This document shows positions 1 through 34,485 of a DNA stretch of 34,485 nt, piece after piece. Source of the stretch: Candidatus Woesearchaeota archaeon (GTDB taxonomy: Archaea > Nanobdellota > Nanobdellia > Woesearchaeales > UBA10216); NCBI GenBank assembly GCA_016180195.1, contig JACPBS010000013.1, forward strand, positions 1-34,485, given 5' to 3'. Below the pieces are notes generated by a model. That model worked only from the letters and a program-made list of their open reading frames with translations, searched no databases and had not been told where the DNA came from. The first letter of the stretch is position 1, and the number at the start of each line of letters is the position of its first letter. Position numbers and translations under genes: made by a program.

Positions 1-208
1 CATAGCAGCCTGGCAGGTAAAACACCTGCAAGTGTTTATTTTAGCTTTTCACAACTTTTTTAGGGCTAGTGACATATGTCATAGCCCAGCACACTTTTTA
101 GGGATTCGTCATTTTTTTGGGTAATGAGGGTGAGCAGCAGGAAAAGAGGTGCTAAACCCGCTGCCCACTCCATTACTGTGATGTTTTTAAGGCAATAAGA
201 AGCTATAT
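1..208 (-). ncRNA. Candidate structured RNA in gene-free region
   Basis: No convincing protein gene lies in the first 273 bases. The DNA is rich in dyads. A small hairpin is at 13-29 (GCAGGT/ACCTGC). An almost perfect palindrome is at 63-87 (GGGCTA/TAGCCC enclosing TGACATATGTCA). A long hairpin at 121-176 pairs GTAATG/CATTAC, GGGTG/CACTC and GCAGC/GCTGC with single-base interruptions. Two TATA-like boxes (about 209-219 and 230-243) face this region on the minus strand, so a minus-strand transcript is the simplest reading. It does not match the 5S, SRP, RNase P or tRNA consensus as I know them. It could also be the 3' region of a gene outside the window. Family unknown. Confidence 0.25.
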
Positions 209-243
209 AACTTTTACATGGGATGTAATGCTTATATATAAAG
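209..243 (-). promoter_or_regulatory. TATA-like promoter elements facing 1-208
   Basis: On the minus strand an A/T box reading CTTTATATATAAG (about 231-243) is followed by a second box GTTATATAGC (about 210-219). Either would start transcription roughly 25 bases further left, in front of the structured region. Inferred from base composition and spacing only. Confidence 0.3.
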
Positions 244-273
244 TTTTTGCTCCTTTCAAATCGTAACGGAATT

Positions 274-510
274 TTACTGGAGATTCAGGGCTTTCTTTAA
301 TGCAGTCTTGTTGAAGCCGACTATTATTTGTCCATTTGCGTCTATGACCGGCACTCCCATCTGGCCTGATTTCCTTACCATTTCCTCAGCCGCATCCCTG
401 TTTGCCGCAACATTTACCTCCTCATAAGGGACATTGTTTTCCTTGAGGAATTCCTTTGCCTTCACGCACCAGGGGCATATAGGCGTTGAGTATACTATTA
501 CTTTTGCCAT
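274..510 (-). CDS. Glutaredoxin-like thiol oxidoreductase
   Basis: A 78-residue single-domain thioredoxin-fold protein of the glutaredoxin family, probably a cytoplasmic dithiol-disulfide exchanger. The active site CPWC is at residues 12-15, directly after the first beta strand (KVIVYSTP). The cis-proline loop MGVPVI and the GFN segment that usually follows in glutaredoxins are present. The frame stays open upstream to 684, but the family begins right at MAKVIVYS, and a TATA-like TTTAAATA lies about 25 bases before the ATG at 510. I therefore start there and predict a leaderless message. It is divergent from the gene at 584. Redox partner unknown. Confidence 0.9.
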   Translation of the reverse strand: MAKVIVYSTPICPWCVKAKEFLKENNVPYEEVNVAANRDAAEEMVRKSGQMGVPVIDANGQIIVGFNKTALKKALNLQ

Positions 511-583
511 GAGTTTTATGAGCATATCCTTGTATTTAAATTTATCCGAATAAAATTTATAGCCTTCCATTTTCCCCAGTTTG
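511..583. promoter_or_regulatory. Divergent promoter region
   Basis: The 73 bases between two divergent start codons hold a TATA-like TTTAAATA (about 533-541), usable by the minus-strand glutaredoxin gene, and an AAATTTATAG box (about 553-562) placed 22-30 bases before the plus-strand ATG at 584. Both genes look leaderless. Confidence 0.5.
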
Positions 584-934
584 ATGAAAGCGAATGAGAG
601 CCTTGAGGAGAAGTGCCTTGGCCTCTGGGATAAAATCAGCATTGCCTCGGATACTGAATACCTTTCTGGAAACGCTCCGTTCATATTCCATCTGAGGAAT
701 GTGGCAAGTGGAGGGGTAAGATTTGGCGAGCCGAAAATAGAGTTTACATATTATGAAAGCATGATCACCCCTAGGGAGGTCGTTGGTGAAATTACAAGTG
801 CATCAATTTATGCTGAAAAGGGGGATAAGGTAATTGGCGAGTACAGGATTTACAGCACAAACGGCTCCTTGAGCGGCGTACAGGGAAGTGTGTTCGATAA
901 GGGTAAAGACGTTGTTTATTTCTTCAAATTTTGA
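584..934 (+). CDS. Hypothetical protein
   Basis: A 116-residue soluble protein I do not recognise. It has no signal peptide or membrane segment. The C-terminal two thirds alternate short hydrophobic strands with turns (IEFTYYES, EVVGEITSASIYAEKGDKVIGEYRIYST), suggesting a mostly beta fold. A TTG directly precedes the ATG at 584 and could also start it; the TATA-like box at 553-562 favours leaderless initiation at 584. Its 3' end overlaps the convergent hydrolase gene by 19 bases, so the two transcripts are antisense at their ends. Confidence 0.6.
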   Translation: MKANESLEEKCLGLWDKISIASDTEYLSGNAPFIFHLRNVASGGVRFGEPKIEFTYYESMITPREVVGEITSASIYAEKGDKVIGEYRIYSTNGSLSGVQGSVFDKGKDVVYFFKF

Positions 935-1653
935 GCCTGTGAATTCTGCATTATCCAGTCTATTATGATTTTGCTGGTGTCATTGTCAAGCATGTCCGTT
1001 CCGTGACCTTTGTTGTTGAGCATTTTCAGCTTGATTTTAGGGTTTGATATGTTCTTTGATGATTTTACGGAATATGCGTCTTCCCCGCTTGCAATGACCA
1101 GGGCTGGCCTGTCAAAGTTGTTTGCGGGTTCTGTGATTATTACCCCCCTGTAGTTTTCTCCAGGTGAGAGGAGCACCACGGTCTTGATTCCACTGTCTCC
1201 GGAAGCATATTTGATGGCGGTGTTTGCTCCTATGCTTGCCCCGACTATTGCTGTCATTGTTTTCCCTCTTTTGTCAAGGTATTCTTTGGCAGCTTCCACA
1301 TCAAGGGCCATGTTCCTGAAGTCCTGTTCAGTAAATGAATCTGCATTTTCCGTTTTTCCCTGTTTTGTTGTGCTTTTCCCGTGGCCCCGGGAATCTATTG
1401 ACAGTGCAGAAAATCCTTGTGCCTGGAGTTTTTGTGCAAGAGCATCATAGTCATGCCGGTCCCTTCCCAGCATATGAAGGAGGAGGATGGATTTGCTGCT
1501 GTTTCCCTCATAAAAGCTTCCTTCCAGGCTGAATCCGTCTGCTGTTTCAATCTTTATCGTTTCAGCTTTCATAATTCCCTCATGTCCATTCCTTAGCTCC
1601 AGGCATCCGATAAGAAGGAATGCCATGAAAAAAGCGTGTAGCGCCCTTCTCAT
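916..1653 (-). CDS. Alpha/beta hydrolase lipoprotein
   Basis: A 245-residue alpha/beta-hydrolase of the dienelactone hydrolase/serine esterase type. It starts with two arginines, a hydrophobic stretch and a lipobox ending LLIGC (Cys17), so it is probably exported and lipid-anchored on the outside of the membrane. The mature domain shows the oxyanion-side motif LLLHMLGRDRHDY, the SRGHGKS loop, the nucleophile elbow GASIG with Ser140, a likely acid Asp192 (ASGEDAYS) and His217 (KGHGTD), giving a complete triad. Substrate unknown. It lies 9 bases after the UPF0489-type gene and is probably cotranscribed with it and dapF. The stop overlaps the convergent gene at 584. Confidence 0.88.
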   Translation of the reverse strand: MRRALHAFFMAFLLIGCLELRNGHEGIMKAETIKIETADGFSLEGSFYEGNSSKSILLLHMLGRDRHDYDALAQKLQAQGFSALSIDSRGHGKSTTKQGKTENADSFTEQDFRNMALDVEAAKEYLDKRGKTMTAIVGASIGANTAIKYASGDSGIKTVVLLSPGENYRGVIITEPANNFDRPALVIASGEDAYSVKSSKNISNPKIKLKMLNNKGHGTDMLDNDTSKIIIDWIMQNSQAQNLKK

Positions 1654-1662
1654 CCATTAGTA

Positions 1663-2427
1663 TCATGCTGCCGTGATTCTTATATTTTCCGTTGAATAGA
1701 TATCATCAAGCGCTGCTATGACACCCGCTTCAAGCGCGTCAACCTTTCCGCTCGGGACATAAAGTTCAGGTGTTTGTGAGCGCGCAATGGTTATTATCGT
1801 TGGACGTGGCAGGCTTTGTAGGATCTTTACAACCTTGTCAATCTTTTCTCTTGCTGTTAGTTTGGGCTTTTCGCAGCGTCCTGCCAGTTCAAAGGCATCT
1901 AAGTCTATGTCAACCACGATTTTTCCTTTATAACCTTCTAAGTCGCGAAAGCACTGGTTGTAGCTTATTTTTTCATGAATGAGATCGCCTGACCATTTTA
2001 TTCCTGGCTCAACTATTGTGTTGTTTTTCCATCTGAGCTTGTTGCTAGTAACCCTGCCATAAGCTAAGATTCCGTCTTTTTCAGGGTTGATATAGTACAT
2101 TACACCTATAAGCCCGTAGTGGAATGCGGGGGGTATGAAATCGTGTATCCTGAGATTTTTTGATGCATATTCCTCAACGCTTTTGGCTGATGTTTTTTCT
2201 ATTGGAGGTGCATAGGGACAGGTGTCTGTGTGGGAGTCTATCTCTATTAAGATGGCGCCGGCAACTCTGCCTCTCAACTTTTCAATTATGGCATTGATCC
2301 CTGTATTTTTGGGAACATGGTGGTGCCAGAAAGGGTAGACCTCATTGTGGGGATCTGCAACTAATGCAGGTATCCCTGCTATGATCAATTGCCTTGGAGG
2401 AGTATAAATGATGTTGTCTATTGGCAT
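1663..2427 (-). CDS. UPF0489-type, arginase-fold-like protein (copy 1)
   Basis: A 254-residue protein resembling the UPF0489 family, thought to share the metal-dependent arginase/deacetylase fold. Likely metal-ligand motifs are ADPHNEVYPFW (residues 24-34), IDSHTD (63-68) and DIDLD (173-177); ARSQTP (215-220) is another strongly conserved block. These line up with the second copy at 27006-27737, which shares YTPP, IAGI, DPHNEV, IDSH, DIDLD and ITIARSQTP. There is no signal peptide. Its ATG follows the dapF stop with no gap, so it is translated from the dapF transcript. A hydrolase acting on a guanidino, amide or acyl-amine compound is possible, but no substrate can be read from the sequence. 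Family assignment is from memory of motifs. Confidence 0.72.
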   Translation of the reverse strand: MPIDNIIYTPPRQLIIAGIPALVADPHNEVYPFWHHHVPKNTGINAIIEKLRGRVAGAILIEIDSHTDTCPYAPPIEKTSAKSVEEYASKNLRIHDFIPPAFHYGLIGVMYYINPEKDGILAYGRVTSNKLRWKNNTIVEPGIKWSGDLIHEKISYNQCFRDLEGYKGKIVVDIDLDAFELAGRCEKPKLTAREKIDKVVKILQSLPRPTIITIARSQTPELYVPSGKVDALEAGVIAALDDIYSTENIRITAA

Positions 2428-3273
2428 TTAGAATTTGTATGTTCCCTCAAATACTTCTTCTGTCGGCCCTGTCATGTACACGTGTCCGTCCTCTGCCCAC
2501 TCGATCTCAAGTTCCCCTCCGGGCAGGCTTATGATTGCCTTTTTTTCTGCCCTTTTGGTAAGTGCGGCTGCAACCAGTGCTGCACAGGCGCCTGTTCCAC
2601 AGGCAAGCGTTTCTCCTGATCCTCTTTCCCAGACCCTCATTTCCATGTGGTTAATGTCAGATATTTTTGCAAATTCCACGTTCGTCCTTTTTGGGAACAG
2701 GGGATGCCTTTCAATCAGTGGGCCGGCTCCTCTGACCATTTCGTCGCTCAGATCATCTGTGAATATTATGCAGTGTGGGTTCCCCATCGACACTGCTGTA
2801 AAAGTTATCTTTTTTCCGTCTGCCTCAATTTCTTCGTTCAGAACCATTGGCTTTTCTATTGCTACAGGGATTTCCTTCCCATCAAGCACAGGGACCCCCA
2901 TGTTGACCTTTGCGCCCCATATGGATCCATTCCTTGATATGAGCTCAACATCCTTTATTCCTGACCCTGTGTCTATTTTCATTATCTTCTTGTTCGTAAG
3001 CCGGTGCTCGAAGACGTATCTTGCAAAGGATCTTATTCCGTTGCCGCACATCTCTGCCTCGCTTCCGTCTGAGTTGAATATACTCATCCTGAAGTCGGCT
3101 TCCTTTGAGTCGAAGACCAGTATTACTCCGTCGCTTCCGACCCCGAAGTGCCTGTCTGATATCTTCCTTGAGAACTCGGGCCAGTTTATGCTGTAGTAGT
3201 TGGTTGTCATGTCTATGAATATGTAGTCATTCCCTGTTCCCTGCATTTTTGTGAACCTGATTTTTTCCATCAT
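2428..3273 (-). CDS. dapF: Diaminopimelate epimerase
   Basis: Converts LL-diaminopimelate to meso-diaminopimelate, the penultimate step of lysine synthesis. The 281-residue protein opens with the family signature FTKMQGTGNDY. It has both active-site cysteines, Cys76 in EMCGNGIR and Cys225 in LACGTGACA, each in one half of the pseudosymmetric fold. The frame is open 22 codons further upstream, but a TATA-like box (about 3293-3302) sits 20-29 bases before the double ATG at 3273/3270, so I start at 3273 (3270 is equally possible). This gives dapF its own promoter inside the lysine cluster, just after lysA. It is cotranscribed with the UPF0489-type gene that begins at its stop codon. Confidence 0.96.
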   Translation of the reverse strand: MMEKIRFTKMQGTGNDYIFIDMTTNYYSINWPEFSRKISDRHFGVGSDGVILVFDSKEADFRMSIFNSDGSEAEMCGNGIRSFARYVFEHRLTNKKIMKIDTGSGIKDVELISRNGSIWGAKVNMGVPVLDGKEIPVAIEKPMVLNEEIEADGKKITFTAVSMGNPHCIIFTDDLSDEMVRGAGPLIERHPLFPKRTNVEFAKISDINHMEMRVWERGSGETLACGTGACAALVAAALTKRAEKKAIISLPGGELEIEWAEDGHVYMTGPTEEVFEGTYKF

Positions 3274-3289
3274 TTGTGGCTCTTGGGAT

Positions 3290-3303
3290 ACATTATAAAT
3301 TTT
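3290..3303 (-). promoter_or_regulatory. TATA-like box of dapF
   Basis: On the minus strand the lysA-dapF gap contains AATTTATAATG, 20-30 bases before the dapF ATG. The spacing fits an archaeal TATA box with a leaderless start, suggesting that dapF and the two genes after it can be expressed apart from the main lysine operon. Confidence 0.5.
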
Positions 3304-3319
3304 TTCATAGAATGAGTGA

Positions 3320-4561
3320 TTAGTCAAGTCCGAATTCAAGGTGTTCGAACGTCTCCCTTTTCCTGATAACCCTTGCTTCCTTGCCTTTTACCAGTATCTC
3401 TGCGGGCCTTGGCCTTGTGTTGTAGTTTGATGACATCGAGTAGCCGTAGGCTCCGGCGTTTAGTATTGCCAGTACATCTCCTTCCTTTATTTCAGGCATT
3501 TCCCTGTTGACTATGCCGTGCTCGTCTCTTGTGAACACGTCTCCTGATTCGCATATATTTCCTGCTATTGCTATTTTCTGCTTCTTTTCTGCTTCAACGT
3601 TGCTTGCATTGATTATCTCATGGTATGACCCGTACATTGCTGGCCTTACTAGGTGGTTGAATCCTGTATCCACTCCCGCGAATTTATGCTTTGGCGTTTC
3701 CTTTATCGTGTTCACAGTGCATAGGAGCGTGCCTGCTTCTGCAACAGGGTATCTTCCGGGCTCTATGTATAGATGCAGCTCTTTCCCGTATTCGCTGCAG
3801 AATGCTGTGAACTTCTCGGTTATTTCCATTCCGAGTTTTTTGATGTCCAGCCTTTCCTGGCCCGGTTTGTACGGCACCCCGAGTCCTCCCCCGAAGTCAA
3901 TGAACTCTAGTCCTTCAATCTCATTTGCTGTTTTCAGCAGCATGGCCATTGCCTGGATGAATTTTTCTTTTTCAATTATCCCTGACCCGATGTGCTGGTG
4001 CACCCCGATTATCCTGAGGTTATGTTTCTTCGCTATTGCTTGTGCATCGTGCAGCTTGTCAAAGTAAATCCCGAACTTGCTGTCAGGCCCTCCGGTGATC
4101 ACGTGTCCGTGGTGCCCTGCTCCGACATCCGGGTTTATCCTGATGCTTACGCTGCTTTGCGGGTTGATCTTGCCGTACCTTTCAAGCTGGCTTAATGAAT
4201 CGCAGTTCACGAGTACGCCTTTTTCTATGGCGAATTTCATGTCCTCATCTGTCACGCTTGTGCTTGTGAACATTAGCTGCTCAGGCTTGAACCCTGCCTT
4301 GAGCGCCATCATTATCTCTCCAGGGGATATGGCATCGATATATGCTCCTTCTTCCAGCATTATTTTCATTATGTGGGGGTTTGTGTTGGCCTTGCACGCG
4401 TAATATATGCGCAGCTTTCTGTATGGTATGCTTTCCTTCAGCTCCCTGAACCTATTCCTTATTATTTCCTCGTCATAAACATAAATTGGTGAGCCGTATT
4501 TCTTCACAAGCTGGTCCGCTTCTATTTCGCCTATCATTAATCTGTTGTTTCTAGTTTTCAT
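3320..4561 (-). CDS. lysA: Diaminopimelate decarboxylase
   Basis: Decarboxylates meso-diaminopimelate to L-lysine with pyridoxal phosphate. The 413-residue protein is a fold-type III (alanine-racemase-like) enzyme: PLP lysine in YYACKAN (Lys57), HQHIGSG (188-194), a glycine-rich phosphate loop GGGLG (224-228), EPGR (267-270), and the active-site cysteine in GNICESGD (Cys337) supplied across the dimer. I start at the ATG at 4561 because it forms an ATGA overlap with the stop of the HTH gene; an upstream in-frame start at 4579 would overlap more. It is the last gene of the lysC-to-lysA operon. Confidence 0.96.
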   Translation of the reverse strand: MKTRNNRLMIGEIEADQLVKKYGSPIYVYDEEIIRNRFRELKESIPYRKLRIYYACKANTNPHIMKIMLEEGAYIDAISPGEIMMALKAGFKPEQLMFTSTSVTDEDMKFAIEKGVLVNCDSLSQLERYGKINPQSSVSIRINPDVGAGHHGHVITGGPDSKFGIYFDKLHDAQAIAKKHNLRIIGVHQHIGSGIIEKEKFIQAMAMLLKTANEIEGLEFIDFGGGLGVPYKPGQERLDIKKLGMEITEKFTAFCSEYGKELHLYIEPGRYPVAEAGTLLCTVNTIKETPKHKFAGVDTGFNHLVRPAMYGSYHEIINASNVEAEKKQKIAIAGNICESGDVFTRDEHGIVNREMPEIKEGDVLAILNAGAYGYSMSSNYNTRPRPAEILVKGKEARVIRKRETFEHLEFGLD

Positions 4562-4992
4562 GCTGTTTGTCCTCTGCAATATTCTATGTAAATTGCTATT
4601 GCAGCGTTCCTCATATAGCAGCGTCCGTTATTTTTGTATAATCCGAATGAGTCATATAGGCAGCTAAAAGTATCCTTTACTTCTTCTAAAGGAATATGTA
4701 GTTTTCTGGCTATTTCCTTGTTTACAAGACCGTTCCCTGCATACATAAGTACGCTTGCCGCCATATCGGAAATTGGTGCCCACATTCCAAATTCAGGAGC
4801 CATTCTTATTCCTTTTTCTTCCAGACTCTTTATCATGTCTTCAAGTCCTGGATACCCGTTTCTTTTTCGTGCATTATAGATGTGTGCTTTCGCAGTTTGT
4901 TTTGACAATCTTAATCTCCGGGCTGTTTCAGCTTGGTTGCAGCCTCGGCAGTATAGATTCAGAACTCTTATTTCCCCTTCGTTCAGTATCAT
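4558..4992 (-). CDS. Double LuxR-type HTH protein within lysine operon
   Basis: A 144-residue protein made of what look like two LuxR/FixJ-type helix-turn-helix units. The first (residues 3-45: GEIRVLNLYCRGCNQAETAR, then RLRLSKQTAKAHIYNA) follows the classic pattern closely. The second (about 75-118: DMAASVLMYAGNGLVNKEIA, then RKLHIPLEEVKDTFS) is more divergent. No receiver or ligand-binding domain is present. It is joined by ATGA overlaps to dapL upstream and lysA downstream, so it is translationally coupled to enzymes of lysine synthesis. A regulator of this operon or of amino-acid supply is the obvious inference. A structural HTH without DNA binding cannot be excluded. Confidence 0.75.
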   Translation of the reverse strand: MILNEGEIRVLNLYCRGCNQAETARRLRLSKQTAKAHIYNARKRNGYPGLEDMIKSLEEKGIRMAPEFGMWAPISDMAASVLMYAGNGLVNKEIARKLHIPLEEVKDTFSCLYDSFGLYKNNGRCYMRNAAIAIYIEYCRGQTA

Positions 4993-6155
4993 CTTAATGC
5001 CCTTTTGATCCTTTCCATTGCTTCCCCTAGCCTTTTGTCAGGAACTGTAAGTGATATCCTGAAATAGCCTTCGCCATCTTTTCCATAACCCGCGCCTGGA
5101 GTTATGACCACGCCTGCCTTTTCAAGCATCTCCGTTGCAAAGCTTGCGGATGTGTGTCCTTCGGGAACTTTTGCCCACATGTAAAGTGCTGCCTTTGGCT
5201 TCGTGCAACTTAGGCCTGCTCCTGTCAGGGTTTTGTGCACAAGATCTCTTCTTTTCTGGTATATGCTCATTTGCTTTTCGATGAAGCTGTCTGGGAGCTC
5301 CATTGCCTTTATTGCGGCGAGCTGAACTGCATTGAATACCCCTGAGTCTGTGTTGTTCTTTATTGTTCCCATTGCCTTGACAACCTCTTCGTTTCCCACG
5401 GCCATGCCGATTCTCCACCCGGTCATGTTGTATGGCTTTGAGAGGGAGTTTAGTTCCACTCCGATTTCCTTTGCTCCCGGCACTTCAAGGAAGCTGAGTG
5501 GCTTGTATCCTTCATACCCTATTTCGCTGTACGGGTTGTCGCTGCATGCAACTATGTTGTTGTCTTCTGCGAAATCTATCAGCTCTTTGTAGAAGCTTAG
5601 CTCTGCAACTGCCCCTGTTGGGTTGTTGGGGTAGTTTACAAATATTATCCTTGATTTTTTAGCGATTTTCCCGGGTATCTTGCTTAACTCGGGTAGGAAA
5701 TTGTTTTTTTCAAGCAGCGGCATTTCGTGGGGTATTCCTCCGCAGAACACGGTTGATGTCCTGTATGGGGTGTATCCGGGTACGGGTATCAGGCAATAAT
5801 CGCCGGGGTTTGTCAGTGCAAGGCTTATATGCAGGTTCCCTTCTTTCCCGCCGATAAGCGTTAGCACTTCCTTGTCAGGGTCCAGGATGACTCCATGCCT
5901 TCGTTTGTACCATTTTGATACAGCATCCCGGAATGCGAACATTCCTTCATAGTCCGGGTACTGGTGGTTCTTGGGGTCTTTTGCCGCCCTGGCCAGTTCT
6001 TCAACTACTGGAGCAGGTGTTGGCATGTCCGGGTCCCCTATTCCGAGGCTTATGACGTCAACCCCTTTTTTCTTTGCATCTGCGATCTTCCTGTTTATCT
6101 CCGCGAACATGTACGGCGGTACTGATTTTACCCTGTTTGATTGCTTGATCTTCAT
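4989..6155 (-). CDS. dapL: LL-diaminopimelate aminotransferase
   Basis: A class I/II aminotransferase (388 residues) that should make LL-diaminopimelate directly from tetrahydrodipicolinate and glutamate, bypassing the succinyl or acetyl intermediates. Visible family features are the N-terminal SLGIGDPDMPTP, PGYTPYR, YPNNPTGAVA (174-183), SDNPYSEIGYEGYKP, the PLP lysine in NSLSKPYNMTGWRIG (Lys240), and a C-terminal FRISL. The specificity call rests on similarity to DapL proteins and on its place among dapA, dapB, lysA and dapF, with no dapC, dapD or dapE in the window. The start is ATG 6155; a TTG at 6164 would give a TTGA overlap with the preceding small gene and is also possible. Confidence 0.92.
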   Translation of the reverse strand: MKIKQSNRVKSVPPYMFAEINRKIADAKKKGVDVISLGIGDPDMPTPAPVVEELARAAKDPKNHQYPDYEGMFAFRDAVSKWYKRRHGVILDPDKEVLTLIGGKEGNLHISLALTNPGDYCLIPVPGYTPYRTSTVFCGGIPHEMPLLEKNNFLPELSKIPGKIAKKSRIIFVNYPNNPTGAVAELSFYKELIDFAEDNNIVACSDNPYSEIGYEGYKPLSFLEVPGAKEIGVELNSLSKPYNMTGWRIGMAVGNEEVVKAMGTIKNNTDSGVFNAVQLAAIKAMELPDSFIEKQMSIYQKRRDLVHKTLTGAGLSCTKPKAALYMWAKVPEGHTSASFATEMLEKAGVVITPGAGYGKDGEGYFRISLTVPDKRLGEAMERIKRALR

Positions 6156-6160
6156 TTTGT

Positions 6161-6445
6161 TCAAATAATTGTTGACATCTCCCTATAATCTAATTCAGGC
6201 GATCTTACACTAACGTGCAGGGTTGCATTAGAATAAATGCCCTTTACTTCAGGTTGTCCTGCAATCAATCTTCCCAATTCAAATTGGTTTCCTGGGCCTG
6301 ACACGAAAAGTTCGTTTGAAGGGCATTCCCCTGCATAGCAGTTTATGACAACTGTAAGGCCCAATCTTCTGCTCATTTCCAGTGCATCTTCTTCGCTCAC
6401 ACCATCCCTAAAATCCAAGCTGAACAAGTTGTTGTCTATTGTCAT
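6161..6445 (-). CDS. Small ferredoxin-fold-like protein, tandem copy B
   Basis: A 94-residue protein of unknown function. The order strand (LFSLDFRDGVS), helix (EEDALEMSRRLG), strand (LTVVINCYAG), strand (ELFVSGPG), helix (NQFELGRLIAG), strand (VKGIYSNATLHV) suggests a beta-alpha-beta-beta-alpha-beta fold like ACT domains or the propeptide/inhibitor I9 family. It resembles its neighbour at 6466-6738 in length, register and the xFR(D/E)GV opening. A clear GGAGG ribosome-binding site precedes the ATG at 6445. It sits between asd and dapL. A small regulatory or substrate-handling role in lysine synthesis is inference only. Confidence 0.7.
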   Translation of the reverse strand: MTIDNNLFSLDFRDGVSEEDALEMSRRLGLTVVINCYAGECPSNELFVSGPGNQFELGRLIAGQPEVKGIYSNATLHVSVRSPELDYREMSTII

Positions 6446-6465
6446 TTTTTCGCCTCCGTTTTTTG

Positions 6466-6738
6466 TTATCCCTTGCGTTGGTAAGGTAAATAAGCGTTTT
6501 CTGATGTATACGTTCCGAAGAGATTGGAGTACGTTGCCGCGATTATTTCGTTCCCGTTTATTTTTTGCATTATTTCCTCAGGTCCTCTTGATGTTGTGGC
6601 CTGCATTACTGGATATTTGGGAGTTTTATTCATTATCATTGAAACTACGCTAAGGCCTGCGTCTGCTGCAAAATTTCTTGCCAGGATTTCAGGCACCCCT
6701 TCCCTGAACTCGATCAGTAAATCAACTATATCTGCCAT
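6466..6738 (-). CDS. Small ferredoxin-fold-like protein, tandem copy A
   Basis: A 90-residue protein of unknown function, apparently related to the next gene: DLLIEFREGVPEILARNFAA, then DAGLSVVSMI, aligns with the opening of copy B. The same beta-alpha-beta-beta-alpha-beta order can be traced, as in ACT or I9-inhibitor folds. There is no cysteine, signal peptide or membrane segment, so it is probably a small cytoplasmic protein. A GGTGA ribosome-binding site lies 6-7 bases before the ATG at 6738. It is 12 bases after asd and 20 bases before copy B, firmly inside the lysine operon. Confidence 0.7.
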   Translation of the reverse strand: MADIVDLLIEFREGVPEILARNFAADAGLSVVSMIMNKTPKYPVMQATTSRGPEEIMQKINGNEIIAATYSNLFGTYTSENAYLPYQRKG

Positions 6739-6750
6739 TCTTTTTTCACC

Positions 6751-7800
6751 TCATATGTAACCTTTTGCCTTCATAAGCTCAGCATTCAGTATGGCTGCCC
6801 CCGCAGCCCCTCTGATAGTGTTGTGCCCGAGAACCGAGAATTTGTAGTCAAGCACCCTGCATTTCCTTACCCTGCCGACTGTGCTTGCCATGCCTTTTTC
6901 GTTGTTCCTGTCCAGTTTTGGCTGCGGCCTGTCAGGCTCTTCCCTATAGATTATTGGCCTGCTTGGGCTGCTCGGCAGGTTTAGCTCCTTTAGCGGGTTG
7001 AATGACTCGAATGCCTTCACAATGTCTTTTTCTGTTGCTGTTCTTTCCAGCTTGACTGACACTGATTCCAAGTGCCCGTCACTCACGTTTACCCGGTTGC
7101 AGCTTGCGCTTACATTCATTAGGGCATTATCTGCCTTTCCATTTTTCATTTTTCCAAGCAGCTTCAGTGTTTCGGCTTCTATTTTTTCCTCCTCTCCCCC
7201 TATGTATGGGACTACATTGTCAAGTATGTCGAGGCTTGCAACCCCTGGGTATCCTGCTCCGCTCAATGCCTGCATGGTTGTCACCATTACTTTTTCGATC
7301 CCGAATGCGTCCTGGATAGGCTTGAGTGCCAATACCATGTGTATCGTTGAGCAATTGGGGTTTGTTATTATGAATCCTTTCCAGTTTCTGTTCTTCTTTT
7401 GTTTTTCCACCAGCCGAAGATGGTCGGCGTTGACTTCCGGTACCAGCAATGGCACGTCAGGCTCCATCCGATGGTTTCTTGAGTTGCTTGATACTATATA
7501 TCCTTTTTTTGCGAATGCCTGCTCTATCTCCCCAGCTACATTTGCGTCGAGCGCTGAAAAGACTATCTGGCAGTCGAGGTTTGGGAGGCATTCCTTTACC
7601 TTCATTTTTCTTGCATATTCGGGGATGTCTGCGGTGAGCTTCCATCTTCCCTTTACAGCTTCCTGGTATGTTTTTCCTGCTGAATTTTCGGATGCTGCGA
7701 GCTCGCTTAACTCGAACCACGGGTGGCTTTCAAGGAGTTGCACAAACCTCTGGCCTACCATTCCTGTTGCACCCGCTATGCCAACCTTGATCTTAGCCAT
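6751..7800 (-). CDS. asd: Aspartate-semialdehyde dehydrogenase
   Basis: Reduces aspartyl-phosphate to aspartate semialdehyde with NADPH, the second step of the aspartate pathway. The 349-residue protein has the N-terminal nucleotide-binding motif GIAGATGMVGQRF, the catalytic cysteine in TNPNCST (Cys150), QALSGAGYPG, and a C-terminal GHNTIRGAAGAA typical of the archaeal/fungal branch. It overlaps the 3' end of dapB by 8 bases and is part of the lysC-dapA-dapB-asd run. Its product could also feed threonine and methionine, but no such genes are in the window. Confidence 0.97.
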   Translation of the reverse strand: MAKIKVGIAGATGMVGQRFVQLLESHPWFELSELAASENSAGKTYQEAVKGRWKLTADIPEYARKMKVKECLPNLDCQIVFSALDANVAGEIEQAFAKKGYIVSSNSRNHRMEPDVPLLVPEVNADHLRLVEKQKKNRNWKGFIITNPNCSTIHMVLALKPIQDAFGIEKVMVTTMQALSGAGYPGVASLDILDNVVPYIGGEEEKIEAETLKLLGKMKNGKADNALMNVSASCNRVNVSDGHLESVSVKLERTATEKDIVKAFESFNPLKELNLPSSPSRPIIYREEPDRPQPKLDRNNEKGMASTVGRVRKCRVLDYKFSVLGHNTIRGAAGAAILNAELMKAKGYI

Positions 7801-8545
7801 CTTTTTTCCCCCAGTAGTCTTTCATTAAGTCTTCCATTGTGTAGAACCCTTTTTTTCCGTTTATCCATTCGGCGGCCATTACTGCTCCCATTGCAAATCC
7901 GCTTCTGTTTCTTGCAGTGTGCTTTATCTCTATTGTGTCTGCTTCCGAATCGAACCCGACAACGTGTGTTCCCGGTATCGAGCCTGCCCTTATGCTTGCG
8001 AAATGCAGATCTTCCGGGCTTATTTTCCCCCTGTCGTAGACCGCTTTTTTCTTCCGGTTGATGTTCTTTAGCAGGAGTTCTGCTGTGGTCTTTGCGGTCC
8101 CTGAGGGGCTGTCCATTTTCTGGCTGTGGTGCAGCTCATAGCCGTAAACATCATAGTTTTCTGCGTTGTTGAAGAGCCTTGCTGCTTCTTCTATTATCCT
8201 GAAGTAAAGGTTCACGCCTATTGAGAAGTTTGTGCTGCATATGATTCCGGTTCCTGATTTCCTGATTATCTCTTTTGCTTCTGCCGTTTGATCATACCAT
8301 CCTGTTGTGGCCATTACCATGTTCTTTTTGAGGGCAGCTACCTTTCTTATGTTTTCCAGTGCGGATTTTGGCTTTGTGAAATCAATGGCCACATCCGCCC
8401 CTTTTAGCGACGTGCTGCTTATCTCAGTATGCCTGTTTTCACCAGGAATCTTGTCTATAATTGATGCTATCTCTATACCCCTGGTTCTTGCAGCTTTTTC
8501 AACCTCCTTGCCCATCTTTCCATACCCTATTATGGCTATCTTCAT
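7793..8545 (-). CDS. dapB: 4-hydroxy-tetrahydrodipicolinate reductase
   Basis: Reduces the DapA product to tetrahydrodipicolinate using NAD(P)H. The 250-residue protein has an N-terminal Rossmann motif IIGYGKMGKEV (5-15), the MATTGWYDQ segment at the domain boundary, CSTNFSIGVN, and the catalytic signature ELHHSQKMDSPSGTAKTTAE with His139/140 and Lys143. It overlaps dapA by 4 bases (ATGA) and asd by 8, so translation of the three genes is probably coupled. Confidence 0.97.
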   Translation of the reverse strand: MKIAIIGYGKMGKEVEKAARTRGIEIASIIDKIPGENRHTEISSTSLKGADVAIDFTKPKSALENIRKVAALKKNMVMATTGWYDQTAEAKEIIRKSGTGIICSTNFSIGVNLYFRIIEEAARLFNNAENYDVYGYELHHSQKMDSPSGTAKTTAELLLKNINRKKKAVYDRGKISPEDLHFASIRAGSIPGTHVVGFDSEADTIEIKHTARNRSGFAMGAVMAAEWINGKKGFYTMEDLMKDYWGKKDG

Positions 8546-9423
8546 CTTGTCTCCATGTATTTTTCAACAACTTTTCTCAGCTTTTCCTCGTTTTGCGGCA
8601 TCATTTTGCATAACGGGAGCCTGCAGGGGCCGGATGGCATTCCTGCCATTGACATTGCTGTCTTTATTGGCATTGGATTTGTCTCTATGAATGCTGCCTT
8701 GAATATGGGCAGGAGCTCGAAATGCACCTGCCTGGCAGCCTCATAGTCTCCTTCAAGAGCCATTGCTGTCATCCGGGACACCTTGCTTGGCAGCAGGTTG
8801 CTTATTACGGATATTACCCCTCTTCCTCCAAGGCACATTAATGGGAGCGTGATATTGTCATCCCCGCTTAGCACCGTGAAATCCGCCGGCAGCTCGTTAA
8901 GCACGTCCATCATCTGCGACATGTTTCCCGATGCCTCTTTGACTGCTATTATGTTCTTGTGCTCGGCGATCCTTTTCAGTGTCGGGGTCTCTATGTTCAC
9001 CCCTGTCCTTCCCATTATGTTGTAGACAATTACGGGCATGTTTGCTGCTGTTGCTGCTGTTATGAAGTGCTGGTAAAGGCCCTCCTGTGTCGGCTTGTTG
9101 TAGTATGGGGATACTATCAGGGCTGCATCCGCTCCCAGTATCTTTGCCTGCTTGGTGTATTTTATTGTTTTTTCAGTGCTGTTCGTGCCTGTTCCCACTA
9201 TGACTGGAACTTGCCCGTTGCAGGCTTCAACCACTGTCTTTATTATGCGGTCCCTTTCATCATCGTGTATCGTCGGGCTTTCCCCGGTTGTGCCGAGTGG
9301 CACGAGCCCGGATATTCCGTTTTTTATCTGGAACTCCGTGTTTTTGGCCAGCCCTTCATAGTCAACAGAGCCGTCCTCGTTCATTGGAGTTATCATCGCA
9401 GTTATGCATCCGTGGAATTTCAT
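8542..9423 (-). CDS. dapA: 4-hydroxy-tetrahydrodipicolinate synthase
   Basis: Condenses pyruvate with aspartate semialdehyde, the committed step to lysine. The 293-residue TIM barrel has the GTTGESPT loop (44-51), the catalytic tyrosine in VYNIMGRTG (Tyr134), the Schiff-base lysine in VKEASGN (Lys162), and GDDN followed by GGRGVISV near the C-terminal side of the barrel. It is full length. It starts 3 bases after lysC and overlaps dapB by 4 bases. Confidence 0.97.
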   Translation of the reverse strand: MKFHGCITAMITPMNEDGSVDYEGLAKNTEFQIKNGISGLVPLGTTGESPTIHDDERDRIIKTVVEACNGQVPVIVGTGTNSTEKTIKYTKQAKILGADAALIVSPYYNKPTQEGLYQHFITAATAANMPVIVYNIMGRTGVNIETPTLKRIAEHKNIIAVKEASGNMSQMMDVLNELPADFTVLSGDDNITLPLMCLGGRGVISVISNLLPSKVSRMTAMALEGDYEAARQVHFELLPIFKAAFIETNPMPIKTAMSMAGMPSGPCRLPLCKMMPQNEEKLRKVVEKYMETR

Positions 9424-9426
9424 TGT

Positions 9427-10731
9427 TTAGCCCCCGAAAAATGTTTTGTGTATCTCCCTCACCGCGGTGTCAGAGTCTTCCTCCGATAAGACCATGCCTA
9501 TGTTTATCTCAGATGCTCCCTGGGATATCATCTCGATGTTTATTCCCTTGCTTCCCAGGGCGCTGAATATCTTGCCGCTTATGCCCGGAGTCCTTTTTAT
9601 CGCCCTGCCTACAACGCTTATTGATGCCTTGTCGCCCTCTACCCTTATGTCAGCGATTTTTTCCAGCTCGCCTATTACATTGTCCAGGTTGTTGTTTGAT
9701 TTTCTGTCCACGGTAACAGACACGTTCACTTCGGATGTGGAGATCATGTCGACTGAAACCTTTTGCTCGTCGAATATTTTAAATATTTTGTGCAGGAACC
9801 CGTGCATCATGAACATCCTTTCAGAATTTATGTTTATTATCGAAAGCTTCTTTTTGTAGGCTATTGATGTTATCTCTTCTGCCCCGTTTTCCACGTTCAT
9901 TGATATCCTGGTTCCCTTTCCGTCAGGATTGTAGGTGTTAAGCACCTTTACCGGGATGTTTTTCTTCATCACAGGGAATATTGTCTTCGGATGTAGAATC
10001 TTGGCGCCCAGGTATGCAAGCTCGGATGCTTCGCTGAATGAAATCAAGTCTATTGTCCTTGCATTCTTAACAATTCTCGGGTCAGCGGTCATTACTCCGT
10101 CGGCATCTGTCCATATCTGCACCTCTTCTGCGTTTACTGCCGCCCCTATTATTGAGGCGCTGTAGTCGCTTCCCCCCCTTCCGAGTGTTGTTATTTCGCC
10201 TTTTTTGTTTTTTCCTATGAATCCGGTTATTATTGGAACCTGTCCTTTGGGCATCGCAGATATCTTTTCAGATATCAGTGTGTATGATTCATCCAGCACT
10301 TCTGCAGACCCGAAATTGCTGTTTGTTAGCATCCCCAGGTCGTATGCGTTGTAGCTTTTCGCATCTATTCCCTGTGTCCTGGCGTATTCCGACACTATTA
10401 TGGCTGAGATTCTTTCCCCGAGGGACATTATTGTGTCAAGTTCTTTTTTTGAGCCTTTGAATTTTGATGTTGTTTTCCTCATTTCCCCGATCTCCTTTTC
10501 CGCAGCGCTGCTTTCCAGGTTCAGCTCCCTGATGATATCTGAATGAATTTTTTCAATCTCCTCTGCGTTTTTTCCGCCATGTGCGGTATTGATGAGCAAG
10601 TCGGTTATTTTCGACACTGCCGAAACCACAACTATTGGCTGCCTTTCCAGGCTGCCTTTTATTATGCCGACTGTTTCCCTTACCATTTCAGCGCTTCCTA
10701 CAGAGGTCCCCCCGAACTTCATCACTATCAT
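9427..10731 (-). CDS. lysC: Aspartate kinase
   Basis: Phosphorylates aspartate, the entry step of the pathway. The 434-residue protein begins with the family signature VMKFGGTSVGS and has the catalytic-domain blocks GRGGSDYSA and WTDADGVMTADPR. It ends in two ACT domains (about 295-360 and 370-430: SISVVGRAIKRTPGISGKIF), the usual site of feedback inhibition by an amino acid. As first gene of the operon it is probably feedback-controlled, most likely by lysine given the company it keeps. The ATG at 10731 lies 20-30 bases from a TATA-like box; a second in-frame ATG three codons later is possible. Confidence 0.96.
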   Translation of the reverse strand: MIVMKFGGTSVGSAEMVRETVGIIKGSLERQPIVVVSAVSKITDLLINTAHGGKNAEEIEKIHSDIIRELNLESSAAEKEIGEMRKTTSKFKGSKKELDTIMSLGERISAIIVSEYARTQGIDAKSYNAYDLGMLTNSNFGSAEVLDESYTLISEKISAMPKGQVPIITGFIGKNKKGEITTLGRGGSDYSASIIGAAVNAEEVQIWTDADGVMTADPRIVKNARTIDLISFSEASELAYLGAKILHPKTIFPVMKKNIPVKVLNTYNPDGKGTRISMNVENGAEEITSIAYKKKLSIININSERMFMMHGFLHKIFKIFDEQKVSVDMISTSEVNVSVTVDRKSNNNLDNVIGELEKIADIRVEGDKASISVVGRAIKRTPGISGKIFSALGSKGINIEMISQGASEINIGMVLSEEDSDTAVREIHKTFFGG

Positions 10732-10742
10732 TTTCCAAAAGT

Positions 10743-10764
10743 TTTAAATATTAATATAAAAACT
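10743..10764. promoter_or_regulatory. Overlapping divergent TATA elements of lysC operon and ACT regulator
   Basis: The A/T run between the divergent genes contains boxes usable on both strands: on the minus strand TTTTTATATTAATA about 20-32 bases before the lysC ATG, and on the plus strand AATATAAAAAC about 40-50 bases before the regulator ATG. Polymerase binding in the two directions may exclude each other. Confidence 0.45.
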
Positions 10765-10767
10765 TAA

Positions 10768-10783
10768 TGTTATCATGATAACA
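10768..10783. promoter_or_regulatory. Perfect 16-bp palindrome, candidate operator
   Basis: TGTTATCATGATAACA is identical to its own reverse complement. It lies between the divergent lysC operon and the HTH-ACT gene, next to the shared TATA region and over the likely plus-strand start point. Position and symmetry fit an operator for a dimeric regulator, most simply the HTH-ACT protein encoded 20 bases away. Binding is inferred. Confidence 0.55.
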
Positions 10784-10802
10784 ATATGAAGGGTTTTTTG
10801 TT

Positions 10803-11471
10803 ATGGTGACTGTTTCGCATATTGTTAAACGGATGGTGAATGAGCGCCCCATGCTCCAGGAAGCCTTAAGGCAGGGGATTGTTAATTACGCTTCCCTTGC
10901 GGAAAAGATCAGGAAAAAGGTTGAATCCGAATTTGGCGGGGATGTGAATGAATCTGCGATTGTCATGGCATTGAGGAGGTATGTTGAGGATCTTGAGGAT
11001 GTTCCGGTGCACGGTATCTCATTATTCTTTGAGTCGGGCATTGTCATGAAGTCCGGAATCGTTGACATATCTGTTGCGAAATCAGCAACGCTTGCCGCAA
11101 ATCTTGCAAGACTGTACGGGGCCGTGGATTTCAGGAAGGGTGATATACTGAACCTGATTCATGGGAATAATGAGGTGAGCATCATCACTAATGAAAGGAG
11201 CATTGCCAAGGTCCTCAGGATTCTCCACGGGGAAAATATCCTGATGAAGGAGAGGGGCCTTGTTTCAGTAACATTATCCATCTCCAAGGAGCATCTTTAC
11301 GCTCCAGGGGTTATTTTTGAGGCAGTTAGGAAGCTTGCCTGGGACAATGTCAACATTTTTGAGATAGTCTCCACGACGACAGAGTTGATTTTCATTGTTG
11401 GCGGGAAGGATGCAACAAGGGCGTATGGCTCACTACAGGAATTGGTTTCTTCTAGAAATGCGGATTCATAG
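10803..11471 (+). CDS. HTH-ACT transcriptional regulator, likely of lysine operon
   Basis: A 222-residue protein with an N-terminal helical DNA-binding-type domain (about 1-65: MVTVSHIVKRMVNERPMLQE, then NYASLAEKIRKKVES and NESAIVMALRRYVEDL) followed by two ACT-like domains. The first spans about 75-147. The second (152-215) includes LVSVTLSISKEHLYAPGVIF, then FEIVSTTTELIFIVG, and resembles the last ACT domain of the neighbouring aspartate kinase. ACT domains bind amino acids, so the design is that of an amino-acid-responsive repressor or activator. It is divergent from lysC and shares a promoter region with a perfect palindrome. Regulation of the lysine operon and of itself is a strong inference; the ligand is probably lysine or a pathway neighbour. 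A GTG start at 10806 is also possible. Confidence 0.8.
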   Translation: MVTVSHIVKRMVNERPMLQEALRQGIVNYASLAEKIRKKVESEFGGDVNESAIVMALRRYVEDLEDVPVHGISLFFESGIVMKSGIVDISVAKSATLAANLARLYGAVDFRKGDILNLIHGNNEVSIITNERSIAKVLRILHGENILMKERGLVSVTLSISKEHLYAPGVIFEAVRKLAWDNVNIFEIVSTTTELIFIVGGKDATRAYGSLQELVSSRNADS

Positions 11472-11796
11472 GGATGTAGGCTTCCTGGCAGACTTCCCTG
11501 AGTCCTTTCTTTTCCACCCCGATATCTCCTCTTTTAAGAAGGGTAATTCTGGCTGAAATAATGCCTATTGTATTTGCAATTATGTCATCAAGATCTGGTG
11601 AGCCAAAGTACCTGATGACCTGGTAGTGATCATTCCCCTCCTTTGCAAGCCCCCCGACGGTTACCGCAATGGCTGCATACATGAACGCTTTACCTCTGGG
11701 CATATGTTTTTGCCTTGCAAGGTATTCTGTTAGGCATATTGTTGCGCCGACACCATAAAGAAGATGATAAGGCGTTGTCTGGTCAATGGTCATCAT
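11452..11796 (-). CDS. Small membrane protein, DUF2279/VanZ-like pattern
   Basis: A 114-residue protein with likely membrane helices around residues 12-27 and 35-55. The arrangement of a histidine near the first helix (TPYHLLYGVGA), GLAKEGNDHYQ in the middle and DLDDIIANTIGI towards the end resembles small bacterial DUF2279/VanZ-like proteins, which carry KE...D and D..AN.. motifs. I offer that only as a pattern match. Possible starts are ATG 11796, ATG 11793 or GTG 11802, the last giving a GTGA overlap with the ZPR1 gene. The 3' end overlaps the convergent ACT regulator by 20 bases. Confidence 0.6.
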   Translation of the reverse strand: MMTIDQTTPYHLLYGVGATICLTEYLARQKHMPRGKAFMYAAIAVTVGGLAKEGNDHYQVIRYFGSPDLDDIIANTIGIISARITLLKRGDIGVEKKGLREVCQEAYIPMNPHF

Positions 11797-11798
11797 GC

Positions 11799-12341
11799 TC
11801 ACTTCTTTAGTCGCTCAATGTTTGCTTTTTCGCTGATTATCGCGCTGTTTCCGGTGGGGTCTTCTATGATCATCTTGAGCTTTTCCTGTCCCCATATTAC
11901 CCTGTTCAGCTTCTTGATGAGCGTCCTTGCCTTTTTCTCGGCATCATCATCTTCGCCGTCATCCTTTACTGACTCTAGCTGGTATTTTACCCTGTTAAGA
12001 ATACCTTCGATGTTTGTTACAAACCCTTGGGCAGCTATCCCTGGCTCTATTGTTGCCACGTGCGGTATCTTGATGGTTGCCTGGCTCGACTTGACCACCC
12101 TTATCTTCATGTCTTCCTCTGAGCTTATCTCAAATGTGTACTTTACAGGCTCCTTTTCTTCCATTGACTCGACATCTGCCTTGTGAAATTTGCATCCCGC
12201 GCATGTCATCGAGAAAAGGTATACTTTTCCAAAATAGGGGATTTCCTCTTCTCTTTCTGTGAGTATGAGCTTTTTCTCTTTGCATACCGGGCAGGGCTCA
12301 GCGTCTATTTCCCCTTCCTCCATGACATTTTCAGAACTCAT
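11799..12341 (-). CDS. ZPR1-type zinc-finger protein
   Basis: A 180-residue archaeal single-module ZPR1 protein: one C4 zinc finger (CPVC at 17-20, CAGC about 30 residues later) followed by the beta-rich domain with KSSQATIKIP and IEPGIAAQGFVTNIEGIL, the most conserved stretch of the family. Eukaryotic ZPR1 binds translation factor EF1A and aids its folding; a similar aEF1A-related chaperone role is plausible but not shown. A TATA-like CTTTTTATACC lies 19-29 bases before the ATG. It overlaps or abuts the small membrane-protein gene downstream. Confidence 0.92.
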   Translation of the reverse strand: MSSENVMEEGEIDAEPCPVCKEKKLILTEREEEIPYFGKVYLFSMTCAGCKFHKADVESMEEKEPVKYTFEISSEEDMKIRVVKSSQATIKIPHVATIEPGIAAQGFVTNIEGILNRVKYQLESVKDDGEDDDAEKKARTLIKKLNRVIWGQEKLKMIIEDPTGNSAIISEKANIERLKK

Positions 12342-12379
12342 TTTTTTTTATCAGGCTCATAGGTATAAAAAGGTTTTTG

Positions 12380-14443
12380 TCACCTTATGCGTGCGTTATC
12401 CCCCACGTCCGCTGTTATTTCTCCTTTTGGTGTTTTTAGTGGCATGTTGTTGAAAACTGCCTTTCTTCCTTTCGTTGTCAGCTTTACCTTCATAAAGTCC
12501 TCGAATGTTATCTCGTCTGAAGTCTGAACGTATCCCTCTATGCTCACGCTATCGCCTTCCGATGAATTGTGCGCATCAAGGACTTTTAGGTTATTGCCAT
12601 CATCTGCGGCCAGAAGCATGCCCTCGCTTTTCTCGCCTCGTATCACTGCAGGCTTGAGGTTGCATACCATCACTATCTTCTTTCCTTCCAGTTCCTCTTT
12701 TTTGTACGAGTTTCTCAGGCCTGCCACGATCTGCCTTTTCTCGTCGCCCAGGCTTACTTTCAATATGTAGAGCTTGTCAGCGTTTGGGTGCTCCTGAACT
12801 GATTCTATCCTGGCAACCCTCAGCATGATCGGAAATGTCTTTATCCTGAATATGTCACCCTCAATTCTGGAGAATATTATCCTCGCCTTGTTTATCCCGT
12901 GGTTTTCCAGATTGAAGCCTAGGTTGCTGAATGTCTGATTTTCAATGCCCAGCTGCTTTTGTATCTTTTCTGCATATTCTGGTACTATGGGTGCCAGGAG
13001 TATTGAGATGTTCTTGACTATGTTTGCTGCAGTTGCAACTGTCGTTTCGCATTTTTTCCTGTCCTTTTTTATTGTGTGCCATGGCTGGCTTTCCTGGAAG
13101 TATTGGTTTCCGATTGAGCTTATCTCAAGTATGCTTTTCACTGCTTCCCTGAAGTTTGAGTTTGAGTAGTGTTCTTTCGCCTCTTCTATCTTCTCCTCGA
13201 CTTTTTTTATCGTTCCCTCGCTCTTCCTCACTGTTCCTATTTTCGAGTCTAGGTTGTTGTTGCAGAAGCTCAATACCCTGTATGAGAAGTTGGCGATGTT
13301 GTCTACCAGTTCTGAGTTTACCTTGTTCTTGAAGTCGTCAAAATCCAGGTTGATGTCTTCCATGTTCTGTCCGAGGTTTGATGCATAGTAAAACCTTAGA
13401 AGCTCCGGGTCCTGCTGGTCCAGGTATTCCCTTGCTGTTATGAATGTGCCCCTGCTTTTTGACATCTTTTCGCCGTTTACCGTTAGGAAGCCGTGTACTT
13501 TTATCTTGTCAGGCAAGTTGAAGCCTGTTCCCATGAGCATCGCTGGCCAGAATAGGAAATGGAAGTATATGATGTCCTTACCGATGAAGTGGACTATTTC
13601 TGTTTCCTTGTTTTTCCAGTATTCAAGGGCGTTCTTGGTGTGGTTATCGGTGCTTGCGATGTATCCTATGGGGGCATCCAGCCAAACATAATAGTATTTG
13701 TTCGTTTCCCCGGGTATCAGGAAGCCGAAATAGGGCCCGTCCCTTGTGATATCCCAGTCATCGAGGCCTTTTTTTATCCAGCCCATCACGAAGTTCCTTG
13801 CTTCTTCCTGCAGGTTCTTGTTTTCCCCGAGCCATTCCTCAAGATTTCTTGAGAATGCGCTTAGCTTGAAGAAATAGTGCAGCGAATTTTTTCTTATGGG
13901 TGCTTTTCCGCAGTTTGCGCAATATGGGTTTGCGAGTTCTGTGGTTTTGTAGGTCGAGTTGCATTTCTCGCACACGTCACCGTACTGGTCTTCCGCCCCG
14001 CATTTTGGGCATTTTCCCTTAACATACCTGTCCGGAAGGAACCTGCCGCAGTTTTCGCAGTATGTGAGCTCAACTATTCTTTGTGTTATGTGGCCTTTTT
14101 CCTTCAATGTGTTGAAGAAAAGGTCGCTGTAGTGCTTGTTTTCCGGGCTGTTCGTTGTGTAGTAATTGTCGAAAGATATTAGGAATTCCGAGAAGTCCTT
14201 TTTATGCTCCTTGGAGTACTTTGCAATCAGCTCTTCCGGCGACACCCCCTGCTTGGATGCGTTTATCTCTATTGGAGCGCCATGCGTGTCGTCAGCGCAG
14301 ATGAATATCGTTTTTTTCCCAATCAGCCTCAGAAACCTGACGTATATGTCTGCCTGTATGTACTCCACCATGTGTCCAAGGTGGATGGGGCCGTTCGCGT
14401 ATGGCAGGGCAGCTGTTACAAGAATCTTGTTTTTTTCAGTCAT
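12380..14443 (-). CDS. metG: Methionyl-tRNA synthetase with C-terminal tRNA-binding domain
   Basis: Class I aminoacyl-tRNA synthetase charging initiator and elongator tRNA-Met. The 687-residue protein has the HLGH motif (21-24), a double zinc knuckle (four CxxC pairs between 129 and 178), the catalytic KMSKS (326-330), a helical anticodon-binding domain, and a fused C-terminal EMAP/Trbp111-like OB domain (about 575-687: LRVARIESVQEHPNADKLYI and MVCNLKPAVIRGEKSEGMLL). In many archaea that OB domain is a separate gene; here it is fused. A TATA-like CTTTAAATATAAACC lies 20-30 bases before the ATG. Confidence 0.97.
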   Translation of the reverse strand: MTEKNKILVTAALPYANGPIHLGHMVEYIQADIYVRFLRLIGKKTIFICADDTHGAPIEINASKQGVSPEELIAKYSKEHKKDFSEFLISFDNYYTTNSPENKHYSDLFFNTLKEKGHITQRIVELTYCENCGRFLPDRYVKGKCPKCGAEDQYGDVCEKCNSTYKTTELANPYCANCGKAPIRKNSLHYFFKLSAFSRNLEEWLGENKNLQEEARNFVMGWIKKGLDDWDITRDGPYFGFLIPGETNKYYYVWLDAPIGYIASTDNHTKNALEYWKNKETEIVHFIGKDIIYFHFLFWPAMLMGTGFNLPDKIKVHGFLTVNGEKMSKSRGTFITAREYLDQQDPELLRFYYASNLGQNMEDINLDFDDFKNKVNSELVDNIANFSYRVLSFCNNNLDSKIGTVRKSEGTIKKVEEKIEEAKEHYSNSNFREAVKSILEISSIGNQYFQESQPWHTIKKDRKKCETTVATAANIVKNISILLAPIVPEYAEKIQKQLGIENQTFSNLGFNLENHGINKARIIFSRIEGDIFRIKTFPIMLRVARIESVQEHPNADKLYILKVSLGDEKRQIVAGLRNSYKKEELEGKKIVMVCNLKPAVIRGEKSEGMLLAADDGNNLKVLDAHNSSEGDSVSIEGYVQTSDEITFEDFMKVKLTTKGRKAVFNNMPLKTPKGEITADVGDNARIR

Positions 14444-14479
14444 CAGCAGCTAGAATTTAGGTTTATATTTAAAGCTTTT

Positions 14480-14902
14480 TTAAAGATCCGCATCCCCGGA
14501 ATCCTTGTTCTTCTTGTCCTTCATCTTCTTTGTTATGTCAATGTTTGCCTTGCACTTGTCACACTGGAATCTTAGGGTTTCCGTGCCCTCTATCTTCTTC
14601 CTTTTGAATGGGATCTCTTTTTCCCCTGAGAATTTGCATCCGGGGCATGTGTATTCTATGCTTGCAGTTAAAGATTCCTCATATTCCTTCTTTTCGACTG
14701 TGTTGCCGCAGTTCGGGCATTTGTATTCCTTTGCCCTTATCATGACCTTTCCTTTCTTGTCCTTTGGCTTTCCCATCGGGCTTTTCTTGCACTGTGGGCA
14801 TGGCTGCCTGAACACCCATGCCATTGCAAAGCCGCTTTCGCCTATGGATCTCTGGGTGAAGTACACGCACTCGTCCATGCTCTCGGGCTTCTTTAGTGCC
14901 AT
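14480..14902 (-). CDS. Multi-zinc-ribbon protein
   Basis: A 140-residue archaeal protein with four CxxC pairs: CPQC (35-38), CPNC, CPGC and CDKC, enough for two zinc ribbons. The N-terminal block DECVYFTQRSIGESGFAMAW looks like a family signature. The C-terminus is strongly basic (KKMKDKKNKDSGDAD). Probably nucleic-acid or ribosome associated, but I cannot name a function. A TATA-like ATTTAAATAG overlaps the end of the upstream ald gene, about 25 bases before the ATG, so it has its own promoter. Confidence 0.78.
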   Translation of the reverse strand: MALKKPESMDECVYFTQRSIGESGFAMAWVFRQPCPQCKKSPMGKPKDKKGKVMIRAKEYKCPNCGNTVEKKEYEESLTASIEYTCPGCKFSGEKEIPFKRKKIEGTETLRFQCDKCKANIDITKKMKDKKNKDSGDADL

Positions 14903-14924
14903 TGCTTTTTCTTCTTCAGTGCAA

Positions 14925-16058
14925 CTATTTAAATTTTATTGGGTGGGTTTTCGCGACGGCTTCCAGTTTTAGATCTGTGTGCGGGATTCCCAGTGCATTG
15001 GATACTGCAATGTTTGTCAGCTGTCCATTGTGGGTGTTTATTCCTTTTTTCAGGGCACTGTTTCCCGATGCCCGGACCAGGCCGTTGTTTGCAAGCTCGA
15101 TGATGTATGGAAGGGTCGCATTTGTCAGGGCGAGGGTTGATGTGTAAGGGACAGCTCCGGGCATGTTTGTCACGCAGTAATGGATCACCCCTTCCTCTTC
15201 ATAGACCGGGTTTGAGTGGCTGGTCGGCCTAGATGTCTCGAAGCAGCCTCCCTGGTCAATGCTGATGTCGACCATAACTGAGCCAGGTCTCATCTTTTTT
15301 ATCATTTCCCGTGTTACGAGTTTTGGTGCAGATGCCCCGGTAATCGCAACAGATCCTATGACCAGGTCGCTTTCCTGGACTGATTTTTCTATGTTCTCCG
15401 TGTTTGACTTCAGTGTTTTTATCCCCGGGAACATGCTTTCAGCATTCTTCAGCTCATTTTCCTTTATTCCGATAATTATGGTTTTTGCTCCTATTCCGTG
15501 TGCTATTCTTGCGGCATTGGTTCCCGCAACACCTGACCCCAGAATTGTTACTGTCCCTGCAGGGACACCCGACACCCCTGCAATAAGCTTTCCGGATCCT
15601 TTGTGTGTCCTTTCCAGGAAGTGCATTCCCACTTGTACGGCCATCCTTCCGGCGACCTCGCTCATTGGCTTTAGCAGCGGCTTGCACCCGTCATCGAGTT
15701 CTATTGTCTCGTATGCTATCCCTGTGACTTTTTTTTGCAGAAGCACTTTCGCTACTTTTTCCTCGGCTGCAAGGTGGAGATATGTGAAGAGCATCAACCC
15801 TTCTCTTAAGTGTTCGAATTCGCTGTGTAGAGGCTCTTTAACCTTTACAACCATGTCTGATTTTTCCCACACCTCTTTTTCAGTTACCAGGATGCATCCT
15901 GCTTTCATGTATTCCTGGTCGCTGAACCCTGAGCCCAGGCCCGCGCCGGCCTCGACAATTACTTTGTGTCCATTTTCCCTGAGCTTTCTCCCGCCTTCGG
16001 GAGTCATACCGACCCTGTTCTCGCCCTGCTTTATTTCCTTCGGCACACCTATAATCAT
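14925..16058 (-). CDS. ald: Alanine dehydrogenase
   Basis: NAD-dependent L-alanine dehydrogenase (377 residues) interconverting alanine and pyruvate plus ammonia. It begins MIIGVPKEIKQGENRVGMTP, has the catalytic Lys74 (VKVKEP) and His95 (TYLHLA) at their canonical numbers, the Rossmann motif ILGSGVAGTNAA, and DQGGCFETSRPTSHSNPVY. It is of the bacterial Ald type, not the ornithine-cyclodeaminase-like archaeal alanine dehydrogenase, which suggests an origin by transfer. An AGGTGATAAAATG ribosome-binding context precedes the start, so unlike most lead genes here its message probably has a leader. A TATA-like TTTATATAATA is at about 16100-16110. Confidence 0.96.
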   Translation of the reverse strand: MIIGVPKEIKQGENRVGMTPEGGRKLRENGHKVIVEAGAGLGSGFSDQEYMKAGCILVTEKEVWEKSDMVVKVKEPLHSEFEHLREGLMLFTYLHLAAEEKVAKVLLQKKVTGIAYETIELDDGCKPLLKPMSEVAGRMAVQVGMHFLERTHKGSGKLIAGVSGVPAGTVTILGSGVAGTNAARIAHGIGAKTIIIGIKENELKNAESMFPGIKTLKSNTENIEKSVQESDLVIGSVAITGASAPKLVTREMIKKMRPGSVMVDISIDQGGCFETSRPTSHSNPVYEEEGVIHYCVTNMPGAVPYTSTLALTNATLPYIIELANNGLVRASGNSALKKGINTHNGQLTNIAVSNALGIPHTDLKLEAVAKTHPIKFK

Positions 16059-16182
16059 TTTATCACCTTTTTATTACGTTATATGACGAACTCATACATG
16101 GTATTATATAAATGTTTCGGACTTTTCTTTTGAATGGCTGGAAAGAAACAATAATCATGAGAATAGGTCAAAGAATGAAATG

Positions 16183-16214
16183 GCCCTGGGCGGGTACTCT
16201 TGTTTTTGTTAAAA
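16183..16214. repeat. Island repeat R1
   Basis: Begins GCCCTGG and ends TGTTTTTGTTAAAA, with 11 bases between. The same two blocks, 13 bases apart, recur at 17338-17371 (R2), so the pair brackets the HEPN-MNT module. The first part of R1 (GCCCTGGGCGG) also resembles the 3' end of the tRNA-Gln gene at 18321. Confidence 0.5.
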
Positions 16215-16241
16215 AGAGGGGTTCCAGCTATTAAATAAGAA

Positions 16242-16253
16242 ACTTTATATATT
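16242..16253 (+). promoter_or_regulatory. TATA-like box of HTH-MNT gene
   Basis: ACTTTATATATT is centred about 27 bases before the ATG at 16275, the spacing expected for leaderless transcription. Confidence 0.5.
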
Positions 16254-16258
16254 CAGTA

Positions 16259-16295
16259 ATGAAACGATTGTTTCATGAAAAAAACGATTGTTTCA
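16259..16295. promoter_or_regulatory. Twin repeats over the start codon, candidate autoregulatory operator
   Basis: The 14-base unit AAACGATTGTTTCA occurs at 16262-16275 and again at 16282-16295, exactly 20 bases apart, about two helical turns. Each unit contains a dyad AAAC-GATT-GTTT; the first extends to ATGAAAC/GTTTCAT. They cover the predicted start of transcription and the first seven codons, where a bound repressor would block the leaderless promoter. The winged-helix part of the encoded protein is the natural candidate. Confidence 0.55.
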
Positions 16296-16913
16296 AGGAA
16301 GGGATTGATTCGAAAAGGAGAACTGGAAAAGAGCAAATTATTCGGATTTCTGATCGAGAGGGAAAGCATGGAAAAGCTGTTACAGTACATTTATACATTT
16401 CCGGAGAGAGAAATGAGCCTTTCAGATCTATCGAAGGAAACAGGCGTTTCAAAGAGCACTATCAGCAGGCTTATAAGGATATTGCAGGAAGAGGAAATAA
16501 TAAAGGTGATTCATCTTAATACTATTTTCAGGGTCAAGGCGAATTTGAATGAGTTTGCCTATTTGAAGAGGAAGATTGCCTACAATCTTTCGATGATTTA
16601 CGAGTCTGGCTTGATCGAGTGGATGCTGGCTTGGGCAAATGACCGCGGATTACATCCAAAAGCTGTTGTTGTTTTCGGAAGCTTCAGAAACGGTGATGAT
16701 ATTTCTACATCAGATATTGACTTGGCAGTTGAAGTAAGTGATGATGCCGGACCACAAGACTTCGAGCTTGTTGATAAGTATGGAAAAGCAATCGCCCTTC
16801 TTGGCAGGAAAATACAATTGCATCTTTTTAACAGGCGCAATGTAGATATAAATTTATTCAACAACATTGCCAATGGAATACTCCTTTATGGTTTTTTGGA
16901 GGTAAAGCCATGA
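16275..16913 (+). CDS. HTH-MNT nucleotidyltransferase (antitoxin-type)
   Basis: A 212-residue fusion of a MarR/ArsR-like winged helix (about 32-90: MSLSDLSKETGVSKSTISRL) and a minimal nucleotidyltransferase domain (about 120-212) with the complete GS-x10-D-x-D motif (Gly135, Ser136, Asp147, Asp149) in VVFGSFRNGDDISTSDIDLA. In MntA-HepT systems the MNT protein inactivates the HEPN toxin by AMP transfer; the next gene encodes a HEPN-like protein. The fused HTH probably represses the operon through the twin repeats at its start. It overlaps the next gene as ATGA. Another MNT role unrelated to toxin control is possible. Confidence 0.85.
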   Translation: MKKTIVSRKGLIRKGELEKSKLFGFLIERESMEKLLQYIYTFPEREMSLSDLSKETGVSKSTISRLIRILQEEEIIKVIHLNTIFRVKANLNEFAYLKRKIAYNLSMIYESGLIEWMLAWANDRGLHPKAVVVFGSFRNGDDISTSDIDLAVEVSDDAGPQDFELVDKYGKAIALLGRKIQLHLFNRRNVDINLFNNIANGILLYGFLEVKP

Positions 16914-17338
16914 ATCAGGATGAAATAATTTACCTGACAACTCAGGGAATGATTAGGAAAAGAGTTCAGGACAAAAGTCGTTCAGAATCATTAGTAAAAG
17001 CAGCTCTCATCAACGCTGACTTTGCAAAAATGACTCAAATTGCTAACAGAACGGCAACTGGCGTTTTTAGGGAGATGTACGAAGCATTTAGGCAGTTAGG
17101 TGATGCTAAATGGTGGATGCTTGGTTATGAGCCTATTGATTCACATAAAGCAAGCATGAAGATTTTGATGAGTGCAAGCATTGAAAAAAATTTTAAGCTG
17201 CAGAGCCTTGATAGGTTTAGGATAATACGAAATGACGCCAATTATAGAGGTTACTTGGTGAAGGAAAAAGAGGCATTGGAAATTGTGGCCTTGTGGGATG
17301 AAGTATCAAAAGATCTCATAAGCTGGGTGAAAAAGTAG
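16910..17338 (+). CDS. HEPN-like protein, probable toxin partner of MNT
   Basis: A 142-residue all-helical protein with the layout of HEPN proteins paired with MNT nucleotidyltransferases. The expected RNase motif region reads RIIRNDANYRGY: Arg107-Asn108 are present, but the usual histidine position (R-x4-6-H) appears to be Asn111 followed by Tyr112. Some archaeal HEPN families carry RND-x-NY at this place. The tyrosine could be the AMP acceptor, as in the RX4HXY motif of HepT. A strong GGAGGT ribosome-binding site lies inside the end of the HTH-MNT gene, with a 4-base overlap, so translation is coupled. RNase activity is uncertain. Confidence 0.75.
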   Translation: MNQDEIIYLTTQGMIRKRVQDKSRSESLVKAALINADFAKMTQIANRTATGVFREMYEAFRQLGDAKWWMLGYEPIDSHKASMKILMSASIEKNFKLQSLDRFRIIRNDANYRGYLVKEKEALEIVALWDEVSKDLISWVKK

Positions 17339-17371
17339 CCCTGGTGCAGACTTTCACTGTTTTTGTTAAAA
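17338..17371. repeat. Island repeat R2
   Basis: GCCCTGG followed after 13 bases by TGTTTTTGTTAAAA, matching R1. It starts on the last base of the HEPN stop codon. AGCCCT (17337-17342) and AGGGCT (17374-17379) could pair around it, so a terminator-like hairpin is an alternative reading. Confidence 0.5.
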
Positions 17372-17449
17372 GTTAGGGCTATCGGAGAACTTCCTTATAT
17401 TGCCTGATTTAAATAAAGAATATAAATTGGAAAAAGGATAAGGAACGAT

Positions 17450-17785
17450 ATGAGCATTTTCACAACTAAACCCACAAAAGAGTTAACTAACGAAGAGTTA
17501 AAGAGTTTATTGGATGGGCTTCTAATAGAAGTTTCTCCTCATGCTCTGGATCATTTAAGTGAAGGTCAAAGAAAAGTATTTAAAGAACAAGAGCTAAAAG
17601 ATATGTTATTGAAAGAAAATGCAAGAAAAACGTATTTGCAAGAGAATCTTAGATATTCCGCCTATTTTAGACGACCTGATGGTTACAGGAAATTGATTAT
17701 CGAGTTAAATAGAAATAAAGCAGTAATTGTGACATTCGCTGATACAGATGAACTTCCAAAAATAAGGCTAAACGATGAAAAATAG
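17450..17785 (+). CDS. DUF4258-like (RelE/BrnT-fold) small protein, possible toxin
   Basis: A 111-residue protein whose pattern fits small RelE/BrnT-fold proteins of the DUF4258 kind: an opening with a histidine in a short strand-helix (VSPHALDHLS), a helical middle (KEQELKDMLLKE), a strand carrying tyrosines and arginines (LRYSAYFRRPDG), then YRKLIIELNRNKAVIVTFAD. It is followed, with an 11-base overlap, by a DUF2283-like gene, a pairing seen repeatedly for such proteins and thought to be toxin-antitoxin-like. A TATA-like ATTTAAATAAAG is at about 17407-17418. Activity is not readable from sequence. Confidence 0.6.
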   Translation: MSIFTTKPTKELTNEELKSLLDGLLIEVSPHALDHLSEGQRKVFKEQELKDMLLKENARKTYLQENLRYSAYFRRPDGYRKLIIELNRNKAVIVTFADTDELPKIRLNDEK

Positions 17786-18182
17786 GCATTTGGATGGAAC
17801 TGGAAGAGGAGAGATTTTGTACGATTTTAAATACGATACGTTAGTATTTAAAGTTAAAGATAGAAGTTACAAAAAATCTCTTGAATTCCAGAATTTCATA
17901 ATCGACATAGACAATGAAGACTATGTTACGGGCATTAGAATTCTTGATGCATCCAAAGTTTGTGATGTCGAAAAGTATGTTTTAAAAAGCATAATTCACG
18001 GCGAGTTTAAAGCAAGTAAAACGGATAAAAATGTCATAACTGTTACCATAAAATTCATGGCTAATTTAAGAAATAGAATTTTCCCGCTTTTCACTGAAAA
18101 ACAGAAGTTTACGCAACAATTTACAACACCAATAGATTCAAGACACACTTTTTCTGTTGTTGAGCGCCCCATCTTGGCTTAA
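17775..18182 (+). CDS. DUF2283-like protein, possible antitoxin
   Basis: A 135-residue protein. Residues 10-60 match the DUF2283 pattern: a YD motif with a following strand (ILYDFKYDTLVFKV), then IIDIDNEDYVTGIRILDASK. Ordinary DUF2283 proteins are about 60-90 residues; here a longer beta-rich C-terminal half (about 65-135: SIIHGEFKASKTDKNVITVT) is added. It overlaps the DUF4258-like gene by 11 bases. A paired antitoxin role is inferred from that arrangement. Confidence 0.65.
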   Translation: MKNRHLDGTGRGEILYDFKYDTLVFKVKDRSYKKSLEFQNFIIDIDNEDYVTGIRILDASKVCDVEKYVLKSIIHGEFKASKTDKNVITVTIKFMANLRNRIFPLFTEKQKFTQQFTTPIDSRHTFSVVERPILA

Positions 18183-18204
18183 TTCAATCGCAATGATAAA
18201 AAGT

Positions 18205-18215
18205 GCCCGGGCGGA
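18205..18215. repeat. Short match to tRNA-Gln 3' end (R3)
   Basis: GCCCGGGCGGA shares the 10 bases CCCGGGCGGA with the 3' part of the tRNA-Gln gene (18323-18332) and lies at the right end of the accessory island. It could be a remnant attachment site, but the match is short. Confidence 0.3.
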
Positions 18216-18338
18216 CAGGCTTTGGTTTTGTCTTTGCTTATAAGGTTTTTTCTTAAGCTTTGACTGATTTTGTGGCATTTCCTTTGGTTATTTCCCCTTT
18301 TGGTCACAGAAATTATAATAGCCCCGGGCGGATTCGAA

Positions 18339-18358
18339 CTCGGCAGCCTTTTGGGCTT
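18339..18358 (-). other. tRNA-Gln intron 2 (T arm, position 53/54)
   Basis: A 20-nt insert between T stem GGCGG and T loop TTCGAAT. It forms an exact bulge-helix-bulge: outer helix TTGA/TCGA, 3-nt bulge AGT, central 4-bp helix CGGC/GCCG, 3-nt bulge GGA, inner helix AGCC/GGCT closed by CAAAA. Cutting each bulge between its second and third base releases exactly this segment. Confidence 0.85.
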
Positions 18359-18389
18359 CCGCCGTCAAGGGATCCAGAGTCCCCTATGC

Positions 18390-18418
18390 TTGGTCTTCCA
18401 GAACTTTTGTTTTGGAAT
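18390..18418 (-). other. tRNA-Gln intron 1 (D arm, about position 21/22)
   Basis: A 29-nt insert after D-loop AGTGGCCAA and before D-stem GCAT. It carries an inner helix TTCCA/TGGAA. A relaxed bulge-helix-bulge can be drawn with bulges AAA and AAG and a central GGCC/GACC helix that has one mismatch. The ends could shift by one or two bases because AA flanks both sides. Confidence 0.7.
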
Positions 18419-18465
18419 TTGGCCACTACACCACGGGGCTATCGGTTCCGAAAAATCTGTCTTGG

Positions 18466-18945
18466 TTAAAAAGGTTTTCCTCTGCCTTTAATTCTTTTGT
18501 ATAGCCTGGATGCCCGGCGCCAGAATGGGTGGAAGTATAGCACTGCCAGGAAGAAAAGGCTTATGAGGACCGCTGCGTCAAATGATCCCCTGGCAAAGTA
18601 GTCGCAGTTAAGCCCCTCTGAGTTGCATGTGAGCAGCAGTCCTATCTCGTCAGTGATTAGCCCCAGGCCTATGCCGAATAGCGCGCTTGCCAGGGTGAGC
18701 AGTTTTTCCTTGTTGCTTACAAGCCCGATCCATGCAGCGATTGAGATTAGCGTGATACCGTAGTAAAAGTGGTGGATGTGGTACTGCCTAACGATCAGGG
18801 CAGCACCTTCGAATGTTATGACCACAAGCCTTGCAATGGCGAACGAAATTATGAAGAATATGAAGATGATGAAGGGTGCTGTTTTTTTCCTTCTTACTAT
18901 GTCCTCATATGCCCGTGCTATCTTCCGGGGTATTGGCATCTCCAT
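18466..18945 (-). CDS. Multi-pass membrane protein
   Basis: A 159-residue integral membrane protein with about four helices: near 24-44 (FIIFIFFIISFAIARLVVI), 58-76, 82-100 (LASALFGIGLGLITDEIGLL) and 123-140. Distinctive features are HIHHFYYGI just before the second helix and GLITDEIG in the third, which could hold a metal or polar site in the membrane. Basic residues at both ends suggest both termini are cytoplasmic. I do not recognise a named family. A TATA-like ATTTTAAATC lies about 20-30 bases before the start. It is upstream of the tRNA-Gln gene on the same strand. Confidence 0.75.
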   Translation of the reverse strand: MEMPIPRKIARAYEDIVRRKKTAPFIIFIFFIISFAIARLVVITFEGAALIVRQYHIHHFYYGITLISIAAWIGLVSNKEKLLTLASALFGIGLGLITDEIGLLLTCNSEGLNCDYFARGSFDAAVLISLFFLAVLYFHPFWRRASRLYKRIKGRGKPF

Positions 18946-19036
18946 CGGGATTTTTTCGTTTTGAGATTTAAAATTATTTTGTTTTCATTATAATTTTTAA
19001 ACATACCTTTTTAATTTTTCAATCAATGTTGAACTT

Positions 19037-20140
19037 ATGAAATTCCTTTTTTTCGCCATTAACGGGAGGGGGCTGGGGCATGTGAATCGCACGCTTAACG
19101 TCATTTTTGAGTTCAGGAAGCTGTGCAAGGATCCGTTTCTCTTTTCCACCAGCTCGAAATTTGCCAAGAGCCTTTACCTTGGTGATCCCAATTCGAGGAT
19201 TTTGGGTTCCTCAACAGCGGATCGCTCTGTTCTTTTCAACCATTTTATCGATCTTATGGATGAGTTTGTGCCTGATAATGTGGTTTTTGATTACGCATCC
19301 ATTGAGCTTTCTGCATTGTCGCATTCATACGGCTCAAGGAATATCCTTATCCTTAGGAAGATGGACAACGCATCCATGGATAGACTGGTTGATAGCAGGA
19401 TGGGTTGTTTTGATTTTGTGATCCTGCCTCATCACAGGCAGGAAGTTGCGAGGGTTTATAGTAACAATGCATTTTACGATCTTGTTGCTGAGGGCAGGGC
19501 TTGTTTTACAGGGCCCATTGTCAGGGAGCCTGATTTGTCCGCGCTTCCGATGATTAGGCGTAAATATTCCATTAGGCCTGGTGAATTCGTTGTCCTGGGC
19601 ACTTGCGGGGGCGGGGGCTTCGATGGAATGACTGAGGATTTTGTGAGGAAGTTCATTGGCGCTGCCAGGTATTGCGGCAGGAAGTGTCCCGGAATCAGGT
19701 TTATTCTTGTTACTGGCCCTTATTATTCCGGCAGCGTAAGATCCGGCGGTAATGTTATTGTCAGGAAATTTGAGCGAAATCTGGTTGAGCTTATGTGCGC
19801 TTCCAGTCTTGTTGTTGCTCATGCGGGGTATAATTCAATAAATGAGATCATTGCGGCAAAGGTGCCTTCCATTATTATACCTCGTCCTTTCAGCATTTTG
19901 TTCAGGGAAGCTCAGGTTGACAATACATGGAAGGTGCGTGACAACAGCTTGGGCATAGTTACCGATAGCATGATTCCAGAAGGGGATTTGGGCATTCTTA
20001 TCAGCAGGTTTTATCATGACAGTGATTTTTATGGGTCATTCAAGAGAAGGCTTGATTCCTTCTCTGAGGCAAGGGGTAATGTAGATGCTGCAAAGGCGAT
20101 TATAAGGTTTGCTTCAAGAAAAATCAGGGCCCATGCGTAA
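19037..20140 (+). CDS. GT-B glycosyltransferase, MurG/GT28-like
   Basis: A 367-residue GT-B fold glycosyltransferase. The N-terminal loop GRGLGHVNRTL (10-20) is the acceptor-side glycine-rich motif. The C-terminal domain has GTCGGGGF (188-195), HAGYNSINEIIAAKVPSIII (262-281) and a downstream Glu291 in REAQVDNT, matching the nucleotide-sugar site of the GT28/MurG group. There is no signal peptide or membrane helix, so it probably works at the inner face of the membrane. Donor and acceptor cannot be told; archaea lack murein, so a glycolipid or S-layer glycan is more likely. It is 33 bases upstream of bud32 on the same strand. Confidence 0.85.
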   Translation: MKFLFFAINGRGLGHVNRTLNVIFEFRKLCKDPFLFSTSSKFAKSLYLGDPNSRILGSSTADRSVLFNHFIDLMDEFVPDNVVFDYASIELSALSHSYGSRNILILRKMDNASMDRLVDSRMGCFDFVILPHHRQEVARVYSNNAFYDLVAEGRACFTGPIVREPDLSALPMIRRKYSIRPGEFVVLGTCGGGGFDGMTEDFVRKFIGAARYCGRKCPGIRFILVTGPYYSGSVRSGGNVIVRKFERNLVELMCASSLVVAHAGYNSINEIIAAKVPSIIIPRPFSILFREAQVDNTWKVRDNSLGIVTDSMIPEGDLGILISRFYHDSDFYGSFKRRLDSFSEARGNVDAAKAIIRFASRKIRAHA

Positions 20141-20173
20141 ATTTTATCTATGGGTTGTTCTTCACTTTCTGTC

Positions 20174-20755
20174 ATGGAATTGGTTGCCCAGGGGGCGGAA
20201 GCAAGGATATTCAAAAAGGGAGGTGTTATCGTAAAGGAAAGATTCGCCAAGTCATACAGGCTTCCAGCAATTGATGCGGGGATCAGGGCTTCAAGGACGC
20301 GCCGAGAGGTGAAGGTAATGGAATCCCTTGGAAAAATCGGGGTTAATGTTCCGGGCGTGGTCTCGCATTCTGATTTCAGTATCGAGATGGAGCTTGTGGA
20401 AGGAAGGCTGGTGCGTGATCTTCTGAATGAGCCTGGAAACAGGGTGTATTGCATTGAAATCGGCCGTTCTGTGGGGTTGATGCATTCCTCAAACATTATC
20501 CATTCTGATCTTACGACTTCCAATATTCTTTTGAGCGGGGGAAGGATTTTTTTTATAGATTTTGGCCTGTCATTCTTTTCTCAGAAGCCTGAGGATAAGG
20601 CTGTTGATATCCATCTCTTCAGGCAAGCTCTTCTCGGCAATGAACAATGCTTCAGTGCTTTTTTGGAGGGGTATGTGGACTCGTACAGCGGGCATAAGGT
20701 GGTCCTTGACAGGCTTGAGAAGGTGGAGGCCAGGGGCAGGCATAAGGCGAAATAG
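20174..20755 (+). CDS. bud32: KEOPS complex kinase Bud32
   Basis: Small atypical protein kinase/ATPase of KEOPS, which with Kae1 makes the t6A modification of ANN-decoding tRNAs. From the ATG at 20174 the protein has 193 residues: ELVAQGAEARIF at the nucleotide loop, Lys21 in IVKERF, the catalytic loop HSDLTTSN (Asp112, Asn117), the metal-binding DFGLS (Asp129), and the C-terminal EARGRHKAK typical of Bud32. An ATG eight codons upstream (20150) is possible; the family N-terminus and a TATA-like AAATTTTAT at 20140-20148 favour 20174. Kae1 is not in the window, so the two are not fused here. Confidence 0.94.
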   Translation: MELVAQGAEARIFKKGGVIVKERFAKSYRLPAIDAGIRASRTRREVKVMESLGKIGVNVPGVVSHSDFSIEMELVEGRLVRDLLNEPGNRVYCIEIGRSVGLMHSSNIIHSDLTTSNILLSGGRIFFIDFGLSFFSQKPEDKAVDIHLFRQALLGNEQCFSAFLEGYVDSYSGHKVVLDRLEKVEARGRHKAK

Positions 20756-20765
20756 TTTTTTTTTG
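20756..20765 (+). terminator. Oligo-T terminator after bud32
   Basis: A run of ten T directly after the bud32 stop codon fits archaeal T-rich termination and separates it from the convergent rpoK operon. Confidence 0.4.
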
Positions 20766-20768
20766 TGC

Positions 20769-20963
20769 CTATCTCTTGACTCTGATGGGTATTAGCCCTT
20801 TCTCGAATTCCAGCTCTGCTATTTTTTTCGGGTCGAACCTGAGCTTTTCTATTTCTTCCTCGCTTAGCTTCACCAGGAAAGGTGCCCCTGCGGATATCTG
20901 CAGTGCCCTTGTTCCTATGATTCTTGCTTTCTCGTACCGGGAGTATGTTTCTTTTGTTGCCAT
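20769..20963 (-). CDS. rpoK: DNA-directed RNA polymerase subunit K
   Basis: A 64-residue RpoK (eukaryotic Rpb6, bacterial omega counterpart), needed for RNA polymerase assembly. The signature [20 protein letters not shown], then APFLVKL, is complete, followed by the short acidic-basic tail ending IPIRVKR. A GGTGA ribosome-binding site precedes the ATG. It is the last gene of the pop5-psmA-SBDS-exosome block, 3 bases after rrp42. Confidence 0.95.
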
Positions 20964-20966
20964 TTT

Positions 20967-21737
20967 TCACCTTATGTGTTTTTGGAGCTCCTTTGCCTTT
21001 TCAAGGCCGATTGTTATCATCTTTTCAACTTCCTCTATTGTAAGGGGGTATTCATTTCCCTTTTGAAGCGCGCTTATCTTTCCCTCTGAGCTTGTTACTG
21101 TTAGCCTTGTCTCTGCTACCTCTTCTTCCTCCGCATCAGGATCGACAATCATGTAAGGGCCGACCTTGTATACGGTGACTGCTATTGGTAGCTTTTTTAT
21201 TGGCAGCTGTTTGTCGGTCCTTTTTTTGTAGTCTATCTGTTTGTCCTCATATTTAGGGAGCTTGGTGTCCTTTATCGCTGCAAGCGCTGCAAGCGCTCCT
21301 GCGTCTATGAGGTTGCCGCTTGCATTTATGGTTACAAGGTCTATAGCTGTGTTCCATACCTTTTCACCTTTTTCAAGGCATAGCTGCTTTGTGTCTATTG
21401 CTTTTGACTCGCGTATCCCGCGGTCGATGACCCTTGCCAGCTCCACCGCCTCTGCGCCTGGCGGTCCTGATTCAAATTCCGGGCTTGCTATTGGGGATAG
21501 TTCTGCCCCTACCATCAGGTTGCCTTCTTCAGGAGTGTCCGGGTAAGGTTTTTCAACGCTCATCTTTACCCCTGCCATTATCATTGTTTCCCCGAACTTC
21601 ACGAGGGCAGAGCCTTCGGCATTCCTGCTTATTCCTGTTTGTACCTCTATTTTCCTGAACTCATCAAGTTTTCTTCCATCAAATCTTTTGTTTCGTTCAA
21701 GGAACCTTAGCAAATGTGCTTTTTTTTCATTCTTCAT
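20967..21737 (-). CDS. rrp42: Exosome complex subunit Rrp42
   Basis: The non-catalytic RNase PH-like ring subunit of the archaeal exosome, which pairs with Rrp41 in a hexameric ring that degrades or tails RNA. It has 256 residues from ATG 21737. Features include FDGRKLDEFRKIEVQTGISR, ELSPIASPEFESGPPG and a long C-terminal half with DPDAEEEEVAETRLTVTSSE, as in Rrp42. It lacks the Rrp41 active-site signature. GTG 21746 is an alternative start. It overlaps the end of rrp41 by 11 bases. Confidence 0.94.
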   Translation of the reverse strand: MKNEKKAHLLRFLERNKRFDGRKLDEFRKIEVQTGISRNAEGSALVKFGETMIMAGVKMSVEKPYPDTPEEGNLMVGAELSPIASPEFESGPPGAEAVELARVIDRGIRESKAIDTKQLCLEKGEKVWNTAIDLVTINASGNLIDAGALAALAAIKDTKLPKYEDKQIDYKKRTDKQLPIKKLPIAVTVYKVGPYMIVDPDAEEEEVAETRLTVTSSEGKISALQKGNEYPLTIEEVEKMITIGLEKAKELQKHIR

Positions 21738-22428
21738 CTGATTCACCGCTGTATTTCTCTTTTAGTGTCGCCTTTTGGATCTCGTAGATTTCCTTGCAGG
21801 CTATTTTTCCCATTTCAAGCGCTTTTACAAGCTCTTCCTTTGTGATTTCCCCGTCCATCTGGAGCAGGGTTATCTTGTCTGTCTTGGGCATGAACGCTAC
21901 TGGTATGTCTGCGACCTCGCCTTCTGTTGATTCCTCATCATAGTTGAGGTCCACCATTATCTGCTCATTTACCTTTCCTACGGATACTGCGCTTACAAGG
22001 TCTCTCATGGCTATGCCCGCATCGGCAAGCGCTATTGCAGCTGCGCATATTCCTGCGCATCTTGTGCCTGCATCTGTCTGTGGAAGCTCGATGAATACGT
22101 CAACCACTGCATTGGGGAACTCCTCCAGGTTTAGTACAGGGAGCAGCGCTTTTTCAGTTACAAGCGAGATCTCGACAGACCTTCTGCTTGGTCCTGGCTT
22201 GACTCTTTCCCCTGATCCTGAGAAAGGCATCATGTTGTATTTGCATCTCAGGACGCCCTTCGTCGGGTCCTGTAGGAATTTCGGGTAGAGCTCTCTTGGC
22301 CCGTATACCGCAGCATAGGCTATCGTGTCGCCTATCTGGAACATTGCGGATCCATCCGCATTTTTGATGACACCTGCTTTCGCAGTTATCGGCCTGGTTT
22401 CTTCCAGTTTTCTTCCGTCTTTTCTCAT
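21727..22428 (-). CDS. rrp41: Exosome complex exonuclease Rrp41
   Basis: The phosphorolytic RNase PH-type subunit of the exosome, 233 residues. It has RKDGRKLEETRPI at the start, YNMMPFSGSGERVKPGPSRR for RNA contact, the phosphate-binding QTDAGTRCAGICAA, and the catalytic acid region VADIPVAFMPKTDKITLLQ. It overlaps rrp4 upstream by 4 bases and rrp42 downstream, so the three exosome genes are translationally linked. Confidence 0.96.
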   Translation of the reverse strand: MRKDGRKLEETRPITAKAGVIKNADGSAMFQIGDTIAYAAVYGPRELYPKFLQDPTKGVLRCKYNMMPFSGSGERVKPGPSRRSVEISLVTEKALLPVLNLEEFPNAVVDVFIELPQTDAGTRCAGICAAAIALADAGIAMRDLVSAVSVGKVNEQIMVDLNYDEESTEGEVADIPVAFMPKTDKITLLQMDGEITKEELVKALEMGKIACKEIYEIQKATLKEKYSGESDEE

Positions 22429-23123
22429 TTTTCATCACTTCTCTGTTTCTTTTTTTCAAGGAATTCCTTGATTCTATCGGTTAGCCCCGATGTGTGTGAT
22501 TCGCTTTCTATTTTCCTGATCGCCTCTTCGGCAATCATCTCATTTTCAGGCTCGCCCTGTATCCATACAACCCCGTTCTGGCCTACAGTTATCCTGCTGC
22601 CAGTTGCATCTTTTATCATTGTTATCATTGATCCCTGCTTTCCTATGATCCTTGGGACCTTGTAGGTGTTCACGTGGATTATCCTGCCTTCTCCAAGCTT
22701 CCTTAATCCCGGGGCTTTCATTGTGAGGTCTACAAGGTTTTGTGTTGTCACGTTGATTATTTTTGTGACAATGTAGTCTCCGAAGCTGTAATATTTTGTC
22801 AGGTCAGAGCCCCTCGCTATGAATTCGGAGGTTCCGTCTTTCATGGAAAGCATGGCGGAGTATGCGGAGTTTATGTCAACTCTCCATCCGTTGATGGTGA
22901 CATCGCTTATCTTCCCGATGATCGTGTCCCCTACTTTGGGCATGTATTTTCCTGAAAGGGGTATTACCCTTATCAGTCTTCCATCTATGCTTACAAGCCC
23001 AAGCTTGCCGGCTATTATCTTTTCGCCTTCCCTGAAAGTGCCGTACGAGGGAAGGTAATCCATTCCTGTTGCGAGATCCTCGCCAGGAACAACTATCTCC
23101 TTTTCCTTTATCATAATTCCCAT
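22425..23123 (-). CDS. rrp4: Exosome cap subunit Rrp4
   Basis: RNA-binding cap of the exosome, 232 residues: an N-terminal domain (VVPGEDLATGMDYLPSYGTF), an S1 domain (about 65-135: VGDTIIGKISDVTINGWRVD) and a KH domain (about 148-200: KVPRIIGKQGSMITMIKDAT). The C-terminal tail is charged. A GTGATG ribosome-binding context precedes ATG 23123. It sits between SBDS and rrp41. Confidence 0.95.
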   Translation of the reverse strand: MGIMIKEKEIVVPGEDLATGMDYLPSYGTFREGEKIIAGKLGLVSIDGRLIRVIPLSGKYMPKVGDTIIGKISDVTINGWRVDINSAYSAMLSMKDGTSEFIARGSDLTKYYSFGDYIVTKIINVTTQNLVDLTMKAPGLRKLGEGRIIHVNTYKVPRIIGKQGSMITMIKDATGSRITVGQNGVVWIQGEPENEMIAEEAIRKIESESHTSGLTDRIKEFLEKKKQRSDEK

Positions 23124-23130
23124 TTTTTCA

Positions 23131-23853
23131 TCACTTCGATTTTATTATTTTTGTTTCGCAGCTTCCATGCGTGAGCTTGTTTAGCTGGTCGAATAGCTCT
23201 TGCTGGAGCCCTGCTGGAACCTCTATCCTTGCGGACAGGCTGCCGTCGTTCTGCCAGCTGTCTTCAAGGATTGTTCCGTGGTTTTTCAATATTGAGTATG
23301 ATTTTGATGCGTGCTGTGCGGGTATTTTGACCTCTATTTCCCTTATTTCAAATCTTATTGGGAGGATGGGCCGTATCCCTTTGATTATGTCATTGAGCTG
23401 GTCCTCTGCTCTCTTGTGGTCGTCTATGTGCAGTTTTGCCTCTTCTATCGCATTTGCTATCCTCTGAGGGGGGTGTGGCAGGTTTGTCCTGGGGTCTATT
23501 CCGTTCTTGTGGATGGTGTTTATTATCCAGTTGAGCTTCTGCTCCCTTTTTTTATCCCTGTACTCGGCCGTAAGCTGGATTTCGCCTTTCGATATTATGG
23601 CAGCTATCATTTCATCGTGGTTGTCTGTTTTGAACACGTTCTTGAGCGTGTGTTCGGATGCAAGGAGGCCTTTGTGCGCGTCCGAGAAAATTTTGTCAGA
23701 AAGTATGACGTCCTTCATGCTCATTGGCTTTCCTGCCTTCAGGTCCATTGCAGCATCGGGATTTATTGCTACCTCGAATTTTTCACCCGCGGTTTTTAGT
23801 CTTGCGATGTTGAAGCTGGGCCTTTCGCCCCCGTACATCTGGTCGCCCTTCAT
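23131..23853 (-). CDS. Ribosome maturation protein SBDS (Sdo1)
   Basis: Archaeal homologue of the Shwachman-Bodian-Diamond protein, which in eukaryotes releases eIF6 from the 60S subunit. The 240-residue protein has the N-terminal FYSH domain (about 10-95: LKTAGEKFEVAINPDAAMDL), the helical domain (100-165: NWIINTIHKNGIDPRTNLPH) and a C-terminal ferredoxin-like domain (PIRFEIREIEVKIPAQHASK). An ATGA overlap joins it to psmA. It is placed between proteasome and exosome genes, as in many archaea. Confidence 0.95.
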   Translation of the reverse strand: MKGDQMYGGERPSFNIARLKTAGEKFEVAINPDAAMDLKAGKPMSMKDVILSDKIFSDAHKGLLASEHTLKNVFKTDNHDEMIAAIISKGEIQLTAEYRDKKREQKLNWIINTIHKNGIDPRTNLPHPPQRIANAIEEAKLHIDDHKRAEDQLNDIIKGIRPILPIRFEIREIEVKIPAQHASKSYSILKNHGTILEDSWQNDGSLSARIEVPAGLQQELFDQLNKLTHGSCETKIIKSK

Positions 23854-24602
23854 TTTTCGCTTTTCCTTGCTTTCCCTTTGACTTCGTCTATGAGCTTTTC
23901 GATTTCCTGCCTTTTCATCTTTGTGAATTTTTTTTCGTCTGTTCTTATGTAGGCGCCGTCTATTCTTTCGCTTGAGAATTCCTTGTCAAGGATCTTGTAC
24001 AGCCCTTTTATTCCCAGCTTTATTGCCTCCTGGATTGTCATGTCCTCCTTGTATTCCTTTCTTAGCATCTCCTCTATCTCGGTTTCCCCTTCCCCGATTA
24101 CTGTTGCCTTGTACTGGAAGAATATTCCTGTCGGGTCTGTTTCGAATAGTTTTGGCCCTGTTGTGTCGATGCCTGCAATAAGTATGGATACTCCAAACGG
24201 CCTTAATCCGCCGCTTTGTGTGCAAATCTGCTTTAGGTTGCATATATCCTTAACTATGCTTATGGAATCAATAGGGGTGTCATATGTTACCTTGTGCTGC
24301 TGGGCCCTTAGCTGTGCCCTTTCTATCAGGACTCTCGCGTCTGATAATATTCCTGATGCTGTTGCCCCGATATGGTCATCTATCTGGTATACCTTTTCGA
24401 CTGCTTCGGGCACGACTAGGGTGTCAACAATCCTTTTGTCAGTTACCAGGACTACGCCTTCCTTGCATACAATGCCAATTGCAGTGCTTCCTTGCCTGAC
24501 TGTTTTTTTTGCATATTCCACCTGGAGCAGCCTGCCGTCCGGGCTGAACATTGTTATTGCCCTGTCATAACCCATCAGTTGGTGTGGCATTGGTTGTTGC
24601 AT
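23850..24602 (-). CDS. psmA: Proteasome alpha subunit
   Basis: Outer-ring subunit of the 20S proteasome, 250 residues from ATG 24602. The N-terminal gate and H0 region GYDRAITMFSPDGRLLQVEY, then AKKTVRQGSTAIGI, is canonical; the lysine of the ATPase-docking pocket is in the KGVVLVTDKR-type strand region. The start is chosen by a GGAGG ribosome-binding site 6 bases before it; a TTG at 24617 would give a TTGA overlap with pop5. The beta subunit is not in the window. Confidence 0.95.
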   Translation of the reverse strand: MQQPMPHQLMGYDRAITMFSPDGRLLQVEYAKKTVRQGSTAIGIVCKEGVVLVTDKRIVDTLVVPEAVEKVYQIDDHIGATASGILSDARVLIERAQLRAQQHKVTYDTPIDSISIVKDICNLKQICTQSGGLRPFGVSILIAGIDTTGPKLFETDPTGIFFQYKATVIGEGETEIEEMLRKEYKEDMTIQEAIKLGIKGLYKILDKEFSSERIDGAYIRTDEKKFTKMKRQEIEKLIDEVKGKARKSEK

Positions 24603-24613
24603 TTTTTCCCTCC

Positions 24614-24949
24614 TCAATAGTATTTTTTAATGGCCTTTTTCAGTATGCCGCTCATTCCCAAGCTTCTTATTATGGCCTGGTTTTCCCCGGCCTTTCCGGC
24701 CAGGCACAGCGATGCTTTGATGTTATCCATGCTTTTTCTTTCCCCGGATAATATACCGCGCTGCCTCTTGATGTCCCACTTGTCTTGGAGTACCCTGAGC
24801 TTTGATCTGGAAAGCCCGGATGTCCCTGTGAAGCTTGAGATTGCGTCTACAACTGCTTCTTTTGCATCTGCGAATGAGTGCTTTTCAGAAGAGATTATCT
24901 CGAATACCAAATATCGCCTTTTGTCTTTTAAGCTCGGCAATGATCTCAT
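24614..24949 (-). CDS. rnp2: RNase P protein component Pop5
   Basis: Ribonuclease P protein component 2 (Pop5), 111 residues, helping the RNA subunit process tRNA 5' ends. The family opening LPSLKDKRRYLVFEI, the middle LRVLQDKWDIKRQRGILSGE and the end SGILKKAIKKY match Pop5/Rpp14. It is the first gene of the minus-strand block; a TATA-like CTTTAAATATAATC (about 25018-25031) implies a leader of about 50 bases. Confidence 0.92.
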   Translation of the reverse strand: MRSLPSLKDKRRYLVFEIISSEKHSFADAKEAVVDAISSFTGTSGLSRSKLRVLQDKWDIKRQRGILSGERKSMDNIKASLCLAGKAGENQAIIRSLGMSGILKKAIKKYY

Positions 24950-25163
24950 CTTCTAATATCGAGAAACAAGCTGTCTTTACGCTTCCCTTCTTCTCGCAAA
25001 CCCGTGGAAAGGACTTGATTATATTTAAAGGTTGCGTTTTTTTTTTGTGCATTTGGTAACAGCCAGTCCTGATGGGATTCATGGGTGTGGCGGACGCAAG
25101 AAAAAAATTTATATAGTCAAATGACTGCTTTTTTCCTTGCTGTTTTTTTTGTTGGTGGTGAAT

Positions 25164-25487
25164 ATGGAACAAGCCAGGATGATGCGTTGCGGAATTTGTA
25201 ATATCAAGTCTGAAATAAGCGAGATGAAGTACCATAAGAGCGGCGAATATCTTCTTTGCACTGCATGCCATGAGAAGCAGAGCCCTGGCAGGAAGATGGT
25301 TGTTGAAAAGCCTTCATCATCTTCAAAAGGCGTGGGAAAGATAGGCTATATGTGCAAGAATTGCAGCTACAGCTTTTCCAGGGCAAGGGATCATAAATTT
25401 GATGTTTGCCCGTATTGCGGCAAGAACACTGTTTCGCTCGTTGATAATGGAGGTGCTCAGAATTTCATTGACGAGTCTCTTTTTTGA
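25164..25487 (+). CDS. Two-zinc-ribbon protein
   Basis: A 107-residue protein with two separated C4 zinc ribbons: CGIC plus CTAC in the first 40 residues and CKNC plus CPYC in the second half (YMCKNCSYSFSRARDHKFDV). A serine/lysine-rich linker joins them. Probably nucleic-acid or protein binding; I cannot name a family. The ATG at 25164 follows a GGTGGTG ribosome-binding site; a TATA-like AATTTATATAG is at 25107-25117. It is followed by the DUF2062 gene 2 bases later. Confidence 0.78.
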   Translation: MEQARMMRCGICNIKSEISEMKYHKSGEYLLCTACHEKQSPGRKMVVEKPSSSSKGVGKIGYMCKNCSYSFSRARDHKFDVCPYCGKNTVSLVDNGGAQNFIDESLF

Positions 25488-25489
25488 CC

Positions 25490-25957
25490 ATGTTTGGTAT
25501 TGATCGCGAGATAAATAAGCGGCTTTCAGACCACAACAAGTGGATACATGGAAAGTTGGGGGAGATTGCGAAGAAGGATTCCACTCCTCATGAAGTTGCT
25601 TTTGGGGTTGCCTTAGGGGTTTTTGTCGGCATGGCAACGCCTGGTTTTGATGTTCTTGTTGCGCTTTTGGTTGTTTTGCTTCTTAAGGTTCACAGGATTG
25701 CCGTCCTTATCGGAGTAGCGCTTATAAATCCTATTACAACTGCTTTTTTGTACCCGATTAGTTTCAAGCTTGGCGCTTTTTTTGTCGGGTATGAGCCTGT
25801 TAAGGATGTTTCTTTTTTTTCGCTCACCAATCTTTTAAGCTTGTCAAAGCCGCTTTTGGTGGGAAATGTTATAATGGCGTTCCTGCTGGGCATGCTTGCT
25901 TATGCTATAACATATTGGCTTTATTATGTCGTGCATTACAAAAAAAGGAAGAAATAA
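25490..25957 (+). CDS. DUF2062 membrane protein
   Basis: A 155-residue membrane protein of the DUF2062 family. The signature TPHEVAFGVALGVFVGMATP, then the hydrophobic DVLVALLVVLLLK, INPITTAFLYPISFKLG and a final membrane helix (MAFLLGMLAYAITYWLYYVV) are all visible. The tail is basic. DUF2062 is sometimes linked to glycosyltransferases and cell-envelope genes; its role is unknown. ATG 25490 is preferred over TTG 25484. Confidence 0.85.
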   Translation: MFGIDREINKRLSDHNKWIHGKLGEIAKKDSTPHEVAFGVALGVFVGMATPGFDVLVALLVVLLLKVHRIAVLIGVALINPITTAFLYPISFKLGAFFVGYEPVKDVSFFSLTNLLSLSKPLLVGNVIMAFLLGMLAYAITYWLYYVVHYKKRKK

Positions 25958-25989
25958 ATTTTTATATGCCATGTTAAGATCGCTCTCTT

Positions 25990-26751
25990 ATGAACACGCT
26001 TCTCGAGGCAATAATACTTGGGCTAGGCTACAATCCTGAAAAAGGGACAGCAGTTTCTCCTGAAGATTCTGCATGGATTGCGGAGATTCTGTCTTCAGGC
26101 AATCCAAAGGGCATTTTGCTGGTGGAAGGAGACGGTGTTTTACATAAGGGAAGCGAGTCATATTCTTCACAAGGCTGGGTTGTTTACCCGATGGCTAATG
26201 GATTGTCTTTGAGGCCTTTTGGTAACGGGGATAGAAGAGACCCGCCTATTTTTTCGCATGATTATCGTGGATTAATTAAGGCAAATGGAGCCCAATCAGG
26301 CGGATCTAACAAGCTTACGCTAGAACAGAGAGCAGGACAGGAGCTGAGTTTGGTTTGGAAAGGTGACATGCTTTTTGTTCCAGCATTCAGGGAAGGTGTT
26401 GATGGGAAGAACGCGTTTTGGGGTTTTGTAGCCCGATATTGTGGAATCGAAAGCCTGCAAGCTGTCAGGCTGAATGGTCCCATGCTCTCAAATGTTCCGT
26501 ATTTCAGGGCAGAAAGCAAAGGCGTGAAACTTGAGCTTGATACAAGGCATGACCATTTTTATGTCGGGGCAAAATTTAATTTTCCCCGGAGTGGCGATGA
26601 TCTGAAGACAGGGTTTGCGTCAAGTCATATCCGTTTTTTAGCAGATGGGATGCCTTTGGATGGCCAGTCCTCTATCAGGTCTCTTGATGCTTACATTACT
26701 GGTTTTGGTGACGATGTTATAAACTATCTCGGTGCCCTTTTGCATCGTTGA
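25990..26751 (+). CDS. Hypothetical protein
   Basis: A 253-residue soluble protein I do not recognise. The first third (ILLVEGDGVLHKGSESYSSQ) and the end (SLDAYITGFGDDVINYLGAL) are well-formed, and glycines and aspartates are frequent. There is no signal peptide, membrane helix or CxxC. A TATA-like ATTTTTATATG sits 25-33 bases before the ATG. Codon use looks like that of its neighbours. Confidence 0.65.
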   Translation: MNTLLEAIILGLGYNPEKGTAVSPEDSAWIAEILSSGNPKGILLVEGDGVLHKGSESYSSQGWVVYPMANGLSLRPFGNGDRRDPPIFSHDYRGLIKANGAQSGGSNKLTLEQRAGQELSLVWKGDMLFVPAFREGVDGKNAFWGFVARYCGIESLQAVRLNGPMLSNVPYFRAESKGVKLELDTRHDHFYVGAKFNFPRSGDDLKTGFASSHIRFLADGMPLDGQSSIRSLDAYITGFGDDVINYLGALLHR

Positions 26752-26791
26752 GTATAGAAAACTTTTTAATATGGGAAGATTCTGATTTTTT

Positions 26792-27031
26792 ATGCCGAAA
26801 TACAAGGTTATATATGACAAAATCACTTGTATTGGTGCAGCCAGTTGTGTTGCGGTGGCACCTAAATTCTGGGAGCTTGTTGGTGACAAGGCAATCCTCA
26901 AGGGTGCGAAGTTCAATGAGCAGACCAAGAAGTTCGAGCTGATTGTTGATTTGCCTGAGGACATCAAGCTTAACCTGGATGCAGAGGCTGTGTGCCCTGT
27001 TGCCGCTATAAAGGTTGAGAAGCTGGAATAG
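26792..27031 (+). CDS. Three-cysteine single-cluster ferredoxin
   Basis: A 79-residue monocluster ferredoxin of the Thermotoga/Pyrococcus kind. Cluster ligands are Cys13, Cys19 and Cys68 (CIGAASC and AVCPVAAI). The position of the second ligand (residue 16), normally Cys or Asp, is Ala, so a [3Fe-4S] or a labile [4Fe-4S] cluster is expected. Acts as a small electron carrier. A TATA-like CTTTTTAATATG lies about 20-31 bases before the ATG. The 3' end overlaps the convergent UPF0489-type gene by 26 bases. Confidence 0.9.
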   Translation: MPKYKVIYDKITCIGAASCVAVAPKFWELVGDKAILKGAKFNEQTKKFELIVDLPEDIKLNLDAEAVCPVAAIKVEKLE

Positions 27032-27737
27032 AACTGTATAGCGAGTTTAGGGCTTTTACAACTTTTTCTTCCATTTCATTTACCAGTTCTGGAGGGGCGA
27101 AGGTTTGGGGCGTCTGGGATCTGGCTATTGTTATGAGGTTAGGTTTCGGAAATTGCGCCAGCCACTGCATTGCTGAATTTATGCTCACTTCTGGATTCGG
27201 ATTAGGATGGCCTTCCAGGACAATGCCATCCAAGTCTATGTCAACGATTATCCTCGTATTGGATAATTTGACATCTCGGTATTTGTTAGAGAAACGGATT
27301 ATGGCCCTTGTCTGGGGCTCTCCATTCACCCAGTTGATTGTGTTTGTTGAGAGCTTGGTCAGGTTTTTTAATGGGGCATTAAGGCCGTAAATTGCCATGT
27401 ATTCGGGGAATCTTGGGTTGTAGAAGAGCAGGGTATTTATAAGGCCATAATAGGCTGCTGTGGAAATAAATGATGAGATGCCGACGTGCAATTGAGAGTA
27501 TGCCCTCCAGTCAATATTTCCTTTCATTGCAATATCAATCGGCTTTACGTCCCATGCAACCATGTCGGAGTGGGAGTCTATATGCAAAACCAGGAATGGT
27601 TCTCCATTAAAGCAGCTTTTCCAATAGAAAAGCACCTCATTATGCGGGTCTACAACTATGGTTTCTATGCCTGCAATCTTGAGTTCTTTTGGAGGGGTGT
27701 AGATTCCTCTTGTTATTGGACTGGCAGCATAGGTCAT
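27006..27737 (-). CDS. UPF0489-type, arginase-fold-like protein (copy 2)
   Basis: A 243-residue relative of the protein at 1663-2427, with the same probable metal-site motifs: VVDPHNEVLFYW (28-39), IDSHSD (53-58), DIDLD (166-170) and ITIARSQTP (202-210). The N-terminal IYTPPKELKIAGI is also shared. The segment between the second and third motif differs most, as expected for a substrate-specific part. It stands alone with its own A/T-rich promoter (about 27750-27765), away from the lysine genes. Enzymatic role unknown. Confidence 0.72.
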   Translation of the reverse strand: MTYAASPITRGIYTPPKELKIAGIETIVVDPHNEVLFYWKSCFNGEPFLVLHIDSHSDMVAWDVKPIDIAMKGNIDWRAYSQLHVGISSFISTAAYYGLINTLLFYNPRFPEYMAIYGLNAPLKNLTKLSTNTINWVNGEPQTRAIIRFSNKYRDVKLSNTRIIVDIDLDGIVLEGHPNPNPEVSINSAMQWLAQFPKPNLITIARSQTPQTFAPPELVNEMEEKVVKALNSLYSSIPASQPL

Positions 27738-27809
27738 ACGAGAGGTAATTAGAATTTATTTAAAAAAAAATGTCAATAGCTTATTAAGCAATGATCTGTT
27801 ACTGTAGTT

Positions 27810-27857
27810 ATGGATTTCGCATGCCGGAAGAACCACCGGACATTTCCGGAAATCCAT
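27810..27857. other. Long inverted repeat in gene-free stretch
   Basis: ATGGATTTC (27810-27818) and GAAATCCAT (27849-27857) form a 9-bp stem that encloses a second small stem CCGG/CCGG. The 276 bases from 27738 to 28013 hold no convincing gene; a small structured RNA or regulatory element is possible. A second dyad, GGCGC/GCGCC, lies at 27982-28002 beside the next start codon. Confidence 0.3.
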
Positions 27858-28013
27858 CGGATCGATTTTTTTAACGTCGCCAAATTCGTTTTTTCTCTCA
27901 CTTTCACTGGACATTTGCTGGCGCAGGGAATTTATATGGCATTTAATCATGGTTTACAATCCTTTCGGGTTAAAGGAGTTCGGCGCTGCATTTTGCGGCG
28001 CCTTATTTTTAAG

Positions 28014-28235
28014 ATGGGCTTCATAAAAATCAACGGTAGGATGCTTGATGCAGAAGAGCATAGGAATGATGTATCTATGCTAAGGCATGAGATTGCAGCT
28101 GAGCTTTCTGAATTGGTGGAAAAATATGGCTTTGATGTTGTCAGGAAGGAGTTCAAGGGTTATAATTGCCTTTTCATCTGCTGCATTAATGTTAACATGG
28201 GCCTTTTGGCGGAAATAAGGTTCAAAAAGAGGTAA
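28014..28235 (+). CDS. Small hypothetical protein
   Basis: A 73-residue protein not recognised. It starts with a strand (FIKINGRML), has a helix (RHEIAAELSELVEKYGF), then two strands (NCLFICCINVNMGLLAEIRF): an alpha-beta mini-domain. A TATA-like AATTTATATGG (about 27930-27940) and an AAAGGAG ribosome-binding site (27972-27978) lie upstream; the latter would suit an in-frame TTG at 27993 better than the ATG at 28014. The open frame further upstream is low-quality sequence and was excluded. Confidence 0.5.
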   Translation: MGFIKINGRMLDAEEHRNDVSMLRHEIAAELSELVEKYGFDVVRKEFKGYNCLFICCINVNMGLLAEIRFKKR

Positions 28236-28236
28236 T

Positions 28237-28551
28237 CTATTTGTAAGCTTTCACGCTTATTCCTTCCATCTCGCTTCCAAACATTGGATCGCGGACAATC
28301 GCATCAATTGTGTTGCCGGGCTTTATTGATGTTTTCCACTTGTTGGAAAAATTTACTGGTTTTTGGTTGCCTGAGATATAAACAAGGTATCCTTGTTCTT
28401 TGTGGCCATAATAGGGTTTTATTCCAGCAACAACCCCAGTCACTTGCCTTACCGGCTGCATGCTTTTCCAGAAATCTTCAGATATGTTGGAGAAATAGGC
28501 TGTTACAGTTATCAAAAGAGATAGTATTGCTGCGTTTTGTGTGCTGTTCAT
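28237..28551 (-). CDS. Small membrane-anchored beta-domain protein, tandem copy 2
   Basis: A 104-residue protein with an N-terminal hydrophobic stretch (AAILSLLITVTAYF) acting as signal anchor, then a short beta domain: VTGVVAGIKPYYGHKEQGYL, VYISG, and IKPGNTIDAIV. The same layout occurs in the upstream gene (GTITAIEQ, YYVTVDGE, IKVGDSIDMRV), with which it has an ATGA overlap. This looks like a tandem duplication of an OB-like domain facing the outside of the membrane. Function unknown. Confidence 0.65.
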   Translation of the reverse strand: MNSTQNAAILSLLITVTAYFSNISEDFWKSMQPVRQVTGVVAGIKPYYGHKEQGYLVYISGNQKPVNFSNKWKTSIKPGNTIDAIVRDPMFGSEMEGISVKAYK

Positions 28552-28826
28552 TTAACTCTCATGTCTATGGAATCCCCGACTTTTATTTGCGGGTCCCATT
28601 CAGAAAACTTGTACATTCTTTCGCCATCTACAGTTACGTAATATCTTACCCCTGAGAATCCTAGGTCGCCTCCTGTGTAGATTTTCTGCTCGATTGCAGT
28701 AATTGTTCCCTTTGCAAAGAGTTCTTGCTGTCTTGGTTTTTCAGCAGCTAATAGGTATGCTGCTGTTACTGAAGCTATCAAAATCGTTGGTATGCAGGGA
28801 ACTCTTAACTTCTGTCGCAGGCTCAT
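28548..28826 (-). CDS. Small membrane-anchored beta-domain protein, tandem copy 1
   Basis: A 92-residue protein. The N-terminal helix IPTILIASVTAAYLLAA is a signal anchor. The rest is a compact beta domain with GTITAIEQKIYTGGDLGFSG, VRYYVTVDGE and IKVGDSIDMRVK, resembling its downstream neighbour. No family recognised. First gene of a two-gene minus-strand unit. Confidence 0.65.
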   Translation of the reverse strand: MSLRQKLRVPCIPTILIASVTAAYLLAAEKPRQQELFAKGTITAIEQKIYTGGDLGFSGVRYYVTVDGERMYKFSEWDPQIKVGDSIDMRVK

Positions 28827-28902
28827 TTATTCGAAGAGTGGCATATCATTTAAATAATTTTTCGCCAAAACCAATAAATAATTCCTCATTATCCTGTTCT
28901 TT

Positions 28903-29193
28903 ATGTCTAAGTCCGCTACTATTACTGATGAGAAGCTTGACAGGTATTTTTCTGTCACGAGGGCTGCAATCGCAAAGGTAGTCATTTCTGCAATTAACGA
29001 GGAGCAGAAGAGGATTGCTGAGGACCTGTTTGACATGGCGCAAAGGTATTTTTCTGATGCTGCCCATTTCAGGGAGAAGGGTGATTTTGTTTCCGCTTTC
29101 GGCGCGGTTAATTATGCTCATGCATGGCTTGATGCAGGCGCGAGGATGGGCCTTTTTGATGTGCATGACTCTGACTTGTTCGCTTCTGATTAG
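28903..29193 (+). CDS. DUF357 protein
   Basis: A 96-residue helical archaeal protein of the DUF357 family. The signature AQRYFSDAAHFREKGDFVSA followed by FGAVNYAHAWLDAGARMGLF is very clear. The fold is an alpha-helical bundle; the role is unknown, though the family is widely kept in archaea. The 3' end overlaps the convergent cbf5 by 4 bases. Confidence 0.9.
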   Translation: MSKSATITDEKLDRYFSVTRAAIAKVVISAINEEQKRIAEDLFDMAQRYFSDAAHFREKGDFVSAFGAVNYAHAWLDAGARMGLFDVHDSDLFASD

Positions 29194-30179
29194 GCTGCTT
29201 TCTCTATTCTGGGGTAAACGCTTGTCTTCATGAAAACCCTCTCGGTCTTGACCGCTACTCCCCTTTCCCCGAGCATCCCTTCAGACGACATCCTTGCTGT
29301 CCCGTAGCTTACAAGCTCGCCTTTCAGGGTCATTACCGCTACAATGTTGTTTTCCCTTATCCCGCTTTCGACTTTTGATATGCCTGGCACTTTAAGTGAG
29401 GCTCCATGTGCCATGCTGTCGACTGCAGAATCCATTATCCATACCTTTGGAAGGTGTTTTACCGCATTTTCCACTGGTTGTATGACGTGTCTGATGTATT
29501 TTTCATTTCCTTCAGCTTTCCAATAATATGTCGCATCTGTCAGGTCTTGGAGTGTTACTAGGCTGTCTTCGCCAAACGGTCCTGCTTTTGTCCTTCTTAG
29601 CTCAGCCATGTGGGCTCCCCCTATTTTTTTCCCTATGTCATCAACTAGCTTTCTTATGTAAGTGCCAGCTTCGCACCCCACCCTGAATAGGACATCCCTC
29701 CCTTCAGTCTCAAGTATGTCCAGATAGTATATGCTCCTTTCCCTGAGCTGCCTTTTGACAGCGCTTTTTATGGGAGGAAGCTGTTTTATTTTTCCGAGGA
29801 AGTTGCTTATCGCGTCTTTTAGCTGTTTTTCTTCAAGGTTTTTGTGGACATGCATCAGGCATACATATTCCTTTCCTGCGGTTAGAAGGACGTGGACTAC
29901 TTTTGTTGACCCTGCGATGCCGACAGGCAATACCCCTGTCACCTGAGGGTCAAGTGTTCCTGAGTGCCCTGCTTTGCTTATTCCCAGTATCTGTTTCACG
30001 TACGCGCTTGTCTGGTGTGATGTGGGGCCCGCGGGCTTGTCTATGTTTATTATTCCGTTCTCAAGCAGTACATCAACCGGCCTTTGGTCAGGCAGATATC
30101 CGAACTTGTCAGATGTATCTGATTCCTTTCGGACAATTACCTTTCTTTGGATAGTTTCAAATGGCAGCTTCCTTTCCAT
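29190..30179 (-). CDS. cbf5: tRNA/rRNA pseudouridine synthase Cbf5
   Basis: Catalytic subunit of H/ACA RNP (archaeal TruB family), making pseudouridines in rRNA and position 55 of tRNA. 329 residues: catalytic Asp77 in GHSGTLDPQVTGVL, the KPAGPTSHQ motif (48-56), CEAGTYIRKLVDDIG, and a C-terminal PUA domain (about 245-320: PKVWIMDSAVDSMAHGASLK) that binds the ACA box. A TATA-like GATTTATTAAAAA is 20-32 bases before the ATG. Notably, some tRNAs here have introns in the T arm, right next to its tRNA target site. Confidence 0.96.
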   Translation of the reverse strand: MERKLPFETIQRKVIVRKESDTSDKFGYLPDQRPVDVLLENGIINIDKPAGPTSHQTSAYVKQILGISKAGHSGTLDPQVTGVLPVGIAGSTKVVHVLLTAGKEYVCLMHVHKNLEEKQLKDAISNFLGKIKQLPPIKSAVKRQLRERSIYYLDILETEGRDVLFRVGCEAGTYIRKLVDDIGKKIGGAHMAELRRTKAGPFGEDSLVTLQDLTDATYYWKAEGNEKYIRHVIQPVENAVKHLPKVWIMDSAVDSMAHGASLKVPGISKVESGIRENNIVAVMTLKGELVSYGTARMSSEGMLGERGVAVKTERVFMKTSVYPRIEKAA

Positions 30180-30242
30180 TTCGACATTAGGTTAAGCGGT
30201 TTTTTAATAAATCTTTTTAAATCACCTGTTTGCACAGTTAAT

Positions 30243-30659
30243 ATGACTCTTGAAAGCCTTATTTTTTCAGAGATTTTCATGTCAGCATCTTTTCTAGCCG
30301 ATACAATATCAACTTGTGTTGCTTTGGGAAGGGGTTTTTCTGAGTCAAATCAATATGTTGCTAAAGAAATAAGTGGCTTGAAGGGTTTTGATGCGTTTAA
30401 GCGCCTGGGTTCGCTTGATGCAGTTTCGATTTTAGTATTCTCTGCAATTGTGGGTGTTGGCTATTTAGCTGATCGCCTAGTTGGCATTGATGGAGAAATA
30501 ATAAACAGCCATAATTTGATCGCTTACGGCCTTGGAACATACAAGTATTCTTATGCCTTGCATAACTCCCTCGTGCTTTTAGGGATGGACAAGGCTGCCA
30601 AAGTAGTCATTTATCCTTTTGAATTGCTGGCTAAAACGTTAGGCAATCCCTATCTGTAA
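30243..30659 (+). CDS. Small membrane protein, DUF5658-like pattern
   Basis: A 138-residue membrane protein with helices near 3-26, 58-76 and 96-130. The first helix holds ADTISTCVALGRGFSESNQY, resembling the D-xxT...G..E-xN motif of DUF5658-type membrane proteins. The ATG at 30243 has a TATA-like TTTTTAAATC about 20-30 bases upstream; the open frame before it was excluded. Its 3' end overlaps the next minus-strand gene by 10 bases. Confidence 0.6.
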   Translation: MTLESLIFSEIFMSASFLADTISTCVALGRGFSESNQYVAKEISGLKGFDAFKRLGSLDAVSILVFSAIVGVGYLADRLVGIDGEIINSHNLIAYGLGTYKYSYALHNSLVLLGMDKAAKVVIYPFELLAKTLGNPYL

Positions 30660-30877
30660 TGGGTCTCATAACCGTTGCATCTTTCATCAGCTTGTATTCC
30701 GTTTGGTGTAGATTTGCCATTGGAATAATAAACAACTTTCCTGCTTATCCCTTCTGAGACGCATATATATTGTTGGCTTGTTATCGTGGGCTTTGTAACT
30801 TCACTTGCTACAAAAGCCGTAGTAGACCCTATTGTGGCAACCATTACTGCCACAGCCACTAATTTAGCGAGCCCCAT
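30650..30877 (-). CDS. Small secreted protein
   Basis: A 75-residue protein from ATG 30877: signal-peptide-like MGLAKLVAVAVMVATIGSTT, then a short exported part with two cysteines (YICVSEG, DERCNGY) that could form a disulfide. No family recognised. An A/T box AAAATATG about 25-33 bases before the ATG supports this start over TTG 30898. Confidence 0.55.
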   Translation of the reverse strand: MGLAKLVAVAVMVATIGSTTAFVASEVTKPTITSQQYICVSEGISRKVVYYSNGKSTPNGIQADERCNGYETHYR

Positions 30878-30967
30878 TTCTTTTTTTAAATTTCTCAATT
30901 CATATTTTTTTTTGCTACAAAAGAATTATGGCAGGAAGCTATCCGGATATCGTAAGATTTGAATGAT

Positions 30968-31474
30968 TCAAGCTTTCACTTCGGTTTTTTTTGCTGAAGC
31001 TTTCTTGGGCTTTTCTGAAACAGCCTTCTTTGCTGGCGCTTTTTTATGCGGCTTCGGCTTCTCTTCTGCTTTTGTTTCTTCAGGCTTTTCAGCTGTTATT
31101 TGGGCATTCTTTTCAAGTTCCCCTGCGAGTGCCTGCTTCAGCTCTTCTGCTTCCTTCTGGACAACTTCTTTCTTTTCTGTTGTTGGCTGCTTCTTCTCTT
31201 TTGCTTTAGGCTTGGGTGCTCCAACCAACTCTGCTGTAACCACTCCTTTTTCATCTTTTATGGCGGTTATCTTGACGTGGTGTGGCGGCCTTTTGATCCC
31301 CCTTTCCCATATCTTCCTGTTGAGGTAATTCCCAATTATGACTTTCTCTGCCTTCATATGCTTGGCTATGAATTGCCTGAGTGCGATTAGTGCCTTATTA
31401 GCCCTCTTATACAGGGGTGCTTTCAGGAATTCCTTTCTTAAGGGTACGTTGTAAGTCCTTTCCAGGTTTGCCAT
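30968..31474 (-). CDS. rpl31e: Ribosomal protein L31e with long charged tail
   Basis: Large-subunit protein L31e near the exit tunnel. Residues 1-88 are the normal domain (ERTYNVPLRKEFLKAPLYKR, IGNYLNRKIWERGIKRPPHH, VKITAIKDEKGVV). Residues 89-168 are an added Lys/Glu/Ala/Pro-rich tail (for example KPKAKEKKQPTTEKKEVVQK), roughly doubling the usual length. Such a tail at the tunnel exit could contact nascent-chain factors or RNA, but this is inference. Last gene of the S19e-PDCD5-L39e-L31e operon, 1 base after L39e. Confidence 0.95.
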   Translation of the reverse strand: MANLERTYNVPLRKEFLKAPLYKRANKALIALRQFIAKHMKAEKVIIGNYLNRKIWERGIKRPPHHVKITAIKDEKGVVTAELVGAPKPKAKEKKQPTTEKKEVVQKEAEELKQALAGELEKNAQITAEKPEETKAEEKPKPHKKAPAKKAVSEKPKKASAKKTEVKA

Positions 31475-31475
31475 T

Positions 31476-31649
31476 TTATGCCTTTAGCTTTGTTCTTCTC
31501 CAGCTTCTTTTCACGGCAGTATGCCTGCCTGGATGAACCCTTCTTCCTTTGCCATATATTTTAGGGACAGTCCAGAAAGGAGCCCATTTTGTCTGCTCCT
31601 GTTTTTTTGCAAGCCTTTTCTTTCTGCTGGGGTGCTTGTATTTTGCCAT
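31476..31649 (-). CDS. rpl39e: Ribosomal protein L39e
   Basis: A 57-residue basic protein of the large subunit lining the exit tunnel. Translating the minus strand from ATG 31649 gives MAKYKHPSRKKRLAKKQEQT, then KWAPFWTVPK, and ends RSWRRTKLKA: the hallmark L39e pattern with NR/RR-W-RR near the end. It lies between PDCD5 (2-base gap) and L31e (1-base gap). Confidence 0.93.
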   Translation of the reverse strand: MAKYKHPSRKKRLAKKQEQTKWAPFWTVPKIYGKGRRVHPGRHTAVKRSWRRTKLKA

Positions 31650-31651
31650 TG

Positions 31652-31987
31652 TTATCTTCTTTCTATTCTGAAGCTTTTCTTTGCGGGCGCCATCTTTTCC
31701 AGGATTGATATGAGGTTTTCGTCTGTTACGCTTCTTATTTTTCCCATATGGATCAGTCTGCCCAGGACAACAAGCAGCTGTATTGATTTTTCAGGATCTG
31801 CTGCCTTTATGTTGCCATATCTTTGGAGCGCTTCCTTTGTCATTGTTTTTTTAACCATGTCTTCAAGAGAGGCTATTTGCTGCTGGGCTTGGTATTCCTC
31901 TTCGATCTGCTGGTTCAGCTGATCGTTATATTGCCTTTGCATTTCTGACAGCTTTCTTTTCTTTATTTCCTCAAGTTCATTGTGCAT
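31652..31987 (-). CDS. PDCD5-like DNA-binding protein
   Basis: A 111-residue homologue of PDCD5/TFAR19. The helical N-terminus (ELEEIKKRKLSEMQRQYNDQ) and the three-helix core with ALQRYGNIKAADPEKSIQLL are diagnostic. In archaea these proteins bind DNA or chaperonins in vitro; the cell role is unsettled. It overlaps the end of S19e by 11 bases and is followed by L39e, a common archaeal order. Confidence 0.94.
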   Translation of the reverse strand: MHNELEEIKKRKLSEMQRQYNDQLNQQIEEEYQAQQQIASLEDMVKKTMTKEALQRYGNIKAADPEKSIQLLVVLGRLIHMGKIRSVTDENLISILEKMAPAKKSFRIERR

Positions 31988-32486
31988 TTTGCTTCTTCTT
32001 TTCCTTGGTTTTTTTTGTAGCTTCAGGCTTTGCCTCTGTCTTTGCAGGCTTGGGCTGTTCTTTTTTTTCGATGCCTTTCGCTACTTTGTTAAGGAAGGAT
32101 TTTCCTTTTGGTGAAATGATCCTTCCTTTATGCACTCCTTTTGATGCCTGTACGATCAGTCCTGCCTTTTCCAGCTGCTGGAGTATTTTTCTTACAATGC
32201 TGCCCGAACCCTTGTAGGCGTGCTCAGAAGCCACACCCCTGTTTTTCTTCCCGCCATATTTCGTCCTTAACTTTGAGGTGCCGATGGGTCCTAGCCTATA
32301 AACTGTCCTCAATATCCCCGCGGCTCTTATATGCCACCAGTCATTGCTCATGGGAGGTCTTTCCTTGAAGCGGCCTGTCTTTACGAATTTTGCCCAGACA
32401 GGTGCTTTTACCTCAGGCAGTTCCTTCAAGTTTTCTGCAAGCGAAAGCACAAGCTCTCGCGGATTTGCCTCATCAGTTGTTGTCAT
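31977..32486 (-). CDS. rps19e: Ribosomal protein S19e
   Basis: Small-subunit protein S19e, 169 residues. The core is complete: VWAKFVKTGRFKERPPMSND, WWHIRAAGILRTVYRLGPIG, KNRGVASEHAYKGSGSIVRK, LEKAGLIVQASKGVHKGRII. The last 30 or so residues are a Lys/Pro/Glu/Thr-rich tail (PKPAKTEAKPEATKKTKEKK), similar in style to the tail of L31e in the same operon. First gene of the operon. Confidence 0.95.
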   Translation of the reverse strand: MTTTDEANPRELVLSLAENLKELPEVKAPVWAKFVKTGRFKERPPMSNDWWHIRAAGILRTVYRLGPIGTSKLRTKYGGKKNRGVASEHAYKGSGSIVRKILQQLEKAGLIVQASKGVHKGRIISPKGKSFLNKVAKGIEKKEQPKPAKTEAKPEATKKTKEKKKQNAQ

Positions 32487-32634
32487 TTTTTCCTTTACCT
32501 TCTATATCATAACTGTTCAAGAACCTCTAAACCCGAAAATCCGGAAAAAACACTACTTTATATGTTTTGTGCTTATGGTCAAGTTACTGTTCAGTGAAGA
32601 AAAATTTATATTCCGAAGCCAAACACCTGCTGTA

Positions 32635-33201
32635 ATGTCGCGATTTGACAGGCGTGCCCCGGTTTATGTTGGACATGATGGTCATACATTCCCGAACGCT
32701 GAAGAAATGTTGATGCTTCTCAAGGCGAAATTCCGTTATTTGAATTTGATTTATTGCGGCAGCCAAATAATTCCCTTTGGGAAAGATTGCGATGCGTTCT
32801 ATGGATTGGTTGAAACCCATGTTTTTACGGCAACAAACAGGCACAAGAGGGACAGTAGCGAGTATCATGTTTTAGGTGCTTTTTCAGTTCAACTCACAGG
32901 TGGTCAGGAAATAGGAGCATCTTTTCAATATCTTGTTCCTGAGCAAGGACCACGTGCCAGAAAGGGAGAGCCGCTTAAGGAGAAGATTGATTACATCCAT
33001 CCTACGCATGGGCCTACGCTTTCCTTCCCGGGTGATATGAAAAGGCTCTGGGCAGAAAAAAGATCGCGAAATATTGGAGAAGAAGCAAGGCAGATGTATG
33101 AGGCAATTCTAGGCAAGCCTTCAGCATGCGTTACAACGCTTGAAGGCTTATCCGGGCATGAAGGCGGTCTGGAACGTGTTTTGGTTACAGCAGGGCGATA
33201 G
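32635..33201 (+). CDS. Hypothetical protein
   Basis: A 188-residue soluble protein not recognised. It has a helix-rich start (NAEEMLMLLKAKFRYLNLIY), a beta-like middle (DAFYGLVETHVFTATNRHKR, ASFQYLVPEQG) and a helical end. The ATG at 32635 is 24-34 bases after a TATA-like AAAATTTATAT, and the frame before it overlaps the divergent S19e gene, so the shorter form is preferred. It is followed after 2 bases by the putative lipoprotein gene, suggesting an operon. Confidence 0.62.
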   Translation: MSRFDRRAPVYVGHDGHTFPNAEEMLMLLKAKFRYLNLIYCGSQIIPFGKDCDAFYGLVETHVFTATNRHKRDSSEYHVLGAFSVQLTGGQEIGASFQYLVPEQGPRARKGEPLKEKIDYIHPTHGPTLSFPGDMKRLWAEKRSRNIGEEARQMYEAILGKPSACVTTLEGLSGHEGGLERVLVTAGR

Positions 33202-33203
33202 AA

Positions 33204-33983
33204 ATGAACTATGGCAAGCTTGGTTATATTCCTCTTTTAGGATCTGTAGTTCTGGGACTGGCGTCTTGTTATGATTTTCTTAAACAGCCTGTTGAACAGG
33301 TAAGGGTTGTAAGTGTTGTTCATGGGACGCGTAATTTCAAGGACACGAGAATAGATAAAGGATTGGGTTCTGCAATTAGCAGCCTTGATTTTGCGGTTGC
33401 CGGAATGTGGTTTGATTCGCTAAGCCCTGATCCTTCTGGGTATAGGGTGGCAAGAGTGCCTTTTAATAACGGCATCGGCGATGTTGTGCCTGGAATAAAT
33501 TCAGCATTGGAGGGGATTGTTTCTGAAGGTGCGGATGCTGTGCATGGAAAGGGAAAGGCCGCAGCTTTTTATGCCGAGTTTGAAGATTTTGCCATGGATC
33601 TTGAGGGTGTCAGGGCTTATGTAACGCAGGTAATTTATGGAAATTTTACGGGTTATGATCGCCAGAAGTCTGAAATTGATAAGATGTTGGGTGGGCGGAC
33701 TCAACCTCAATTTTTTGTTACTACAGCTCCTGTTGATTTGTCTGGCGGAGCCTACGACTTCACCATTCCTTTGAAAAGGTCTCTTGGCAATGCTTCTTCA
33801 AGTTTGAAGGAGATTCGCAATAAGATTGCTGCTAAGTTCCCTTTGGCAGTTTCTTATTCCCGTGTGGAATTCAGGCAGCAGGATAACCGTAGAAATGGTA
33901 TTTACAAGGCTTTGGGGTCGATTGCCTTTTTTAGCGTTTTCGCAGCGCTTAGTAGGAAAACTTCAAGGGGTATTGAGCTTTGA
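33204..33983 (+). CDS. Putative lipoprotein with C-terminal membrane segment
   Basis: A 259-residue protein not recognised. The N-terminus has a hydrophobic stretch ending in a lipobox-like GLASC (Cys22), and the C-terminus has a hydrophobic segment (YKALGSIAFFSVFAALSRKT) before a basic end, so it is probably exported and held in the membrane at one or both ends. The exported part is rich in glycine, valine and serine with a predicted beta start (VEQVRVVSVVHGTRNF). Cotranscribed with the gene before it. Confidence 0.62.
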   Translation: MNYGKLGYIPLLGSVVLGLASCYDFLKQPVEQVRVVSVVHGTRNFKDTRIDKGLGSAISSLDFAVAGMWFDSLSPDPSGYRVARVPFNNGIGDVVPGINSALEGIVSEGADAVHGKGKAAAFYAEFEDFAMDLEGVRAYVTQVIYGNFTGYDRQKSEIDKMLGGRTQPQFFVTTAPVDLSGGAYDFTIPLKRSLGNASSSLKEIRNKIAAKFPLAVSYSRVEFRQQDNRRNGIYKALGSIAFFSVFAALSRKTSRGIEL

Positions 33984-34024
33984 TCAAAAATATTAAATAC
34001 CCTTTCTTCAGGCTTTGCTTGAAT

Positions 34025-34137
34025 GCGGGGGTGCCGGAGTGGCCAAACGGGCCAGGCTTAGGACCTGGTGGCTTAGTGCCTGCGCGTGTTCGAATTGGCA
34101 ATCAGTATCGATTGCAATGAAAGTCACGTCCCCCGCA
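34025..34137 (+). tRNA. tRNA-Leu (anticodon TAG), T-loop intron
   Basis: Acceptor stem GCGGGGG/CCCCCGC with discriminator A and no encoded CCA. D stem CCG/CGG with loop GAGTGGCCAAA; anticodon stem CCAGG/CCTGG with loop CTTAGGA (anticodon TAG, codon CTA); a class II variable arm of 15 nt with GGC/GCC; T stem GCGTG/CACGT. The T loop is TTCGAAT once a 29-nt intron is removed. A TATA-like AATATTAAATAC lies about 30 bases upstream. Confidence 0.93.
34095..34123 (+). other. tRNA-Leu intron (T loop, position 59/60)
   Basis: A 29-nt insert between TTCGAA and T of the T loop. It forms a bulge-helix-bulge: outer helix is the T stem GCGTG/CACGT, bulge AGT, central 4-bp helix TTCG/TGAA (one G-T pair), bulge AAT, inner helix GCAATC/GATTGC. 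Cutting both bulges between the second and third base removes exactly this segment. Confidence 0.85.
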
Positions 34138-34142
34138 TTGTT

Positions 34143-34173
34143 GGGCTAAACTTTTTTTTGTTTAGCCCGACTT
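34143..34173 (+). terminator. Hairpin with T-run after tRNA-Leu
   Basis: GGGCTAAAC (34143-34151) and GTTTAGCCC (34160-34168) form a perfect 9-bp stem with an eight-T loop, followed by a T-rich stretch. It resembles an intrinsic terminator 6 bases after the tRNA. The arms do not extend into the tRNA. Confidence 0.5.
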
Positions 34174-34181
34174 TTTTCGCT

Positions 34182-34200
34182 GCAACCTTGTTAAGGTTGC
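34182..34200. other. Second perfect hairpin
   Basis: GCAACCTT and AAGGTTGC pair perfectly around GTT. The 8-bp stem follows the first hairpin by 13 bases. Purpose unknown; it could be part of a small RNA or a second termination element. Confidence 0.4.
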
Positions 34201-34283
34201 GTTGCGTACCCCGCACCATGATCATTTGAGAGGACGATGCATATGTACAATCTATCTTTTGCAGAATATATGATTTCCAAAAA

Positions 34284-34292
34284 GTTTAAATA
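34284..34292 (+). promoter_or_regulatory. TATA-like box of S-layer-like gene
   Basis: GTTTAAATA preceded by a purine-rich AAAAA (BRE-like) lies about 130 bases before the putative TTG start. Transcription from about 34312 would give a leader of roughly 100 bases containing a TCCCTT/AAGGGG dyad (34331-34345). Confidence 0.4.
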
Positions 34293-34415
34293 TGACTGTT
34301 TTTTTGTGGTCTAACTGGGTGCTATATAGGTCCCTTGTAAGGGGGATTGGAAAAAAGAAAATGGATTGGAAACAAAGAATGATGATAAACAACCAAAAAT
34401 TCGGAGGTGTTTAGA

Positions 34416-34485
34416 TTGAATTTTAGGTAAACGATCAAAAGGGTAATGGCGTTGGGTGTTGGCGCAGCTTTTATAGGCGCTACAG
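34416..34485 (+). pseudogene. 5' end of S-layer-like secreted protein gene, in-frame stop at codon 5
   Basis: A GGAGGTG ribosome-binding site (34403-34409) is 6 bases before TTG 34416. The frame reads M-N-F-R, then TAA (34428-34430), then T-I-K-R-V-M-A-L-G-V-G-A-A-F-I-G-A-T to the window edge. The later part is a typical signal sequence of the S-layer-like proteins seen in DPANN archaea (KRVMALGVGAAFIGAT). The stop could be an assembly or sequencing error, a real inactivation, or the gene may start at ATG 34446 with a very short signal. The remainder lies outside the window, so its state cannot be judged. Confidence 0.45.

Follow-up and report, generated by a model that had tools for sequence, protein, structure and literature searches.

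A twice-interrupted tRNA-Gln(CTG) gene in a Woesearchaeota genome rich in non-canonical tRNA introns and with a single detected alpha-type splicing endonuclease

A tRNA-Gln(CTG) gene carrying two non-canonical bulge-helix-bulge (BHB) introns was identified in a 34,485-nt stretch of archaeal DNA (the window), from a genome that is placed in the Woesearchaeota because the nearest named relatives of its tRNA splicing endonuclease (EndA) come from Candidatus Woesearchaeota metagenome-assembled genomes. The introns lie in the D arm and the T arm, outside position 37/38, as the initial annotation had proposed; their sites are 21/22 and 53/54, and their excision at the coordinates given there leaves a 73-nt cloverleaf whose joints agree with those of orthologous genes. 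The gene is real, functional-looking and of a known intron kind. It is very probably a working gene, the sole one detected for tRNA-Gln(CUG), in which inserts presented in BHB motifs would be cut out by a lone EndA and the exons joined by RtcB into the 73-nt tRNA. Its parts are the following:

18319-18440, minus strand: tRNA-Gln(CTG) gene, two introns, 122-nt RNA
18419-18440, minus strand: exon 1, with the acceptor 5′ strand, the D-stem 5′ strand and the D loop to A21; joint confirmed by the uninterrupted orthologs of genomes G008 and G006
18390-18418, minus strand: D-arm intron, 29 nt, site 21/22, relaxed BHB; supported by motif pairing and by D-arm interruptions in another nine Gln tRNAs from related genomes
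18359-18389, minus strand: exon 2, with the D-stem 3′ strand, the anticodon arm (CTG), the variable region and the T-stem 5′ strand; identical stretch in G008
18339-18358, minus strand: T-arm intron, 20 nt, site 53/54, full BHB; supported by motif pairing
18319-18338, minus strand: exon 3, with the T loop, the T-stem 3′ strand, the acceptor 3′ strand and A73; CCA is not encoded

The gene and its joints are read directly from the DNA. Deletion of 18390-18418 and 18339-18358 from the minus strand yields AGCCCCGTGGTGTAGTGGCCAAGCATAGGGGACTCTGGATCCCTTGACGGCGGTTCGAATCCGCCCGGGGCTA, a tRNA-Gln of 73 nt that forms a perfect cloverleaf (MFE -32.9) with all stems and invariant bases intact. Uninterrupted Gln(CTG) orthologs were found in G008 and G006, two genomes of the same family, and both have the same sequence over the two joints (GGCCAAGCAT and GACGGCGGTTCGAATCC), matching the prediction. 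In the window, the gene was reported neither by ARAGORN nor by Rfam at the gathering threshold, which is expected since the tRNA is interrupted twice. It was matched by a covariance model built here from uninterrupted and spliced tRNAs (E = 1e-4 over 101 kb) and was recovered genome-wide by models with inserts learned from the genome's own tRNAs; the spliced Gln(CTG) had contributed to these models, and their scores are therefore not independent evidence.

Both splicing motifs are likewise directly visible, and the description of the T-arm motif as textbook and the D-arm motif as relaxed was borne out, all helices being present in the one against a C-A mismatch and a missing outer helix in the other. 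The T-arm motif is a complete BHB, in which a central helix CGGC/GCCG (4/4 pairs) is set between the 3-nt bulges GG^A and AG^T, with an outer helix TTGA/TCGA (one G-U) and an inner helix AGCC/GGCT. In the D-arm motif, the 3-nt bulges AA^A and AA^G enclose a central helix GGCC/GACC with 3/4 pairs (one C-A); a 5-bp inner helix TTCCA/TGGAA follows, and an outer helix is lacking. With the cut sites fixed as given, none of 200,000 shuffles per intron matched the central and inner helices together. Since the exon and the intron both end in CCAA, the D-arm cut could be shifted by as much as 4 nt and still yield the same product; of the splices tested, the placement in the initial annotation forms the best BHB. 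Removal of the inserts restores a canonical tRNA, as for archaeal BHB tRNA introns.

Related genomes provided a further direct observation, the recurrence of the D-arm site. The D arm is interrupted in ten Gln tRNAs, the Gln(CTG) described here and nine in related genomes, and the position of the best cut coincides in all but one of these nine. Their inner stems mostly differ and yet are complementary (TTCC/GGAA, TCCTCAT/ATGGGGA, TGCC/GGCA, TTCTC/GAGAA, TCTAAGTTA/TAACTTAGA and others), although the stem of G043 has only 2 bp; such differing but complementary stems are what a conserved splice site would be expected to show. By our reading of the sequence, the Gln(CTG) gene of G022 has three introns. 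The 53/54 intron was seen in none of the other Gln(CTG) genes read, and it is therefore probably a recent gain.

In the scheme that we consider very probable, the precursor of tRNA-Gln would fold so that each insert is displayed in a bulge-helix-bulge, the T-arm insert through its complete motif and the D-arm insert through the relaxed motif in which the intron's 3′ end pairs with the D-loop GGCC. The single EndA would act alone, cutting in the two 3-nt bulges on either side of each insert, and RtcB would then ligate the exons into the 73-nt tRNA; transcription of the gene and the order of intron removal are presumed in this scheme. Counting against it are the mismatch in the D-arm central helix, the missing outer helix and an EndA of a type described as inefficient on such introns.

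It might be supposed that the gene is instead a decayed pseudogene with random insertions, and the silence of ARAGORN and Rfam at default thresholds would be in keeping with this. The stems and invariant bases of the cloverleaf, however, are intact once the inserts are removed, BHB motifs flank both inserts, and many further tRNAs of the genome hold inserts of the same kind. The initial annotation had named a second, uninterrupted Gln(CTG) copy as the sign of a pseudogene, and model searches of the genome found no other Gln(CTG) gene; the two Gln genes recovered are this one and Gln(TTG), which is interrupted at 37/38. Decay is regarded as very improbable. That the genome needs this gene also agrees with codon use, CAG outnumbering CAA by 123 to 52 in 26 ORFs of the window. 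Even less credit is given to splicing by the inserts themselves, as group I-like elements: archaeal group I introns are on record, in a paper in which Woesearchaeota are mentioned (PMC6125680), but 20 and 29 nt are far below ribozyme length, Rfam matches no group I intron in the window, and the motif is that of a BHB. As a separate observation, a repeat of a tRNA-Gln 3′ end (CCGCCCGGGGCTA; L212, G000:C16:3542-3574) lies ~1.3 kb downstream of tRNA-Gln(TTG) and is possibly the remnant of an attachment site.

The interrupted Gln(CTG) is far from isolated in this genome of 1.23 Mb (97.5% complete). About 33 tRNA genes were located, of which ~24 are interrupted by at least 31 introns, giving ~0.9 introns per gene; these counts are approximate, the initiator Met, the CAT-anticodon tRNA, the Leu tRNA with the probable 37/38 intron and the 59/60 site of Gly(TCC) having been read by eye only. 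The set comprises the matches of the model searches together with our reading of them, and it is incomplete, a dozen or so expected tRNAs being unlocated. Nine genes are uninterrupted, namely Arg(TCT), Thr(GGT), Gly(GCC), Arg(TCG), Thr(TGT), Gly(CCC), Cys, Ser(TGA) and Glu(CTC), and at least seven have two introns each: Gln(CTG), Asp, Lys(TTT), Gly(TCC), His, Arg(GCG) and initiator Met. The introns are distributed by site as follows:

37/38: Gln(TTG), Thr(CGT), Tyr, Asp, His, Ser(CGA), Arg(GCG), a CAT-anticodon tRNA and probably a Leu
D arm: Gln(CTG), Leu(TAA), Leu(GAG), Pro(GGG), Lys(TTT), Val(TAC) and initiator Met
53/54: Gln(CTG), Lys(CTT) and Gly(TCC)
59/60 (twelve): Val(CAC), Ala(GGC), Ala(CGC), Asp, Lys(TTT), Gly(TCC), Arg(CCT), Arg(GCG), Ile, Leu(TAG), His and initiator Met

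Among the located genes, the commonest site is 59/60 in the T loop, where T54, T55, C56 and R57 form one strand of the central helix and the T stem serves as the outer helix. With one exception, YGAA occurs a few bases before the end of these introns, and R57 is faced by C or T when it is G and by T when it is A; this matching amounts to covariation and therefore favours the reality of the 59/60 introns. A general scorer had placed the T-loop sites at 56/57 to 58/59, and targeted enumeration, pairing T54-R57 with the intron end, moved them to 59/60. The same scorer proposed an additional 10-12 nt variable-arm intron in Leu tRNAs, which was recognized as the normal long variable arm, and the pattern GTTCRANNC was discarded as a tRNA finder after giving fewer matches than its reversed-pattern control. 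One of the 59/60 introns belongs to a second interrupted tRNA gene of the window:

34025-34137, plus strand: tRNA-Leu(TAG), with a 29-nt intron at ~34095-34123, site 59/60, in the T loop

Its motif consists of a central helix TTCG/TGAA, bulges AA^T and AG^T, and the T stem as outer helix, and this gene, too, was reported by neither ARAGORN nor Rfam. From reading of the translations, the window also holds, all on the minus strand, a near-complete cluster resembling diaminopimelate/lysine biosynthesis at 2428-10731, with two small similar ORFs at 6161-6738, and a cluster resembling exosome subunits, an SBDS-like protein and a proteasome alpha subunit at 20967-24617. The proteins encoded at 1663-2427 and 27006-27737 (minus strand) resemble diverged paralogs of one family.

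The intron load is close to the 0.84 introns per gene reported with tRNAscan-SE 2.0 for Thermoproteales, against 0.21 for archaea overall (PMC8450103). As in Thermoproteales and other Crenarchaeota, several introns per gene, strict and relaxed BHB motifs, and D-arm, 53/54 and 59/60 sites are found (listed in PMC4090602). The initial annotation had linked multiple non-canonical introns to Thermoproteales and a few other lineages; the intron kind and the presence of several per gene held, whereas the host is a member of the Woesearchaeota (DPANN) rather than of Thermoproteales, and the gene is one of many. Since ~24 of ~33 tRNA genes, initiator Met included, are interrupted by the same kinds of introns, their removal must be routine. 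In other Woesearchaeales, tRNA matches of at least 90 nt numbered 27/36 in G022, 19/26 in G028, 20/44 in G008 and 3/29 in G037. The last of these genomes (G037, L263), with mostly normal-length tRNA matches and a diverged EndA, looks intron-poor and offers a natural contrast for intron load.

The splicing machinery was then looked up in the genome, as the initial annotation had advised for the EndA subunit type. One EndA gene and one RtcB gene are present, that is, a splicing endonuclease and an RtcB-type ligase. The EndA is of the alpha type, a protein of 177 aa with one N-terminal and one C-terminal EndA domain (PF02778 and PF01974) encoded by a single gene, as in alpha4 enzymes. In sequence, its closest relative is NEQ205 of Nanoarchaeum equitans (3iey_A, 1e-35), with which it has the motif EFA(A/S)KNRVAHST(K/R)K in common, followed by the enzymes of M. 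kandleri and M. jannaschii, while the best fold match of the predicted monomer is the alpha4 enzyme of Methanocaldococcus jannaschii (1a79_A, TM 0.89/0.92), which has the same two-domain length. An acidic loop near the C terminus, VDDEGD, with D162 and E164 invariant in 23 Woesearchaeal EndAs, aligns in a sequence-level comparison with DADGD of M. jannaschii and is a candidate for the L10 loop of alpha4 self-tetramerisation; it is kept here but shortened in NEQ205. In the alignments, the N-terminal site that bears an insertion in the alpha subunits of A. pernix and S. tokodaii has none in this EndA; we take that insertion to be the Crenarchaea-specific loop. Neither the structural subunit of an (alpha beta)2 enzyme nor the alpha-subunit loop of its crenarchaeal members was detected. 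This genome differs from Crenarchaeota in its DPANN affiliation, in its single alpha-type EndA devoid of that loop, in having 59/60 as the commonest site and in the position of its D-arm site, 21/22.

The enzyme present is in tension with the introns. According to a 2019 review, efficient removal of relaxed motifs is confined to (alpha beta)2 and epsilon2 enzymes, and alpha4 does not achieve it (PMC6379350); the M. jannaschii class is described as inefficient on relaxed introns, and the present genome is full of non-canonical ones. Introns at 59/60 and at 53/54 of Gln(CTG) have mostly strict or near-strict motifs and may not need a broad enzyme, which the D-arm introns probably do. The inference of a broad-specificity endonuclease in the initial annotation was therefore only partly supported: the D-arm introns are clearly relaxed, but the EndA is a lone alpha-type protein without the Crenarchaea-specific insertion and with no second subunit detected, and the broad enzyme stands as a prediction. 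Another DPANN lineage with non-canonical introns, ARMAN-2 (Micrarchaeota), has an epsilon2 EndA built of three fused units with a specificity loop, in contrast to the single-unit protein without an inserted loop found here.

One explanation, which concerns the enzyme only and leaves the reading of the tRNA gene the same, is that a diverged beta or other partner confers broad specificity on this EndA, as in Crenarchaeota and Nanoarchaeum. It draws on N. equitans, the source of the best sequence match, which uses a broad-specificity (alpha beta)2 enzyme (PMC6379350), Nanoarchaeota having been entered as alpha2beta2 in a 2014 review (PMC4090602). N. equitans, whose EndA is NEQ205/NEQ261, has a detectable beta, and none was detected here: the EndA profile, run genome-wide at E up to 10, returned one gene only. 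As a control, this profile matched the N. equitans beta at 3e-17 and a Pyrobaculum-type beta only at E = 0.04, so that a beta subunit is likely absent and a very diverged one could be missed. A function-unassigned gene located downstream of endA occurs in 57/59 relatives; in most of the loci read the two genes are adjacent, and the C-terminal domain of the encoded protein is folded like a restriction endonuclease. Against its being a partner, comparison with EndA gave an hhalign probability of 0.19%, and the fold matches listed for it are headed by MspJI and RPB5 rather than EndA. This neighbour was rejected as a hidden beta subunit, having no profile similarity to EndA and being present also in the intron-poor G037. 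On balance, a partner subunit is considered unlikely, and splicing by the lone EndA is preferred.

As a side observation on the same locus (L023, 1255-2705, and relatives L024-L052), the order endA, unnamed protein, apparent fen1 recurs; endA itself is preceded by an apparent tRNase Z gene. The unnamed protein has a winged-helix-like N-terminus ahead of its restriction-endonuclease-like domain and belongs to no Pfam or NCBIfam family.

The intron kind is known, and neither the lineage nor the load is described in the open-access papers searched, among which none on tRNA introns of Woesearchaeota was found; what is specifically surprising is that a Thermoproteales-like load occurs together with a lone alpha-type EndA. 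Because the standard finders used here (ARAGORN and Rfam) miss such tRNAs, tRNA counts for Woesearchaeota may be underestimates, as may any completeness estimates based on those counts. The rule that (alpha beta)2 or epsilon2 enzymes are required for relaxed BHB introns can also be put directly to the test in these genomes. We tentatively suggest, as a proposal still open to considerable doubt, that in many Woesearchaeota loads of Thermoproteales size, relaxed D-arm introns included, might be removed by a lone alpha4-like EndA with neither a specificity loop nor a beta subunit. If so, broad specificity would need neither the known (alpha beta)2 nor the known epsilon2 architecture.
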